Source: Actinomycetospora cinnamomea
Lineage (GTDB): Bacteria > Actinomycetota > Actinomycetes > Mycobacteriales > Pseudonocardiaceae
Assembly: GCF_003096675.1 (NCBI RefSeq)
Contig: NZ_QEKW01000005.1
Coordinates: 248,001 to 312,000, forward strand
Direction: 5' to 3'
DNA length: 64,000 nucleotides
In this document: one piece after another, positions 1 to 64,000 of the stretch
Position numbering within the stretch: position 1 is the first letter of the stretch
Layout of the letters: every line of letters begins with the position of its first letter
Position numbers and translations under genes: made by a program
Notes under the pieces: generated by a model
Told to the model about the DNA's origin: nothing
Database searches by the model: none
What the model saw: only the letters and a program-made list of their open reading frames with translations

Positions 1-714
1 GACGCCGGTGGTCCGGGCGATCACGTGCGCCCTGGGGACGAGGCGTTCGGCCGCCATGACGGCGGTCAGCACGACCATCACGGGCAGCGCGAGCGCCCCC
101 GTGCCGAGGCAGAGGAGCATCAGCGCCCAGCAGCAGCCGACGCAGGAGACGCCGTAGGCGCTCGCCACCGTGGCGGCGTCGAGTGTCGGACTGCGACGCC
201 CCCAGAAACGCAGGGCGAACCATCGCGGCGTCCGGCAGGCGGTCAGGCAGGCGTTCTTGACCGGGGTGAACTGGTAGGCGCCGGCGAGGACCACGAGGCC
301 TCCGGCGACCCGCAGGTGCGTCGCGGGCGCGACCGAGCCGGAGAGCACGGTCTCGATCACGAAGCCGCCGGTGACGAGCACGACCCCCACGGCGAGCCAC
401 ACCCCGACGAACGCGGCGAGGGCCACGGCGAGACGCCACGCCACGTGGCCTCGTCGGCTCAGCAGCGCCCGGAGCAGACCGACGAGGGGAAGGGCGGGCG
501 GCAGCATCATCGCCAGGACCATGAGCGCCCACCCCGCGAGGGTCGTCAGCAGGGCGGCGACGTCCGCGGGCGCGTCGGCGTGGTGCGCGTGCGGTGTCCC
601 GCCGGTATGGCTGACGACGACCCCGACCCAGGCGGCCGCGGCGACACCGAGCACGGCCGTGGTGACGGAGGGCGTCGGGGCCCGGCGAGTCCGGCGTGGG
701 GCCAGGACCGACAT
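1..714 (-). CDS. DUF2182 predicted metal-binding integral membrane protein (3' end outside window)
   Basis: Reading the minus strand from ATG at 714 gives 238 codons that stay open to the left edge, so the gene is truncated by the window. The protein is very hydrophobic, with about five predicted membrane segments. It carries the DUF2182 hallmarks: a YQFTPVKNACLTACRTP block near residue 150 and a GVSCVGCCWALM block near residue 190. A His-rich stretch (HTGGTPHAHHADAP, about residues 36-49) follows the first membrane segment. It starts 14 bp after the stop of the DUF1326 gene, with AGGCGG upstream as a weak ribosome binding site. DUF1326 and DUF2182 genes commonly sit together; DUF2182 proteins are annotated as predicted metal-binding membrane proteins, but the biochemical role is unknown. 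The family call is firm; the function is not. Confidence 0.85.
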   Translation of the reverse strand, partial: MSVLAPRRTRRAPTPSVTTAVLGVAAAAWVGVVVSHTGGTPHAHHADAPADVAALLTTLAGWALMVLAMMLPPALPLVGLLRALLSRRGHVAWRLAVALAAFVGVWLAVGVVLVTGGFVIETVLSGSVAPATHLRVAGGLVVLAGAYQFTPVKNACLTACRTPRWFALRFWGRRSPTLDAATVASAYGVSCVGCCWALMLLCLGTGALALPVMVVLTAVMAAERLVPRAHVIARTTGV

Positions 715-728
715 CGGACGTCCGCCTG

Positions 729-1397
729 TCAGCCGGAGGCGCTGTTGCGCGGATGGCGGTAGTGGAACTCGCCGCACATCCCCGACCGCGCCCGTGCCTC
801 GATGTACCCGCCGCCGCGCAGGGCTGGGACCGCGAGGCTGATCGACTCACTGCGCTGGGCCACGGATTCGTTCTTGATCTGCAGCTCGTGATGAAGTGCT
901 GAATGGTTCAGGGTGAGTGGGTGCGACTCTTCCTCGAACGTGATCGGCGTGCCCTCGGCGTGCACCGTCGCGCACTCGTCGTTGCCCACCCTGACGGTCC
1001 AGGAACCATTCTTCTGTTCGATCGTGATGGGCTGATCGAAAATTGTCTCGAGGACGATGCCGTTGACGGTCGACAGAGCGGCGAGGGGATCCTCGCGGGC
1101 GGCGAGGCCCTCCTCGTCGGGGGCGAACGCGGCTTCCAGGACCCGCTGCTGTGCGGCTTCATCGGCGTCGACGTGCAGGACCGTCGTGGCGCCGCGATCG
1201 CGCCGCCCGCTTCCGTGGCTGGTGACGGCGACGACCCTGGTGCCCGCCACCCCGACACCGTCGATCTCGCCGCGGGTCAGGTCCCAGGCGACGAGGCCCG
1301 TGCAATGGCCTTCGTCCGGCTGGTCGTCGACCCAGCACGGGCACAGTTCGAAACAGTCGCAGGCCTCGATGAAAAGACCCTCGAAATCGTAGTTCAC
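729..1397 (-). CDS. DUF1326 domain-containing protein
   Basis: A 222-residue soluble protein. The N-terminal block EACDCFELCPCW (about residues 11-22), with clustered cysteines, followed by a TGLVAWDL motif, is typical of DUF1326. The central part keeps the family's IFDQPITIEQKNGSWTVRVG-type beta segment, and the C-terminus has HSALHHELQIKNESVAQRSES and GEFHYRH. The conserved Cys and His residues suggest metal binding, which is an inference. It is the first gene of a two-gene minus-strand unit with the DUF2182 membrane protein 14 bp downstream, so the pair probably works together at the membrane, for example in handling metal or in redox chemistry. No function is established for the family. 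Confidence 0.85.
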   Translation of the reverse strand: MNYDFEGLFIEACDCFELCPCWVDDQPDEGHCTGLVAWDLTRGEIDGVGVAGTRVVAVTSHGSGRRDRGATTVLHVDADEAAQQRVLEAAFAPDEEGLAAREDPLAALSTVNGIVLETIFDQPITIEQKNGSWTVRVGNDECATVHAEGTPITFEEESHPLTLNHSALHHELQIKNESVAQRSESISLAVPALRGGGYIEARARSGMCGEFHYRHPRNSASG

Positions 1398-1618
1398 GCG
1401 TCGACCCCCCGGAGCCGATCGGACAATGCCTGACCGTCGACGACGTGACGATTGTGGCGCGCGGGAAGTGAGTGGTTCCAGGCGCCGATCGGGGGACTAT
1501 TCCGAGAATTGCCAGATCAATGTCGCATCGCGTACGCGATCTGTTTCCGCGCGTGACGGGCCCTCACCGGGACCGCTTGTTCGGGCACGCATCGGACAGG
1601 TCGTCGCGGACACACGAA

Positions 1619-1656
1619 AGGGCACCTCCGCTCGAGGGATCGAGCGGAGGTGCCCT
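1619..1656 (-). terminator. Intrinsic terminator hairpin after fadB
   Basis: A perfect 16-bp inverted repeat (1620-1635 with 1640-1655, loop GGGA, plus a flanking A-T pair) lies 33 bp beyond the fadB stop. On the minus strand it is followed by CTTTCG, a weak T-tract typical of high-GC actinobacteria. The 1398-1618 stretch next to it shows no gene that I can support. Confidence 0.8.
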
Positions 1657-1688
1657 CGGTCGGGACGGGCCGGGCTACGCCACCACGC

Positions 1689-3857
1689 TCACTCTCCTCG
1701 CAGCGACTCGCCCTTCTCGGCCTTCTCCACCAGCGAGGCCGGCGGCTGGAAGCGGTCGCCGTAGGCCTTGGCGAGGATGCGGGCACGCTCGACGAACCCG
1801 GGCAGGCCGCCGGGGTAGCCGTCGATGTACTGGGCCACGCCGCCGGTCCAGGCCGGGAAGCCGATACCCATGATCGAGCCGATGTTCGCGTCGGCGATGG
1901 TGTGCAGGACACCCTCGTCGAAGCACTTCACGGTCTCGAGGGCCTCGGCGAAGAGCATGCGCTCCTGCATGTCCTCGAAGGGCAGGTCGCCCCGGGCCGC
2001 ACCGAACTCCTCGGACAGACCCTGCCACAGGCGCGTGCGCTTGCCCGACTCGTCGTACTCGTAGAACCCGGCGCCCGACGAGCGGCCCTTGCGGCCGAGC
2101 TCGACCATACGGTCGATGATCGCCTCGGAGGGGTGCGGCGTCCACGTGCCGCCGGCCTCCTCCACGCCGCGGCGGGTCTCCTGACGGATCTTCTGCGGCA
2201 GCGTGAGCGTCAGCTCGTCCATCAGCTGCAGCGGCGGCGCCGGGTAGCCGGCCTGCGACCCGGCCTGCTCGATCGACGACGGCGCCGCGCCCTCGCCGAG
2301 CATGGCCACGGCCTCGTTGATGAACGTGCCGATGACCCGGCTGGTGAAGAACCCGCGGCTGTCGGAGACGACGATCGGGGTCTTCTTGATCTGCAGCGCG
2401 ATGTCGATCGCCTTGGCCAGCGTGGCGTCGCTGGTCCTCTCGCCGCGGATGATCTCCAGGAGGGGCATCTTGTCGACCGGCGAGAAGAAGTGCAGCCCGA
2501 CGAAGTCCTCGGGCCGGTCGACGCCCTCGGCGAGGCCCGTGATCGGCAGCGTCGAGGTGTTCGAGCCCAGCACGGCGTCGGGCGCGAGGTGCGGCATGAT
2601 CTCGGCGAAGACCTGCTTCTTGAGGTCCGGGCTCTCGAAGACGGCCTCGATGACGAGGTCGGCGCCCGCGGCGGCCGAGGCGTCGGCGGTCGGGGTGATA
2701 CGCGCGAGCACCTCGTCGGCCTTCTCCTGGCTCTGCTTCCCGCGCGAGACGGCCTTGTCCAGGAGCTTCTGCGAGTACGCCTTGCCCTTCTCGGCGTTCT
2801 CACTGCTGACGTCCTTGAGCACGACCTCCAGGCCCGCCATCGCGCAGGAGTAGGCGATGCCCGCGCCCATCATCCCGGCGCCGAGGACGACCACCTTGCG
2901 GGCCGTGTGCTTCTCGTACCCGTCGGGGCGCGACGCGCCCTTGTTGATGGCCTGCAGGTCGAAGAAGAAGGCGCGCGTCATGTTCGTCGACACCTGCCCG
3001 CAGGCGAGGTCGGCGAAGTAGCGCGACTCGATCTGCGCGGCGTTGTCGATGTCGACCTGCGAGCCCTCGACCGCGGCGCACATGATGTTGTACGGCGCCG
3101 GCATCGGGGCGTTCTTGAGCTGCTTGCGCAGGTTGGCCGGGAACGCGGGGAGGTTGGCGGCGAACTTCGGCGTCGACGGCGTGCCGCCGGGGATCTTGTA
3201 GCCCTTCTCGTCCCACGGCTGCACGGCCTCGGGGTTGTCCTTCACCCACTGCTTCGCGCGCGTGACGAGCTCGTCGGGGGTGTCGACGACCTCGTGCACG
3301 AGACCGGCCTCGAGCGCGGCCCTCGGGTTGCGCTGCTGGCCCTGCAGCAGCACGTTCATCAGGCCGTCGGCCAGGCCGAGCAGGCGCACGACGCGCACGA
3401 CGCCGCCACCGCCGGGCAGCAGGCCGAGGGTCACCTCGGGGAGCCCGATCTTCGAGCCCTTCGCGTCGAGGGCGATGCGGTGGTGGCAGGCCAGCGCGAT
3501 CTCGAGCCCGCCGCCGAGGGCGGCGCCGTTGACGGCGGCGACGACCGGCCGGCCCAGGGTCTCGAGCCGCCGCAGCAGCCTCTTGATCCCCTGCGTCTGG
3601 TCGAAGACCTTCTGCGCGTCGGCGCGGGTGTACTTGACGAGGTCGTCGAGGTTGCCGCCGGCGAAGAACGTCTTCTTCGCCGAGGTCAGCACGACGCCGG
3701 TGATCGAGTCCTTCTCGCTCTCGAGGCGGTCCAGCGTGGCGGCGAGGTCGTCGCCGAAGCGCTGGTTCATCGTGTTGGCCGAAGCGTCGGGGTCGTCCAT
3801 CGTCAGGGTGACGATGCCGTCGCCGTCGGCCTCCCACCGGAACATGTTGTCGGACAC
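1689..3857 (-). CDS. fadB: FadB: trifunctional-type 3-hydroxyacyl-CoA dehydrogenase / enoyl-CoA hydratase
   Basis: Catalyses the second and third steps of beta-oxidation: hydration of enoyl-CoA and NAD-dependent oxidation of 3-hydroxyacyl-CoA. The 722-residue length is close to mycobacterial FadB. The N-terminal crotonase domain (about 1-290) carries the two expected catalytic glutamates, E119 in GGGLEIALAC and E141 in LPEVTLGLLPGGGG. The Rossmann fold starts near 321 with VVVLGAGMMGAGIAY, and the dehydrogenase His-Glu pair is visible as H456 in VGLHFFSP and E468 in MPLLEII. The fadA gene ends 46 bp upstream on the same strand, so the two form the alpha and beta parts of a beta-oxidation complex. 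A strong hairpin ends the unit. The probable operator at 5166-5185 controls the pair. Confidence 0.96.
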   Translation of the reverse strand: MSDNMFRWEADGDGIVTLTMDDPDASANTMNQRFGDDLAATLDRLESEKDSITGVVLTSAKKTFFAGGNLDDLVKYTRADAQKVFDQTQGIKRLLRRLETLGRPVVAAVNGAALGGGLEIALACHHRIALDAKGSKIGLPEVTLGLLPGGGGVVRVVRLLGLADGLMNVLLQGQQRNPRAALEAGLVHEVVDTPDELVTRAKQWVKDNPEAVQPWDEKGYKIPGGTPSTPKFAANLPAFPANLRKQLKNAPMPAPYNIMCAAVEGSQVDIDNAAQIESRYFADLACGQVSTNMTRAFFFDLQAINKGASRPDGYEKHTARKVVVLGAGMMGAGIAYSCAMAGLEVVLKDVSSENAEKGKAYSQKLLDKAVSRGKQSQEKADEVLARITPTADASAAAGADLVIEAVFESPDLKKQVFAEIMPHLAPDAVLGSNTSTLPITGLAEGVDRPEDFVGLHFFSPVDKMPLLEIIRGERTSDATLAKAIDIALQIKKTPIVVSDSRGFFTSRVIGTFINEAVAMLGEGAAPSSIEQAGSQAGYPAPPLQLMDELTLTLPQKIRQETRRGVEEAGGTWTPHPSEAIIDRMVELGRKGRSSGAGFYEYDESGKRTRLWQGLSEEFGAARGDLPFEDMQERMLFAEALETVKCFDEGVLHTIADANIGSIMGIGFPAWTGGVAQYIDGYPGGLPGFVERARILAKAYGDRFQPPASLVEKAEKGESLRGE

Positions 3858-3903
3858 TGCTGTGATCGCTCCTACGGTCTGGTCGGTGTCGTTCCGGGGA
3901 GCG

Positions 3904-5124
3904 TCAGACGCGCTCGATGATGGTGGCGACGCCCATGCCGCCGCCGATGCACAGCGTGACCAGCGCGCGACGCAGGTCGCGGCGCTCGAGCTCGTCGAGG
4001 ACGGTGCCCAGGATCATCGCGCCGGTGGCGCCCAGCGGGTGGCCCAGCGCGATGGCGCCGCCGGCGACGTTGGTGCGCTCGTGCGGGAAGCCCAGGTCGC
4101 GCATCAGCTTCATCGGCACGGCGGCGAACGCCTCGTTGATCTCGAGGAGATCGATGTCGGCGGTGGTCATGCCGGCCTTGGCCAGGACCTTCTCGCACGC
4201 CGGCGTCGGGCCGGTCAGCATGATCGTCGGGTCGGCGCCGGAGACGGCGGTGGCGACGACGCGCCCGCGCGGGGTGAGGCCGTTCTGCCTGCCGGCCTCC
4301 TCGGTGCCGAGCAGCACCAGGGCGGCGCCGTCGACGATGCCGGAGCTGTTGCCCGCGTGGTGGACGTGGTCGATCTTCTCGACCCAGTGGTACTTCTGGA
4401 GCGCGACCGCGTCGAAGCCGCCCATGTCGCCGATGCCGGCGAACGAGGGCTTGAGCCCGCCGAGGCTCTCCATGGTGGTCTCGCGGACGTGCTCGTCGTG
4501 GTCGAGCACCACCAGGCCGTTGCGGTCGACCACCGGGACGATCGAGCGGTCGAACGCCCCGTCGGCCTGCGACTTCGCGGCGCGGGTCTGCGACTCGACC
4601 GCGTAGGCGTCGACGTCCTCGCGGCTGAAGCCCTCGAGGGTGGCGATGAGGTCGGCCCCGATGCCCTGCGGCACGAACGAGGTCTTGAAGTTCGTCTCCG
4701 GGTCCATCGCCCAGGCGCCGCCGTCGGAGGCCATGGGGACGCGGGACATCGACTCGACGCCGCCGGCGAGGATGAGGTCCTCCCAGCCGGAGCGCACGCG
4801 CTGCGAGGCCTGGTTGACGGCCTCGAGCCCGGAGGCGCAGAAGCGGTTGAGCTGGACGCCGCCGACGTGGTCGGGCAGGCCCGCCGCGATGGCCGCGGTC
4901 TTGGCGATGTCGCCGCCCTGGTCGCCGATGGGCGTCACGCAGCCGAGGACGACGTCCTCGATGCGGTCGGGGTCCAGGGAGGGGTTGCGCTTGCGCAGCT
5001 CGTCGATCAGGCCGACGACCAGCGACACCGGCTTGGTCGCGTGCAGCGACCCGCTCGCCTTGCCCCGGCCGCGCGGGGTGCGGAGGGCGTCGTAGATGAA
5101 TGCCTCGGACGCAGAGGAGGTCAC
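3904..5124 (-). CDS. fadA: FadA: acetyl-CoA C-acyltransferase (thiolase)
   Basis: Thiolase that cleaves 3-ketoacyl-CoA, the last beta-oxidation step. At 406 residues it has the family length and all the expected active-site parts: the nucleophilic Cys C96 in [11 protein letters not shown], His H362 in [11 protein letters not shown], and the second Cys C392 in TLCIGGGMG. It starts with ATG at 5124 and is followed after 46 bp by fadB, giving the classical fadA-fadB unit. The upstream region carries a perfect 7-6-7 inverted repeat 42-61 bp before the start codon, so transcription is probably repressed by a TetR-type regulator. Confidence 0.96.
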
Positions 5125-5165
5125 GGGTGGGGGTCCCTTCGCGCGGGTGTGAGCCGACTGCTCTC

Positions 5166-5185
5166 AACAGTCATGATGGACTGTT
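5166..5185. promoter_or_regulatory. Putative TetR operator upstream of fadAB (site 1)
   Basis: AACAGTC at 5166-5172 and GACTGTT at 5179-5185 form a perfect 7-bp inverted repeat around a 6-bp spacer. The same spacing and nearly the same sequence occur at 9900-9919 and 6885-6904, each before a gene related to fatty acid use or its regulation. A smaller perfect repeat (GTGTC-GTT-GACAC, 5244-5256) lies nearby, just before the degraded GMC gene. The role is inferred from position and symmetry. Confidence 0.6.
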
Positions 5186-5285
5186 TCGCCCACGTGTCAA
5201 CGTGCGCCCGACCTCGGCGTTACTCCCCGGTAGCGTGCGCGGAGTGTCGTTGACACGCTGCCAACGAGCGGTGAGGCTGTGGCCC

Positions 5286-6311
<1,026 letters not shown>

Positions 6312-6315
<4 letters not shown>

Positions 6316-6899
6316 GCGCCCCGGTCCGGGGCCGGCGCCTCGATCCCGACGCGCGGCGCGAGGAGATCGTCGCCGGCGCGTTGCGGCTGTTCGCCGAGCA
6401 CCCGTACGCCGCGGTCTCGACCACCGACCTCGCCCGCGAGGCCGGCGTCGCCCGCGGGCTCATCAACCACTACTTCGGCACCAAGCGCGCGCTCTACCTC
6501 GAGGTGGTGCGCCGGCTGACGACGATCCCCGAGGTCGCGGTCTCCGAGCTCCCCCCGGGCACCGTGGACGTGCGCGCCGGCGCGGCGGTCGACTGGTTCC
6601 TCGACGCCGTCGAGCGGCACCGCGGGCTGTGGCTCTCGGTGGGCACCGGCGCGGCCGGCGACATCGACGTCGACGCGATCCTGGCCGAGGCCGACGAGAT
6701 CGCCGCCGACCGCGTGCTCGCCGCCCTCGCGCCCGACGCGCCCGACGACCCCTACCGCGCGCGGGTCCGGTCGTTCTTCGGTCTCGTGCGCTCCGCGTCC
6801 CGGGAGTGGTTGGTGCGCGGCACGCTCGACCGCGCCGGCACGCGGGCGCTCCTCGTCGACGTGCTCCTGAGCGTGCTGCGCCGCGACAGTCAGGTTTGA
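6312..6899 (+). CDS. TetR/AcrR family transcriptional regulator (first of tandem pair)
   Basis: A 195-residue regulator with an N-terminal helix-turn-helix: REEIVAGALRLFAEH, then STTDLAREAGVARGLINHYF and GTKRALYLEVV (about residues 15-60), the typical TetR DNA-binding layout. The C-terminal part is the variable ligand-binding domain and gives no clear clue to the ligand. The ATG overlaps the stop of the decarboxylase gene by 4 bp, so the two are co-translated with whatever remains of the GMC unit. A candidate operator (6885-6904) overlaps its stop codon. Confidence 0.9.
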
Positions 6900-6904
6900 C
6901 CGTC
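6885..6904. promoter_or_regulatory. Putative TetR operator before the second tetR (site 3)
   Basis: GACAGTC (6885-6891), 6-bp spacer, GACCGTC (6898-6904): an inverted repeat with one mismatch and the same 7-6-7 layout as the sites before fadA and fadE. It lies 60 bp upstream of the second tetR start, a position that suits autoregulation. It overlaps the end of the first tetR coding sequence, so its conservation could be partly due to coding. Confidence 0.5.
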
Positions 6905-6963
6905 CGCGTTCGCGACGGCACGATCGCAGGGCACCGCACGGCACGGGGGAGGGAGGCGTCAGC

Positions 6964-7611
6964 GTGAGCACCCGTTCGGCCGCCGAGCCGGAGCGGCGGT
7001 CCCGCGAGCAGCGGACCTCCGACAGCCGCACCCGCATCCTCGATGCGGCGGTCGCGTGCCTCGTCGAGTCGGGCTACGCCGGTACGACGACGCTGACCAT
7101 CCAGAACCGCGCCGGGGTCTCGCGGGGGCGGCTGCTGCACCACTTCCCGTCGAAGGAGAACCTCCTCGTCGCCGCGGCGCAGCACCTCGCGACCAGCCGG
7201 TTCGCCGAGGACGGCCTCGCGCACGCCGACCTGCCCGACGCCGACGTCGACCCCGGCACCCGTCTCGACCGCGCCGTCGAGGTCATGTGGTGGACCTACC
7301 AGCAGGCCTACTTCTGGGCCTCGGTCGAGCTGTGGACCGCGGCGCGGACCGACCCGGCGCTGGCGTCGGCCCTGCTGCCCGCCGAGCGGCGCCTGGGCGC
7401 GGCGATCCGCCAGACCGTCGACGCGTTCTTCGAGGACTACGCCGAGCCCCAGCGCGCCGCGCTGCTGCGCGAGACGCTGCTGACCAGCATGCGCGGGGTC
7501 GCGCTGACCTACGGCTTCGATCCCCGCGACCCGCAGACGGACCCGCACCTCGCGCAGTGGAAGCAGCTCGCGCGGGTGCTGCTCATGCCCGAGGGCGGGT
7601 CCGACGCGTAG
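6964..7611 (+). CDS. TetR/AcrR family transcriptional regulator (second of tandem pair)
   Basis: A 215-residue regulator starting at GTG 6964. The HTH reads TRILDAAVACLVESGYAGTT, followed by IQNRAGVSRGRLLHHFPSKE (about residues 22-65). The C-terminal domain contains a Trp-rich segment (VMWWTYQQAYFWASVELWTA, about residues 102-121) that may line a hydrophobic ligand pocket; an acyl-CoA ligand is plausible but inferred. It lies between the fadAB and fadE/acyl-CoA ligase regions, and the shared inverted repeat before those genes also occurs before this gene. That makes it the best candidate for the local fatty-acid repressor. It ends 33 bp from the convergent LLM gene. Confidence 0.9.
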   Translation: MSTRSAAEPERRSREQRTSDSRTRILDAAVACLVESGYAGTTTLTIQNRAGVSRGRLLHHFPSKENLLVAAAQHLATSRFAEDGLAHADLPDADVDPGTRLDRAVEVMWWTYQQAYFWASVELWTAARTDPALASALLPAERRLGAAIRQTVDAFFEDYAEPQRAALLRETLLTSMRGVALTYGFDPRDPQTDPHLAQWKQLARVLLMPEGGSDA

Positions 7612-7644
7612 GGCGCGCAGCAGGGGGGCTCACCTGCAGCGGGC

Positions 7645-8694
7645 TCACAGCAGCGACTTCAGCGTCTCCAGCGACGACTTCACCGCGTCGTGGTCGGGGT
7701 CCAGCGGCTGGATGTTGAGCTGCGTGACCCCGGCCGCGGCGAACTCGCGGACCTGCTCGGCGACCTCGTCCTCGCTGCCGATGAGCGACACGGCGTGCAC
7801 CAGCTCCTCGGGCACCTTCTCGGCCGCCTCCTCCTTGCGGCCCGCGAGGTAGAGGTCCTGGATCTCCGACGCCTCGTCGGCGAAGCCGTAGCGGGCGGCG
7901 AGCCGGGCGTAGAAGTTCTGGTCCTTCGCGCCCATCCCCCCGACGTAGAGCGCGAGCTGCGGGCGGACGTGCTCGCGCAGCTCGCCCGCCCCGGGGCCGA
8001 CCGCGAACGGCACGTTGACCGAGATCTGCAGCTCGCCCAGCGACGGGTCCCGCTTGGCATTGCCGGCCTCCAGCGACGGGCCCCAGACCTCGTGCGCCTT
8101 GCCCGGGTGGAACCAGATCGGCTCCCAGATCTCCGCCAGCTCGGCGGCGGTCTCGACGTTCTTCGGCCCGAGCGCCGCGAGCATGACCGGGATCTGTGCG
8201 CGCACCGGGTGATTGATGATCTTCAGTGGCTTGCCCAGGCCCGTGCCCTGGTCGGCGGGCAGCGGCACCGTGTAGTACTTGCCCGCGTACTCGAGCCGCT
8301 CCCGGCGCCAGATCTTGCGGCAGATCTCCACGATCTCCCGCGTGCGCCCCACCGGGGCGTCGTAGCGCACGCCGTGGAAGCCCTCGATGACCTGCGGCCC
8401 CGAGGCGCCCATGCCGAGGACGAAGCGCCCGTCCGACACGTGGTCGAGGCCGGCCGCGGTCATCGCCGTCAGCGACGGCGTCCGCGTGTAGATCTGGACT
8501 ATGCCGGACTCGATCTGCACCCGCGAGGTGCGCGCCGCGAGGTAGCCGAGCTGGCTGACCGCGTCGAAGCTGTACAGCTCGGCGACGCTGACGGCGTCGA
8601 GCCCGATCTCCTCGAGCTCGACGAGCTTCTCGACGGTCTCGCGGAACCCGCCCTGCGCGTAGGCGAGACCCATGCCCACCCGCATCGCGCTCAT
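7645..8694 (-). CDS. LLM-class F420-dependent oxidoreductase
   Basis: A 349-residue luciferase-like (TIM barrel) protein. The blocks FRETVEKLVELEEIGLDAVS, SGIVQIYTRTP, DGRFVLGMGASGPQVIEGFH, PVGRTREIVEICRKIW and a C-terminal DEVAEQVREFAAAGV are characteristic of actinobacterial F420-dependent LLM enzymes, which use the deazaflavin F420 rather than FMN. ATG at 8694 overlaps the stop of the acyl-CoA dehydrogenase gene (ATGA), so the two proteins are made together. The substrate is unknown; the partner suggests an acyl-CoA or lipid-derived compound. Confidence 0.88.
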   Translation of the reverse strand: MSAMRVGMGLAYAQGGFRETVEKLVELEEIGLDAVSVAELYSFDAVSQLGYLAARTSRVQIESGIVQIYTRTPSLTAMTAAGLDHVSDGRFVLGMGASGPQVIEGFHGVRYDAPVGRTREIVEICRKIWRRERLEYAGKYYTVPLPADQGTGLGKPLKIINHPVRAQIPVMLAALGPKNVETAAELAEIWEPIWFHPGKAHEVWGPSLEAGNAKRDPSLGELQISVNVPFAVGPGAGELREHVRPQLALYVGGMGAKDQNFYARLAARYGFADEASEIQDLYLAGRKEEAAEKVPEELVHAVSLIGSEDEVAEQVREFAAAGVTQLNIQPLDPDHDAVKSSLETLKSLL

Positions 8695-9833
8695 CCGAGC
8701 ACCACGCGACCGATGATCTCCTTCATGATCTCGGTCGTGCCGCCGTAGATCGTCTGGACGCGGGTGTCGAGGTACGCCTTGGCCACCGGGTACTCCTTCA
8801 TGTACCCGTAGCCACCGTGCAGCTGGAGGCACGAGTCGATGACCTCCTTGGCCGTCTCGCTGGCCCAGTACTTGGCCATCGAGGCGTCGGCCGGCCCGAG
8901 CTTGCCCTCGCCGAGCTCGGTGATGCAGCGGTCGACGAACTGCCGGGTGACGGCAAGCTTGGTCGCCATCTCGGCGACGGAGAACCGGACGGTCTGGAGC
9001 TTCGCGATCGGCTTGCCGAACGCCGTGCGCTCCTTGACATAGGTGATCGTCTCCTCGAGGACCTTCTCGGCGCCGGCGATGGCCGCCACGGCGATGGACA
9101 GGCGCTCGCGGGGCAGGTTCTGCATCAGGTAGATGAAGCCCTTGCCCTCTTCGCCGAGGAGGTTCGACGCGGGCACGCGGACGTCGGTGAACGACAGCTC
9201 CGCGGTGTCCTGGGCCGACATGCCGATCTTCTCGAGGTTGCGGCCGCGCTCGAAGCCCGGGGTGTCGCGCTCGACGACGATGAGGCTGAAGCCGTGGGCC
9301 CCGGCGTCGGGGTCGGTCTTGCAGACCACGATCACCAGGTCGCTCATGATGCCGTTGGTGATGAAGGTCTTCTGACCGTTGATCACCCACTCGTCGCCGT
9401 CGCGCACCGCGCGGGTCTGTATGCCCTGCAGGTCCGAGCCGGTGCCGGGCTCGGTCATGGCGATCGCCGAGATCATCTCGCCGGTGCAGAAGCGCGGCAG
9501 CCAGCGCTGCTTCTGCTCGTCGGTGGTCAGCTCGATGAGGTAGGGCGCCACCACGTCGTTGTGCAGCGTGAAGCCGAGCCCGCTGGTGCCGGCGCGCGCG
9601 ACCTCCTCGGTGACGATCCACTGGAAGCGCAGATCGGGCGTCCCGCCGCCGCCGTACTCCTCGGGGGCGTCCATGGCCAGCAGGCCGGTCTTGCCCGCGG
9701 CCAGCCAGACCTCGCGGCTGACGTGGCCCTGCTTCTCCCACTCGGGGTGGTGCGGGACCGCCTCCTTCTCCAGGAAGTCCCGGACCATCTGCCGGAAGTC
9801 GGTGTGCTCGTCGGAGAAGATCGTGCGCTCCAC
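8691..9833 (-). CDS. Acyl-CoA dehydrogenase (FadE-type)
   Basis: FAD enzyme that introduces the alpha-beta double bond in acyl-CoA. The best start is GTG 9833, preceded by GAGGAGGGG at good spacing, giving 380 residues, the normal family length. Family signatures are visible: AIAMTEPGTGSDLQGIQTRA (FAD and substrate region, about residue 125), QKTFITNG, the C-terminal QLHGGYGYMKEYPVAK, and VQTIYGGTTEIMKEIIGR at the end. It is translationally coupled to the downstream LLM oxidoreductase. A candidate TetR operator lies 67 bp upstream, shared with the divergent acyl-CoA ligase. Confidence 0.95.
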   Translation of the reverse strand: MERTIFSDEHTDFRQMVRDFLEKEAVPHHPEWEKQGHVSREVWLAAGKTGLLAMDAPEEYGGGGTPDLRFQWIVTEEVARAGTSGLGFTLHNDVVAPYLIELTTDEQKQRWLPRFCTGEMISAIAMTEPGTGSDLQGIQTRAVRDGDEWVINGQKTFITNGIMSDLVIVVCKTDPDAGAHGFSLIVVERDTPGFERGRNLEKIGMSAQDTAELSFTDVRVPASNLLGEEGKGFIYLMQNLPRERLSIAVAAIAGAEKVLEETITYVKERTAFGKPIAKLQTVRFSVAEMATKLAVTRQFVDRCITELGEGKLGPADASMAKYWASETAKEVIDSCLQLHGGYGYMKEYPVAKAYLDTRVQTIYGGTTEIMKEIIGRVVLG

Positions 9834-9899
9834 CGGGTGGCCCCTCCTCGTGGGGACGTGCTCGTGCAGGTGAGGACCAGCGTGGCCGCACCGGCCGGT

Positions 9900-9919
9900 A
9901 ACAGTCAACCCTGACTCTT
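9900..9919. promoter_or_regulatory. Putative TetR operator between fadE and acyl-CoA ligase (site 2)
   Basis: AACAGTC (9900-9906), 6-bp spacer, GACTCTT (9913-9919). It equals the site before fadA except for one base, and lies between two divergent genes, so a bound repressor could control both. Confidence 0.58.
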
Positions 9920-10007
9920 CCGTGCTTCCGTATGAGTGGTTACGGTCTCGTCGTCCCTGTGGTCCGCATCACCACAGGTCCCCGATCAGGCCCCCGTGGA
10001 GGTCCCC

Positions 10008-11558
10008 GTGCCGTTCCGGCTCACCGACGTCGTCCGCCAGCACGTCCGTGACGACCCCCGGGACCCCGACCTGGTGGCGATGACGTTCGAGGGTGGGAAC
10101 ACGACGTACGCCGAGCTCGACCGCCGTGCCGGTCTCGCGGGTCGGGCGATGGCCGCCGAGGGTCTGGGCGCCGGGGCGCGGGTGGTGTGGCTCGGCAAGA
10201 ACCGGCCCGAGTTCTTCGACCTGCTCTTCGGCGCTCCCCGCGTGCGCGGCGCCACCGCCCCGCTCAACAACCGGCTCACCCCGGACGAGCTGCTCGCGAT
10301 CATCGAGGACTCCGCCGCGCCGCTGGTCGTGCTCGGGCCCGACTTCGCCGAGATGCGCGACGACGTCGACAAGATCGACGCGGTCCGGCGGGTGCTGGTG
10401 ATCGGCGACGACTACGAGTCGTGGCTGACCGCGTCCGACGAGGTGCTCGACCCGCCCGACGACGCCGAGGACGACGACTGCGTCCTGCAGCTCTACACGT
10501 CGGGCACGACGGGCCTGCCCAAGGGCGTCGTGCTGGCCCACACCCAGTTCGCGGCGCTGCTCTCGGTCGGCGACCACTGGGGCTTCGACACCGAGTCGGT
10601 CGGCCTCGTCGCGATGCCGCTGTTCCACATCGGCGGGTCGGGCTTCGCGCTGGTCTGTATGTCCTTCGGGGCCCGCGTGGTGCTCGTCGCCGACATCGTG
10701 CCCGACCAGCTGCTGGCGACGATGGCCGACGAGGGCGTCACCAACGCCTTCCTCGTGCCCGCGGTGCTGCAGTTCCTCGTGCAGGTGCCCGGTGCCGCCG
10801 ACCGCGACTGGTCGAAGCTGCGCGCCATCGCCTACGGCGCCTCGCCGATCACGAGCGCGGTGCTGGGCCGCGTGCTGCAGACGTTCCGGGCGCCGCTGTT
10901 CCAGGTCTACGGGTCGACCGAGACGACGGGTGCGATCACCCAGCTCGACCCGGAGGACCACGACCCGGACGGGCCGCGCGCCCACCTCATGCGCTCGGCC
11001 GGCAAGGCCTACCCGTGGGTCGAGCTCAAGACCGTCGACCCGGCGACCGGCGACGACGCCCCGCCCGGCGAGGTCGGCGAGGTCTGGATCCGCTCGAGCC
11101 AGGTGACGCCGGGCTACTGGGGGCGTCCCGAGGAGAGCGCGCAGGTGCTCACCGACGGCTGGTTCCACACGGGGGACGCGGGCTACCTCGACTCCGACGG
11201 CTACCTCTTCCTCACCGACCGCATCAAGGACATGATCGTCACCGGTGCCGAGAACGTGTACCCCATCGAGGTCGAGAACGTCATCTCCGGACACCCGGAC
11301 GTCGCCGACGTCGCGGTCATCGGCGTCCCCGACGAGCGGTGGGGCGAGTCGGTCAAGGCCGTCGTCGTGCCGCGCGAGGGCGCCGACATCGACAGCGACG
11401 CGTTCCTCGACTGGTGCAAGGAGCGCATGGCCGGCTTCAAGCGCCCGCGCTCGGTCGACGTGATCGACGCCCTCCCGCGCAACCCCAGCGGGAAGATCCT
11501 CAAGAAGGACCTCCGCAAGCCCTACTGGGAGAACGCCGAAGGCCGGCAGATCGGCTAG
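10008..11558 (+). CDS. AMP-forming acyl-CoA synthetase (fatty-acid--CoA ligase family)
   Basis: Activates a carboxylic acid with ATP and CoA. An ANL-family enzyme of 516 residues from GTG 10008, which has GGAGG five bases upstream; GTG 9996 and ATG 9936 are possible but lack such a site. Motifs in order: LYTSGTTGLPKGVVLAH (P-loop), VYGSTETTG, GWFHTGDAGYLDSDGYL, DRIKDMIVTGAENVYP, and PRNPSGKILKKDLR with the catalytic Lys near the end. It is divergent from fadE and shares a putative operator with it, which points to fatty acid or side-chain degradation. The acyl substrate is not determined by the sequence. Confidence 0.93.
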   Translation: MPFRLTDVVRQHVRDDPRDPDLVAMTFEGGNTTYAELDRRAGLAGRAMAAEGLGAGARVVWLGKNRPEFFDLLFGAPRVRGATAPLNNRLTPDELLAIIEDSAAPLVVLGPDFAEMRDDVDKIDAVRRVLVIGDDYESWLTASDEVLDPPDDAEDDDCVLQLYTSGTTGLPKGVVLAHTQFAALLSVGDHWGFDTESVGLVAMPLFHIGGSGFALVCMSFGARVVLVADIVPDQLLATMADEGVTNAFLVPAVLQFLVQVPGAADRDWSKLRAIAYGASPITSAVLGRVLQTFRAPLFQVYGSTETTGAITQLDPEDHDPDGPRAHLMRSAGKAYPWVELKTVDPATGDDAPPGEVGEVWIRSSQVTPGYWGRPEESAQVLTDGWFHTGDAGYLDSDGYLFLTDRIKDMIVTGAENVYPIEVENVISGHPDVADVAVIGVPDERWGESVKAVVVPREGADIDSDAFLDWCKERMAGFKRPRSVDVIDALPRNPSGKILKKDLRKPYWENAEGRQIG

Positions 11559-11570
11559 ACGGAGCGGGCG

Positions 11571-12248
11571 TTGAGCACCTCCGCAGCGACGGTCACCGTG
11601 GAGGGCGTGCACTCGTTCTCGTGGCCCACCTACGGCGCGTTCGCCGCCTTCGCGTTGCTGCTCGTCATCGCGCCGGGGCCCGACTTCGCGGTCGTCGTGA
11701 AGAACGCCCTCGTCGGAGGCCGGCGCTATGGACGGTGGACAAGCGTGGGGGTGACGGCGAGCAACGCCGTGCAGGGCACCGCGGCGGCGCTCGGCGTCGG
11801 CGCGCTCATCGTGGCGTCACAGCCGCTGTTCGAGGCCGTCCGCTGGGCCGGCGTCGTCTACCTCTGCTGGCTCGGCGTCCAGGCGCTGCGTTCCGCGTGG
11901 CGAGGACCGGCGGCGGTCCCGGAGGACGGGGAGCCGGTCGGCGACGTCGCGAGTCGCTGGGTGCGTTGGCGGCAGGGTTTCCTGTCCAACATCACCAACC
12001 CCAAGGTGCTGGTGTTCTACCTGTCGGTCCTGCCCCAGTTCCTGCAGCCCGGGTCGTCGGTCGTGCATGGTCTCGCGCTCGCGTACACGCACGCGGCGAT
12101 GAGCCTGGCGTGGCTGTTCCTGCTCGTGGCGACGCTGCACACCCTGCGCGCGTGGCTCGCGCGCCGCCGGGTTCGCCGGAGCCTCGACACCCTGACCGGC
12201 GTGGCGCTGTTCGGATTCGCGGGACGGCTCGCCACGGACAGCCACTGA
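11571..12248 (+). CDS. LysE/RhtB family transporter
   Basis: A 225-residue membrane protein with about six predicted membrane helices. The family signature is clear: LLVIAPGPDFAVVVKNALVG near residue 32, GVTASNAVQGTAAALGVG, and GFLSNITNPKVLVFYLSVLP near residue 128. Members export amino acids or related small molecules. The start is TTG 11571 with GGAG seven bases upstream, 12 bp after the acyl-CoA ligase, so it is probably cotranscribed. The substrate is unknown. Confidence 0.9.
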   Translation: MSTSAATVTVEGVHSFSWPTYGAFAAFALLLVIAPGPDFAVVVKNALVGGRRYGRWTSVGVTASNAVQGTAAALGVGALIVASQPLFEAVRWAGVVYLCWLGVQALRSAWRGPAAVPEDGEPVGDVASRWVRWRQGFLSNITNPKVLVFYLSVLPQFLQPGSSVVHGLALAYTHAAMSLAWLFLLVATLHTLRAWLARRRVRRSLDTLTGVALFGFAGRLATDSH

Positions 12249-12287
12249 GGACGGCGGCGGTCGCGGCTCGTGCTCCGGCGGGCGGGA

Positions 12288-13052
12288 CTACTCGGGTCGG
12301 GCCGGGCTCGAACGAGTCGGTGCCGACCCCTCGGCCGTCGCCTGCACGATCCGGTCCGCCCTCTCACGGAAGACGCGCCAGCGACGTTCGTTGTCGTGCA
12401 CGAGACGGGACGACTCGCAACAGAGATCGGCTGCCCGAGAGACCACCTCGGCCGTCGAGTGCAGACGTCGAGGGCTGATCCGAGCACCCGCCAGGTCGGC
12501 GCGCAGGGCGGCGGGGGTGAAGTCGACGTGCTCGAGCATCTCCGCGGCCCGCAACAGCATGTGCGACATCACCGACTGCATGTGCGCCGCCAGCCAGTCG
12601 TTGGTGATGATGCGGTGCCGCTCCCCCAGGACGTCGGCGAGCTCGTCGATCTCCAACGTCGCAGCCGCGACCTTCCAGCTGCTCTCCATGGCGTTGCCGA
12701 GCCATTCGCCCCCGGCGGCGAACCCCTGGGCATCGGTCCGCAGCTCGGCGATCATCGCAGTGATCTCCGCGGGGCGACCTTCTCCCTCCATGAACAGCGC
12801 CCCGTCGAGGGCGATGGCGGCTTCGCTGTTGAGGTCCTCGGCGCCCTCGTAGGGATTCATCGCGGTGCGGGTGGAGGGCGCGACCTCCGCCCATCGGTCC
12901 GCGAGTGCCTGCAGCGTTCGCGCGTGGCGCTGCAACCGGATCGCGGTCTCGAGCGGGGAGGAGGAGTAGAACCGCTCGTGCTCCTTGTGGAAACGGGAGA
13001 GGTTGAGGATCGCCTCCAGCAGAGGCGGTGCGGAGGGCGGGTCCGGGCTCAT
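12288..13052 (-). CDS. Hypothetical protein, soluble, helical
   Basis: I do not recognise this 254-residue protein. It has no membrane segment or signal peptide and looks mostly alpha-helical, with charged heptad-like stretches (LSRFHKEHERFYSSSPLETA, about residues 17-36; HRIITNDWLAAHMQ, about residues 155-168). It starts at ATG 13052 with AAGGAG eight bases before it, and overlaps the preceding membrane protein gene by 4 bp (ATGA). That coupling suggests it works with the membrane protein and the deazaflavin oxidoreductase-like protein made from the same transcript. It is convergent with the LysE gene, 39 bp away. Confidence 0.7.
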   Translation of the reverse strand: MSPDPPSAPPLLEAILNLSRFHKEHERFYSSSPLETAIRLQRHARTLQALADRWAEVAPSTRTAMNPYEGAEDLNSEAAIALDGALFMEGEGRPAEITAMIAELRTDAQGFAAGGEWLGNAMESSWKVAAATLEIDELADVLGERHRIITNDWLAAHMQSVMSHMLLRAAEMLEHVDFTPAALRADLAGARISPRRLHSTAEVVSRAADLCCESSRLVHDNERRWRVFRERADRIVQATAEGSAPTRSSPARPE

Positions 13053-13564
13053 CGCGGTGGCTCCTTCGAGGTGGCGCCAGCCCCGGCAGCCGACCCGACG
13101 TCGGTACGGGCCTGGATGGACAGCGCGGCGACGACGAGCACGGCGGTCATGACGACGAAGACCGCGAGCACAGCCCTGCTGCCGGTCATCGCGGCAACGA
13201 TGCCGAGCCCGAGCGTCGCGAAGTTGCCCACGACCGCCGGCCATCGCGGGTGGAAGGCCTCCCGCCCACCGATGAGACGGCTCAGGAGGCCACCGACCAG
13301 CACGACGATCGCCATCTCACGCACGGTGTCGATGAACCACACGCGGCCGATGGCGAGGAAGACGAGATAGAGGACGAGGACGACGGCGACCGACAGTGTT
13401 GCTGCGACGTCGTTGCCGGTGACCTTCATCCTGCCCACCGTGGGTGCGGCCCCGACCTCTCGGGAGGGACGTTGGACCCTCGCCGTCCGGTCCAATCGGT
13501 CTCGGCCGGAGTCCACGCTTCGGCGGCGCTCCTCGCTCACAGGGGAGCGGTCGCTCGGCATCAT
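13049..13564 (-). CDS. Hypothetical membrane protein, four predicted membrane helices
   Basis: From ATG 13564 the protein is 171 residues: a hydrophilic, Arg-rich N-terminus of about 45 residues, then hydrophobic segments around VAATLSVAVVLVLYLVFLAI, MAIVVLVGGLLSRLIGG, VVGNFATLGLGIVAAMTG and VLAVFVVMTAVLVVAALSIQ, then a short soluble tail. The 13564 start overlaps the stop of the upstream oxidoreductase gene (ATGA), which favours it. An internal ATG at 13429, just before the first helix, is the alternative. It is coupled in turn to the 254-residue gene. The family is not recognised. Confidence 0.65.
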   Translation of the reverse strand: MMPSDRSPVSEERRRSVDSGRDRLDRTARVQRPSREVGAAPTVGRMKVTGNDVAATLSVAVVLVLYLVFLAIGRVWFIDTVREMAIVVLVGGLLSRLIGGREAFHPRWPAVVGNFATLGLGIVAAMTGSRAVLAVFVVMTAVLVVAALSIQARTDVGSAAGAGATSKEPPR

Positions 13565-14115
13565 GCTTCCGGCGCGCCGTGGGGCCCGGGCGTCGGTCCT
13601 CCCACCGGGCGGAAGGCGACGAAGGGGTGGCCCCTGATGAACTCCCGTGCGGCGGCGTCGTCGCGCAGGTCGCCCCACCCGAGGACGGCGCCGATCAGAC
13701 GAGCCCGGTACGGATGCTCCCGCCGGAATCGCGCCACGACGTCGAACGCCTCGTCATCGGTGAGGAACCGCTGGTGCGGGGTGAAGGTCTCGCCGCCGAG
13801 CTGAACCCTGACTGCCGGCCGCGCCCGGATGTTGCGGTACCAGTCCGTTCGCGGTCCCCATCCGGCACAGATGACGACCTCGCCCGAGGCTCGGTCGTCT
13901 CGGAGGACCATGGCGACCGTCTGGTGCGGCTGGCCAGTCACCCGACCGAGGTGGGTGAACGCCACGAACGTGCGCCCCACCGCCGGTCCGGCGTTGTGCT
14001 GGTATGCCTTGAGCGGCAGCCGGAACACCGCGAGCGCCAGTCGGCCCGGCCGACGACGTAGGCCGAGGAGCCGCCGGGAGGTGGCACCGGGGTGACGGTC
14101 ATCCGGGACGCTCAT
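13561..14115 (-). CDS. Deazaflavin (F420)-dependent nitroreductase (DDN) family protein
   Basis: A 184-residue protein with the split-beta-barrel signature of the actinobacterial DDN family: YQHNAGPAVGRTFVAFTHLG (about residues 35-54), GEVVICAGWGPRTDWYRNIR (about residues 79-98) and RARPAVRVQLGGETF. Characterised relatives use reduced F420, but many act on unknown substrates. The start at ATG 14115 is chosen because GGAGGAGG lies six bases upstream; longer reading frames upstream have no such site. It is the first gene of a three-gene coupled unit with an unknown membrane protein and an unknown soluble protein. Confidence 0.8.
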   Translation of the reverse strand: MSVPDDRHPGATSRRLLGLRRRPGRLALAVFRLPLKAYQHNAGPAVGRTFVAFTHLGRVTGQPHQTVAMVLRDDRASGEVVICAGWGPRTDWYRNIRARPAVRVQLGGETFTPHQRFLTDDEAFDVVARFRREHPYRARLIGAVLGWGDLRDDAAAREFIRGHPFVAFRPVGGPTPGPHGAPEA

Positions 14116-14302
14116 CTCTGCCTCCTCCCCCGGCGCCGTGCCCGGGACACCGTTCGGAGATTCGAGGCTCCGGCAGCTCGGCACCAGAGGACCTTCGGGC
14201 ACGGTCGGGGGACCGCCGCCTCGTGCCGGCGCTCTCCGCGGCGCAGGTCCGGCCCGGTGCGGATGGCGGGACCCCACTTGCGGCCCGGAGCACACTGACC
14301 AG

Positions 14303-14716
14303 GTGGATGGTGCCGCGCTCATCGGCCTCGTCCTGAACCTGGGCGTGATCCTCGTACTCCTGGTGCCGGGCCTCGCGGCCCTGTTCGTGAGGGTGCGTGG
14401 TCGCCCCGGCGGGCGGGCGGGACGAGCCGGAGAACGCGCGGCGGAGATCGTGGACGTCTTCGACCCCGGGCAGCGTCGTCGGGTCGAGCAGCTGGAGGTC
14501 TCGGACTCGGTGCGCGTCGACGCCGAGTCCGGCGACGAAGACCCTCTGCGGAGCTTCCCCGATCCCCGCGGCCTGCGTCACCAGCTCGACCCGGAGAAGC
14601 TCGACCGACGGCGGCAGTCCGGAGGACGCCCGCTCTGGGCCGGACGGGCCGCCGCGTTCGATCGTGCGCGATCGACCGCGTCGTCCGACCGGCGGGCGGG
14701 TACAGCGAGGTCGTGA
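14303..14716 (+). CDS. Hypothetical single-pass membrane protein (possibly DUF6191-like)
   Basis: A 137-residue protein from GTG 14303. One membrane helix near the N-terminus (LIGLVLNLGVILVLLVPGLA) is followed by a basic, Arg-rich cytoplasmic region containing DVFDPGQRRRVEQLEVSDSV and an acidic-Pro patch. The arrangement resembles DUF6191-type actinobacterial proteins (a short helix, then a phenylalanine-proline-arginine block), but I am not sure of this. Its stop overlaps the GTG of the next gene. It is divergent from the oxidoreductase unit across 187 bp. Confidence 0.55.
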   Translation: MDGAALIGLVLNLGVILVLLVPGLAALFVRVRGRPGGRAGRAGERAAEIVDVFDPGQRRRVEQLEVSDSVRVDAESGDEDPLRSFPDPRGLRHQLDPEKLDRRRQSGGRPLWAGRAAAFDRARSTASSDRRAGTARS

Positions 14717-15084
14717 CGGTTGAGAACACAGGCGTCGCGCTCGCCCGGCAAGCGATCGAAGCGCTGCGACGTCTCGACGACGAGGGCCGATCGCTCCGGC
14801 CGGACGACGTCGACCCCTTCACGTGGTCGGCCGACGTGCTCGACGAGCTCGCGCGTCTGGCCGAGACGATCGGCCGCGCGGTGGAGCGTGTGTCGGGCGA
14901 GAGCGCACCGGGTGCCGAGGCCCACGCCCAGGCCCTGGCGACGGCGATCGTGGCGCACCGCAACTCGCTCCTGCGGCACGGGAGCGGCGGCCGCCACCCT
15001 TTCCCGGATGGCGGTGACCCGATCCCCGAGGCCACCGCCATGCTGGCACCCGGGGGACGCACGAGGCCGGTCGCCGCGGGCTGA
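14713..15084 (+). CDS. Hypothetical small soluble protein
   Basis: A 123-residue protein that overlaps the previous gene by 4 bp (GTGA). It is mainly helical (about residues 8-85), with no membrane segment, cysteine or known motif. The C-terminus is Gly/Pro-rich. Its coupling to the membrane protein is the only clue to its role. A strong hairpin follows 100 bp later. I cannot name a family. Confidence 0.55.
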   Translation: MTVENTGVALARQAIEALRRLDDEGRSLRPDDVDPFTWSADVLDELARLAETIGRAVERVSGESAPGAEAHAQALATAIVAHRNSLLRHGSGGRHPFPDGGDPIPEATAMLAPGGRTRPVAAG

Positions 15085-15183
15085 ACGCGGCACCGCGAGG
15101 ACCGGGTGTCGTGGATCGCACCCGGCCACGCTCACTCGTCAGTAACATGGACGGAGTCGGCCGCGCCCCCCTCGGCCGACCAT

Positions 15184-15219
15184 GGTTCCGGGAGCGCATC
15201 CCCCCGCGCTCCCGGAACC
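15184..15219. terminator. Bidirectional terminator hairpin
   Basis: A perfect 14-bp stem (GGTTCCGGGAGCGC at 15184-15197 with its complement at 15206-15219) and an 8-nt loop lie between two convergent genes. A C/T stretch follows on the plus strand. It can serve both transcripts. Confidence 0.8.
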
Positions 15220-15222
15220 CCC

Positions 15223-16089
15223 TTAACCGACGACGTGCTCGAGCACGAGGTCGGCCAGACGGTCGGGCACCTCGTCCGGGATCCAGTGGCTCACCCCGGG
15301 CAGCACCTCCAGGCGGTACGGCCCGCGCATCCACGCTCCGTTGCCGTGCACCGCTTCGAGCGAGACCGCGGAGTCGCCGTCGCTGCCGACCATCAGCGCG
15401 GGGACCTCGACCGGCACCGGCAGCCCTCGGTGCTCCCAGTGCGGCACGGCCCGGTACCAACCCATGCCGCCGGAGAGGGCCGGCCGCAGCCCCCCGCGGG
15501 CGGCGAGGGCGGCCTCGTCGCGGCGCGCGCGCTGCGGTGTCTGCCCGGTGCGGCGCAGGGCCGCGGCCAGCGCGCCCGGGCGGCTCAGGTAGCGGTCCGC
15601 GAGGCCGGGGACCTGGAAGACGTAGGTGTACCAGGACAGCAGCGCCTGGCGGCTCGACCGCATCGCGCGGAAGAACGCCGCCGGGTGGGGCACCGACACG
15701 CCCGTCACGGTGCGCACCCGCGCAGGGTCCAGAGCGGCGAGAGCCCAGGCGACGATCGCGCCCCAGTCGTGGCCGACGACGTGGACGGGCTCTCCGCCGG
15801 CCGCGTCGATCAGCGCGGCGACGTCGGCGACGAGCTCCTCGATGCGGTAGTCGCGGCGCGCGGCAGGCCGCGCGCCCGGTGAATAGCCACGCTGGTCGGG
15901 GGCGAGCACCCGGTGGCCGGCGCCGGCCAGCCGGCGCGCGACCGGCTCCCAGCTGATCGCGGTCTGCGGGAAGCCGTGCAGCAGCAGCACGGGCGGCCCG
16001 CCGTCGATCGGGCCGGGATCGTGGTCGGTGACGTCGAAGCGCAGGCCGTCACGGGTGAAGGAGTCCACGACGGCGATCGTGCCGCGCAT
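15223..16089 (-). CDS. Alpha/beta hydrolase, epoxide-hydrolase-like
   Basis: A 288-residue alpha/beta hydrolase. The oxyanion-hole motif is LLLHGFPQTAISW (about residue 36) and the nucleophile elbow is VGHDWGAIVAW (about residue 105), with Asp in place of Ser as nucleophile, as in epoxide hydrolases and haloalkane dehalogenases. The C-terminal PGVSHWIPDEVPDRLADLV carries the catalytic His; the acid is probably in the GSDGD segment. It is monocistronic and ends at a shared hairpin terminator. The substrate is unknown; local context (P450, acyl-CoA enzymes) fits detoxification of, or growth on, hydrophobic compounds. Confidence 0.85.
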   Translation of the reverse strand: MRGTIAVVDSFTRDGLRFDVTDHDPGPIDGGPPVLLLHGFPQTAISWEPVARRLAGAGHRVLAPDQRGYSPGARPAARRDYRIEELVADVAALIDAAGGEPVHVVGHDWGAIVAWALAALDPARVRTVTGVSVPHPAAFFRAMRSSRQALLSWYTYVFQVPGLADRYLSRPGALAAALRRTGQTPQRARRDEAALAARGGLRPALSGGMGWYRAVPHWEHRGLPVPVEVPALMVGSDGDSAVSLEAVHGNGAWMRGPYRLEVLPGVSHWIPDEVPDRLADLVLEHVVG

Positions 16090-16236
16090 GCCGCGTCGCG
16101 TCGATCTTGTCGCGGGTCACGACACTCCCCGCGAATGGGGCCTCCGAGCGCGGCGGTCGCGTTACGGTCGGTGCGCACCGCGCCCACCCACCGAGCACGG
16201 CGCGCCGACGGCCACGACGGGAGCAGCGGGAGCGCG

Positions 16237-16401
16237 ATGTCCAAGGGGTTGAGGCGGTTCCTGATCTTCGTCGTGGTGGCCGTCCTGCTGTTCTTCGTGA
16301 TCTCGCAGCCGGAGGGCGCGGCCGACGTCGTCCTGTCGATCGTGGCGATCATCGGGGACGCGCTGGCCTCGATCGCGACGTTCTTCCGGTCGCTGTTCTG
16401 A
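16237..16401 (+). CDS. Small single-pass membrane protein (54 aa)
   Basis: ATG 16237 has GGGAG five bases upstream and opens a 54-residue protein: a basic N-terminus (KGLRRF), one strong hydrophobic segment (FLIFVVVAVLLFFVIS), then a second moderately hydrophobic, amphipathic stretch ending in TFFRSLF. It is too short for family assignment, but the ribosome binding site and coherent composition support a real gene. It ends 6 bp from the convergent fadD stop. Confidence 0.65.
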   Translation: MSKGLRRFLIFVVVAVLLFFVISQPEGAADVVLSIVAIIGDALASIATFFRSLF

Positions 16402-16407
16402 CGGGCC

Positions 16408-17958
16408 CTACGCGGGCGCGAACTCACCCGCAGCGTGGCGCTCGCGGAGCCGGTGCTTGACCAGCTTGCCGGTCGGCGTGCGGGGCAGGTCGTCGGTGAA
16501 CACCAGCCGTCGCGGCGTCTTGTACCGCGCGATGCACGCGCGGACGTGCTCGAGCAGCTCCTCGGCGAGGGCGTCGGACGGCTCGTGGCCGGGCGCGGGC
16601 TGGACGACGGCGAGCACCGACTCGCCCATCTCCTCGTCGGGCACGCCGACGACGGCGACGTCGAGCACCGCGTCGTGCAGCGTGAGCACGTCCTCGATCT
16701 CCTGCGGGTAGATGTTCACCCCACCTGAGATGATCATGAAGCTCTTGCGGTCGGTGAGGTACAGGAAGCCCTCGTCGTCGACGTGGCCCAGATCGCCGGT
16801 GGTCGTCCACGTCCCGTGCCCGGGGTGCTGTGCCGACCGCGTCTTGTCCGGGTCGTTGTGGTACCGGAACGGCACGATGTCGCGCTCGAAGTAGACGGTG
16901 CCGACCTCGCCCGCCGGGAGCTCGCGGCCCTCGTCGTCGCAGACGTGGATCGTGCCCAGCCCCGCGAGCCCGACCGAGCCGGGGTGCTCGAGCCACTGCT
17001 GCGGGCTGATGAACGTGATGCCGTTGGCCTCGCTCGAGCTGTAGTACTCGTAGAGCACCGGACCCCACCAGTCGATCATCGCCCGCTTCACCTCGACGGG
17101 GCACGGCGCGGCGGCGTGGACGGCGACGCGCAGGCTGGAGACGTCGTAGCGCGCCCGGACCTCCTCGGGCAGCTTGAGCATCCGCACGAACATCGTCGGC
17201 ACCCACTGGCTGTGGGTGACGCGATGGCGCTCGATCGCGGCGAGGGCCGCCTCGGGGTCGAAGCGGTGCATCATCACGACGGTGCCGCCGGTCGACTGGA
17301 TCGTGGCGCCGAAGCGCAGCGGCGCCGCATGGTAGATCGGCGCCGGCGAGAGGTAGACGGTGTCCTCGCCGAAGCCGTACATCGGCTTGAACACCGCGAT
17401 GTAGAGGTCGCCCGGCTCGTCGATCTGCCGGTCGGGCAGGTTCGGCTTGATGCCCTTCGGGCGGCCGGTGGTGCCCGAGCTGTAGAGCATGTCGCCGCCG
17501 CGGGGCTGGTCGGCCAGCGGCTCGGTGCTCTGCGCGCCCACGACCTCGTCGTAGTCCCGGTGGCCGGCGACGGGTCCGCCGAAGGCGAGGCGGAGGGTGA
17601 CCCCCGGGGTGCCCTCGACGATGGCCGTCGCCAGCCCGTCCTTCGCGGCCGAGACGACCAGTGCCCGGGCGCCGCAGTCGTCGACGATGTAGGCCGCCTC
17701 GTCGGGGGAGAGGTGATGGTTGACCGCGGTGACGAGGAGCCCGGCGCGCTGGGCCGCCCAGTAGACCTCGAAGGCGCGCGGGTGGTTGTCGGTGAGCAGG
17801 GCGACGACGTCACCGCGCCGCAGCCCGTGCTCGACCAGCGTGCGGGCCAGGCGGATCGAGCCGTCCTCGAGCTCGCGGTAGGTCAGGCCCTCGCCGGTCT
17901 CCGCCATGATCACCGCGGGGCGGTCGGGGTGGGTGGCGGCGAAGGTGCCCGGATACAT
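16408..17958 (-). CDS. Acyl-CoA synthetase (FadD-type, AMP-forming)
   Basis: A 516-residue ANL ligase. ATG 17958 is preceded by AAAGGAGA at good spacing, so a longer frame upstream is rejected. Motifs: LYSSGTTGRPKGIKP (P-loop, about residue 165), YEYYSSSEANG, DLGHVDDEGFLYLTDRKSFM, IISGGVNIYPQEIEDVL, and PRTPTGKLVKHRLR with the adenylation Lys. The SSEANG motif in place of the common STE(T/G) occurs in ligases for bulky or cyclic acids, so a sterol side-chain or other bulky acid is possible, but this is only inference. It is divergent from a tetR with a large palindrome between them. Confidence 0.93.
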   Translation of the reverse strand: MYPGTFAATHPDRPAVIMAETGEGLTYRELEDGSIRLARTLVEHGLRRGDVVALLTDNHPRAFEVYWAAQRAGLLVTAVNHHLSPDEAAYIVDDCGARALVVSAAKDGLATAIVEGTPGVTLRLAFGGPVAGHRDYDEVVGAQSTEPLADQPRGGDMLYSSGTTGRPKGIKPNLPDRQIDEPGDLYIAVFKPMYGFGEDTVYLSPAPIYHAAPLRFGATIQSTGGTVVMMHRFDPEAALAAIERHRVTHSQWVPTMFVRMLKLPEEVRARYDVSSLRVAVHAAAPCPVEVKRAMIDWWGPVLYEYYSSSEANGITFISPQQWLEHPGSVGLAGLGTIHVCDDEGRELPAGEVGTVYFERDIVPFRYHNDPDKTRSAQHPGHGTWTTTGDLGHVDDEGFLYLTDRKSFMIISGGVNIYPQEIEDVLTLHDAVLDVAVVGVPDEEMGESVLAVVQPAPGHEPSDALAEELLEHVRACIARYKTPRRLVFTDDLPRTPTGKLVKHRLRERHAAGEFAPA

Positions 17959-17978
17959 CAAGGTCTCCTTTGTGCTGC

Positions 17979-18020
17979 GCACTCGTGAGTGCTCGTCCGT
18001 GCCCTGGCACGGACGAGCAC
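17979..18020. promoter_or_regulatory. Overlapping palindromes between fadD and tetR
   Basis: GTGCTCGTCCGTGCC (17989-18003) and its exact complement (18006-18020) form a perfect 15-bp inverted repeat with a 2-bp spacer. A second palindrome, GCACTC-GT-GAGTGC (17979-17992), overlaps its left arm. The block starts 21 bp upstream of fadD. It is most likely the operator of the divergent tetR or a transcribed hairpin in the fadD leader. Confidence 0.6.
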
Positions 18021-18106
18021 GCACACGACCGGAGGTCAAACGCGCCGTAGAGTAGATTACGTTCTGGCGCAGGGGAACGGGCGCGAGCAGGGGGAGGTCG
18101 GGAGCC

Positions 18107-18712
18107 ATGCCGACGGCCACCCCGCGGTCCTACTTCGACGAGGCGCTGCGTCTGCTCGCGCGGGAGGGCCGCAACGGCCTGCGCATCGGGCGCCTGTGCG
18201 CGGCCCTCGGCGTCACCAGCGGCTCCTTCTACCACCACTTCGGCAGCTGGGAGGGCTTCGTCGCCGCGCTGCTGGAGCACTGGGAGCGCGAGGAGGTCGG
18301 GCGCATCGTCGAGCTGGTCAACGCCAGCGACGACCCGGTCGAGCGCGTGACGCGGATGAAGTATCTGGCGCTGACGGTGCCCCACGAGGCCGAGACCGCG
18401 ATCCGCGCCTGGGCCACCGTCGACCCCGTCGTCGACGCCGCGCAGCGCGCCGTCGACCGCGGGCGGCTGCGGGCGCTCGCCGACGTCCTCGCGCCGGTGA
18501 TCGACGACGCCGAGCGGCGCGAGCGCCTCGCCGCGCTGGGGGTCGCCGTGCTCGCGGGGCACCAGCAGATCGCCGGGGTGGCGAGCGTCGACCTGTCGTC
18601 GCTGCTGGACGAGTTCGACCTGCTCGTGCGCGCTCACTCCTCGGGGATTTGGGATCCGACGGTCCCCGACGACGCGCCGTGGCACGAGCAACCGGCGCGC
18701 GAGGACCGGTGA
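18107..18712 (+). CDS. TetR family transcriptional regulator
   Basis: A 201-residue regulator starting with ATG 18107. The HTH region is YFDEALRLLAREGRNGLRIG, then LCAALGVTSGSFYHHFGSWE (about residues 9-50). The C-terminal domain has the EAETAIRAWATVDPVVDAAQ block seen in a common actinobacterial TetR subgroup. It is divergent from fadD, with an extensive palindrome between the two start codons, so it very probably represses fadD and itself. A TAGAGTAGATTACG stretch at about 18051 could hold its -10 box. Confidence 0.9.
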   Translation: MPTATPRSYFDEALRLLAREGRNGLRIGRLCAALGVTSGSFYHHFGSWEGFVAALLEHWEREEVGRIVELVNASDDPVERVTRMKYLALTVPHEAETAIRAWATVDPVVDAAQRAVDRGRLRALADVLAPVIDDAERRERLAALGVAVLAGHQQIAGVASVDLSSLLDEFDLLVRAHSSGIWDPTVPDDAPWHEQPAREDR

Positions 18713-18808
18713 TCGGCGAGGTTCCCGACCCGGCCTGCACGCCGCGCCGAGGGGCCGCCCGCCCCGTCGTTCGTCCCGCCCTCGTGGTCGCTGGTGCGCA
18801 GGGAACGG

Positions 18809-18814
18809 CATACT
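18809..18814 (+). promoter_or_regulatory. Candidate -10 box for a leaderless universal stress protein mRNA
   Basis: CATACT (5 of 6 to TATACT) ends 6 bp before GTG 18821, so transcription would begin at or next to the start codon. There is no ribosome binding site before this GTG, which agrees with leaderless translation, common in actinobacteria. Confidence 0.45.
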
Positions 18815-18820
18815 CGCGCC

Positions 18821-19699
18821 GTGGCTGCGGAGGGACAGAGCGGACAGGTGGCCGGTTCGGTCGTCCTGGTCGGATTCGACGGCTCGCGGGAAGCGGCCGG
18901 AGCGATCGCGGTCGGCGCACGGGTCCTGCCCGGCGTGACCGCGCGCGTGGTCACCGTGTGGGCGCCACCGGGCGCGGACCAGGTGCTGCGTCGCCGGATC
19001 ACCCGCGACGCCCGCACCCTCGACGAGCTCAGCGCGCGGATCGAGCAGGAGTGCGCCGCCGCGGCGGAGGACGTCGCCGCGGACGGAGCGGCGCTGGCCC
19101 GGGCCGCGGGCTGGCGTGGGGAACCGGCCACCCACCGCGGCTTCGGCGACGCGGGGGCCGTGCTCGCCCGGCTCGCCGGGGAGATCCCCGCGGCGGCGCT
19201 GGTGGTCGGCTCACGGGGGCTGGGAGGCACGGCCGCGCTGCTGGGCAGCGTCTCCGATCTCGCGGTGCACCACAGCCCGGTCCCCGTGCTCGTCGTGCCC
19301 CCGCTGCTCCGCGGGGAACGCGCCGCCGCGGCCACGGGCCCGGTCCTCGTCGGGCACGACGGCTCGGCGGGCGCCGAGCACGCGCAGAGAACGGCGAGCG
19401 CCCTGCTGCCCGGGCGTGAGCAGATCGCCGTCCACGTCACCGACGACCGCCGCGCAGGGGCCGAGGCCGCCGAGCCCGGCCCGCCGGACGCCGTCACCGT
19501 GTCCGCGCGCGGGTGGGGGGCGCGGGCGATCGCCGATGCCCTGGACGCGGAGGCCGCGGCGCGGGACGCCGGTGTGGTCGTGGTGGGCTCGCGCGGGCGC
19601 ACGGCCCTGCGCGAGGTGCTGCTGGGGAGCACGGCGATGGCGGTGCTCCACCGCGTGCACCGACCGATCCTGGTGGTGCCGACGCCCGCGGAGCGGTGA
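18821..19699 (+). CDS. Universal stress protein, tandem UspA domains
   Basis: A 292-residue protein with two UspA domains. Domain 1 (about 10-160) starts with SVVLVGFDGSREAAGAIAVG and ends with VVGSRGLGGTAALLGSVSDL; domain 2 (about 170-290) starts with GPVLVGHDGSAGAEHAQRTA and ends with VVGSRGRTALREVLLGSTAM. The second glycine-rich block follows the ATP-binding G-2X-G-9X-G(S/T) pattern. Such tandem proteins bind ATP and accumulate in dormancy or hypoxia in mycobacteria. The start at GTG 18821 is preferred for its promoter spacing; GTG 18794 is possible. It is followed by a very strong terminator palindrome. Confidence 0.88.
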   Translation: MAAEGQSGQVAGSVVLVGFDGSREAAGAIAVGARVLPGVTARVVTVWAPPGADQVLRRRITRDARTLDELSARIEQECAAAAEDVAADGAALARAAGWRGEPATHRGFGDAGAVLARLAGEIPAAALVVGSRGLGGTAALLGSVSDLAVHHSPVPVLVVPPLLRGERAAAATGPVLVGHDGSAGAEHAQRTASALLPGREQIAVHVTDDRRAGAEAAEPGPPDAVTVSARGWGARAIADALDAEAAARDAGVVVVGSRGRTALREVLLGSTAMAVLHRVHRPILVVPTPAER

Positions 19700-19702
19700 T
19701 CG

Positions 19703-19741
19703 ATGCGGCGTTGCTGGCGTCTGACGCCAGCAACGCCGCAT
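19703..19741. terminator. Perfect 39-bp palindrome, bidirectional terminator
   Basis: Arms of 19 nt (ATGCGGCGTTGCTGGCGTC and its exact complement) flank a single T. It lies directly after the universal stress protein stop and before the convergent crotonase stop. A decayed copy with the same 19-1-19 layout occurs at 6252-6290, so it is probably also a genome repeat family. Confidence 0.8.
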
Positions 19742-19764
19742 TGCTCGCACCGCAGGTGCGTCGG

Positions 19765-20613
19765 TCAGTCGGCGTAGCGGGGCGCGCGCTGTTCGGCGAA
19801 GGCGGTGACGGCCTCGGTCAGGTCGTCCGAGAGCAGTGCCGAGGCGTTCCACGTCGCGATCTGGTCGAGGCCGTCGGCGACGGTGTGGTCGCGGGCGTAG
19901 GTGATCGCGTGCTTCGTGCCGCGCAGGGCCAGCGGGGACTTCGCCGCGAGGCCCCGGGCGACGTCCTGGACGTGGGCGACGAGCTCGTCGGCGTCCTCGG
20001 TGTCGACGACGGCGTTGACCAGGCCCCACGCCTCGGCCTCGGGTCCGCGCACGTCGCGGCAGGTGTAGGCCATCTCGCGCGCCCGGCCCTCGCCGACGAT
20101 CCGGGGCAGGCGCTGGAGCACACCGACGTCGGCGGCGAGCCCCATGTCCACCTCCTTGAGCGAGAACCTGGTGCGCGGGGTGGCGTAGCGCAGGTCGCAG
20201 GCGACGACGAGGTCGAGCCCCGCGCCCACGCACACGCCCTGGACCGCCGCGAGCACGGGCACCCGGCAGCGCTCGACGGTGGTGAGCACGTCCTGCAGGT
20301 CGAGGATCAGTCGGCGCAGGGCCTCCCGGGCGCGCCCCCCGTCGGCGTCGGCGGGGGCCATCCCCTGGATCTCCGCGAGCATCGACAGGTCGATGCCGGC
20401 GCAGAAGTGCTTGCCGGCACCCGCCAGCACGACCGCGCGCACGCCGGCCTCGGCGTCCAGCGTCCGGAACGTGTCGCGCAGTTCGCGCCACAGCGTGCGG
20501 TCCAGCGCGTTCGCGGCCTGCGGGCGCTCGAGGCGCACTGTCGCGACGCCGCCGTCGCGGCTGACGGAGAGGGCCGTCGGCGCCGCCGGGGCGTCGAGGT
20601 CGAGCATGCTCAC
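19765..20613 (-). CDS. Crotonase family protein, delta(3,5)-delta(2,4)-dienoyl-CoA isomerase-like
   Basis: A 282-residue enoyl-CoA hydratase/isomerase from GTG 20613, which has GGGAG eight bases upstream. The oxyanion-hole segments KHFCAGIDLSMLAE and GVCVGAGLDLVVACDLRYAT are present. The stretch SLKEVDMGLAADVGVLQRLP closely follows eukaryotic dienoyl-CoA isomerase (ECH1). All three acidic residues known from that enzyme are kept: Asp in GLDL, Glu in KEVD, Asp in AADVG. A role in oxidising fatty acids with odd-position double bonds is therefore the best guess. It is monocistronic and convergent with the stress protein gene. Confidence 0.85.
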   Translation of the reverse strand: MSMLDLDAPAAPTALSVSRDGGVATVRLERPQAANALDRTLWRELRDTFRTLDAEAGVRAVVLAGAGKHFCAGIDLSMLAEIQGMAPADADGGRAREALRRLILDLQDVLTTVERCRVPVLAAVQGVCVGAGLDLVVACDLRYATPRTRFSLKEVDMGLAADVGVLQRLPRIVGEGRAREMAYTCRDVRGPEAEAWGLVNAVVDTEDADELVAHVQDVARGLAAKSPLALRGTKHAITYARDHTVADGLDQIATWNASALLSDDLTEAVTAFAEQRAPRYAD

Positions 20614-20728
20614 GTCCGTGGCTCCCTTCGAGCTGGTGGTTCGCGCCGGACGCCGGCGTGGCCGTCAGGCTGGCACTCCCGGGCACCACACGAAGGGTGA
20701 TCGGGCGGTGACGCAGGTCTCGCCTCCG

Positions 20729-20734
20729 TAGCAT
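20729..20734 (+). promoter_or_regulatory. Candidate -10 box for the ferredoxin-P450 operon
   Basis: TAGCAT fits the actinobacterial TANNNT pattern and lies 55 bp before the ferredoxin ATG. It is inside an imperfect inverted repeat, CCGTAGC-N9-GTTACGG (20726-20748), which could be an operator. No good -35 is visible. Confidence 0.35.
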
Positions 20735-20788
20735 GACGCACGTTACGGTGGCCGCCGCTGCGGTCGCCGGAGGACGAGGAGGTCACCG

Positions 20789-20992
20789 ATGAGGATCGTC
20801 GTGGATTGGGACAAGTGCACCGGCATGGGCATGTGCGAGTCCCTCGCGCCGGACGTCTTCGAGGTGGACGACGACGGGTCGCTGATCCTGCACACCGAGG
20901 AGGTGTCGCAGGACCAGGAGGCCGAGGTCCGCGAGGCCGTCGCCGCGTGCCCCACCGAGGCGCTGTCGCTCGAAGGGCCGATCGACGCGTGA
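20789..20992 (+). CDS. [3Fe-4S]-type ferredoxin for cytochrome P450
   Basis: A 67-residue ferredoxin. Cysteines are C10, C16 and C54, in KCTGMGMC and AACPTEAL. The position that would hold the fourth ligand is Met13, so a [3Fe-4S] cluster is expected, as in other actinobacterial P450 ferredoxins. A GAGGAGG site lies eight bases before ATG 20789. The stop overlaps the GTG of the reductase (GTGA). It passes electrons from the reductase to the P450 encoded next. Confidence 0.93.
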   Translation: MRIVVDWDKCTGMGMCESLAPDVFEVDDDGSLILHTEEVSQDQEAEVREAVAACPTEALSLEGPIDA

Positions 20993-22257
20993 CGCACCTC
21001 GTGGTGGTCGGCGCGTCGCTCGCCGGCCTCCGGGCGGTCGAGGCCGTCCGGCGCGACGGGTTCGACGGCGAGGTGACCCTGATCGGGGCCGAGGAGCACC
21101 TGCCCTACGACCGCCCCCCGCTGTCCAAGGAGTACCTGGCCGCCGAGGAGTGCCCCGACCCGCGCTATCGCGAGGAGGAGACCTTCGCCGGCGACCTCGA
21201 CGTCGAGCTCCTGCTCGGCACGCCGGCGTCGGCGCTGGACACGGCGGCGCGGACGGTCACCGTCGGCGACCGCACGGTGTCCTACGACGGGCTGGTCATC
21301 GCCACCGGCGCGCACGCGCGGACCCTGCCGGGCACCGAGGGCCTCGAGGGCGTGCACACCGTGCGCACCCTCGACGACGCGATCGCCCTGCGCGCCGCCC
21401 TGCGCGGGGGAACCTCGCGGTTGACGGTCGTCGGGGCCGGCTTCATCGGCTCCGAGGTGGCCTCGGTGGGCCGCAGGCTCGGGCTCGAGGTGACGATCCT
21501 CGAGGCGCTGGAGACCCCGCTGGCCCGCGCCGTCGGCGAGCGGATGGGCCGCGCGCTGACCCACCTGCACCGCCGCCACGGCACCGAGGTGCACACCGGC
21601 GTCGCCGTCGAGGAGGTCGTCTCCCGGGACGGCCGGGTGCGCGCGGTGCGGCTGGGCGACGGCACCGAGATCACGACCGACGTGCTGGTCGTCGGCATCG
21701 GCGCCCGGCCCGCGACCGACTGGCTGGAGGGCTCGGGCCTGACCCTCGACGACGGTGTGGTCGCCGACGAGACCCTCGCCGCCGCGCCGGGCGTGTACGT
21801 CGCCGGTGACGTCGCCCGCTGGCCGAACGCGCTGTTCACCGACGTCGCCCCGGGCACCATGCGCCTCGAGCACTGGACCTCGGCGGCCGATCAGGGCGGC
21901 CGGGCCGCGCGCCACGCGGTCGACCCGGCGAGCGCGAGGCCCTACGAGACCGTCCCGTACTTCTGGTCGGACTGGTACGACGGCCGCGTCCAGTTCGTGG
22001 GGATCGCGGCCGGCGACCACGTCGAGGTCGTGGCCGGCGACGACGCCGAGGGCGGGCCGTTCACGGCGATCTACCGGGCGGGCGGGCGCATCGTCGGTGC
22101 CCTCGCCGTCGACATGCCCGCCGAGGTCATGAAGTACCGGCGCCTCATCGGGGCGCGCAAGAGCTGGGACGACGCCCTGGAGCTCGCCGAGCAGCGTCGG
22201 CAGCAGCGGGCCGAGAAGGCGCGGCAGGCCGCCGAGCAGCAGGGAGCCAGTGCGTGA
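20989..22257 (+). CDS. FAD-dependent ferredoxin reductase (NAD(P)/FAD oxidoreductase)
   Basis: A 422-residue pyridine nucleotide-disulphide-type reductase. It has the N-terminal FAD motif LVVVGASLAGLRAVEAVR, LPYDRPPLSKEYL near residue 42, the NAD-binding motif LTVVGAGFIGSEVASVGRRL near residue 142, the ATG-type VIATGAHARTLPG, and the second FAD motif GVYVAGDVARWPN near residue 265. The C-terminal reductase domain follows. Such enzymes take electrons from NAD(P)H to small ferredoxins. It overlaps both neighbours by 4 bp, so the ferredoxin, the reductase and the P450 are made as a set. Confidence 0.94.
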   Translation: MTHLVVVGASLAGLRAVEAVRRDGFDGEVTLIGAEEHLPYDRPPLSKEYLAAEECPDPRYREEETFAGDLDVELLLGTPASALDTAARTVTVGDRTVSYDGLVIATGAHARTLPGTEGLEGVHTVRTLDDAIALRAALRGGTSRLTVVGAGFIGSEVASVGRRLGLEVTILEALETPLARAVGERMGRALTHLHRRHGTEVHTGVAVEEVVSRDGRVRAVRLGDGTEITTDVLVVGIGARPATDWLEGSGLTLDDGVVADETLAAAPGVYVAGDVARWPNALFTDVAPGTMRLEHWTSAADQGGRAARHAVDPASARPYETVPYFWSDWYDGRVQFVGIAAGDHVEVVAGDDAEGGPFTAIYRAGGRIVGALAVDMPAEVMKYRRLIGARKSWDDALELAEQRRQQRAEKARQAAEQQGASA

Positions 22258-23528
22258 CCACCACGCCGGTCGCGGTCGACCCGGTCGACCTCTCCACCCT
22301 GGACTTCTGGGGCCGGCCGATGGCCGTCCGCGACGCCTCGTTCGCCGAGCTCCGTACCGAACGCCCGGTCTCGTGGCACCGGTCGCCGCAGGGCATGCTC
22401 ATGCCGTCCGAGGACGACGCCGGCTTCTGGGCCGTCGTGCGCCACGCCGACATCGGCTACGTCAGCAGGAACCCCCAGCTCTTCTGCTCGGGGCAGGGCG
22501 TGCAGTTCCAGGACGCACCCCCGGAGCTGCTCGAGGCGACGCAGTCGTTCCTGGCGATGGACGCCCCGCGGCACACGCAGCTACGCAAGATCGTGAGCGC
22601 GGCGTTCACCCCGAAGCAGGTGCGTCGCGTGGAGGACCGCATCGCCCACCGCGCCGAGCGGATCGTCGGTGACCTGATCGAGCACCTCGCGGACGGCACC
22701 GGGGGCGACTTCGTCGCGCTCGTGGCCAAGCGGCTGCCGATGGGCACGATCTACGACCTCATGGGCGCGCCCGAGGAGCACCAGGACGCGCTGGCCGAGG
22801 CCGCCGACCTGCTGGTCGCCATCAACGACCCCGACGTGCTGGAGAACCTGGGGCTCTCCGATCCGCTGCAGGCGGCGGGCCAGGCCCTCATGGCGCTCCT
22901 CGGGCCGGCGCTGGAGCTCGCGGAGGCCCGGCGGAACGCCCCGCAGGACGACCTCATGACCAACCTCGTGCAGGCCGAGGTGGACGGTCAGCGCCTCACC
23001 GACGACGAGATCGGTGCGTTCTTCGTGCTGCTCTCGGTGGCGGGCAACGACACCACGCGCAACACCATCGCGCACTCGATGCGCCGCCTGGTCGAGCACC
23101 CCGACCAGCGGGCGTGGCTGGCCGAGGACCTCGAGGCACGGATGCCGGCGGCCGTGGAGGAGTTCGTGCGCCACGCCAGCCCGGTGCTGACGTTCCGGCG
23201 CACCGCCACCCGGGACACCGAGCTCGGCGGGCAGCGCGTCGCCGCCGGGGACAAGGTCGTCATGTTCTACGAGTCGGGCAATCGGGACGCCGACGTCTTC
23301 GTCGACCCCCTGCGCTTCGATCTCTCCCGCGACCCCAACCCCCACGTCGGGTTCGGGGGTGGCGGACCCCACTTCTGCATGGGCAACATGCTCGCGCGCA
23401 CCCAGTTGCGGCAGATCTTCACGCAGCTCCTGAGGCGGGTCCCGGACCTGACCGTCGGCGAGGGCGAGATGCTGCGCAGCAACTTCGTGCACGCGGTGAA
23501 GACCATGCCCTGCTCGATCGGGGGCTGA
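22254..23528 (+). CDS. Cytochrome P450
   Basis: A 424-residue soluble P450 monooxygenase. The I-helix oxygen-activation motif is AGNDTT (263-268), the ExxR pair is at E303-R306, and the haem loop is FGGGGPHFCMGNMLAR with the ligand Cys near 375. The AGNDTTRNTIAHSM stretch and the FGGGGPHFC loop resemble the CYP124/CYP125/CYP142 group that hydroxylates sterol or branched-chain termini in mycobacteria, so a hydrophobic chain is the likely substrate; this is inference. The GTG start overlaps the reductase stop. Its redox partners are encoded directly upstream. Confidence 0.94.
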   Translation: MTTTPVAVDPVDLSTLDFWGRPMAVRDASFAELRTERPVSWHRSPQGMLMPSEDDAGFWAVVRHADIGYVSRNPQLFCSGQGVQFQDAPPELLEATQSFLAMDAPRHTQLRKIVSAAFTPKQVRRVEDRIAHRAERIVGDLIEHLADGTGGDFVALVAKRLPMGTIYDLMGAPEEHQDALAEAADLLVAINDPDVLENLGLSDPLQAAGQALMALLGPALELAEARRNAPQDDLMTNLVQAEVDGQRLTDDEIGAFFVLLSVAGNDTTRNTIAHSMRRLVEHPDQRAWLAEDLEARMPAAVEEFVRHASPVLTFRRTATRDTELGGQRVAAGDKVVMFYESGNRDADVFVDPLRFDLSRDPNPHVGFGGGGPHFCMGNMLARTQLRQIFTQLLRRVPDLTVGEGEMLRSNFVHAVKTMPCSIGG

Positions 23529-23570
23529 GCTCGTTCCGGAGACGGGACGCGGTGACCCAGGGGGCACGAC

Positions 23571-25883
23571 GTGGTGCAGCCGGTACGGGAGGAGGCCCGC
23601 CGCGACGGGTCCTCCCCGTCGACGATCGTGCTCTCCGGGGCGCGCTCGCGGGCCGAGCGCGAGCTGGTGCGTCGGTGGGCGGCCTCGACCTACGGTGACG
23701 ACGCGGCGCGGATCGTGGCCGACGACGCGCGCGAGCTGTCCGGTGCGCTCGAGGGTGCGGGCCCGGACACCGCGGTGGTGCCGGTCCGTGTCGTGTGGCC
23801 GCCCGCCGAGCGGAGCTCGGCCGACGCGCCGTCGGCCGCCGACCTGCTCTCGCTGTCGGCCCGACGTCGCGGCCTGCGCCACCTGCACGCGCGGCTACGG
23901 GGCTGGTCGGCGGAGAAGGCCCGGGTGGTGGCCGGCGAGGCCGCGACGCTCGCCGAGCTGCGCCGCGACGGCGACCGCGAGGTCGGGACGGCCGACGGGA
24001 CGGGGTTCGTCGCGTTCGTGCGACGGCGGGCGACGCTGGCCTGCGACCGCGCCGAGCGCCGGCTGACCGGGGACCGCTACAAGGTGCCGCGGCTGATGGC
24101 CGAGCAGATCGTCGCGTCGGCGGCGGTCCGCCGGCGCGCGGGGGCGGTGGCCGACGAGCTGGGCCTGTCCACCGACGAGGTGCTCGCCCACACCGCCCGC
24201 TGCCTCGAGGAGATGGCCGCGGTACAGAGCCCGCCGGCGATCGAGGCGTTCCGCTCCGTGATGAGCCCGCTGCACCGCCGCGCGTGGGATCTCGACGTGG
24301 ACGACGCGGGCCTGGAGGCGCTGCGCGAGGAGGGGCGGCGGCGCCCGCTGGTGTTCCTGCCCTCGCATCGCAGCTACGCCGACCCGCTCGTCCTCGCCGA
24401 GGTGCTGCACGCGCACGACTTCCCCCGCAACCACGTGCTCGGCGGCAACAACCTCGCGTTCTGGCCCCTGGGCGCGCTGGGGCGCCGCGCGGGCATCGTG
24501 TTCATCCGGCGCAGCTTCGGCGACGACACGATCTACAAGTTCGCCGTCCGCGAGTACTTCGGGCACCTGCTCGACAAGCGGTTCAACCTCGAGTGGTACA
24601 TCGAGGGCGGCCGCACCCGCACCGGCAAGCTGCGCCCGCCGCGCTACGGGCTGTTGCGCTACCTCGTCGACGCCGCCGACCAGCTCGACGAGGCCTCGGC
24701 CGGCGCCGACCCGCTGCTCGTCCCGGTCTCGATCAACTACGACCAGCTCCACGAGGTCGGGGCGCTGGCCGCCGAGCAGGGCGGCACGGGCAAGAAGGCC
24801 GAGGGCCTGGCGTGGCTCGCGGGCTACATGCGCGACCAGCAGCGGCGCATCGGTTCGGCGCGCATCCGCTTCGGCGAGCCGATCGGCCTGCGCGACGCCC
24901 TCGCCGAGGCCGGGGAGGGCCCGTCGCAGCTGGAGAAGGTGGCGTTCCGGGTCGCGGTCGGCATCAACCGGGCCGCGCCCGCGACGCCGACCGGAGTGGT
25001 CACGTTCGCCCTGCTCGGCGCCTGCGGACGCGCCCTGACCCTCGACCAGGTGCGCGCCGTGGTGGCGCCCGTGCGCGGGCTGCTCGGCGACGAGCCGGCG
25101 ATCGGCACGCTCGACACCGACGAAGGCCTCGTCGACACGCTCTGCCGGCTCGTGTCGGTGGGCGTGGTCGAGTGCTTCGAGGGCGGGCCCGAGCCCGTGT
25201 GGTCGATCGGCCCCGACCGCCACCACGTGGCCGCGTTCTACCGCAACGGCCTGCTGCACCACCTGCTCACCCGGGCGGTGCTGGAGATGGCGCTGTTCGC
25301 CGTGGTCGACGGGGGTCGCGAGCTCGCCGGAGACCGGGTCCTCGAGGCGTGCTGGGAGGCCGCGCTGGCCCTGCGCGACCTGCTCAAGTACGAGTTCTTC
25401 TTCTCCCGCAAGCGCGACTTCCGCGACGAGCTGCTCGCCGAGCTCGACCGCCTGGCGCCGGGCTACCGGTCGGCGCCCGCGTCCGCCCGCGGGGCCGCGG
25501 AACTGCTCTCCCGCGCCGAGCTGCTCGTCGCGCCCCGCACCCTGCTGCCGTTCGTCGAGGCGCAGTGGGTGGTGGCGACGGTGCTGGCCGCGCACGAGGG
25601 CGCCCTCGACGACCGCGCGTCGTTCCTCGACGCATGCACCGGGCTCGGCCGGCAGTGGTGGCGCCAGCAGCTCCTGCACGGTGCCGACGTGGTCTCCCGC
25701 GAGCTGTTCACCTCGGCGCTGCGGGCGGCGGAGAATCGCGCTCTGCTGGGCGCGGACGCGGATCCGGCCGCGCGGGCGGCGTGGCGCGACGAGGTCGCGG
25801 CGGTGCGCAACCGCCTGCGCCGGGCCGGGGAGCGGGAGCAGGCGCTGCGGGCGGAGGTGTTCGATGACGACGGCCGGCACTGA
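23571..25883 (+). CDS. plsB: Glycerol-3-phosphate 1-O-acyltransferase (PlsB type)
   Basis: Transfers an acyl group to glycerol-3-phosphate, the first step of phospholipid and triacylglycerol synthesis, at the membrane. The 770-residue length and order match mycobacterial PlsB2. The acyltransferase blocks are clear: FLPSHRSYADPLVLAE (HX4D, about residue 265), GIVFIRRSFGDDTIYKF, WYIEGGRTRTGKLRPP (about residue 345) and LVPVSINYDQLHE. The C-terminal about 300 residues are the family-specific helical part. The start is one of two adjacent GTG codons (23571 or 23574). Its last 20 bp overlap the start of plsC. Confidence 0.93.
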   Translation: MVQPVREEARRDGSSPSTIVLSGARSRAERELVRRWAASTYGDDAARIVADDARELSGALEGAGPDTAVVPVRVVWPPAERSSADAPSAADLLSLSARRRGLRHLHARLRGWSAEKARVVAGEAATLAELRRDGDREVGTADGTGFVAFVRRRATLACDRAERRLTGDRYKVPRLMAEQIVASAAVRRRAGAVADELGLSTDEVLAHTARCLEEMAAVQSPPAIEAFRSVMSPLHRRAWDLDVDDAGLEALREEGRRRPLVFLPSHRSYADPLVLAEVLHAHDFPRNHVLGGNNLAFWPLGALGRRAGIVFIRRSFGDDTIYKFAVREYFGHLLDKRFNLEWYIEGGRTRTGKLRPPRYGLLRYLVDAADQLDEASAGADPLLVPVSINYDQLHEVGALAAEQGGTGKKAEGLAWLAGYMRDQQRRIGSARIRFGEPIGLRDALAEAGEGPSQLEKVAFRVAVGINRAAPATPTGVVTFALLGACGRALTLDQVRAVVAPVRGLLGDEPAIGTLDTDEGLVDTLCRLVSVGVVECFEGGPEPVWSIGPDRHHVAAFYRNGLLHHLLTRAVLEMALFAVVDGGRELAGDRVLEACWEAALALRDLLKYEFFFSRKRDFRDELLAELDRLAPGYRSAPASARGAAELLSRAELLVAPRTLLPFVEAQWVVATVLAAHEGALDDRASFLDACTGLGRQWWRQQLLHGADVVSRELFTSALRAAENRALLGADADPAARAAWRDEVAAVRNRLRRAGEREQALRAEVFDDDGRH

Positions 25884-27300
25884 GCCGGCGGTGCTGGACG
25901 CCCGACGCGCGGCGATCCGCGCCGCCCCGGCGGGCAGCGTGGCGATCGTCGACGAGACCGCCCTGCTGGAGCGGTCGGCGGTCGCCGCCCACGTCGGCGA
26001 GGCGTTGCGCGCGGGGCGGACGGCGTGGCGCGCGCTGCCCGGCGACGTCGCGCTCCTTGCTAGTGCCGGTGCCGGTGCCGCTGCCGGCGCCGGGGACGAC
26101 GAGGCGGCGGTGCGACGCCTCGTGGCGTCGTGGGCCGGCGAGGACGCCGCGACCGTGGCGCAGCGCGCGCGGGCGGTCCTGCGCGACGACCTCGGCGCCG
26201 CCCTCCGGCCGCCGGTCTGGTCGCTCGTCGCCGAGCACCGGCGCGCCGGGCACCGCGTCGTGGTCACCGGGCACGCGCCCCGACCCGTGCTCGAGGCGCT
26301 GGCCGAGGACCTCGGCGTCGACGAGCTGGTCGCCACCGAGGTCGAGGTCCGCGACGGCGTGCTCACCGGCGAGGTCGACGGCCCGGTGCTGCTCGGCCCG
26401 CGCGGCGAGGCGAAGGCCGCGGCCGTGGTCGCCCTCGGCGCACGACCCGCCTTCGTGATGGCCGGGCCGTGCTCCGAGGCGTTGCTGGCCGCCGGTGACG
26501 GCCCGCTCGTGGTGACCTCCGGGAGCGCGGCGACGTGCGGCGGCCACCCGGTGCTGCCCGTGCCCCCGCGCAGCGGCGCGCTCCCGGGCCCGCTCGACGT
26601 CGGGCGCACCGCGGCGTTCTACGGCGCGCTGCTCGGGGCGGCGAGCACGGCGGCGGCGGTCGGGCTCGCCCGGCGCTCGCGGCGGCAGATGGTCGACCTG
26701 ACGTGCTCGGTCACGGGCGACCTCGGGCTCGCCCTCGCCGGCATCGACGTCGAGGTCCGCGGCGCGGAGCACCTGTGGTCGTCGCGCCCGTGCGTGTTCG
26801 TGTTCAACCACCAGTCCAAGGTCGACGTCGCGCTGCTGATGAAGCTGCTGCGCGGCGGCTTCACCGGCGTCGCCAAGGCCGAGGCGGCGTCGATCCCGCT
26901 GTGGGGCGCGATGTTCAAGCTGGCAGGGGTCGCGTTCGTCGACCGCGGCAACACCCGCCAGGCCCGCGAGGCGCTGGAACCCGCGGTGCGCAAGCTCCGC
27001 GACGAGGGCTGGTCGCTGGCCATCGCCCCGGAGGGCACCCGCTCGCCGACGCCCCGGCTCGGGCGGTTCAAGAAGGGCGCGTTCCACATCGCGCTGCAGG
27101 CCGGCGTGCCGATGGTGCCGATCGTCATCCACGACGCCGGCGAGGTGATGTGGCGCGGGCACCAGACGCTGCGTGCGGGCACGGTGCACGTCGACGTCCT
27201 GCCCCCGATCGACACCTCGGGGTGGAGCACGGCCACGCTCGACGAGCACGTCGCGGACGTGCGCGAGCAGTTCGTCCGGACCCTGGAGGGCGGCCCGTGA
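25864..27300 (+). CDS. plsC: PlsC-type acyltransferase with degenerate HAD phosphatase-like N-terminus
   Basis: A 478-residue fusion like mycobacterial PlsC (Rv2483c type): a HAD-like N-terminal half (about 1-230) and a 1-acylglycerol-3-phosphate acyltransferase (about 240-470). The acyltransferase motifs are intact: VFNHQSKVDVALLMK (HX4D), VAFVDRGNTRQAREAL, IAPEGTRSPTPRLGRFKKG and VPMVPIVIHD. In the HAD half, motif I reads VAIVDETALL, so the nucleophile Asp is replaced. The T of motif II (VVVTGHAPR) and the Lys of motif III (GEAKAAAV) remain, but a motif IV Asp pair is absent. The domain is therefore probably not an active phosphatase. It overlaps plsB by 20 bp and the next gene by 4 bp. Confidence 0.9.
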   Translation: MTTAGTEPAVLDARRAAIRAAPAGSVAIVDETALLERSAVAAHVGEALRAGRTAWRALPGDVALLASAGAGAAAGAGDDEAAVRRLVASWAGEDAATVAQRARAVLRDDLGAALRPPVWSLVAEHRRAGHRVVVTGHAPRPVLEALAEDLGVDELVATEVEVRDGVLTGEVDGPVLLGPRGEAKAAAVVALGARPAFVMAGPCSEALLAAGDGPLVVTSGSAATCGGHPVLPVPPRSGALPGPLDVGRTAAFYGALLGAASTAAAVGLARRSRRQMVDLTCSVTGDLGLALAGIDVEVRGAEHLWSSRPCVFVFNHQSKVDVALLMKLLRGGFTGVAKAEAASIPLWGAMFKLAGVAFVDRGNTRQAREALEPAVRKLRDEGWSLAIAPEGTRSPTPRLGRFKKGAFHIALQAGVPMVPIVIHDAGEVMWRGHQTLRAGTVHVDVLPPIDTSGWSTATLDEHVADVREQFVRTLEGGP

Positions 27301-28745
27301 GCACCACCGCGATGCCCGACCCCACCCCGCCGCGGGGCGACGACGGACGCCTGCTCTGGTCCCGCTCGGAGGAGCTCACCGGTTTCGAGGCGCTGATGTG
27401 GCGCGTCGAGGCCGACCCGCGGATGCGCTCCACCGTGGTCATCGTCGAGACTCTCGACCTCGAGCCTGACTGGGACCGGTTCGTCGCGGCCACCGACTGG
27501 GCCTCGCGCGTGGTCCCGCGCTTCCGCGAGCGGATCGTCACGCCCTTCCTCGGTGCCGGGACGCCGCACTGGGCGCTCGACCCCGACTTCGACCTGCACT
27601 ACCACCTGCGCCGTCTGCGACTGCCCGAGGGCGCGGGGTTGCCCGACCTGTTCACGCTGGCCGAGCAGACCGCGATGACCCCGCTCGACCCGTCCCGCCC
27701 GCTGTGGGAGGCGACGCTGGTGGGTGGGCTGCCCGACGGCGGGGCGGCGCTGCTGTTCAAGCTGTCCCACGTCCTCTCCGACGGCATGGGCCTGGCGCAG
27801 CTGCTGGCCGGGCTGCACTCGCGCACCCGCGAGCCGATGACCGACAAGCCGCAGCCCCCGCCCCCCACGGGTCCGCCGGCGACCCTGGGCCGCGAGCTGG
27901 CACGCCAGGTCCGCAGCGACCTCGGCCTCGTCGGTGGCGCCGCGCGGGGGGTGCTCGGGGCCGCCGCCTCGCTGGTGCGTCCCGACCGCGCGGTCCGCGA
28001 CGCCGCCGCGTACGTGGCCTCGGCCGCCCGGGTGCTCTCGCCGCCGCCCGCGCCGCCGCTGCCGGTGCTCGCGCACCGCAGCCCGTCGTGGCGCTTCCGC
28101 ACGCTCGACGTGCCGTTCGCCGCCCTGCGCGCGGCCGGGAAGTCGGTCGGCGGGTCGGTCAACGACGCCTACCTCGCGTCGTTGCTCGGCGCGTTCCGCC
28201 GCTACTCCGCGCGGCGCGGCGACCCGCTGCCGTCCGACCGGCTCATGCCCGTGACGCTGCCGGTGTCGGTGCGCCGCGAGGAGCACGAGCCGGGCGGCAA
28301 CCACTTCGCGCCCGCGCGGCTCTCGGCGCCGGTCGGGATCGTCGACCCTGCGGCTCGGGTCGTCGACGTGCGCCGGCGGATGAAGGCCGCGCTCGCCGAG
28401 CCCGCGCTGGAGAGCGTCGAGGTCGTCACGCCGTGGCTCGCGCGCCTGCCCGGCGCGCTCGTCGCCACCTTCGGCGGCGGCGCCACCCGAAGCAACGACC
28501 TGCAGGCGAGCAACATCCCCGGCCTGCGGCGCGACGCGTTCCTGGCCGGGGCGAAGATCGTGCGCAGCTACCCCTTCGCGCCGCTGCCCGGGTGCGCCGC
28601 GATGATCGCGATGGTCACCCACGGCGACACCTGCTGCGTGGCCGCCAACCTCGACGCGGCGTCGTTCGACGACCTGGCGGGGTTCGAGCAGGATCTCGCC
28701 GACGGGTTCGCCGAGGTGCTCGCCCTCGTGCCGGGGACGGCGTGA
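27297..28745 (+). CDS. WS/DGAT family acyltransferase (wax ester synthase / diacylglycerol acyltransferase)
   Basis: Esterifies diacylglycerol or fatty alcohols with acyl-CoA at lipid bodies. The 482-residue protein has the family N-terminus EELTGFEALMWRVEADPRMR and the C-terminal SNIPGLRRDAFLAGAKIVRS (PLW region RPLWEATLVGGLPDG near residue 138). The catalytic motif usually written HHxxxDG is SHVLSDG here; the second His, thought to be catalytic, and the DG remain. It follows plsB-plsC with a GTGA overlap, the same order as mycobacterial Rv2482c-Rv2484c, so the operon leads from glycerol-3-phosphate to storage lipid. Confidence 0.92.
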   Translation: MSTTAMPDPTPPRGDDGRLLWSRSEELTGFEALMWRVEADPRMRSTVVIVETLDLEPDWDRFVAATDWASRVVPRFRERIVTPFLGAGTPHWALDPDFDLHYHLRRLRLPEGAGLPDLFTLAEQTAMTPLDPSRPLWEATLVGGLPDGGAALLFKLSHVLSDGMGLAQLLAGLHSRTREPMTDKPQPPPPTGPPATLGRELARQVRSDLGLVGGAARGVLGAAASLVRPDRAVRDAAAYVASAARVLSPPPAPPLPVLAHRSPSWRFRTLDVPFAALRAAGKSVGGSVNDAYLASLLGAFRRYSARRGDPLPSDRLMPVTLPVSVRREEHEPGGNHFAPARLSAPVGIVDPAARVVDVRRRMKAALAEPALESVEVVTPWLARLPGALVATFGGGATRSNDLQASNIPGLRRDAFLAGAKIVRSYPFAPLPGCAAMIAMVTHGDTCCVAANLDAASFDDLAGFEQDLADGFAEVLALVPGTA

Positions 28746-28810
28746 CCCCTCCGGCCCCTCCCGCGCCGTTGCCCGCCGACCACCCCGTCCCCGAGGAGGC
28801 GCCCGCATGA
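28742..28810 (+). CDS. Possible 22-residue translational-coupling peptide
   Basis: A Pro/Ala-rich 22-codon frame whose GTG overlaps the acyltransferase stop (GTGA) and whose stop overlaps the lipase ATG (ATGA). It keeps ribosomes moving through the 61-bp gap between the two genes. It may be a coupling device rather than a functional protein. No family can be assigned. Confidence 0.4.
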   Translation: MTPPAPPAPLPADHPVPEEAPA

Positions 28811-29634
28811 CGAGCACCGAAACCGACCTGGAGATCGACGGCCGCCGCGGGCGCGTCGTCGTCCGGCGACGCGAGCCCGACGGCGCGCCGCGGCGGGTCG
28901 TGCTGCTCGCGCACGGGTACGGCGAGCACTCCGGGCGGTACGCCCACGTCGTCGACCACCTCGCCGCGGGCGGTGCCGTCGTCTACGCGCCCGACCACCT
29001 CGGGCACGGGCGCTCCGAGGGCGAGCGCGTGCTGGTCGACGACGTCGACGAGATCGTCGACGACCTCGACCAGGTGCGGCGCACGGCGCGCAACGAGCAC
29101 CCGGACCTGCCGATCGTGCTGCTCGGGCACTCCATGGGTGGGCTCATCGCCACCCGCTACGCCCAGCGCTTCCCCGACGTCCTCGCCGGCCTCGTGCTCA
29201 CCGGACCGATCGTCGGCGGGAGCCCGGCGATCGCGGGCCTGCTCGAGTACGACGAGATCCCCGATGTGCCCATCGACCCCGCGGTGCTCTCCCGCGACCC
29301 CGCCGTCGGCGAGGCCTACGCCGAGGACCCGCTGGTGTGGCACGGGCCGTTCAAGCGCCCGACCCTCGAGGCGCTCGTGCGCTCGGTCGAGGACGTCGGC
29401 GCGGGTCCGGGGTTCGGCGAGCTGCCCGTGCTGTGGGTGCACGGCGAGGACGACCAGCTCGTCCCGCTCGAGCCGACACGGGCGATGATCGAGCGCCTGC
29501 GCGGCAGCGACCTCACCGAGCGCATCGACCCCGGCGCCCGCCACGAGGTGCTGAACGAGACCCACCGCGACGAGGTCCTCGCCGACGTCTCGACCTTCCT
29601 CGACCGCGTGTGCAGCGCACCTACTCCCCGGTGA
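28807..29634 (+). CDS. Alpha/beta hydrolase, monoacylglycerol lipase-like
   Basis: A 275-residue serine hydrolase. It has VVLLAHGYGEHSGRYAHVVD with the HGxxEHSxRY block typical of monoglyceride lipases (oxyanion site, about residue 35), YAPDHLGHGRSEGE, the nucleophile elbow VLLGHSMGGLIA (Ser near 113), Asp in VHGEDDQLVP (about 220) and His in GARHEVLNE (about 247). It resembles mycobacterial Rv0183. Located after the triacylglycerol synthesis genes, it would recycle monoacylglycerol. It overlaps the convergent cinA by 14 bp at the 3' end. Confidence 0.92.
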   Translation: MTSTETDLEIDGRRGRVVVRRREPDGAPRRVVLLAHGYGEHSGRYAHVVDHLAAGGAVVYAPDHLGHGRSEGERVLVDDVDEIVDDLDQVRRTARNEHPDLPIVLLGHSMGGLIATRYAQRFPDVLAGLVLTGPIVGGSPAIAGLLEYDEIPDVPIDPAVLSRDPAVGEAYAEDPLVWHGPFKRPTLEALVRSVEDVGAGPGFGELPVLWVHGEDDQLVPLEPTRAMIERLRGSDLTERIDPGARHEVLNETHRDEVLADVSTFLDRVCSAPTPR

Positions 29635-30931
29635 GCACCCGGCGCACGAGGTGCATCGCGAGCACGACCGAGCGCTCGCGGATGTCGCCCCGCGACCCCG
29701 GCAGCACGGGGTCGCGGGCGATCGTGCGCCCGTCGGCGGTCCGCACACAGAAGCACACGTAGCCCACCGGCTTGGCGTCGGTGCCGCCGCCGGGCCCCGC
29801 GACGCCGGTGACGGCCACGGCGACCGTGGCCCCGAACCGGGCGAGCGCACCGTCGGCCATCGCCTCGGCCACCTGCGGCGACACCGCGCCGTGGGCCTCG
29901 ATCAGCTCCCGGGGCACGCCGAGCAGGTCGGCCTTCGCGTCGTTCGAGTACGACACGACGCCGCCCGCCACGTGCGCGGACGCGCCGGCGGGCGCGGTCA
30001 GCCGCCCGGCGAGCAGGCCGCCGGTGCACGACTCGGCGGTGGCGATCACCTGCCCGTCGAGCAGGTCGAACAGCAGCTCGTCGATCGTCTGCCCCGTGCG
30101 GGAGAACACCGCGCGCCCGTGCCGACGGTCGATCTCCTCGACCACCGCGTCACGCGCCGCCGCAGCCTTCCCCGACCCGGGTGCGTGGCGCAGGTCGACC
30201 TCGAGGGCGAAGTCGCGCAGGCAGGTCGTGATCTCGAGCGGTGCGAGGTCCGTGCGCTCGCCGACGTCGCGCAACGTCGCCGCGATCTCGGACTCGGGCA
30301 CACCGAAGAGCCGTAGGTGGGTCTCGGTGTACGGCGACGTGCGGGCGAGCACCTCGCGCACGGGCTCCGTGGCCAGCGCGTCCTCCCACATCGCGCCGAG
30401 CTCGCGCGGCGGGCCGGGCAGCACGAGGATCGTCGGGCCGCCGCGCTCGGGGTGCGGCGGCACGGCCAGCCCGGGCGCGGTGCCGGCGGGGCTGATCGGC
30501 GTGGCCCCGTGCGGCACCATCGCCTGCTTGCGGTTGGCCGCGGCCAGCGCGTCGGCGTCCCAGCGGAGTCGATCGGCGAACTTGGCGATGATGTCGCCGA
30601 CGACCTTCTCCATGTGCTCGTCGAGCTCGAGCGGGCGCCCGGTCGCGGTGGCGACGACCTCGGCGGTCAGATCGTCCGCGGTCGGTCCCAGCCCACCGGT
30701 GGTGACGACGAGGTCGACGCCGTCGGAGGCGAGGAAGCGCAGCGCGGCGGCCATGTCCTCGCCGCGGTCGCCGACGAGCAGCAGGTGCGAGACCTCGACC
30801 CCGAGCTCGCCGAGCCGTTCGGCCACCCAGGGCCCGTTGCGGTCCGTGATGCGGCCGGTGAGCAGCTCGCTGCCCGTCGCCACGATCCCGGCCCGCACGC
30901 CCGCGCGCGCCCCGTGCCCGTCGTCGGTCAC
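29621..30931 (-). CDS. cinA: CinA-like competence/damage protein, nicotinamide-nucleotide amidase
   Basis: A two-domain 436-residue protein from GTG 30931 (GGGAG six bases upstream). The N-terminal MoaB/MogA-like domain (COG1058) holds ATGSELLTGRITDRNGPWVA and VVTTGGLGPTADDLTAEVVA, and LVLPGPPRELGAMWEDAL. The C-terminal CinA/PncC domain (about 275-430) has ATAESCTGGLLAGRL and VAVTGVAGPGGGTDAKPVGY with the Ser/Thr-rich catalytic region. PncC recycles NMN to nicotinate mononucleotide; the N-terminal domain has ADP-ribose pyrophosphatase activity in some homologues. It is monocistronic. Confidence 0.93.
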   Translation of the reverse strand: MTDDGHGARAGVRAGIVATGSELLTGRITDRNGPWVAERLGELGVEVSHLLLVGDRGEDMAAALRFLASDGVDLVVTTGGLGPTADDLTAEVVATATGRPLELDEHMEKVVGDIIAKFADRLRWDADALAAANRKQAMVPHGATPISPAGTAPGLAVPPHPERGGPTILVLPGPPRELGAMWEDALATEPVREVLARTSPYTETHLRLFGVPESEIAATLRDVGERTDLAPLEITTCLRDFALEVDLRHAPGSGKAAAARDAVVEEIDRRHGRAVFSRTGQTIDELLFDLLDGQVIATAESCTGGLLAGRLTAPAGASAHVAGGVVSYSNDAKADLLGVPRELIEAHGAVSPQVAEAMADGALARFGATVAVAVTGVAGPGGGTDAKPVGYVCFCVRTADGRTIARDPVLPGSRGDIRERSVVLAMHLVRRVLTGE

Positions 30932-31274
30932 ACCGCACTCCCGCCCTCGATCCACCGACGAGCTCCGTCTCCGGAGCCGTCGTGGTCATCCCACCAGAGC
31001 GACCGCGTCCCGGCCGACCGACCGCCACGCGTCCCCCGACCGGCCCGTTCGGCCCTCCACGCCACGGTCGGGGTGCCATGCTGGCCGCACCCGTTTCACT
31101 GGGTGTTCGTTGTGCGGAGGAGCGGGTAAATGATGGGCCGGAGGAGTGAATCACCCTCCGGTCGGTTGGCCACGATTTGTTGCGTAGGGTGAACGAGACG
31201 ACGATGAGGCGGGCGGTGGCGCGGCGACGGGCCGGCGGCCGTCGCGGGGGGCGAGCGGGAAGGGATGTGGTGCC
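30932..31274. other. Intergenic region between divergent cinA and the GGDEF-EAL gene
   Basis: Apart from the palindrome at 31138-31161, this 343-bp stretch shows no convincing gene. TAGGGT (31185-31190) fits a -10 pattern for the plus gene, but no properly spaced -35 is seen. Confidence 0.4.
31138..31161. repeat. Inverted repeat upstream of the GGDEF-EAL gene
   Basis: CCGGAGG-A-GTGA-A-TCAC-CCTCCGG: 11 paired bases per side with one bulged A. It is 113 bp before the start codon and just upstream of a possible -10, so an operator is plausible. Confidence 0.5.
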
Positions 31275-32798
31275 GTGACACCGATCCGGGTCGCTTCCGC
31301 CGCCACCGGCTCCGCCCTCGGTACGGGGTTCCTCGTCCTCGCCACCCTGCTCGTCCTGCTGCTGGCCGCCTCGGTCGTGGCCCTGCTCGTCCAGCGGGTC
31401 CGGCGCCGGCGTCACGACGCCGAGGCGCGCGCCCTCGCCGAGCGCCTGCGGCGCGACGCCTACCACGACGCGCTGACCGGCCTGCTCAACCGCGAGGGCT
31501 TCCTGCACGTGGCCGCCGAGCCGCTCGCCGACGGCGGGGCGGTCGCGGTGGTCGACCTCGTGCTGCTCGGCGCGGTCAACGACACCCTCGGGCACGCCCG
31601 CGGCGAGCTCTTCGTGCGCCTGGCCGCCGAGCGGCTCACGGGCGCCGGTGCGGGGGTGGCCGGCGACGGGTTCGTCGCCGCGCGTCTCGAGGGCGACACG
31701 TTCGCCGTCGTGCTGCCCCGCGTCGACGGCCGCGACGCGCACCGCGCCGCCGAGGTCCTGCGTGAGCTCCTCCTCCCGCCCTACCTCGTCGAGGGCGTGC
31801 GCTTCGAGGCGCCGGTGGTCGTCGGGGTCGCCGCCGACGGACCGTGGCTCGCCGACGTCCCCGCCGGGCCCGAGCGCACGTCGGCCCTGCTGCGCCGCGC
31901 CGACGTCGCGCTCGCCGCCACCCGCGACGGGGGCGAGCCGGTGCGCTGCTACGAGCCGAGCATGGGGGAGCGGGCGGCCCGGCGCCTGCGCCTCATCCGT
32001 GGCTTCTCGGCCGCGGTCGCGCGCCGCGACGTCCGCGTCGACTTCCAGCCCGTCGTCTCGCTGGGCGAGCGCACGGTGATCGGGGTCGAGGCCCTGGCCC
32101 GCTGGGACCACCCCGAGCTGGGTCTGCTGCTGCCCGACGAGTTCGTCCCCGTCCTCGAGGCCACCGGCCAGATCGGCGAGCTCACCTCGTTCGTGCTCGG
32201 CGAGGCGCTCGCCGCCGCCCGCCGGTGGCTCGACCGCGGGATGCGCCTGTCGGTGGCCGTCAACGTCGCGGTGGCCAACCTCGGCAACCCCGGCTTCCCC
32301 GACGAGGTGGCGAGCCTGCTCGTCGCCCACCGCGTGCCCGCCGAGCTGCTCACCCTCGAGCTCACCGAGTCCGGCGTGTCCTCCGAGCGGGAGGTCGCGC
32401 TGCCCGTCCTGCGCCGCCTGCACGGGCTGGGCTGCCGGATCGCGGTCGACGACTTCGGCACGGGGCAGTCGTCCCTGGCCCACCTGCGCCGGCTGCCCGT
32501 CGACCAGGTCAAGATCGACAAGAGCTTCGTGCTGGGCATGGGCACCGAGTGCGGCGACGTGGCCGTGGTCCGGGCGATCGTCGAGATGGGGCACACGCTC
32601 GGCCTGCAGGTGGTCGCCGAGGGCGTCGAGCGGGCCGCGGTGCGCGCCGCGCTCGCCGAGATGGGCTGCGACGTCGCGCAGGGCTACCTCGTGTCGCGTC
32701 CGCTGCCCGCCGGCTGCTTCGACGCCTGGCTGGACTCCCTCGACGTGCGCCCCCGCGAGCCGGGCACCGCGGCGGGACCCCGGACGCTCATCGCGTGA
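31275..32798 (+). CDS. Membrane-anchored GGDEF(degenerate)-EAL protein, likely c-di-GMP phosphodiesterase
   Basis: A 507-residue protein. One membrane helix (about 17-40, GFLVLATLLVLLLAASVVAL) is followed by a GGDEF-like domain (about 55-215) and an EAL domain (about 225-480). The GGDEF signature reads EGDTF, so cyclase activity is unlikely; the domain may bind GTP as a regulator. In the EAL domain the key blocks are intact: GVEALARWDHPELG, NVAVANL, LELTESG, VDDFGTGQSS, VKIDKSFV and VVAEGVE, so hydrolysis of c-di-GMP is expected. No periplasmic sensor domain is present. GTG 31275 is preceded by GGGAAGGGA. Confidence 0.9.
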   Translation: MTPIRVASAATGSALGTGFLVLATLLVLLLAASVVALLVQRVRRRRHDAEARALAERLRRDAYHDALTGLLNREGFLHVAAEPLADGGAVAVVDLVLLGAVNDTLGHARGELFVRLAAERLTGAGAGVAGDGFVAARLEGDTFAVVLPRVDGRDAHRAAEVLRELLLPPYLVEGVRFEAPVVVGVAADGPWLADVPAGPERTSALLRRADVALAATRDGGEPVRCYEPSMGERAARRLRLIRGFSAAVARRDVRVDFQPVVSLGERTVIGVEALARWDHPELGLLLPDEFVPVLEATGQIGELTSFVLGEALAAARRWLDRGMRLSVAVNVAVANLGNPGFPDEVASLLVAHRVPAELLTLELTESGVSSEREVALPVLRRLHGLGCRIAVDDFGTGQSSLAHLRRLPVDQVKIDKSFVLGMGTECGDVAVVRAIVEMGHTLGLQVVAEGVERAAVRAALAEMGCDVAQGYLVSRPLPAGCFDAWLDSLDVRPREPGTAAGPRTLIA

Positions 32799-32807
32799 GG
32801 CGGGGGG

Positions 32808-32813
32808 TAGTCT
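32808..32813 (+). promoter_or_regulatory. Candidate -10 box for tRNA-Thr
   Basis: TAGTCT fits the TANNNT pattern and lies 21 bp before the tRNA 5' end, just after the stop of the GGDEF-EAL gene. No clear -35 is visible. Confidence 0.4.
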
Positions 32814-32834
32814 GGTGCACGCCCCCCGGGGCAG

Positions 32835-32907
32835 GCCCCTTTAGCTCAGTCGGCAGAGCGTCTCCATGGTAAGGAGAAGGTCTACGGTTCGATTCCGTAA
32901 AGGGGCT
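32835..32907 (+). tRNA. tRNA-Thr (GGT anticodon)
   Basis: A 7-bp acceptor stem (GCCCCTT with AAGGGGC), D-arm GCTCAGTCGGCAGAGC, anticodon loop ATGGTAA giving GGT, and T-arm TACGG-TTCGATT-CCGTA. All stems pair. CCA is not encoded. It begins the tRNA-Thr/tRNA-Met/rpmG/hadAB run. Confidence 0.95.
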
Positions 32908-32980
32908 CTCGGTGAGCAGCCGGCGGACCTCGGTTCGCCGGCTTCGTGGTGTGACGGGTCCGTCGCACATCGCTCACCGC

Positions 32981-33056
32981 GGCGGTGTAGCTCAGTCGGT
33001 AGAGCAAGCGGCTCATAATCGCTGTGTCGCCGGTTCAAGTCCGGCCACCGCTACCA
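32981..33056 (+). tRNA. tRNA-Met (CAT anticodon, elongator), CCA encoded
   Basis: Acceptor GGCGGTG with CACCGCT (a G-T first pair, unlike the unpaired 1-72 of initiator tRNA), anticodon loop CTCATAA giving CAT, T-arm GCCGG-TTCAAGT-CCGGC, then A and an encoded CCA (33054-33056). It lies 73 bp after tRNA-Thr and directly before rpmG, the standard actinobacterial order. Confidence 0.94.
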
Positions 33057-33116
33057 CCCAGGCCCCACGGGTGCGCCCGTGGACGCCGCTGCACGATCGT
33101 GACGAGAGGAACCTCC

Positions 33117-33281
33117 GTGGCCACCACCGACATCCGTCCGAAGATCACGCTGGCCTGCGAGGAGTGCAAGAACCGCAACTACATCACGCGGAAGAACCGG
33201 CGGAACGATCCCGACCGCCTGACGATCAAGAAGTTCTGCCCGCACTGCGGCACCCACCGCGGCCACCGCGAGACCCGCTGA
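33117..33281 (+). CDS. rpmG: 50S ribosomal protein L33
   Basis: A 54-residue L33 from GTG 33117 with GAGAGGA six bases upstream. It has the typical [20 protein letters not shown] block and a C-terminal [15 protein letters not shown]. The two CxxC pairs (CEEC, CPHC) show the zinc-binding form. It sits between tRNA-Met and hadA, the same order as mycobacterial rpmG2. Confidence 0.95.
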
Positions 33282-33293
33282 CGCGCGCGCCCC

Positions 33294-33743
33294 GTGCCGC
33301 TCGACGCCTCCTTCGTGGGCCGGACGTGGCCCGCGGAGAACTACGAGGTCTCGCTGGAGAAGATTCGCGAGTTCGCCACGGCCGTGGGCGCGGAGCACCC
33401 GCTGCACCACGACCGTGAGGCGGCCCGGGCGGCGGGCCACCCCGACGTCGTCGCGCCGACGACGTTCCCGGTGGTCTTCACCTGGCCGGCCACCAAGCGG
33501 GTCGTCGACGACCCCGCGCTCGGGCTCGACTTCTCCCGCGTGGTCCACCGCGACCAGGCGTTCGAGCTGGCGCGGCCGCTGTACGCGGGCGACGTCGTGA
33601 CCACCGTTGTGTCCGTCGACGAGGTCCGCGAGCTCGCGGGCAACGACGTCGTCACCTTCCGCTGCGACGTCACCGACGCCGAGGGGTCGGCCGTGCTCAC
33701 CACCACGGCCACCCTCGTCGGGCGCGCGGGGGACGACGCGTGA
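33294..33743 (+). CDS. hadA: (3R)-hydroxyacyl-ACP dehydratase subunit HadA
   Basis: A 149-residue MaoC/FAS1-DH-like hot-dog-fold protein. Blocks VGRTWPAENYEVSLEKIREF, FATAVGAEHPLHHDREAARA and ARPLYAGDVVTTVVSVDEVR match the non-catalytic HadA subunit, which holds the acyl chain in the FAS-II dehydratase. It starts at GTG 33294, 12 bp after rpmG, and overlaps hadB by 4 bp. In mycolic-acid producers HadAB dehydrates long 3-hydroxyacyl-ACP; here the presence of the pair indicates a FAS-II-like elongation step. Whether mycolates are made cannot be told from this window. Confidence 0.92.
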   Translation: MPLDASFVGRTWPAENYEVSLEKIREFATAVGAEHPLHHDREAARAAGHPDVVAPTTFPVVFTWPATKRVVDDPALGLDFSRVVHRDQAFELARPLYAGDVVTTVVSVDEVRELAGNDVVTFRCDVTDAEGSAVLTTTATLVGRAGDDA

Positions 33744-34159
33744 CCGCGCTGGCCGACGCCGCGCCGGGCGACGCGCTCGAGCCGCGCACCGCGACGATCA
33801 CCCGTGCCGACCTCGTCCGCTACGCCGGCGCGTCGGGCGACCTCAACCCCATCCACTGGAACGAGCGCGTCGCCACCGAGGTCGGGCTGCCGGGCGTCAT
33901 CGCCCACGGCATGTTCACCATGGCCCTCGCCGCGCGCTACGTCGCCGACCTCGCCGGCGACCCCACTGCGGTCGTCGCGTTCTCCACGCGCTTCACCCGC
34001 CCCGTGGTCGTCCCGGACGACGACACCGGCGCCGCGGTCGAGCTCGGCGGCAAGGTGACCGACGTCGCCGACGACGGCACCCGCACGGTGAGCGTGACGG
34101 CCACCCACGAGGGCAAGGGCGTCCTCGGCAAGGCCGTCGCCACCGTCCGCCTCGCCTGA
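33740..34159 (+). CDS. hadB: (3R)-hydroxyacyl-ACP dehydratase subunit HadB
   Basis: A 139-residue catalytic partner of HadA. The hydratase-2 motif is YAGASGDLNPIHWNERVATE (about residues 32-51), with the expected catalytic Asp and His in the GDLNPIHW stretch, followed by GVIAHGMFTMALAARYV. GTG 33740 overlaps the hadA stop. No hadC follows; a large inverted repeat and a convergent gene come next. Confidence 0.93.
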   Translation: MTALADAAPGDALEPRTATITRADLVRYAGASGDLNPIHWNERVATEVGLPGVIAHGMFTMALAARYVADLAGDPTAVVAFSTRFTRPVVVPDDDTGAAVELGGKVTDVADDGTRTVSVTATHEGKGVLGKAVATVRLA

Positions 34160-34171
34160 CCCGCTCCCCGC

Positions 34172-34301
34172 CGCAGCGAACGGGTATCTCGCTGCTTCTA
34201 CGCGCGCAGAGTCCCCGTTCGCGGGTGCTCCATCACGTCCGGCGCCGACCGCGAACGCGGAGTTCAGACGCGTAGAAGCAGCGAACAGCGCGTTCGTTGC
34301 G
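34172..34301. repeat. Nested inverted-repeat element (about 130 bp) between hadB and the SGNH hydrolase
   Basis: Three nested arm pairs are seen: CGCAGCGAACG/CGTTCGTTGCG (34172-34182, 34291-34301, one wobble), a perfect 16-bp TCGCTGCTTCTACGCG with its complement (34189-34204, 34269-34284), and GTTCGCGG/CCGCGAAC (34217-34224, 34249-34256). The whole could fold into one long arm. It lies between convergent genes, so it may end both transcripts, or it may be a small mobile repeat. Confidence 0.7.
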
Positions 34302-34313
34302 AAACCCCGGCGA

Positions 34314-35189
34314 TCACGCCGCGGCCGGCACCCCGAGGGTCGCGAGCACGGCCCGCGAGAGCGCGGCGGCGCCGAGGGCGTTGGGGTGCAGGGGCGCGGC
34401 GGGGGCCGTGGGGACGAGGCCCTCGACCCAGCGCGTGCCGGGCAGCGTGCACACGTCGTGTCCCACGGTCGGGGTGAAGGCGTCGACGTAGGTCGCGTCC
34501 CCGTCGGCGGCCGCCTGGGCGATGGTGTCGTTGAGGTCGGCGAGCACGCCGCGCAGGTACTCCACGTCGCCCGCGGTGTACGGCACGACGGGGTAGCAGC
34601 CCGGGCCCTCGGCGGGCAGCACGGACGGGTAGCCGACGATCAGCACCCGGGCGCCCGGCGCCCGGTCCCGGACCTCGCCGAGGACGTCGTCGAGACGCCC
34701 GGAGAGCTCGTCGATCCGGGCGGCGAGCCGGTCGGTGCCGCCCGCGGTGTACCGGTCCCGGCAGGGGGTCCCGAACGGGCTCGGGCTCACGCAGGACCGG
34801 ACGATCTCCCCGAAGCCGATGTCGTTGCCGCCGATGCCGATGGTCACGAGCTGCGTCGCCGCCCCGAGCGCGTCGTACTGCGGTGGGTTCTGCCCGCCCT
34901 GGACGGCCTGGGGGGCGGCGAAGTCGCGGGTCCGGGCGCCGCTGCAGCTCACGTCGGTGAGTTGCGCCCCGGTCCGCTGCGCCACGAGGTGCGGGTAGTT
35001 GTTGGCCGAGCGCTGGCACCCCGGCGGGGGCCCGGCGGCGGGGCCGGTCAGCGGCGACGAGGTGTAGGAGTCGCCGAGGGCGACGTAGACCTGCCCCGGC
35101 GCCGCCGAGGCGGCGGGCACCGCCAGCAACGCGGCGAGCACGGTGAGGGCCGAGACGGCCAGGCGCACGACGATCGGCCGACGGCCCAC
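34314..35189 (-). CDS. Secreted SGNH/GDSL hydrolase (lipase/esterase family)
   Basis: A 291-residue secreted esterase. A signal peptide (about 1-29: basic MGRRPIVVR, hydrophobic core LAVSALTVLAALLAVP, AASAAP cleavage site) leads to block I YVALGDSYTSSPL with the catalytic Ser (about 40), block III GIGGNDIGFG, and a block V Asp/His region near the C-terminus (APLHPNALGAAALSR). Several Cys (GCQRS, VSCSGA, RSCVS, TPCRD, GCYP, DVCTLPG) suggest disulphides, usual in secreted actinobacterial SGNH lipases. Substrate unknown. It is monocistronic and lies 67 bp from aspC on the same strand. Confidence 0.9.
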   Translation of the reverse strand: MGRRPIVVRLAVSALTVLAALLAVPAASAAPGQVYVALGDSYTSSPLTGPAAGPPPGCQRSANNYPHLVAQRTGAQLTDVSCSGARTRDFAAPQAVQGGQNPPQYDALGAATQLVTIGIGGNDIGFGEIVRSCVSPSPFGTPCRDRYTAGGTDRLAARIDELSGRLDDVLGEVRDRAPGARVLIVGYPSVLPAEGPGCYPVVPYTAGDVEYLRGVLADLNDTIAQAAADGDATYVDAFTPTVGHDVCTLPGTRWVEGLVPTAPAAPLHPNALGAAALSRAVLATLGVPAAA

Positions 35190-35256
35190 CGGTTCTCCTC
35201 GTGTCGGAGGTGTCGAAGAGGTCCCGGCGGGACCGTCGGTCGGAGTCTGGCGTCGG

Positions 35257-36507
35257 TCAGCGGGCCTCGCCCAGCAGCTCCGCCATGCGGGTGACGCCGG
35301 TGCGCAGGTCGTCGTCGCCGAGCGCGTAGGAGAGCCGGAAGTAGCCCGGCGTCCCGAACGCCTCGCCGGGCACGACGGCCACCTCGGCGTGCTCGAGCAC
35401 GAGCGCGGCGAGGTCGACGCTGGTCTGCGGGCGCTCGCCGCGCAGCTCCTTGCCCAGCAGGCCCTCCACCGAGCAGTAGGCGTAGAACGCCCCGCGCGGG
35501 GTGGGACACTCGACGCCGTCGATGGCGGAGAGCATCTCGACGATCGTGCGGCGGCGGCGGTCGAAGGCCGCGCGCATCTCGTCCACCGCGTCCAGCGGAC
35601 CGGTCACCGCGGCGAGGGCGGCGCGCTGCGACACGTTGGCGACGTTCGAGGTCATGTGCGACTGCATGTTGGCCGCGGCGGCGACGACGTCGGCCGGGCC
35701 GATCAGCCAGCCGACACGCCAGCCCGTCATCGCGTAGGTCTTGGCGACGCCGTTGACCACGATGCAGCGGTCGGCGATCTCGGGGACCGCGACCGGCATC
35801 GACACGTGCTCCGCGCCGTCGTAGACGAGGTGCTCGTAGATCTCGTCGGCGATCACCCAGATGCCGTGCTCGGCCGCCCAGCGCCCGACGGCCTCGACCA
35901 GCTCCCGCGGGGCGACGGCGCCGGTCGGGTTGGACGGCGAGCACCACAGCAACGCCTTGGTGCGGGGGGTGCGCGCAGCCTCCAGCTGCTCGACCGTCGG
36001 CAGGAAACCGGTCGAGGCGTCGGTGTCGATCTGCACCGGCTCCCCGCCGGCCATCCGCGCGGCCTCCGGGTAGGTCGTCCAGTACGGCGCCGGGAGGAGG
36101 ACCTCGTCACCCGGGTCGATGATCGTCGCAAACGCCTCGTACACCGCCTGCTTGCCGCCGTTGGTGATGAGCACCTGGCGCGCCTCGACCTGCCAGCCCG
36201 AGTCGCGGGCGGTCTTGGCCGCGACGGCGTCGCGCAGCTCGGGCAGGCCCGCGGCGGGGGAGTAGCGGTGGTTCTTCGGGTCCGAGCACGCCGCGACCGC
36301 CGCGTCCACCACCGGCTGCGGGGTGGGGAAGTCGGGCTCGCCGGCGCCGAACCCGATCACCGGCCGGCCGGCGGCCTTGAGCGCCTTGGCCTTCGCGTCC
36401 ACGGCCAGCGTCGCCGACTCCGCGATCCCGCCGACACGGGCGGAGATGCGGCGGTCGGTCGCGGGCGACCGCAGGGCCGAGGAGGACGGGGACGTGACCG
36501 ATGCCAT
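35257..36507 (-). CDS. aspC: Pyridoxal-phosphate-dependent aminotransferase (aspartate aminotransferase family)
   Basis: A 416-residue class I aminotransferase. [76 protein letters not shown], and the PLP-lysine segment [20 protein letters not shown] (Lys near 245) are all present. The conserved place before tRNA-Trp/secE is seen also in Streptomyces, where it is called aspC. The ATG at 36507 is preceded on the minus strand by CAGAAT (36521-36516), eight bases away, so the mRNA may be almost leaderless. Confidence 0.93.
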
Positions 36508-36515
36508 GTCCCGGT

Positions 36516-36521
36516 ATTCTG
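36516..36521 (-). promoter_or_regulatory. Candidate -10 box of aspC
   Basis: On the minus strand CAGAAT (5 of 6 to TAGAAT) ends eight bases before the aspC ATG. No ribosome binding site is present, so near-leaderless transcription is likely. Confidence 0.4.
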
Positions 36522-36582
36522 GCAGACGGGCCCGCCCCGCCCGCCCGGGTGCACCCGGCGCCATCGGGCACCGGCGGTTGCC

Positions 36583-36588
36583 GTAGCA
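36583..36588 (+). promoter_or_regulatory. Candidate -10 box of the tRNA-Trp-secE-nusG unit
   Basis: TAGCAT fits TANNNT and lies 94 bp before tRNA-Trp. A -35 box is not clear. Confidence 0.3.
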
Positions 36589-36682
36589 TGGTTCTCCAGG
36601 GCGGTCCGTCCGTGGCCCTCGCGCGCTCGCCGAGCGGGTTCGCAGGTCACGCGGTCGTCCGGCGGTCCTCCGGGGCCGCCAC

Positions 36683-36755
<73 letters not shown>

Positions 36756-36818
36756 CAGCACGTGACGGCAGGTCCGCCGACCGGCGGGCGGGTGGACGAG
36801 GACGGTGAGGACGGCGCA

Positions 36819-37193
36819 GTGAGCGAGGACAGCAGCCGGCGTCGGCGCGCGAGCGACGACGACGACGCGCGTCCGGTCACCGCCGCCGGCCGTCGACGGC
36901 GGAGCGGTGGGGACGGCGACGAGGGCACCGGCACCACCGGGGCCACGGCCACCAAGGGCACCGCGACCCCGACCCGCGATCGGGCGCAGGCCGCACCGCA
37001 GGGGTCGGTGTTCGCCCGCCTGCAGCGGTTCCTGCGCGAGGTGGTGGCCGAGCTCCGCAAGGTGCACTGGCCGACCCGGCGCCAGGTCGTGGTCTACACG
37101 TTCGTCGTCCTCGTGTTCGTGTCGTTCATGATCGCCTTGATCGCGGGGCTCGACTGGGTGTTCGCCAAGGCCGTGTTCGCCCTCTTCGGCTGA
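36819..37193 (+). CDS. secE: SecE preprotein translocase subunit
   Basis: Essential part of the SecYEG channel. The conserved C-terminal block is [20 protein letters not shown] followed by one membrane helix ([20 protein letters not shown]). The N-terminal about 65 residues are hydrophilic, Arg/Asp/Thr-rich and probably disordered. GTG 36819 is chosen because GAGGA lies seven bases upstream; GTG 36792 is possible. It is followed after 68 bp by nusG. Confidence 0.94.
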
Positions 37194-37261
37194 CCGTTCC
37201 GCCGAGCGGCCGGCCGGGCACCGTCCGCGGTGCCCGCCGTGCAAAGGAAGTGAGACGAGAA

Positions 37262-38314
37262 GTGACCTCCGCAGGATCCGGCGCAGAGCCCGACACCACC
37301 CCGGACGGCGGCGAGCCCGAGCTCGTCGGTGAGTCGCGCACGCGTGGCGTGATGGTGCGCGAGGGCAGTGGCACCTACGGGGACCTCAGCACCGAGGAGA
37401 ACCCGGCGACGCTCGACGACGGCGAGGTCGCCCGCGCGGCGCAGGAGGCCCGCGAGGCCGACGACACCGACGGCGCGGACGCCACCGAGCAGGACGCCGG
37501 CGAGCAGGACGCCGGCGAGCAGGACGCCGGCGACCCGGAGGCCGACCTGCGCGCGGCGCGCACCGCCCTCGGCGCACCCGTTGACGAGGACGACACCGAC
37601 CTCCCCGAGGAGTCGGCCGGCACCGGTGACCTCGCGGCGCGCGACGACCTCGACGACGAGATCCAGGTCGACGACGAGGGCGCCGCGGAGCCCGAGGAGG
37701 AGGTCGACCCGGCCCAGGCCCTCAAGAACTCCCTGCGGCTGGCCCCCGGCGACTGGTACGTCGTGCACTCCTACGCCGGTTACGAGAACAAGGTGAAGGC
37801 CAACCTCGAGACGCGCGTCCAGACCCTGGACGTCGAAGACTTCATCTTCCAGGTCGAGGTGCCCACCGAGGAGGTCACCGAGATCAAGAACGGGCAGCGC
37901 AAGCAGGTCCAGCGCAAGGTGCTGCCCGGCTACATCCTCGTGCGGATGGATCTCAACGACGCGTCGTGGAGCGCGGTGCGCAACACCCCGGGCGTCACCG
38001 GTTTCGTCGGCGCCACCTCGCGCCCCTCGCCGCTGACGCTCGACGAGGTCGTCAAGTTCCTCCTGCCGCGCCAGGAGACGCCGAAGAAGGCCAAGGGTGC
38101 GGAGAAGGGCCCCGAGACGTTCGGTGCGAAGCCGGCGGTCGAGGTCGACTTCGAGGTCGGCGAGTCGGTGACCGTCATGGACGGCCCGTTCGCGACGCTG
38201 CCCGCCAGCATCTCGGAGGTCAACGTCGACGCCCAGAAGCTCAAGGTGCTCGTCTCGATCTTCGGCCGGGAGACCCCGGTCGAGCTCGGGTTCAACCAGG
38301 TCTCGAAGATCTAG
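37262..38314 (+). CDS. nusG: Transcription termination/antitermination factor NusG
   Basis: Binds RNA polymerase and controls elongation and Rho action. The NGN domain starts near residue 160 ([20 protein letters not shown]), and [13 protein letters not shown] and [11 protein letters not shown] follow. The KOW domain ends the protein with [20 protein letters not shown] and [16 protein letters not shown]. The first about 155 residues are a highly acidic, disordered extension containing a three-fold EQDAG repeat; long N-termini are normal in actinobacteria, but this one is rather long. GTG 37262 is the likely start. Confidence 0.95.
37487..37531 (+). repeat. Three tandem 15-bp repeats within nusG
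   Basis: GAGCAGGACGCCGGC occurs three times head-to-tail, coding for EQDAG x3 in the acidic N-terminal tail of NusG. Such in-frame repeats can change copy number between strains without harming the reading frame. Confidence 0.9.
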
Positions 38315-38349
38315 ACCCGGCACACGGACAGAACAGGGAACAGGAAGCG

Positions 38350-38784
38350 ATGCCCCCGAAGAAGCGACGGCTCTCCGCGGTCGTCAAGCTGCAGATCAGT
38401 GCCGGCGCGGCGACGCCGGCCCCGCCCGTCGGCCCGGCCCTGGGTCAGCACGGCGTGAACATCATGGAGTTCTGCAAGGCCTACAACGCCGCCACCGAGG
38501 CGCAGCGCGGGCAGGTCGTGCCGGTGGAGATCTCGGTCTACGAGGACCGGTCCTTCACCTTCGAGCTCAAGACCCCGCCGGCGGCCAAGCTGCTGCTCGC
38601 CGCGGCCGGCGTGAAGTCCGGCAGCCCGACGCCGCACAGCAGGAAGGTCGGCTCGGTCACGCAGGAGCAGGTCCGCGAGATCGCGCAGACCAAGATGCAG
38701 GACCTCAACGCCTACGACCTCGACCAGGCATCCAAGATCATCGCCGGCACCGCCCGGTCGATGGGCCTGACCGTCTCCGAGTGA
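38350..38784 (+). CDS. rplK: 50S ribosomal protein L11
   Basis: A 144-residue L11 starting at ATG 38350 with CAGGAAG just upstream. It has the typical [56 protein letters not shown] and the C-terminal RNA-binding segment [15 protein letters not shown]11 forms the GTPase-associated centre and is needed for the stringent response. It follows nusG by 35 bp and precedes rplA. Confidence 0.98.
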
Positions 38785-38869
38785 CCCGCGTCGGCCGGTG
38801 ACCACCCGGCCGACGACCCGTGGGAGGGCCGCGCCGCCCTGACCACACCTGATCCGCGAAGGACAGCTC

Positions 38870-39580
38870 ATGAAGCGCAGCAAGAAGTACCTGCAGGCCG
38901 CCGAGAAGGTGGACCAGGACAAGCTCTACAGCCCGCTCGAGGGCATCAACCTGGCCAAGGAGACGTCGACGACGTCGATGGACGCCACGGTCGAGGTGGC
39001 CATGCGGCTGGGTGTCGACCCCCGCAAGGCCGACCAGATGGTCCGCGGCACCGTGAACCTGCCGCACGGCACCGGCAAGACCGCCCGCGTCATCGTGTTC
39101 GCCACCGGCGACAAGGCGCGCGAGGCCGAGTCGGCCGGCGCCGACGTCGTGGGCTCCGACGACCTCATCGAGCGCATCCAGGGCGGATGGCTCGAGTTCG
39201 ACGCCGCCGTCGCCGCGCCCGACCAGATGGCCAAGGTCGGCCGCGTCGCGCGCATCCTCGGCCCCCGCGGGCTCATGCCGAACCCCAAGACCGGCACCGT
39301 GACCCCGGACGTCGCCCGCGCCGTGAGCGACATCAAGGGCGGCAAGGTCAACTTCCGCGTGGACAAGCAGGCGAACCTGCACCTGATCATCGGCAAGGCC
39401 AGCTTCGACACCGAGAAGCTCGTCGAGAACTACGGCGCCGCGCTGGACGAGATCCTGCGCGCCAAGCCCTCCGCGGCGAAGGGCCGCTACGTCAAGAAGA
39501 TCACGGTGACCACGACGATGGGTCCCGGCGTCCCGGTCGACCCGAACCGCACGCGCAACCTGCTCGCCGCCGACGCGTGA
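38870..39580 (+). CDS. rplA: 50S ribosomal protein L1
   Basis: A 236-residue L1 with an AAGGACA site before ATG 38870. Conserved parts include [40 protein letters not shown] and [21 protein letters not shown]1 binds 23S rRNA and, in other bacteria, represses its own rplKA mRNA. It ends the secE-nusG-rplK-rplA run at a strong hairpin. Confidence 0.98.
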
Positions 39581-39587
39581 CCCCGTG

Positions 39588-39616
39588 CCGGGCACCCCTG
39601 CTCGAGGGGTGCCCGG
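39588..39616 (+). terminator. Terminator hairpin after rplA
   Basis: A perfect 12-bp stem (CCGGGCACCCCT, 39588-39599, with 39605-39616) and loop GCTCG, seven bases after the rplA stop. The tail is not T-rich, as is common in actinobacteria. Confidence 0.75.
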
Positions 39617-39625
39617 GCGCGCGCG

Positions 39626-39631
39626 TAGACT
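39626..39631 (+). promoter_or_regulatory. Candidate -10 box of rplJL
   Basis: TAGACT fits TANNNT and equals the -10 proposed for rpoB (55113-55118). It lies just after the rplA terminator, so the leader of rplJ would start near 39638. Confidence 0.5.
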
Positions 39632-39637
39632 GAGCAC

Positions 39638-39877
39638 CAGATCGAACCCCGATCCACCCGAGACCGCTGGTCCCCGCCGGGCTGCACGCCCGGTCGGACG
39701 AAGGCCCCACGACGGGGCGGCCCGCGCAGGAGGACGAGGGTCGTGACCCGCCGGGCCCGGCTCGACCAGCGGCCCGCGCGCCGTCCCGACGCCCCGTGCG
39801 CCTGCGCACGGGGCGTTCGTCGTTCCGGGCCCGGAACAGCCACCGCGGTCGCCCGAGAACGCAGAGAGGAGGCGCGG
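39638..39877 (+). ncRNA. L10-type ribosomal leader with attenuator hairpin upstream of rplJ
   Basis: The 240-nt untranslated stretch before rplJ is GC-rich and full of complementary segments, as expected for an L10(L12)4-binding autoregulatory leader. A perfect 11-bp hairpin (GCCCCGTGCGC, 39791-39801, with 39804-39814) followed by GTTCGTCGTTCC looks like the attenuator/terminator. The call rests on position and structure; I cannot confirm the L10-binding kink. Confidence 0.55.
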
Positions 39878-40498
39878 ATGGCTGCTGAGACGAGAGCACC
39901 GGCTGCCGACAAGGTCGCCGCCGTCGCCGAGATCGCCGCGGAGTTCCGCGACGCCTCGGCCATGGTCGTCACCGAGTACCGCGGCCTGTCGATGAAGCAG
40001 CTCTCGCAGCTGCGCCGGTCGCTGGGCTCGGACGTCACCTACGCCGTCGCCAAGAACACCCTGGTCAAGCGCGCCGCCGCGGACGCCGGGGTCGAAGGGC
40101 TCGACGACCTGCTCGTCGGCCCGACGGCCATCGCCTTCATCGCCGGGGAGCCCGTGGACGCCGCCAAGGCGCTGCGCGACTTCCAGCGCGAGAACAGGGC
40201 GCTGGTCGTCAAGGGCGGCTACATGGAGGGCCGCGCGCTCTCCGCCACCGAGGTCGAGCAGCTGGCCGACCTCGAGTCGCGCGAGGTGCTGCTCGGCAAG
40301 CTCGCCGGCGCGATGAAGGGCAACCTCACGAAGGCCGCCCAGCTGTTCAACGCCCCGGCGTCGCAGATCGCCCGTCTCGCCCAGGCCCTGCAGGACAAGC
40401 GGGCCCAGGAGGGCAGCGGCAGCACGGAGGAGGCCGTCGAGGCGGTCGAGTCCGCCGACGCCGCGGCCGCCGACACCACCGCTGACTCCACCGCCTGA
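39878..40498 (+). CDS. rplJ: 50S ribosomal protein L10
   Basis: A 206-residue L10 from ATG 39878 (GAGAGGAGG upstream). It has [35 protein letters not shown] and the helical [20 protein letters not shown] near 140. The C-terminal helix that holds the L7/L12 dimers is followed by an acidic Glu/Ala tail of about 30 residues. It forms the ribosomal stalk base and precedes rplL by 65 bp. Confidence 0.97.
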
Positions 40499-40563
40499 CA
40501 CACCCACCCGCACGCACCCAGCCCGTAGCGGGGTGGGGACGAACGAAGGAAGGAACCGCCACC

Positions 40564-40956
40564 ATGGCGAAGCTGTCCAGCGACGAGCTTCTCGACGCCT
40601 TCAAGGACATGACGCTCATCGAGCTCTCGGAGTTCGTGAAGAAGTTCGAGGAGACCTTCGAGGTCACCGCGGCCGCCCCGGTCGCCGCTGCCGCGCCCGC
40701 CGCCGCCGGCGCCGGCGCCGCCGCGCCGGTCGAGGAGGAGAAGGACGAGTTCAACGTCGTCCTCGAGGGCGCCGGCGACAAGAAGATCCAGGTCATCAAG
40801 GTGGTCCGCGAGGTCGTCTCGGGCCTGGGTCTCAAGGAGGCCAAGGAGCTCGTCGAGAGCGCCCCGAAGCCGATCCTCGAGGGCGTCAACAAGGAGGCCG
40901 CCGACGCGGCCAAGGCCAAGCTCGAGGAGGCCGGCGCGAAGATCAGCCTGACCTGA
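40564..40956 (+). CDS. rplL: 50S ribosomal protein L7/L12
   Basis: A 130-residue stalk protein. The N-terminal dimerisation part (about 1-40, [20 protein letters not shown]), an Ala-rich hinge and the C-terminal factor-binding domain ([34 protein letters not shown]) are all present. It is the last ribosomal gene of this run; a very strong hairpin follows 24 bp after the stop. Confidence 0.98.
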
Positions 40957-40979
40957 TCGTCGCGCGCGAGCGCAGCACG

Positions 40980-41014
40980 GACGGGGCGGGGACCCACCGG
41001 GTCCCCGCCCCGTC
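40980..41014 (+). terminator. Strong terminator after rplL
   Basis: A perfect 16-bp GC-rich stem (GACGGGGCGGGGACCC, 40980-40995, with 40999-41014), loop ACC, followed by GTCGTCTCC. It separates the rplJL transcript from the mce operon. Confidence 0.9.
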
Positions 41015-41344
41015 GTCGTCTCCGGGTCCGTCCCTGAGTCCTCTCCAGGACCACGCGACCGGGTGTCACCCGCTCCGGTCCAGCGGCCGCCGAATGCGCG
41101 ACGAGCGGCAGCAGGTGGTCCGCCGAACGCGTGAGGAGCGCCGCCCACCGCCCCCCGCTCGGACCAGCACCGGAGCGTGACCGGGCGACCACGACCCCCC
41201 CGCTGCCCACGTTTCCCGATGAGTAACCTTCTCAGCCATCCGTCGTTGAGGACGTGACGCCCCTCTCGTGGGGTGCCGACTCGATGGCGTCGGTAACACA
41301 GGGCGTGCATCCGTCGACACGACGACGACAGCGGGAGGACTCCA
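41015..41344 (+). other. Upstream region of the mce operon
   Basis: No gene is supported in this 330-bp stretch. It should contain the mce promoter. TGAGTAACCTTCTCA (41220-41234) is a small inverted repeat (TGAG/CTCA), and GGTAACAC (41292-41299) is the only AT-richer spot, but neither gives a convincing promoter. Confidence 0.35.
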
Positions 41345-43339
41345 TTGGCGGGCGTCGAGGTCGGCATCAAGAACCTGTCGAAGTCGTTCGGCAGTTCCAC
41401 CATCTGGTCCGACGTCACGCTGACACTGCCTGCCGGTGAGGTGAGCGTGCTGCTCGGCCCGTCGGGTACGGGCAAGTCGGTGCTCCTGAAGTCCATCATC
41501 GGGCTGCTCAAGCCGGAGAAGGGCTCGATCTTCATCCACGACACCGACCTCGTGCGGTGCTCGGAATCGAAGCTCTACGAGATCCGGAAGCTGTTCGGCG
41601 TCCTGTTCCAGGACGGCGCGCTGTTCGGGTCGATGAACCTCTTCGACAACATCGCCTTCCCGTTGCGGGAGCACACCCGCAAGGGCGAGAAGGAGATCTC
41701 CGACATCGTCATGGAGAAGCTCGACATGGTCGGGCTCTCGGGTGCGGAGGACAAGCTTCCCGGCGAGATCTCCGGCGGGATGAAGAAGCGCGCCGGCCTG
41801 GCCCGCGCGCTGGTGCTCGACCCCGAGATCATCCTCGTCGACGAGCCCGACTCGGGCCTCGACCCGGTGCGCACGGCGTACCTCAACCAGCTCATCGTCG
41901 ACCTGAACGCCCAGCTCGACGCGACGATCCTCATCGTCACCCACCACCTGGGCACCGCGCGGTCGCTGCCGGACAACATCGGCATGCTGTTCCGCCGCAA
42001 CCTGGTGATGTTCGGCCCGCGCGAGGTGCTGCTCACCTCCGAGGAGCCGGTGGTCCAGCAGTTCCTCCAGGGCCGGCGCATCGGCCCGATCGGCATGTCC
42101 GAGGAGAAGGACTCGGCCCAGATGGAGGCCGAGATGGAGGAGCTGAAGAAGAAGGGCGGGTCGGCGGAGTCCGAGGAGTCGTTCATCGACCCGCAGCTCG
42201 AGGTCAGCGAGGGGATGCCCGAGCGCAAGGCGGTGCAGCGGCGCAAGGACCGCGTCATGCAGGTCCTGCACACCCTGCCGTACAAGGCGCAGACGGCCAT
42301 CCTCGAGCAGTTGACCGAGGAGGACCAGGAGCGCTACGGGATCTCGCGCGACCAGGACCGCACCGAGCTCATCGAGATCACCTACAACAACCCGCCCGAG
42401 GACGCCGACCCGTTCGGGTACAAGGCCATGTCCGAGGCCGAGGACAACTCGATGGTCGAGGGCAGCCCGGCCGGCGAGGGCGAGGGCGAGGGCGACCAGG
42501 CCGGGTCCGGGGACCCCAACGCCGACGCCGAGGCCCGCAAGGCGCCGCCCGCGCCGCCGGAGTCCGACGAGCCGCTGGTGGGTGTCCCCGCCGACGAGGA
42601 CGCGGGGGGCACCGTCGTGCTCCCGCAGGCCGGCGAGCACACCAAGGACGACTCCGAGAAGTCCGACGAGACCGGTGCCTCGCCCTCCGACCAGGAGGAC
42701 GACCAGCAGGACGGATCCGGTCAGCAGCAGGGCGACCGGCAGGACCAGGACGAGCCGAGGACCGAGCAGATCCCGGTCGCCCGCGACGACTCCGGGCAGG
42801 CCACCGAGCAGACCGAGCAGTCCGACCAACAGGGCACCGAGGACGACCAGCGTCCGACCGAGCAGGTCGCCACGGCCGGCGCCGCGGCGGCGGCCTCGGG
42901 CGGACGCCACCACTGGCGCGAGGAATCCGAGGACCAGGACGCGCAGGTCGCGCAGGGCGGGTCCGGCCTGGTGCCGATGGAGCGCCGGCCCGACCGCGAG
43001 GGCGAGGGTCAGCAGGGCGGCTCCGCCCCACGGAGCAGCCGGGAGGCGGACCGCTCGGGGTGGGCGGCGCCCGCGGCGGGGCAGGACACCGCCCCCGACG
43101 CGTCCGGCGAAGCCGCGGGCGATCCGCCGGCCGAGGGCGGGCCGGGCTCGCCGCAGCAGGCCGCGCCGGCGACCGACGAGACGGGTCGCCCGCAGGGCGG
43201 TGACTCCGGGATCGGGTCGAGCCGTGGCACCAGCGGGACGAGCGACACGAGCCACGACGGAGGGCCGCGCGGCCGTGGGGACAACGACGAGGGGCTCATG
43301 GGTGGTCTGAAGCGCATGTTCCGCCGGAGCGCTTCGTGA
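41345..43339 (+). CDS. mkl: MceG/Mkl-type ABC transporter ATPase with a long disordered tail
   Basis: Powers Mce lipid import. The ATPase domain (about 1-255) has Walker A LLGPSGTGKSVLLK (38-45), the Q-loop LFQDGALF, signature ISGGMKKR (142-149), Walker B IILVDEPDSGLDP (162-174) and H-loop IVTHH. Residues about 256-355 match the known Mkl extension (RKDRVMQVLHTLPYKAQTAI). The remaining about 310 residues (Gln, Glu, Asp, Gly, Ser, Pro-rich) look disordered and end in a conserved-looking basic amphipathic segment EGLMGGLKRMFRRSAS. Mycobacterial Mkl has about 360 residues, so this is nearly twice as long. TTG 41345 has GGGAGGA upstream; the stop overlaps yrbEA (GTGA). Confidence 0.93.
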   Translation: MAGVEVGIKNLSKSFGSSTIWSDVTLTLPAGEVSVLLGPSGTGKSVLLKSIIGLLKPEKGSIFIHDTDLVRCSESKLYEIRKLFGVLFQDGALFGSMNLFDNIAFPLREHTRKGEKEISDIVMEKLDMVGLSGAEDKLPGEISGGMKKRAGLARALVLDPEIILVDEPDSGLDPVRTAYLNQLIVDLNAQLDATILIVTHHLGTARSLPDNIGMLFRRNLVMFGPREVLLTSEEPVVQQFLQGRRIGPIGMSEEKDSAQMEAEMEELKKKGGSAESEESFIDPQLEVSEGMPERKAVQRRKDRVMQVLHTLPYKAQTAILEQLTEEDQERYGISRDQDRTELIEITYNNPPEDADPFGYKAMSEAEDNSMVEGSPAGEGEGEGDQAGSGDPNADAEARKAPPAPPESDEPLVGVPADEDAGGTVVLPQAGEHTKDDSEKSDETGASPSDQEDDQQDGSGQQQGDRQDQDEPRTEQIPVARDDSGQATEQTEQSDQQGTEDDQRPTEQVATAGAAAAASGGRHHWREESEDQDAQVAQGGSGLVPMERRPDREGEGQQGGSAPRSSREADRSGWAAPAAGQDTAPDASGEAAGDPPAEGGPGSPQQAAPATDETGRPQGGDSGIGSSRGTSGTSDTSHDGGPRGRGDNDEGLMGGLKRMFRRSAS

Positions 43340-44130
43340 GCAATCGGCTCGCCGCGGGCAACTTCCCCGGGGCCGGGGCCCTCACCGCGACCGGCAAGCT
43401 CTTCGCGTTGGGCCTCGACGTCGTCGTCGGGATCTTCCAGCGCCCGTTCCAGACCCGCGAGTTCATCGATCAGTGCTGGTTCATCTCGCGGGTCTGCATC
43501 CTCCCCGCGGCGCTGGTGTCGATCTCGTTCGGCTCGGTCATCTCGCTGCAGCTGGGGTCGCTGATCCGCCAGTTCGGCGCCCAGTCGTTCTCCGGCGCGG
43601 CGAGCACGCTGGCGGTCATCCAGCAGGCGGCGCCCGTCATCTGCGCGCTCCTGGTGGCCGGGGCCGGCGGCTCGGCGATCTGCGCCGACCTCGGCGCCCG
43701 CACGATCCGCGAGGAGATCGACGCCATGGAGGTGCTGGGCGTCAACCCGATCCAGCGCCTCGTCGTCCCCCGCGTCCTCGCGTCCATCCTCGTGTCGGCG
43801 CTGCTGTTCGGCCTGGTGTCGATCGTCGGTGTCGCCGGCGGCTACTACTTCAACGTGGTTCTGCAGGGCGTCACCCCGGGCGCCTACGTGCAGGGCTTCT
43901 CGGCCCTGTCGAAGCCGTCGGACCTGCTCGTCGGCTTCATCAAGGCAGCGTTGTTCGGGCTTGCCGCCGGGATCGTCGCCGCGTACCGCGGCCTCAATCC
44001 CGCGGGTGGGCCGAAGGGCGTGGGTGATGCGGTGAACCAGGCCGTCGTCATCACGTTCATCCTGCTGTTCGCGATCAACGTGATCGTGACGGCCGTCTAC
44101 CTCAACCTCGTCCCGCCGAGCAAGTTCTGA
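43336..44130 (+). CDS. yrbEA: YrbE-type ABC permease A (MlaE family) of the Mce transporter
   Basis: A 264-residue integral membrane permease with about five helices. MlaE-family signatures: FISRVCILPAALVSISFGSV, LLVAGAGGSAICADLGARTI, REEIDAMEVLGVNPIQRLVV (the EExDA cytoplasmic loop that couples to the ATPase, about residue 134) and a final hydrophobic IVTAVYLNLVPPSKF. It pairs with the next gene to form the membrane part of the Mce lipid importer. GTG 43336 overlaps the mkl stop. Confidence 0.96.
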   Translation: MSNRLAAGNFPGAGALTATGKLFALGLDVVVGIFQRPFQTREFIDQCWFISRVCILPAALVSISFGSVISLQLGSLIRQFGAQSFSGAASTLAVIQQAAPVICALLVAGAGGSAICADLGARTIREEIDAMEVLGVNPIQRLVVPRVLASILVSALLFGLVSIVGVAGGYYFNVVLQGVTPGAYVQGFSALSKPSDLLVGFIKAALFGLAAGIVAAYRGLNPAGGPKGVGDAVNQAVVITFILLFAINVIVTAVYLNLVPPSKF

Positions 44131-44175
44131 CCGCAGCTCTGACGTTCTGACCGCCGCTCCCCAGGCCAGGATTCG

Positions 44176-45012
44176 ATGACGATCACCTCCCGCGTACGAC
44201 GCGCGGTCGATGCCCCGCTGGGTGTCCTCGACACCCTCGGCGACCAGGCGTCGTTCTACACCCGGACACTCGGGTGGATCCCGAAGTCGGTGACCCGCTA
44301 CCGGCGCGAGGTCCTGCGTCTCCTCACGGAGGTCGCCTTCGGGTCCGGCGCCCTCGCGTTGATCGGCGGCACCGTCGTCATCGTCGCCACGTTGACGTTC
44401 TTCACCGGCTCCGTCGTCGGTCTGCAGGGCTACTCAGCGCTGAACCAGATCGGCACCTCGGCCTTCTCCGGGTTCGTCACCGCGTACTTCAACACCCGCG
44501 AGGTGGCACCCCTGGTGTCGGCGCTGGCGCTGTCCGCGACGGTCGGCGCCGGCTTCACCGCCCAGCTCGGCGCCCAGCGGGTGTCGGAGGAGATCGACGC
44601 GCTCGAGGTCATGGCCGTGCCCTCGCTGCCGTTCCTCGTCACCACGCGCGTGGTGGCCGGCTTCATCGCGGTCATCCCGCTCTACGTCATCGGCCTGGTC
44701 AGCTCGTACCTGGCCTCCCGGCTGCTGGTCACGAACTTCTACACGCAGTCGCCCGGCACGTACGACCACTACTTCAACCTCTTCCTGCCACCGCAGGACG
44801 TCGTCTACTCGTTCCTGAAGGTGATCATCTTCGCCCTGGTGATCATCCTCGTGCACTGCTTCTACGGCTACAACGCCAGCGGCGGACCCGCCGGCGTGGG
44901 CGTGGCCGTCGGCAACGCGGTGCGCAACTCGATCGTGCTGTTCACCGTCCTGGACAACCTGCTGACCCTGGCCATCTGGGGCACCACGACCTCGATCAGG
45001 ATCGCCGGATGA
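44176..45012 (+). CDS. yrbEB: YrbE-type ABC permease B of the Mce transporter
   Basis: A 278-residue MlaE-type permease. It has SALALSATVGAGFTAQLGAQ, RVSEEIDALEVMAVPSLPFL (coupling loop, about residue 138) and LVIILVHCFYGYNASGGPAG. It starts at ATG 44176, 45 bp after yrbEA, and overlaps mceA by 4 bp (ATGA). YrbEA and YrbEB make up the heterodimeric permease. Confidence 0.96.
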   Translation: MTITSRVRRAVDAPLGVLDTLGDQASFYTRTLGWIPKSVTRYRREVLRLLTEVAFGSGALALIGGTVVIVATLTFFTGSVVGLQGYSALNQIGTSAFSGFVTAYFNTREVAPLVSALALSATVGAGFTAQLGAQRVSEEIDALEVMAVPSLPFLVTTRVVAGFIAVIPLYVIGLVSSYLASRLLVTNFYTQSPGTYDHYFNLFLPPQDVVYSFLKVIIFALVIILVHCFYGYNASGGPAGVGVAVGNAVRNSIVLFTVLDNLLTLAIWGTTTSIRIAG

Positions 45013-46490
45013 GCGCGCCCACCCACGAGACCCAGCAGGATGACTGGGCGCCGCCGATCAAGGACAAGCGGCCGCCGCTGAGCCCCCTGCGCCGCCGCCT
45101 GATGGGCCTTGGGCTCGTCATCCTCATGCTGTTCGTCGTCGCCTTCTGCCTGGCGATGTTCAACAAGGTGTTCAAGCCGACCGAGACCGTCTACCTGCGC
45201 ACGGAGACGGTGGGCAACCAGCTCTCCCCGCAGGGCGACGTGAAGGTGCGCGGGGTCATCGTCGGTGAGATCACCTCGGTGGACAGCGACGGCTCCGGCG
45301 GCGTCATCGAGATGGCGATGGACCCGGACTTCCTGCCGAACATCCCGAGCAACACCACGGCGATGCTGATCCCGAAGACGCTCTTCGGCGAGCGCTACGT
45401 GTCGCTGTCGATCCCCCCGAACGCGAGCCCGCGGCCGCTGCAGGAGGGCGACACGGTCACGCAGGACCGCTCGGAGAACGCCACCGAAACCGAGCAGGTG
45501 CTCAACAACCTGCTCCCGGTGCTCACCGCCGTGCAGCCGCAGAAGCTCTCGGACACCCTCGGCGCGATCTCGCAGACGCTGTCGGGTCGCGGCGAGGAGC
45601 TGGGCGACACCCTCGTGCTTCTCAACCAGTACGTCGAGGGCCTCCAGCCGGCGCTGCCCGACCTGCAGGCCAACCTGCGGGCCCTGGCGCCGACCGCAGA
45701 CATCTACAACCAGGCGGCCCCCGACCTGCTGCTGGCGCTGGACAACCTCGTCACCACCAGCCGCACGCTCGTCGAGCAGCGCGCTGCCTTCGAGTCGACG
45801 TTCCGGTCGGTCACCTCCGCGTCGAACGTGACGACCGAGTTCCTCGCGGCCAACCGGGACAACATCATCGAGCTCGCCGCCTCGGCGCGACCGACCCTCG
45901 AGACATTGGCGCGCTACAGCTCCGAGTTCCCCTGCCTTCTCCGGCAGCTGACGGACCTCACGCCGAAGATCAACGATGTGTTGAACCCAGCGACCGGCAT
46001 TCAGATCGACGCCGAGATCACCATCGACCGTACGAAGTACACGGGCGCAGATCGTCCGGTGTACCGGGACGATCGGGGCCCGCGGTGCTACCAGATCGAG
46101 GGTCAGGCGCCGCAGTACCCGCCGGGCGGCCCCATTGCCGACGGCTCGACCCAGCCCGACCCCTCGCGGAGCACCCAAGACGCCTATGCCGGCGGTCAGG
46201 GCGAGGAGATCGACGAGGACTCGCAGACGGGTGATGACTCGCAGGCGGGGGCGCGCACTCCGGCCGACCCGACCGCCGACACGGGCGGCGAGACCGAGGG
46301 CCAGGCGGCGGTCGGCCGCGTCGACGGCGCCAACATCGGCCTGCCCAACAGCCCGAACTCACCCGAGGAGCGCCAGCTGGTGACCGAGGTGACGGCGATG
46401 CAGATGGGGATCTCCCCGTCGCAGGTGCCCTCCTTCGCGCCCTTCCTGAACGCCGCGACGCTGCGTGGAGCGCCGGCGGTGATCCGATGA
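45009..46490 (+). CDS. mceA: MCE family protein A
   Basis: A 493-residue first Mce subunit. A cytoplasmic N-terminus of about 27 residues, one membrane helix (LMGLGLVILMLFVVAFCLAM, about 31-50), an MCE domain (VYLRTETVGNQLSPQGDVKV, RGVIVGEITSV, about 60-140) and a long helical region (about 140-330) that in Mce complexes forms the tube to the outer envelope. The C-terminal about 120 residues are low-complexity, acidic and Gly/Pro-rich. Two Cys (FPCLLRQ and RCYQIEG) may form a disulphide. The family name is certain; the substrate (sterol, fatty acid or other lipid) is not. Confidence 0.95.
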   Translation: MSAPTHETQQDDWAPPIKDKRPPLSPLRRRLMGLGLVILMLFVVAFCLAMFNKVFKPTETVYLRTETVGNQLSPQGDVKVRGVIVGEITSVDSDGSGGVIEMAMDPDFLPNIPSNTTAMLIPKTLFGERYVSLSIPPNASPRPLQEGDTVTQDRSENATETEQVLNNLLPVLTAVQPQKLSDTLGAISQTLSGRGEELGDTLVLLNQYVEGLQPALPDLQANLRALAPTADIYNQAAPDLLLALDNLVTTSRTLVEQRAAFESTFRSVTSASNVTTEFLAANRDNIIELAASARPTLETLARYSSEFPCLLRQLTDLTPKINDVLNPATGIQIDAEITIDRTKYTGADRPVYRDDRGPRCYQIEGQAPQYPPGGPIADGSTQPDPSRSTQDAYAGGQGEEIDEDSQTGDDSQAGARTPADPTADTGGETEGQAAVGRVDGANIGLPNSPNSPEERQLVTEVTAMQMGISPSQVPSFAPFLNAATLRGAPAVIR

Positions 46491-47554
46491 GGGGTCTCGC
46501 CGCACCGCTGATCAAGCTCGGCATCTTCACGGTCGTCACGGTGCTCTCGGTCGCGGTGCTGCTCACCGCGATCCAGAACAGCTACTTCGGCAGCGCCTCC
46601 GACTACAAGGCGCGCTTCACCGACGCCTCCGGCCTCATCGCGGGCAGCGACGTCCGCATCGCCGGGGTCCGGGTCGGGCAGGTCACCGAGGTCGCGCTGG
46701 TCGACCGCCACGTCGCCGAGGTGACCTTCAAGGTCGACGAGAGCCGGCGCATCCCCATCGGGTCGATCTTCGCGATCAAGTACCAGAACCTCGTCGGCCA
46801 GCGGTACCTCGAGATCTCCCGCGGTAACGGGCCGATGAACGCGGTCCTGGCCGCCGGGTCGACGGTCCCGGAGAGCCAGACCCGGCCCCCGCTCAACCTC
46901 ACGGTGGTCTTCAACGGCTTCAAGCCGTTGTTCCAGGCGCTGAGTCCGAACGACATCAACCAGCTGTCGTTCGAGATCATCCAGGTGCTGCAGGGCGAGG
47001 GCGGCACCGTCAACTCGTTGCTGGCCCGCACGGCCTCGCTCACGTCGACCATCGCCGACCGTGACGCGGTGATCGGCTCTCTGATCACCAACCTGAACAG
47101 CGTGCTCGACACCGTCAACGCGCGTGACGAGCGGCTGAGCGGCCTGATCGTGTCGCTGCAGCAGCTCGTCAGCGGCCTCGCCGCGGATCGGGTCGCAATC
47201 GGCTCGACCCTGCAGCCGATCGCGGACCTGACAACCGCGACTGCCGGCCTCCTCGAGGAGGCACGCCCGCCACTGCGGGACGACATCATCCAGCTCGGGC
47301 AGCTCTCCGCCAACCTCAACGACAACCGGGGCCTCGTGGAGAACTTCCTGCGCTACACCCCACAGAAGGCGAACAACATCGGCCGCGCCGGGAGCTACGG
47401 CTCCTGGTTCAACTTCTACCTCTGCTCCGCAGGGGTCTCGATCGGCTTCGGTGGGACACCGATCTCGCAGACGCCGCTCGGTCTGCTCGGCATCCCGGAT
47501 GAGTTGAGCCTGCCTCCTGAAGTGCTCGGCGGGGGTTTCCGATGCAACGCATGA
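46487..47554 (+). CDS. mceB: MCE family protein B
   Basis: A 355-residue Mce subunit with an N-terminal helix (LIKLGIFTVVTVLSVAVLLT), the MCE domain (ARFTDASGLIAGSDVRIAGV, VGQVTEVALVD, about 35-115) and the helical region with FNGFKPLFQALSPNDINQLS, a highly typical MceB block, and IQVLQGEGGTVNSLLARTAS. ATG 46487 overlaps the mceA stop by 4 bp, and its end overlaps mceC by 13 bp. No low-complexity tail. Confidence 0.95.
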   Translation: MRGLAAPLIKLGIFTVVTVLSVAVLLTAIQNSYFGSASDYKARFTDASGLIAGSDVRIAGVRVGQVTEVALVDRHVAEVTFKVDESRRIPIGSIFAIKYQNLVGQRYLEISRGNGPMNAVLAAGSTVPESQTRPPLNLTVVFNGFKPLFQALSPNDINQLSFEIIQVLQGEGGTVNSLLARTASLTSTIADRDAVIGSLITNLNSVLDTVNARDERLSGLIVSLQQLVSGLAADRVAIGSTLQPIADLTTATAGLLEEARPPLRDDIIQLGQLSANLNDNRGLVENFLRYTPQKANNIGRAGSYGSWFNFYLCSAGVSIGFGGTPISQTPLGLLGIPDELSLPPEVLGGGFRCNA

Positions 47555-48942
47555 AGCCGTTCCGGAAACGGAACCCGCTCCCGATCGGCGCGGCGAGCCT
47601 CGCGATCCTCCTGCTGCTCACCGCTGCGTCCCTCAACATCAAGGACCTGCCGCTGATCGGGCAGGGCCCGACTTACACGGCGCGCTTCTCCGAGGCGGCG
47701 GGCGTCCTACCCGACGACGACGTCCGCGTCGCCGGCATCCGCGTCGGGACGGTCACCGACCTGACGCTGGAGGGTCGCGACGTCCTCATCTCGTTCAAGG
47801 CGCCGGACGCCTGGATCGGCAACCGGACCTCCGCTTCGATCGAGATCAAGACCGTGCTGGGGCAGAAGTACATCCAGCTGGAGCCGGCCGGCGACCGCCC
47901 GCTGGACCCCGACCAGCAGATACCCCGCGAGCGCACTCGGGCGCCCTTCGACGTCATCCAGGCGTTCTCCCAGCTGTCGACCACGGTGGAGGACCTCAAC
48001 ACCGATCAGCTGGCCGAGAGCCTCGGCGTGCTGTCGGAGACGCTCGACGGCGCGGCCGGCCCGGTCCGCGGCGCCCTCGACGGCCTCAGCCGACTCTCGC
48101 GCACGATCTCCTCGCGCGACCAGGAGCTGGCACGGTTGCTGGCCAACACCCGCACGACCACCCAGGTGCTCGCCGACCGCGACGCCGAGGTCGAGCGGCT
48201 CATCAACGACGGCAACCTGCTGCTCTCGGAGCTACGTGCGCGCAAGGCGGCCATCGACAACCTGCTCAACGGCACGATCGCACTCTCTGCGCAGCTGCGC
48301 GGGCTCGTCGCCGACAACGAGGCGACGCTGCGGCCGACCCTCGAGGAGCTCGACGGCGTGCTCTCGACGCTCGAGGAGAACTCGGCGAACCTCGAGAACG
48401 GGCTGCGCCTGCTCGGGCCCTTCTACCGTGTGTTCGCGAACGTGGTCGGCAACGGCCGCTGGTTCGACGCTTACATCTGCAACCTGGATGGACCGACGTT
48501 GATCGATCCGGGTTGTGATCCGGGTACGAGGCTTGATCCAAGTGCCCTGTTCGGCGCGCTCGACCCAGCAAATCTGCGAACGCTCCTGGAGAACGCCCTG
48601 GCCCAGCTCGGGGCGCCCTCGATACCCGGGATCGATGAGCTGCCCACCGTTCTGGCGGCCCTGACCCCGGCACAGCTGACCGAGCTCCAGGGGCTCCTCG
48701 CCGGCGGGACCGAGGAGACGCCCGGCCTAACCCCCGCTCAGCTTCAGATTCTCTTCCCGAACGGGGTGCCCGACATCGGGGCGTTCCTCGGCGCGCTGGG
48801 CCCGGTCGCCGGTGGAGCGAGGGGCCTCCTTCCCGGTGCCGGTGCGCCGGCCGGCGGTGCCGCCGAAGCCCCGGCGGGTGGCGACGCAGAAGAGACCCCG
48901 ACCGGCGAGACCACCGGCGACAGCGAGGAGGGAGGCGGCTGA
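47542..48942 (+). CDS. mceC: MCE family protein C
   Basis: A 466-residue Mce subunit: membrane helix (PIGAASLAILLLLTAASLNI, about 14-33), MCE domain (YTARFSEAAGVLPDDDVRVA, about 45-125), typical FDVIQAFSQLSTTVEDLNTD block near 137 and a helical region. Two Cys are in the YICNLDG and DPGCDPG loops (about residues 313-325), where MceC subunits usually have them. The last about 110 residues are Ala/Gly/Pro-rich and probably disordered. It starts inside the end of mceB and ends 1 bp into mceD. Confidence 0.94.
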   Translation: MQRMKPFRKRNPLPIGAASLAILLLLTAASLNIKDLPLIGQGPTYTARFSEAAGVLPDDDVRVAGIRVGTVTDLTLEGRDVLISFKAPDAWIGNRTSASIEIKTVLGQKYIQLEPAGDRPLDPDQQIPRERTRAPFDVIQAFSQLSTTVEDLNTDQLAESLGVLSETLDGAAGPVRGALDGLSRLSRTISSRDQELARLLANTRTTTQVLADRDAEVERLINDGNLLLSELRARKAAIDNLLNGTIALSAQLRGLVADNEATLRPTLEELDGVLSTLEENSANLENGLRLLGPFYRVFANVVGNGRWFDAYICNLDGPTLIDPGCDPGTRLDPSALFGALDPANLRTLLENALAQLGAPSIPGIDELPTVLAALTPAQLTELQGLLAGGTEETPGLTPAQLQILFPNGVPDIGAFLGALGPVAGGARGLLPGAGAPAGGAAEAPAGGDAEETPTGETTGDSEEGGG

Positions 48943-50300
48943 TGGCCGACCGCATGGTCACGTTCTTCGAGAGTGCGTCGCGCACGCTCGCGGCGGCGTT
49001 GGTGCTGGCCCTCCTCGCGACGGCAGGGCTCTGGTACGTCCTCCAGCAGGGCAGCCAGCGCACGGTCACCGCGTACTTCACGTCGACGATCGGTCTGTAC
49101 GTCGCCAACGAGGTGACGATCCAGGGCATCCCCGTCGGCAAGGTCGACGAGATCGTCCCGCAGGGCGACGTCGTGCGGGTGGTGCTCAAGGTCGACAAGA
49201 AGGCGCCGGTCCGCGCCGACGCGCAGGCCGTCATCGTTGCGCCCACCCTGGTCAGTGACCGCTACGTGCAGCTCGGCCCGACCTACGAGGGCGGGCCGCA
49301 GCTCGCCGATGGCGCGGTCATCCCGGTCGAACGCACCGGCGTGCCCGTCGAGCTCGATCGTGTCTACCAGAGCCTGGACACCATTGCCCGGGCTCTCGGG
49401 CCCAACGGCGCCAATTCCACCGGCGCGCTCAATCGGCTCTTACAGTCCTCGGCCGGAGCCCTCGGCGGCAACGGCGAGTTGCTCAAGAGCACGATCACCG
49501 AGCTGGGCGGCGCTGTGGGCACGTTGGCCGACAACCGCGACAACCTGTTCGCGACGGTCGACAACCTCGGACAGTTCACGAACATGCTCGCCCGCAACGA
49601 CGGCGCCGTACGCGACCTCAACAATCAGCTGGCCGACATCGCCGCCTTCCTGGCCTCGGAGCGTGGCGACCTTTCACGAGTACTGGCAGATCTGCCGCCG
49701 GCCCTGGACGACGTAGCTCGCTTCGTGAGAGATAACCGCGACATCCTGCGCACCGACGTCGGTCGCCTGGCCAACATCTCCGACATCCTGGCCCGCCAAC
49801 GCGTCGCGCTCACCGAGATCGCAGATGTCGCCCCGTTGGCGCTGAACAACCTGACGAACTCCTACAACGCGAATTCCGGGACACTCGACGTCCGTCCGGT
49901 GCTGGCGCCAGAGCTGATCGGCGATGGGCTCGATCCTCGCGCCCTGCTCTGCAATCTGCTGGCCAACCAGCCTGGCCTGCCGACATTCCTCCAGCAGACG
50001 CCGCCTAGCGAGCTGGTGACCCAGGTCGCGCGGGCGTCCGTGGTCTGCGGTGCGATCCTCGGCGGCACCGGGCCAGAGAGCCCGCTCGGCCTTTCTCTGG
50101 CCCCTATCCAGGCGTTGCTGGGATTGCTCGGCGACCAGCCGAACCTCGACCTGGCCGAAATTGCCCCGGGCCTACCTCCGGGGGTCGGGACCGGGGGCGG
50201 TAGCGCCGATCCCACTGTCGGGACGAGTGACCAGACCGCGACCCCGACCGAGCCGGGCGCCGGCATCCTCGGCCTCGACTCCTTGGGAGGTGGGGAGTGA
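48942..50300 (+). CDS. mceD: MCE family protein D
   Basis: A 452-residue Mce subunit with an N-terminal helix (LAAALVLALLATAGLWYVL), MCE domain (VTAYFTSTIGLYVANEVTIQ, about 40-125) and the characteristic VPVELDRVYQSLDTIARALG block near 132. The helical part runs to about 330, followed by a region with two Cys (ALLCNLLANQ, SVVCGAI) and a Gly/Pro-rich tail. Overlaps mceE by 4 bp. Confidence 0.94.
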   Translation: MADRMVTFFESASRTLAAALVLALLATAGLWYVLQQGSQRTVTAYFTSTIGLYVANEVTIQGIPVGKVDEIVPQGDVVRVVLKVDKKAPVRADAQAVIVAPTLVSDRYVQLGPTYEGGPQLADGAVIPVERTGVPVELDRVYQSLDTIARALGPNGANSTGALNRLLQSSAGALGGNGELLKSTITELGGAVGTLADNRDNLFATVDNLGQFTNMLARNDGAVRDLNNQLADIAAFLASERGDLSRVLADLPPALDDVARFVRDNRDILRTDVGRLANISDILARQRVALTEIADVAPLALNNLTNSYNANSGTLDVRPVLAPELIGDGLDPRALLCNLLANQPGLPTFLQQTPPSELVTQVARASVVCGAILGGTGPESPLGLSLAPIQALLGLLGDQPNLDLAEIAPGLPPGVGTGGGSADPTVGTSDQTATPTEPGAGILGLDSLGGGE

Positions 50301-51493
50301 CCGCGCCGTACATGCGTTCGACGAGGGGTGTCCGAGTGGTCGCGCTGTTTGTGGTGGCCTTGATCGGACTGTCCGGCTGTGGCGTACGGTCGCTGCAGGA
50401 GCTGCCTCTGCCGGGCGGTGCCGCGCTCGGCCCCGAGCCGTACACGGTGACCGCGCAGTTCACCAACGTCGTCGACCTCGTGCCCAACAACAGCGTGCGC
50501 GTCAACGACGTGCCGGTGGGCGTCGTGCGGGAGATCCGGCTCGCGCCCGACGGGTGGACCGCCCAGGTCACGGTCGAGGTCAACGGCGCGGTCGTGCTGC
50601 CGGCGAACGCCACGGCCCGCCTGCGCCAGACCAGCCTCCTGGGCGAGAAGTTCGTCGAACTGCTGCCCTCGCCGACCGATCCTCCCCAGGGCCGACTGGC
50701 GACCGGTGCGGTCATCCCGGTCGACCGCACCGACGTGGGTGCGCAGGTCGAGGAGGTCCTCGGCGCGCTGTCGCTGCTGCTCAACGGTGGCGGGGTCGAG
50801 AAGATCCAGACCATTGCTCGGGAGGTCAACGCCGCCACCGAGGGCAACGAGGTGCAGCTGCGTGCTCTGCTAAACAACCTCGACACCTTCGTCGGCACCC
50901 TCGACCGGCAAAAGGCCGACATCGTGCGGGCCATCGACTCGCTCGAGCGCCTGACCCGCACGCTGGTCGACCAGCGTGCCCGGATCGCCAACGTCATCGA
51001 CAACCTCGGACCGGGCCTCGACGTGCTCAATCAGCAGCGGGGCCTGCTCGTGGAGACCCTGCAGTCGCTCGAACGGCTCTCGGTGGTGGGCACTGACGTG
51101 ATCCGCAACAGTCAGGCGAATACGGTGGCTGACCTGCGGGCGCTGCAGCCGATCCTGCGGAACCTGGTCGAGGCCGGGGACGCGCTCCCCGGCTCGCTAC
51201 AGATTCTCGTCACAATCCCCTTCGCTGACGAGTCGCTCGAGGTTGTCAAGGGCGACTTCGCGAACATCGACGTCACCCTGGACCTGGACCTCCAGGCCAT
51301 CCTCACGAACATCCTCAACAGCCCCGCCGTCCCGGGCGTGGACGCGATCTTCGATCTCCTACAGTCGCCGGGGACCACGCCTCAGCCGGGCACCACCGCA
51401 ACCGAAGGCACTGGCGCGCCGGGCGACCCGACCACCAACACCGCCGGTCTGATCCCCCAGCTCCCCGGCCTCGGCGGAGGGACCAGCGGATGA
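50297..51493 (+). CDS. mceE: MCE family lipoprotein E
   Basis: A 398-residue Mce subunit that is also a lipoprotein: the signal peptide (GVRVVALFVVALIGLSGC) ends in a clear LSGC lipobox with Cys 28. The MCE domain (YTVTAQFTNVVDLVPNNSVR, about 49-125) and the helical region (about 140-300) follow. The Ser/Thr/Gly/Pro-rich tail is about 45 residues. In all Mce operons the fifth subunit is the lipoprotein, which agrees with its position. Confidence 0.95.
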   Translation: MTAPYMRSTRGVRVVALFVVALIGLSGCGVRSLQELPLPGGAALGPEPYTVTAQFTNVVDLVPNNSVRVNDVPVGVVREIRLAPDGWTAQVTVEVNGAVVLPANATARLRQTSLLGEKFVELLPSPTDPPQGRLATGAVIPVDRTDVGAQVEEVLGALSLLLNGGGVEKIQTIAREVNAATEGNEVQLRALLNNLDTFVGTLDRQKADIVRAIDSLERLTRTLVDQRARIANVIDNLGPGLDVLNQQRGLLVETLQSLERLSVVGTDVIRNSQANTVADLRALQPILRNLVEAGDALPGSLQILVTIPFADESLEVVKGDFANIDVTLDLDLQAILTNILNSPAVPGVDAIFDLLQSPGTTPQPGTTATEGTGAPGDPTTNTAGLIPQLPGLGGGTSG

Positions 51494-52887
51494 TCGGCAC
51501 GAAGATCCTGCGGTTGGTTGCGCTGTTCGCCGTCATCTCGGTGGTCGGCGTCTCGTACGTCGCCCTGCGCTATGTCGGGGCCGACTCGTTGATCGGGCTC
51601 GGCCCGTACACGGTCAAGGTGCAGCTGGCCGAGTCCGGAGGCATCTTCCCCGACGCCTCGGTGAGCTACCGCGGCGTGGAGATCGGCAAGGTCGGCGACA
51701 TGCGGGTCACGCCGCAGGGGCTGGAGGTCGACCTGGAGATCGAGCAGGAGTCCCCGCAGGTGCCCGCGTCGTCGGTGGCGGTCATCGCCAACCGCTCCGC
51801 GGTCGGTGAGCAGTACGTCGACCTGCAGCCGCCCTCGAACGCCGGGCCGTACCTTGAGGATGAGTCGATCATCCCCATCCAGCAGACGCGGACGCCGGTG
51901 CCGGTCGACCAGCTGCTCGCGGACGTCGACGCGCTCGCGACGTCGGTGCCGCTGCCCGAGCTCCGCCAGACCGTGGACGAGCTCTACCTGGCGTTCGACC
52001 GTGCCGGGCCGGACCTGCAGCGCCTGCTCGACGCGAGCAACGCTCTCATCCCCGACGCCATCCGTAACCTTCCGCAGACCCTGCAGCTGCTGCGCGACGG
52101 ACGAATCGTGCTCGAGACCCAGAGCCAGCTGGGGCCACAGATCACCTCGTTGAGCCGTGACCTCCAGCTGTTCACCGCTCAGCTCAAGGCCGACGACCCG
52201 AACCTGCGCCGTCTCGTGACGGCTGCTCCTCCTGCGGCGGCGGAGATCGAGGGCCTCATTCGCGACGTCGGACCGGACCTGGGTCGCGTTCTCGAGAATA
52301 CGCTCGTCGTTGCGCGCATCTTGGAGCCACGGCAGGCAGGTCTCAAACAGGTCTTGGTGACATACCCGGCCCTTTCGGCGGCGGCTCCGACCGTGGTCCC
52401 CGGCGACGGACGGGTGCACTTCGGCCTCGTGCTGAACCTCGCCGACCCACCCTATTGCCGTGACGGGTACCTGCAGGCGAACGGCAACGGTGATCCCGAC
52501 ACGACATGGCAGTCCGCAGCGCTTCCGGGCGGACGATACGGTCGGGACGGGCCTGGGATCGAAGATGTCATTGCTGGCCAGCGAAACGACGCTTCTGGCT
52601 ACTACCCCATGAACACGAGGGTGTTCTGCAACGAGGACCTCCCTGTGAACCCACGCGGTGCCCAGTGGCACCCGAACCCCGACGGGAGCCCGACGCCAGA
52701 GCGTCGGATGCCGCCGGGCGGCGGCGACCCCCGGCTCATGGGGGGCGGTGGCGGAGGTGAGAACACCGAGTCCCAGAATGACCAGCAGGACGCCACCGCG
52801 CTGGCCTCTTTGCCTGCCGGCGGAGTCCTGGGGGGCGCGACGGAAGGTGCGCCGCCGGTGATCATTCCTGGTTTGACCAGCCCCTGA
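51490..52887 (+). CDS. mceF: MCE family protein F
   Basis: A 465-residue last Mce subunit. N-terminal helix (LRLVALFAVISVVGVSYVAL), MCE domain (YTVKVQLAESGGIFPDASVS, about 40-120), PVDQLLADVDALATSVPLPE block, helical region to about 300 and a Cys-containing domain (PPYCRDGYL, RVFCNEDLP) typical of MceF. The tail from about 395 is Pro/Gly-rich. The start overlaps mceE by 4 bp. GC drops slightly toward the 3' half, as in mceC and mceD tails. Confidence 0.94.
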   Translation: MIGTKILRLVALFAVISVVGVSYVALRYVGADSLIGLGPYTVKVQLAESGGIFPDASVSYRGVEIGKVGDMRVTPQGLEVDLEIEQESPQVPASSVAVIANRSAVGEQYVDLQPPSNAGPYLEDESIIPIQQTRTPVPVDQLLADVDALATSVPLPELRQTVDELYLAFDRAGPDLQRLLDASNALIPDAIRNLPQTLQLLRDGRIVLETQSQLGPQITSLSRDLQLFTAQLKADDPNLRRLVTAAPPAAAEIEGLIRDVGPDLGRVLENTLVVARILEPRQAGLKQVLVTYPALSAAAPTVVPGDGRVHFGLVLNLADPPYCRDGYLQANGNGDPDTTWQSAALPGGRYGRDGPGIEDVIAGQRNDASGYYPMNTRVFCNEDLPVNPRGAQWHPNPDGSPTPERRMPPGGGDPRLMGGGGGGENTESQNDQQDATALASLPAGGVLGGATEGAPPVIIPGLTSP

Positions 52888-52906
52888 GCACCACCACCGC
52901 CGCCGG

Positions 52907-53524
52907 GTGCCCCGAAGCCCGGCGGTCGACACCGAGGAGCTGAGTGCCACGTCCGCGACGACGGCCGACGAGGCCACCGAGACCGACGAGGCCACCGACC
53001 GCACCGGTGACGCCGAGCGCCGCCGGCGCCGCACCGTCACGGTGCTCGCCGTGGTGACGGTGCTGGCCCTGGCCGCCGCCGTCGCGAGCGGCATCTACTG
53101 GTGGTCGGGTACCCAGAGCGACACGGCCGCCGCCGCCGCGACCCGCGACGAGGCCATCGACGCGGCGGAGCAGATCGTCGTCAACATCAACACGGTGCGC
53201 CCGTCCACGCTGGACGCCGACCTCGACGCCGCGCAGTCGTCGCTGACCGAGCCGATGCTCGGCGAGTACCAGAAGGTGCGGGAGCGCTTCGCCGAGAACC
53301 TGCGCACGTCGCAGGCCGAGGTCATCGCGACCCCGGTCTCCGCGGCCCTCACCGCCTTCGACCCCGAGCGCCGGACGGCCTCGGCGATCGTGGCCATCGA
53401 CGTCAACGCCCGCAGTGCGCAGGCGCCGCCCCAGGCCAAGCAGCAGCTGTTCCTCGTCGAGATGATCCGCACGCCCGACGGCTGGAAGGCCGCCAAGGCG
53501 ACGCCCACGACCGGACAGCAGTAG
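52907..53524 (+). CDS. Mce-associated membrane protein (Mam), first
   Basis: A 205-residue protein from GTG 52907, 19 bp after mceF. A charged N-terminus (about 1-42, ending in RRRRR), one membrane helix (TVTVLAVVTVLALAAAVASG), then an extracytoplasmic domain of the Mam type (AEQIVVNINTVRPSTLDADL, FLVEMIRTPDGWKAAKATP), with the NTF2-like fold expected for this group. Mam proteins stabilise Mce complexes in mycobacteria. Confidence 0.88.
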   Translation: MPRSPAVDTEELSATSATTADEATETDEATDRTGDAERRRRRTVTVLAVVTVLALAAAVASGIYWWSGTQSDTAAAAATRDEAIDAAEQIVVNINTVRPSTLDADLDAAQSSLTEPMLGEYQKVRERFAENLRTSQAEVIATPVSAALTAFDPERRTASAIVAIDVNARSAQAPPQAKQQLFLVEMIRTPDGWKAAKATPTTGQQ

Positions 53525-53556
53525 CTGCGGCCGACCCGAGAAAGGGGGGAGTGACC

Positions 53557-54855
53557 GTGCCGTCCCGCTCCCGCACCAAGCCCGGCGCGACGAACCGTCG
53601 CCCGAAGGTCGCCGGCCTGCGCCAGCACGCCCACGCGGGCGCCGCGACCCGGGGCCCGGACGTCGACCTGACCGACCACGACCTCGTCGAGGCGCCGGAC
53701 ACCCTCGACACCGTCGAGGCCCCCGCCGACGACCGTTCCACCTCGACGACCGGGACCCCGCAGCCCGAGGCGCCGGCCGCCGAAGACCCGGAGGCCCGCG
53801 CCACGGCCCCGGCCACCGCGCCCGACGGGCCGTCGCCCGCCGACGCCCCGGCGACGCGCGAGAGCGACGACGGGCGCACCGACGCCGTGGACGCCGCCGA
53901 CACGACGGGGCTCGTGGCGACGGCGACGCCCGTGGCCCCGGCCGACCCGACGGACGCCGTCGAGAGCGGGCCCGACACGGCCGCCCCGGCGGCCCCGGCC
54001 GCCCCGGCCGGCTCGTCGACGGCGGAGACCGAGGACGCCGCGACGCCGGCCGACACCACACCGGCCACGGATGCGGTGGTCGACGGCGAGGCCCCGGCGA
54101 CCACCGCCACCACCGCGGCACCGACCCGCAAGCGCAAGCGGGGCGCCGGGATGACGCCCCGCCCGGAGGCGGCGACCGCCCCGACCCGCGAGCGCCGGGA
54201 CACCAGCGACGCGTCCGCTCCGACGCGCACCGCGAAGCCCTCCCGCACGGGCGGGCGGCGCACCGAGCCCGAGGCGGCGCCGGGCCGCCTCGACCGCGCA
54301 CGGGCCGTTCTGGTGCGCTTCGGCCGCTCGCGGGCGCTGCCGGTCACGCTCGTCGTCGTCACCGTCGTGTGCCTCGTCCTGGGCGGGCTCGCGTTCTGGC
54401 AGGGCCGCGAGGCCTGGACCGAGGGACCGGTCGCCAACGAGGCCGTCGTCGACATCAGCGGCACCGCAGAGCTCGTCGGGCAGAGCCGCGAGGCGGTCGA
54501 GAGGATCTTCTCGTACGACTTCACGCGCCTCGACGACTCGGTCGACGCGGCCCGCACGATGTCGACCAACCCGTTCACCGACCGCTACCTGCAGGTGTTC
54601 GACCAGACGATCCGCGTGCCGGCGCAGCAGCAGCAGCTGACCCAGACCGCCACCGTCGTCAACATCGGCGTCATGAGGATGCAGGACGACCGCGCCGAGG
54701 TGATGGCGCTGGCGCAGTTCTCCGCGCAGCGCACGACCACCGGCCAGTCGACCAACGCGCCCGGCCTGCTGCGCCTGCAGATGGAGCGCATCGACGGGCG
54801 GTGGAAGCTCGCCGAGCTGACGCCGCTGACGGCGCCGCCGCCCGCGCCGCGCTAG
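53557..54855 (+). CDS. Mce-associated membrane protein (Mam), second, with long disordered N-terminus
   Basis: A 432-residue protein. GTG 53557 lies six bases after GGGGGGA; GTG 53551 is too close. The first about 255 residues are low-complexity (Ala, Thr, Pro, Asp, Glu) and end in basic clusters (TRKRKRGAG, RTAKPSRTGGRR). One membrane helix (PVTLVVVTVVCLVLGGLAFW, near 260-280) and a Mam-type outer domain (AVERIFSYDFTRLDDSVDAA, MERIDGRWKLAELTPL) follow. The outer domain matches Mam proteins; the size of the cytoplasmic part is unusual. It ends the mce operon before a strong hairpin. Confidence 0.85.
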   Translation: MPSRSRTKPGATNRRPKVAGLRQHAHAGAATRGPDVDLTDHDLVEAPDTLDTVEAPADDRSTSTTGTPQPEAPAAEDPEARATAPATAPDGPSPADAPATRESDDGRTDAVDAADTTGLVATATPVAPADPTDAVESGPDTAAPAAPAAPAGSSTAETEDAATPADTTPATDAVVDGEAPATTATTAAPTRKRKRGAGMTPRPEAATAPTRERRDTSDASAPTRTAKPSRTGGRRTEPEAAPGRLDRARAVLVRFGRSRALPVTLVVVTVVCLVLGGLAFWQGREAWTEGPVANEAVVDISGTAELVGQSREAVERIFSYDFTRLDDSVDAARTMSTNPFTDRYLQVFDQTIRVPAQQQQLTQTATVVNIGVMRMQDDRAEVMALAQFSAQRTTTGQSTNAPGLLRLQMERIDGRWKLAELTPLTAPPPAPR

Positions 54856-54880
54856 GACCCGTCCCGAGCACCCCGCGACA

Positions 54881-54917
54881 GCGCGTCGGGCGGGCCCCCG
54901 CGGCCCGCCCGGCGCGC
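54881..54917 (+). terminator. Terminator hairpin after the mce operon
   Basis: A 16-bp stem (GCGCGTCGGGCGGGCC, 54881-54896, with 54902-54917) with one G-T wobble and a 5-nt loop, 25 bp after the last mam stop. It isolates rpoB from mce transcription. Confidence 0.8.
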
Positions 54918-54968
54918 TGACCTGCGTCGGACCGCGTCCACGCTCGTACGACACCGGGCGCGTCCCAC

Positions 54969-54997
54969 TTGACGCGGAGGGCACGGGCGGTCACTCT
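54969..54997 (+). promoter_or_regulatory. Possible upstream rpoB promoter
   Basis: TTGACG (54969-54974), 17-bp spacer, CACTCT (54992-54997). The -35 is good but the -10 is poor. Confidence 0.3.
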
Positions 54998-55088
54998 GTT
55001 CGCAGCGCGCGGCCCTCCGCGTCCGACCCCGGAGGTCGATCCCGCCCCAGGCGGAGTTCCCTCCCGGCGTGTCACGAGGGGGGGTCGT

Positions 55089-55118
55089 TCGACAGGTGCC
55101 ACCGTGCGTGGCTAGACT
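55089..55118 (+). promoter_or_regulatory. Main candidate rpoBC promoter
   Basis: TCGACA (5 of 6 to TTGACA) at 55089-55094, 18-bp spacer, TAGACT at 55113-55118. It would give a leader of about 138 nt before the TTG start of rpoB. Between the mce terminator and this promoter I see no gene. Confidence 0.6.
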
Positions 55119-55262
55119 GTCGGATCGCGCTGCCCTACGTCTGTCCGCCTACCCGTGTGCCGACGCCCGGGCCGCGTCCACGCCGCCCGGCGCGCTGCGC
55201 TGCGTTCCGGGCGGTGAAGCTACTGACAGCGTTCAGACAGCGTTGTTCCGGAAGGACGCATC

Positions 55263-58742
<3,480 letters not shown>

Positions 58743-58833
58743 CGCCTCGCTGCCCCGGGCCGGCACCGACCGTGCCGGCCCGGGGACTGCGGACCCTCTA
58801 GAGAATCAGCTCACCCATCCAGGGGAGAACCTT

Positions 58834-62742
<3,909 letters not shown>

Positions 62743-62768
62743 CCTGAGCCCGTAGCCAGCACGACACC

Positions 62769-62801
62769 GGAGGGCGTCCCCGCACCGCGGGGGCGCCCTC
62801 C
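62769..62801 (+). terminator. Terminator hairpin after rpoC
   Basis: A 15-bp stem (GGAGGGCGTCCCCGC, 62769-62783, with 62787-62801, one G-T wobble), loop ACC, followed by GTCGTGT. It lies 26 bp after the rpoC stop. Confidence 0.88.
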
Positions 62802-62819
62802 GTCGTGTGCGGGGCGGCG

Positions 62820-62969
62820 CGCCTGGAGCGAGGGCGTCCCTGGGTGCGTGGGACGCAGCGAGGGCGTCGCTCGCTGCGACACGGGCGCGCCGGCCCGCCT
62901 GGAGTGAGGGCGTCCCTGGGTGCGTGGGACGCAGCGAGGGCGTCCCTCGCTGCGACACGGGCGCGCCGG
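62820..62969. repeat. Two direct repeats of 74 bp (period 76) with internal hairpins
   Basis: Copy 1 is 62820-62893 and copy 2 is 62896-62969; they differ at two positions. Each contains CGTCCC-N9-GGGACG and a GCAGCGAGGG-CGT-CCCTCGCTGC hairpin (perfect in copy 2 at 62931-62953, one mismatch in copy 1). The GAGGGCGTCC core resembles the rpoC terminator stem just upstream. They could be extra terminators or copies of a genome repeat. Confidence 0.85.
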
Positions 62970-63395
62970 GGGAGCGGCGGGTTGCGGGGCAGGGAGTCAC
63001 CGGTATCGTGGCGCCAGTCCGGTCGGTGCGGTGACGCTCCCCGCGCCGGCATGGCCGCCCGATCTGCGCGGCGGTCGAGGACGTCCGAGGGGCCGCGGCG
63101 CAGGACACCGACGGCGTCGCCGGACCGCCCGCGAGGCGGCGACCGGCACCCTGATCCGACCCGCTGCGACGTGCCCTCGGACAGGCGCGTACCCTGGAGT
63201 CCAGTGCCCGACGTGGTCGGGTCGCTCCGCGTGCCCCGGGTGTGCGGTGCGCCGGTCTCCCCTCGCGAGGGACGACCACGGCGCCCCCCGTGTGGCCGGT
63301 CGGTACGCCGGGGCTCGGCGTGTTCGCGACGCCGGCCCCGGGCGCGGAGCACGAGCCCGATCGGACAGCCAGCAGAACGGAAGAAACCCCACTCG
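62970..63395 (+). other. Upstream region of rpsL
   Basis: No gene is supported in these 426 bp; open frames on both strands are compositional. TACCCT (63190-63195) fits a -10 pattern for rpsLG, with a poor -35 (TGCGAC, 63165-63170). GGAAG (63379-63383) is the rpsL ribosome binding site region. Confidence 0.35.
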
Positions 63396-63770
63396 ATGCC
63401 CACCATCCAGCAGTTGGTCCGCCGGGGCCGCGAGGACAAGGTCGAGAAGACCAAGACCGCGGCCCTGAAGGGGAGCCCGCAGCGCCGCGGCGTCTGCACG
63501 CGCGTCTACACCACCACGCCGAAGAAGCCGAACTCCGCGCTGCGCAAGGTCGCGCGCGTCCGGCTCTCGAACGGCATCGAGGTCACCGCCTACATCCCCG
63601 GTGAGGGCCACAACCTGCAGGAGCACTCGATCGTGCTCGTGCGTGGTGGCCGTGTGAAGGACCTCCCCGGTGTCCGTTACAAGATCATTCGCGGCGCGCT
63701 CGACACGCAGGCGGTGAAGAACCGCAAGCAGGCCCGCAGCCGCTACGGGACGAAGAAGGACAAGAGCTGA
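63396..63770 (+). CDS. rpsL: 30S ribosomal protein S12
   Basis: A 124-residue S12 from ATG 63396. It has [32 protein letters not shown] with Lys 43, [20 protein letters not shown] with Lys 88, and the end [13 protein letters not shown]. Lys at both positions is the streptomycin-sensitive form. It is the first gene of the rpsL-rpsG group; its stop overlaps the rpsG start by one base. Confidence 0.99.
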
Positions 63771-64000
63771 TGCCGCGCAAGGGACCCGCTCCGAAGCGTC
63801 CGCTCGTGGCCGACCCGGTCTACGGGTCGCCGCTCGTGACGCAGCTCGTGAACAAGGTGCTCGTGGACGGCAAGCGCTCGCTCGCCGAGCGGATCGTCTA
63901 CGGCGCCCTGGAGGGCTGCCGCGAGCGCAACGGCGCCGACCCGGTCGTCACGCTCAAGCGCGCGCTGGACAACGTGAAGCCGGCCCTCGAGGTCCGCAGC
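63770..64000 (+). CDS. rpsG: 30S ribosomal protein S7 (3' end outside window)
   Basis: ATG 63770 shares its A with the rpsL stop (TGATG). The 77 visible codons read [20 protein letters not shown] and on through [20 protein letters not shown], the standard S7 N-terminus. The gene continues beyond the right edge. S7 starts assembly of the 30S head and usually precedes fusA and tuf. Confidence 0.98.

Follow-up and report, generated by a model that had tools for sequence, protein, structure and literature searches.

Does a cytochrome P450 (CYP) gene that lies in one run with genes for a ferredoxin (fdx) and a ferredoxin reductase (fdR) belong to a self-contained system with a reductase of its own, and which kind of substrate would such a system oxidise? 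The question is raised by a locus of the soil bacterium Actinomycetospora cinnamomea, analysed here within a window of 64,000 nucleotides, meaning the whole stretch of DNA under study. The initial annotation had described a three-part set coupled by 4-bp GTGA overlaps, and both overlaps, together with the exact coordinates, were reproduced (Table 1). The fdR start codon, GTG at 20989, shares 4 bp (GTGA) with the end of fdx, whose stop codon is TGA, and the GTG of cyp at 22254 overlaps the fdR TGA in the same way. The Pfam domains are Fer4_15 in Fdx, Pyr_redox_2 and Reductase_C in FdR and p450 in CYP, which keeps the AGNDTT motif, the ExxR motif (E303-R306) and the heme Cys375. With separate adjacent genes for an FAD reductase, an iron-sulphur ferredoxin and a P450, the locus has the gene make-up of a class I system. 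The gene order had also been read as the order of electron flow. However, electrons in class I systems run from NAD(P)H to FdR, then to Fdx and finally to CYP, so that the order Fdx-FdR-CYP does not follow the flow. Our main reading, to which we give a probability of roughly 60%, is that of a class I P450 system, probably controlled by the nearby TetR protein, which would oxidise a branched or terpenoid-type lipid that the ligase FadD activates.

Table 1. Features of the locus, in positions of the window.
Feature	Position	Strand	Description
fadD	16408..17958	-	FadD4-like acyl-CoA ligase; likely start ATG 17956-17958, open ORF to 18120; orthologue of CYP-linked FadDs
Candidate operator site 2	18047..18070	+	Second copy of the palindromic site, between fadD and tetR
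tetR	18107..18712	+	Probable repressor of fadD/tetR and fdx-fdR-cyp (predicted)
usp	18794-19699		Between tetR and ech
ech	19765..20613	-	Dienoyl-CoA isomerase-like crotonase, divergent from fdx
Candidate operator site 1	20728..20751	+	Palindromic, upstream of fdx
fdx	20789..20992	+	Single-cluster ferredoxin of 67 aa, probably [3Fe-4S]; three Cys, with Met in the variable position (CTGMGMC)
fdR	20989..22257	+	NAD(P)H ferredoxin reductase, FAD-dependent, of the putidaredoxin-reductase type; starts with GTG and overlaps fdx by 4 bp
cyp	22254..23528	+	P450, 55% identical to CYP268A2; 4-bp overlap with fdR
plsB	23571..25883	+	Glycerol-3-phosphate acyltransferase, 42 bp after cyp
HAD phosphatase-PlsC fusion	25864..27300	+	Start estimated, ORF open from 25681
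tgs	27297..28745	+	Wax ester synthase/diacylglycerol acyltransferase (WS/DGAT)
Alpha/beta hydrolase (Hydrolase_4)	28807..29634	+	61 bp after tgs, possible last operon gene

The reductase and the ferredoxin across the genus

The closest-matching named relatives of the locus are those of Actinomycetospora, and 18 genomes of this genus were surveyed, all searched with FdR and PlsB. Ten of them (clade A; loci L092-L101 and L122-L131) have the order Fdx-FdR-CYP-PlsB, and the other eight (clade B; L029-L032, L203, L206-L208) have the Fdx-CYP pair only, with the orthologous FdR elsewhere. The retention of the trio in 10 of 18 genomes argues that it is more than a chance arrangement. The junctions were measured in nine of the ten clade-A genomes, namely the window and eight named loci (G212 was left out): the 4-bp FdR-CYP overlap is present in all nine, the 4-bp Fdx-FdR overlap in four, and a gap of 3-4 bp replaces the latter in the other five. 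Four CYPs of the wider clade (L044, L048, L052, L054) lie in clusters ordered CYP-Fdx-FdR, with CYP first.

The proposal of a dedicated reductase is not supported. In the FdR tree, the reductases of the genus form a single orthologous group (18 rows, support 100/100), and on this ground a dedicated reductase was dropped as unproven. Within 1.5 kb of the best clade-B FdR (67-69%; eight genomes, L132-L139), neither Fdx nor CYP is matched; the L137 copy is overlapped by a glyoxalase-like gene. Because the orthologous FdR lies inside the trio in 10 genomes and elsewhere in eight, the reductase has moved into, or out of, the Fdx-CYP pair within the genus. Its separation from Fdx-CYP in 8 of 18 genomes means that it may serve other P450s, of which there is no shortage: about 21 P450 genes, counted as distinct places, plus one fragmentary place, lie in this genome, together with four FdR-like matches. 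It is only slightly short of an even bet that FdR is a house-wide P450 reductase, placed here by chance and feeding many P450s, in which case the trio would not be self-contained in function. This possibility has to accommodate the FdR-CYP overlap, kept in 9/9 clade-A loci measured, and the situation outside the genus, where a ferredoxin match directly precedes FdR in 19 of the 24 FdR loci listed and a CYP match lies within 1.5 kb in 6 of these 24.

The ferredoxin had been described as a three-Cys protein, and the three residues (C10, C16 and C54) were located in the motif CTGMGMC...CP, where a Met, and not a Cys, occupies the variable position marked '?' in CXX?XXC(X)nCP. It probably carries a [3Fe-4S] cluster. 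Among the 45 distinct ferredoxin matches in the loci examined, Leu is the commonest variable residue (22), followed by Met (10), His (7), Ile (5) and Ala (1); all ten Met ferredoxins come from clade A, and those of clade B have Leu. A survey of Mycobacterium marinum ferredoxins gives His, Thr, Tyr, Asn, Phe and Ser at this position and names other ferredoxins with Ala, Gly or Asp (PMC6237146); Met is absent from the variable residues given in the main text of that survey. In the literature outside subscription papers, no report was found that combines CXXMXXC with a ferredoxin and a P450. The Met motif is a small variant.

Comparable arrangements are known from mycobacteria. The FdR1/Fdx3/CYP147G1 system of M. 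marinum is likewise a class I system with a co-located reductase, a three-Cys [3Fe-4S]-type ferredoxin and a CYP, and CYP147G1 is strictly dependent on its own ferredoxin (PMC6237146). It differs from the present locus in its CYP family (CYP147, against CYP268-like here) and in its ferredoxin motif, which has Tyr where the window has Met. A short ferredoxin gene also adjoins the CYP gene in the mycobacterial Rv0763c/CYP51 and Rv1786/CYP143 pairs, but Rv0763c and Rv1786 have His at the variable position and no reductase is listed beside them (PMC6237146, Table 1), whereas the window has Met and fdR. Unlike the window CYP, CYP268A2 of M. marinum has no ferredoxin or reductase gene given next to it in the same table. 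The passages on CYP268 examined in the literature accessible outside subscription describe no such cluster, a scope that excludes the CYP268A2 structure paper, and a search for Actinomycetospora with P450 and ferredoxin, of the same scope, found no report.

A P450 related to CYP268

The CYP had been likened to lipid hydroxylases, and its ranking against solved structures agrees with a lipid-type enzyme. CYP268A2 comes first (466 bits), followed by two CYP125MRCA chains (385-389), which by their name are reconstructed ancestors, CYP124 (342-356), CYP125 (about 284-290) and CYP142 (about 193). CYP124A1, a methyl-branched lipid omega-hydroxylase, is thus among the closest solved CYPs. A P450 is assigned to a family at an identity of at least 40% to a member, and the cut for a subfamily is usually 55%. 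The window CYP is 54.6% identical to CYP268A2 (PDB 6bld, M. marinum) by BLAST and 55.0% identical over 409 residues, which places it above the family threshold for CYP268 and right at the subfamily cut.

In a tree of 93 CYP rows, the window CYP and CYP268A2 belong to a 79-row clade (support 99/97), within which the branches of the two are separate. Outside this clade are L059, a CYP124-like proxy for CYP124A1 that shares 45% identity with the window CYP, and the CYP125-like L062, which shares 40%. The tree omitted 29 loci, three with cut CYPs and the others with repeat copies of CYPs that were included, except those of G212, a clade-A genome without other representation in the tree; it also omitted nine long loci (L161-L169) whose CYPs were already in the set. 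Eight long rows were flagged, with L047, L058 and L060 inside the 79-row clade and L059 among those outside. The same split (31-row clade, 99/98) was recovered in a reduced tree, for which 38 rows out of the 93 were picked by hand, most long rows being left out. AU tests on the reduced tree rejected the joining of the window clade with CYP124-like L059 (p 0.00055) or with CYP125-like L061 and L062 (p 0.021), with the limit, for both trees and for the AU test, that L059 is a long branch and is included in the reduced tree too. The phylogeny against CYP124, CYP125 and CYP142 that the initial annotation had called for therefore leads away from these families and to CYP268 as the nearest named relative. 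Membership is rejected by the trees and the AU test for the CYP124- and CYP125-like rows, and by PDB score for CYP142.

On sequence grounds, we regard the window CYP as a CYP268-like enzyme. CYP268A2 hydroxylates the terminal methyl of branched substrates. In its structure, Ser99 and Gln209 reportedly make polar contacts; they align with Thr96 and Leu212 in the window CYP, which differs from CYP268A2 in having Leu in place of Gln209. This counts against the main reading, though L063, a CYP268A relative that shares 77% identity with CYP268A2, carries Val at the latter position.

A sterol side-chain C26/27 hydroxylase like CYP125 or CYP142 is an unlikely alternative identity. It would find some favour in the two CYP125MRCA chains (385-389 bits), which are the second-best solved match, and in the scores of CYP125 (about 287 bits) and CYP142 (about 193) as against 466 for CYP268A2, yet the top score is that of CYP268A2, and the AU test rejects a grouping with CYP125-like rows, if at no better than p 0.021. 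The linked FadD also speaks against sterols: its best NCBIfam models are PRK13390 (743.6 bits) and FadD4 (615.2 bits), both below their curated cut-offs, and the steroid-24-oyl-CoA synthetase model reaches 235.6.

Neighbouring genes of lipid metabolism

A fadD acyl-CoA ligase gene recurs beside the lineage of the window CYP. In a quick tree, the FadD of the window clusters with those found near tetR and CYP in clade B (98% SH-aLRT); the plsB-linked FadD of clade B, encoded ahead of plsB (4/8 loci: L102, L103, L105, L109), was considered as its orthologue, but the same tree does not support this. FadD of 72-74% is near Fdx-CYP in five of the eight clade-B loci (L009, L010, L011, L018, L161) and was not seen in L007, L008 and L014 within the DNA stretch examined. 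The recurrence extends to a sister clade of 16 CYPs, where FadD of 58-63% lies less than 100 bp upstream of CYP in eight (L015, L016, L034, L036, L076, L077, L084, L090; the CYPs of L034 and L036 are identical), about 1 kb away in the near-identical L035 and L037, and about 2.5 kb away in L044 (seen in L163). L047 has a partial FadD match of 42%, and L013, L033, L045 and L046 have no FadD match at the locus. The CYP268A clade (28 rows, of which 27 have loci, mostly with 1.5-kb flanks) showed no FadD of at least 50%. For a CYP acting on lipid acids, a ligase that activates carboxylates is a fitting partner.

The flanking gene ech had been called dienoyl-CoA isomerase-like, with good reason: its closest solved relatives are dienoyl-CoA isomerases, 1dci (best, E 9.5e-60), 2vre and 8sk6. 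Its neighbour usp was dropped as a part of the module, being present in L012 only among the eight named clade-A loci.

The glycerolipid operon said to flank the CYP gene is likewise in place, with plsB starting 42 bp downstream on the same strand. All ten clade-A genomes have plsB directly after cyp in the same orientation (9-102 bp, match to match), and in the eight clade-B genomes the loci examined around Fdx-CYP contain no PlsB match, the best plsB being elsewhere. We infer that plsB is probably co-transcribed with cyp. The 42-bp gap makes read-through from cyp into plsB-plsC-tgs plausible, but only in clade A; the link of the P450 trio to the glycerolipid operon is suggestive only. This arrangement could be taken further, to a biosynthetic tailoring role in which PlsB, PlsC and WS/DGAT would assemble glycerolipids from acyl chains oxygenated by CYP. 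We hold this to be improbable: the constant position of plsB after cyp in clade A would suit it, but the clade-B pairs do without a PlsB match in their loci, and the divergent ech argues for breakdown.

A palindromic site common to two promoters

New in this analysis is a palindromic site common to the fdx and fadD/tetR promoters. The 24-base site is found upstream of fdx in nine clade-A and seven clade-B aligned loci, and also in L161. A position weight matrix (PWM) was built from the fdx sites of seven clade-B loci, including one identical pair, and from none of the window. Over the 64-kb window, it ranked the site at 20728 first (30.9) and that at 18047 second (19.5); the next independent place scored 10.7, and the maximum in 60 simulated Markov-1 windows was 17.8. 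With a PWM of all sites, the second site, beside tetR, scores at least 14.9 in six of the eight clade-B loci (L007, L009, L010, L011, L018, L161); it is weak in L008 and outside the top five in L014. Among the clade-A loci, five, the window being one of them, score 15.6-17.2 for the fadD-tetR site; L005 and L017 reach 11.8, and L001 stays below 10. L006 has no tetR match; its fadD-tetR site was not seen and its fdx site is decayed, and the trio is still kept. No site was found near CYP in the sister-clade loci scanned (L015, L016, L167, L044), and in the distant relatives L039 and L049 a TetR of 47-48% is flanked by similar sites.

The 18 genomes were also scanned with a pattern allowing up to two mismatches, in which both window sites score zero mismatches by design since the pattern was written to fit them. 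It gave 63 hits, against 16 for a reversed-pattern control. Every one of the 22 hits with 0-1 mismatches falls either upstream of fdx or in the fadD-tetR interval, and together they cover 17 of the 18 genomes; 19 of them were checked at loci, and those of G219, G220 and G221 were placed by a distance or position matching the sites of L002-L004. The genome without such a hit, G218, is apparently that of L006. The 41 two-mismatch hits comprise 12 at fdx or fadD-tetR promoters, mostly on the opposite palindrome strand, and 29 elsewhere, to be compared with the 16 of the reversed pattern. A search for consensus -35 and -10 promoter elements found none.

These conserved local sites suggest that the P450 system is probably TetR-controlled through both of them. 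It is quite improbable that the neighbourhood is a product of chance, with the trio having come to lie in front of plsB by accident and the common site being a relic, for although clade B lacks the plsB link and the second site is weak or missing in some genomes, the fdx-upstream site is kept in both clades and the tetR-side site in most loci of both.

Altogether, we favour a model in which FdR would take hydride from NADH, a preference suggested by the acidic residue after its second nucleotide-binding strand, and pass single electrons to the three-Cys ferredoxin, which would reduce CYP. The substrate of CYP would be a branched or terpenoid-type lipid, as an acid or an ester, oxidised at its terminal methyl or at a carbon close to that end; the acid so formed would be activated by FadD to a CoA ester, and beta-oxidation would be aided by the dienoyl-CoA isomerase-like enzyme. 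TetR would repress fadD/tetR and fdx-fdR-cyp through one site per promoter, so that ligase and oxygenase would switch on together, and read-through into plsB-plsC-tgs would couple oxidation to glycerolipid storage. We attach little weight to the boldest extension of this model, a two-promoter TetR regulon joining the P450 redox chain, the acyl-CoA ligase and glycerolipid assembly, by which terminally oxidised branched-acyl glycerolipids would be made and stored and in which the Met ferredoxin would be a variant of the cluster environment not listed for M. marinum.

The components fall into known kinds, namely a class I P450 system and a CYP268-like enzyme, and the regulatory finding is useful alongside them. 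To our knowledge, the cognate redox partners of many bacterial P450s are unknown, and the locus offers a ready-made candidate set of partners for a CYP268-like enzyme. Its probable private regulator and its ligase partner narrow the search for the substrate. The genus as a whole provides a natural comparison, with the reductase inside or outside the cluster and Met or Leu in the ferredoxin, for the study of reductase and ferredoxin specificity.

The fadD-tetR and tetR-ech intervals

The two features located on either side of tetR are listed below. No counterpart of the inverted repeat was found in the fadD-tetR region of the seven clade-A loci compared, and, among the eight named clade-A loci, a usp match occupies the tetR-ech position in L012 only.

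Features flanking tetR in the window
Feature	Coordinates	Location	Details
Perfect inverted repeat	17989-18020	fadD-tetR intergenic region	15-bp arms, 2-base loop
usp	18794-19699	between tetR and ech	

Two-mismatch matches to the operator pattern

Several of the two-mismatch matches to the pattern written to fit both operator-like sites of the window, found in genomes G042 and G075, have GTGACGTGGGGCAGGTTCCGG in common. This sequence could represent either a repeated element or a coding motif with no relation to the operator.

P450 partners and the ligase beside plsB

One clade-A genome carries a second CYP-Fdx-FdR cluster (L163, G135:C55), in which the CYP is the first gene and which is accompanied by FadD and Ech matches. 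In the clade-B locus L137:712-3377, a glyoxalase-like gene overlaps the 3′ end of the FdR orthologue and a divergent L,D-transpeptidase gene lies upstream of it; the arrangement around FdR in L133 appears similar. Another FadD lies immediately 5′ of plsB in half of the clade-B genomes (4/8; L102, L103, L105 and L109); a ligase-acyltransferase link thus exists without the P450.
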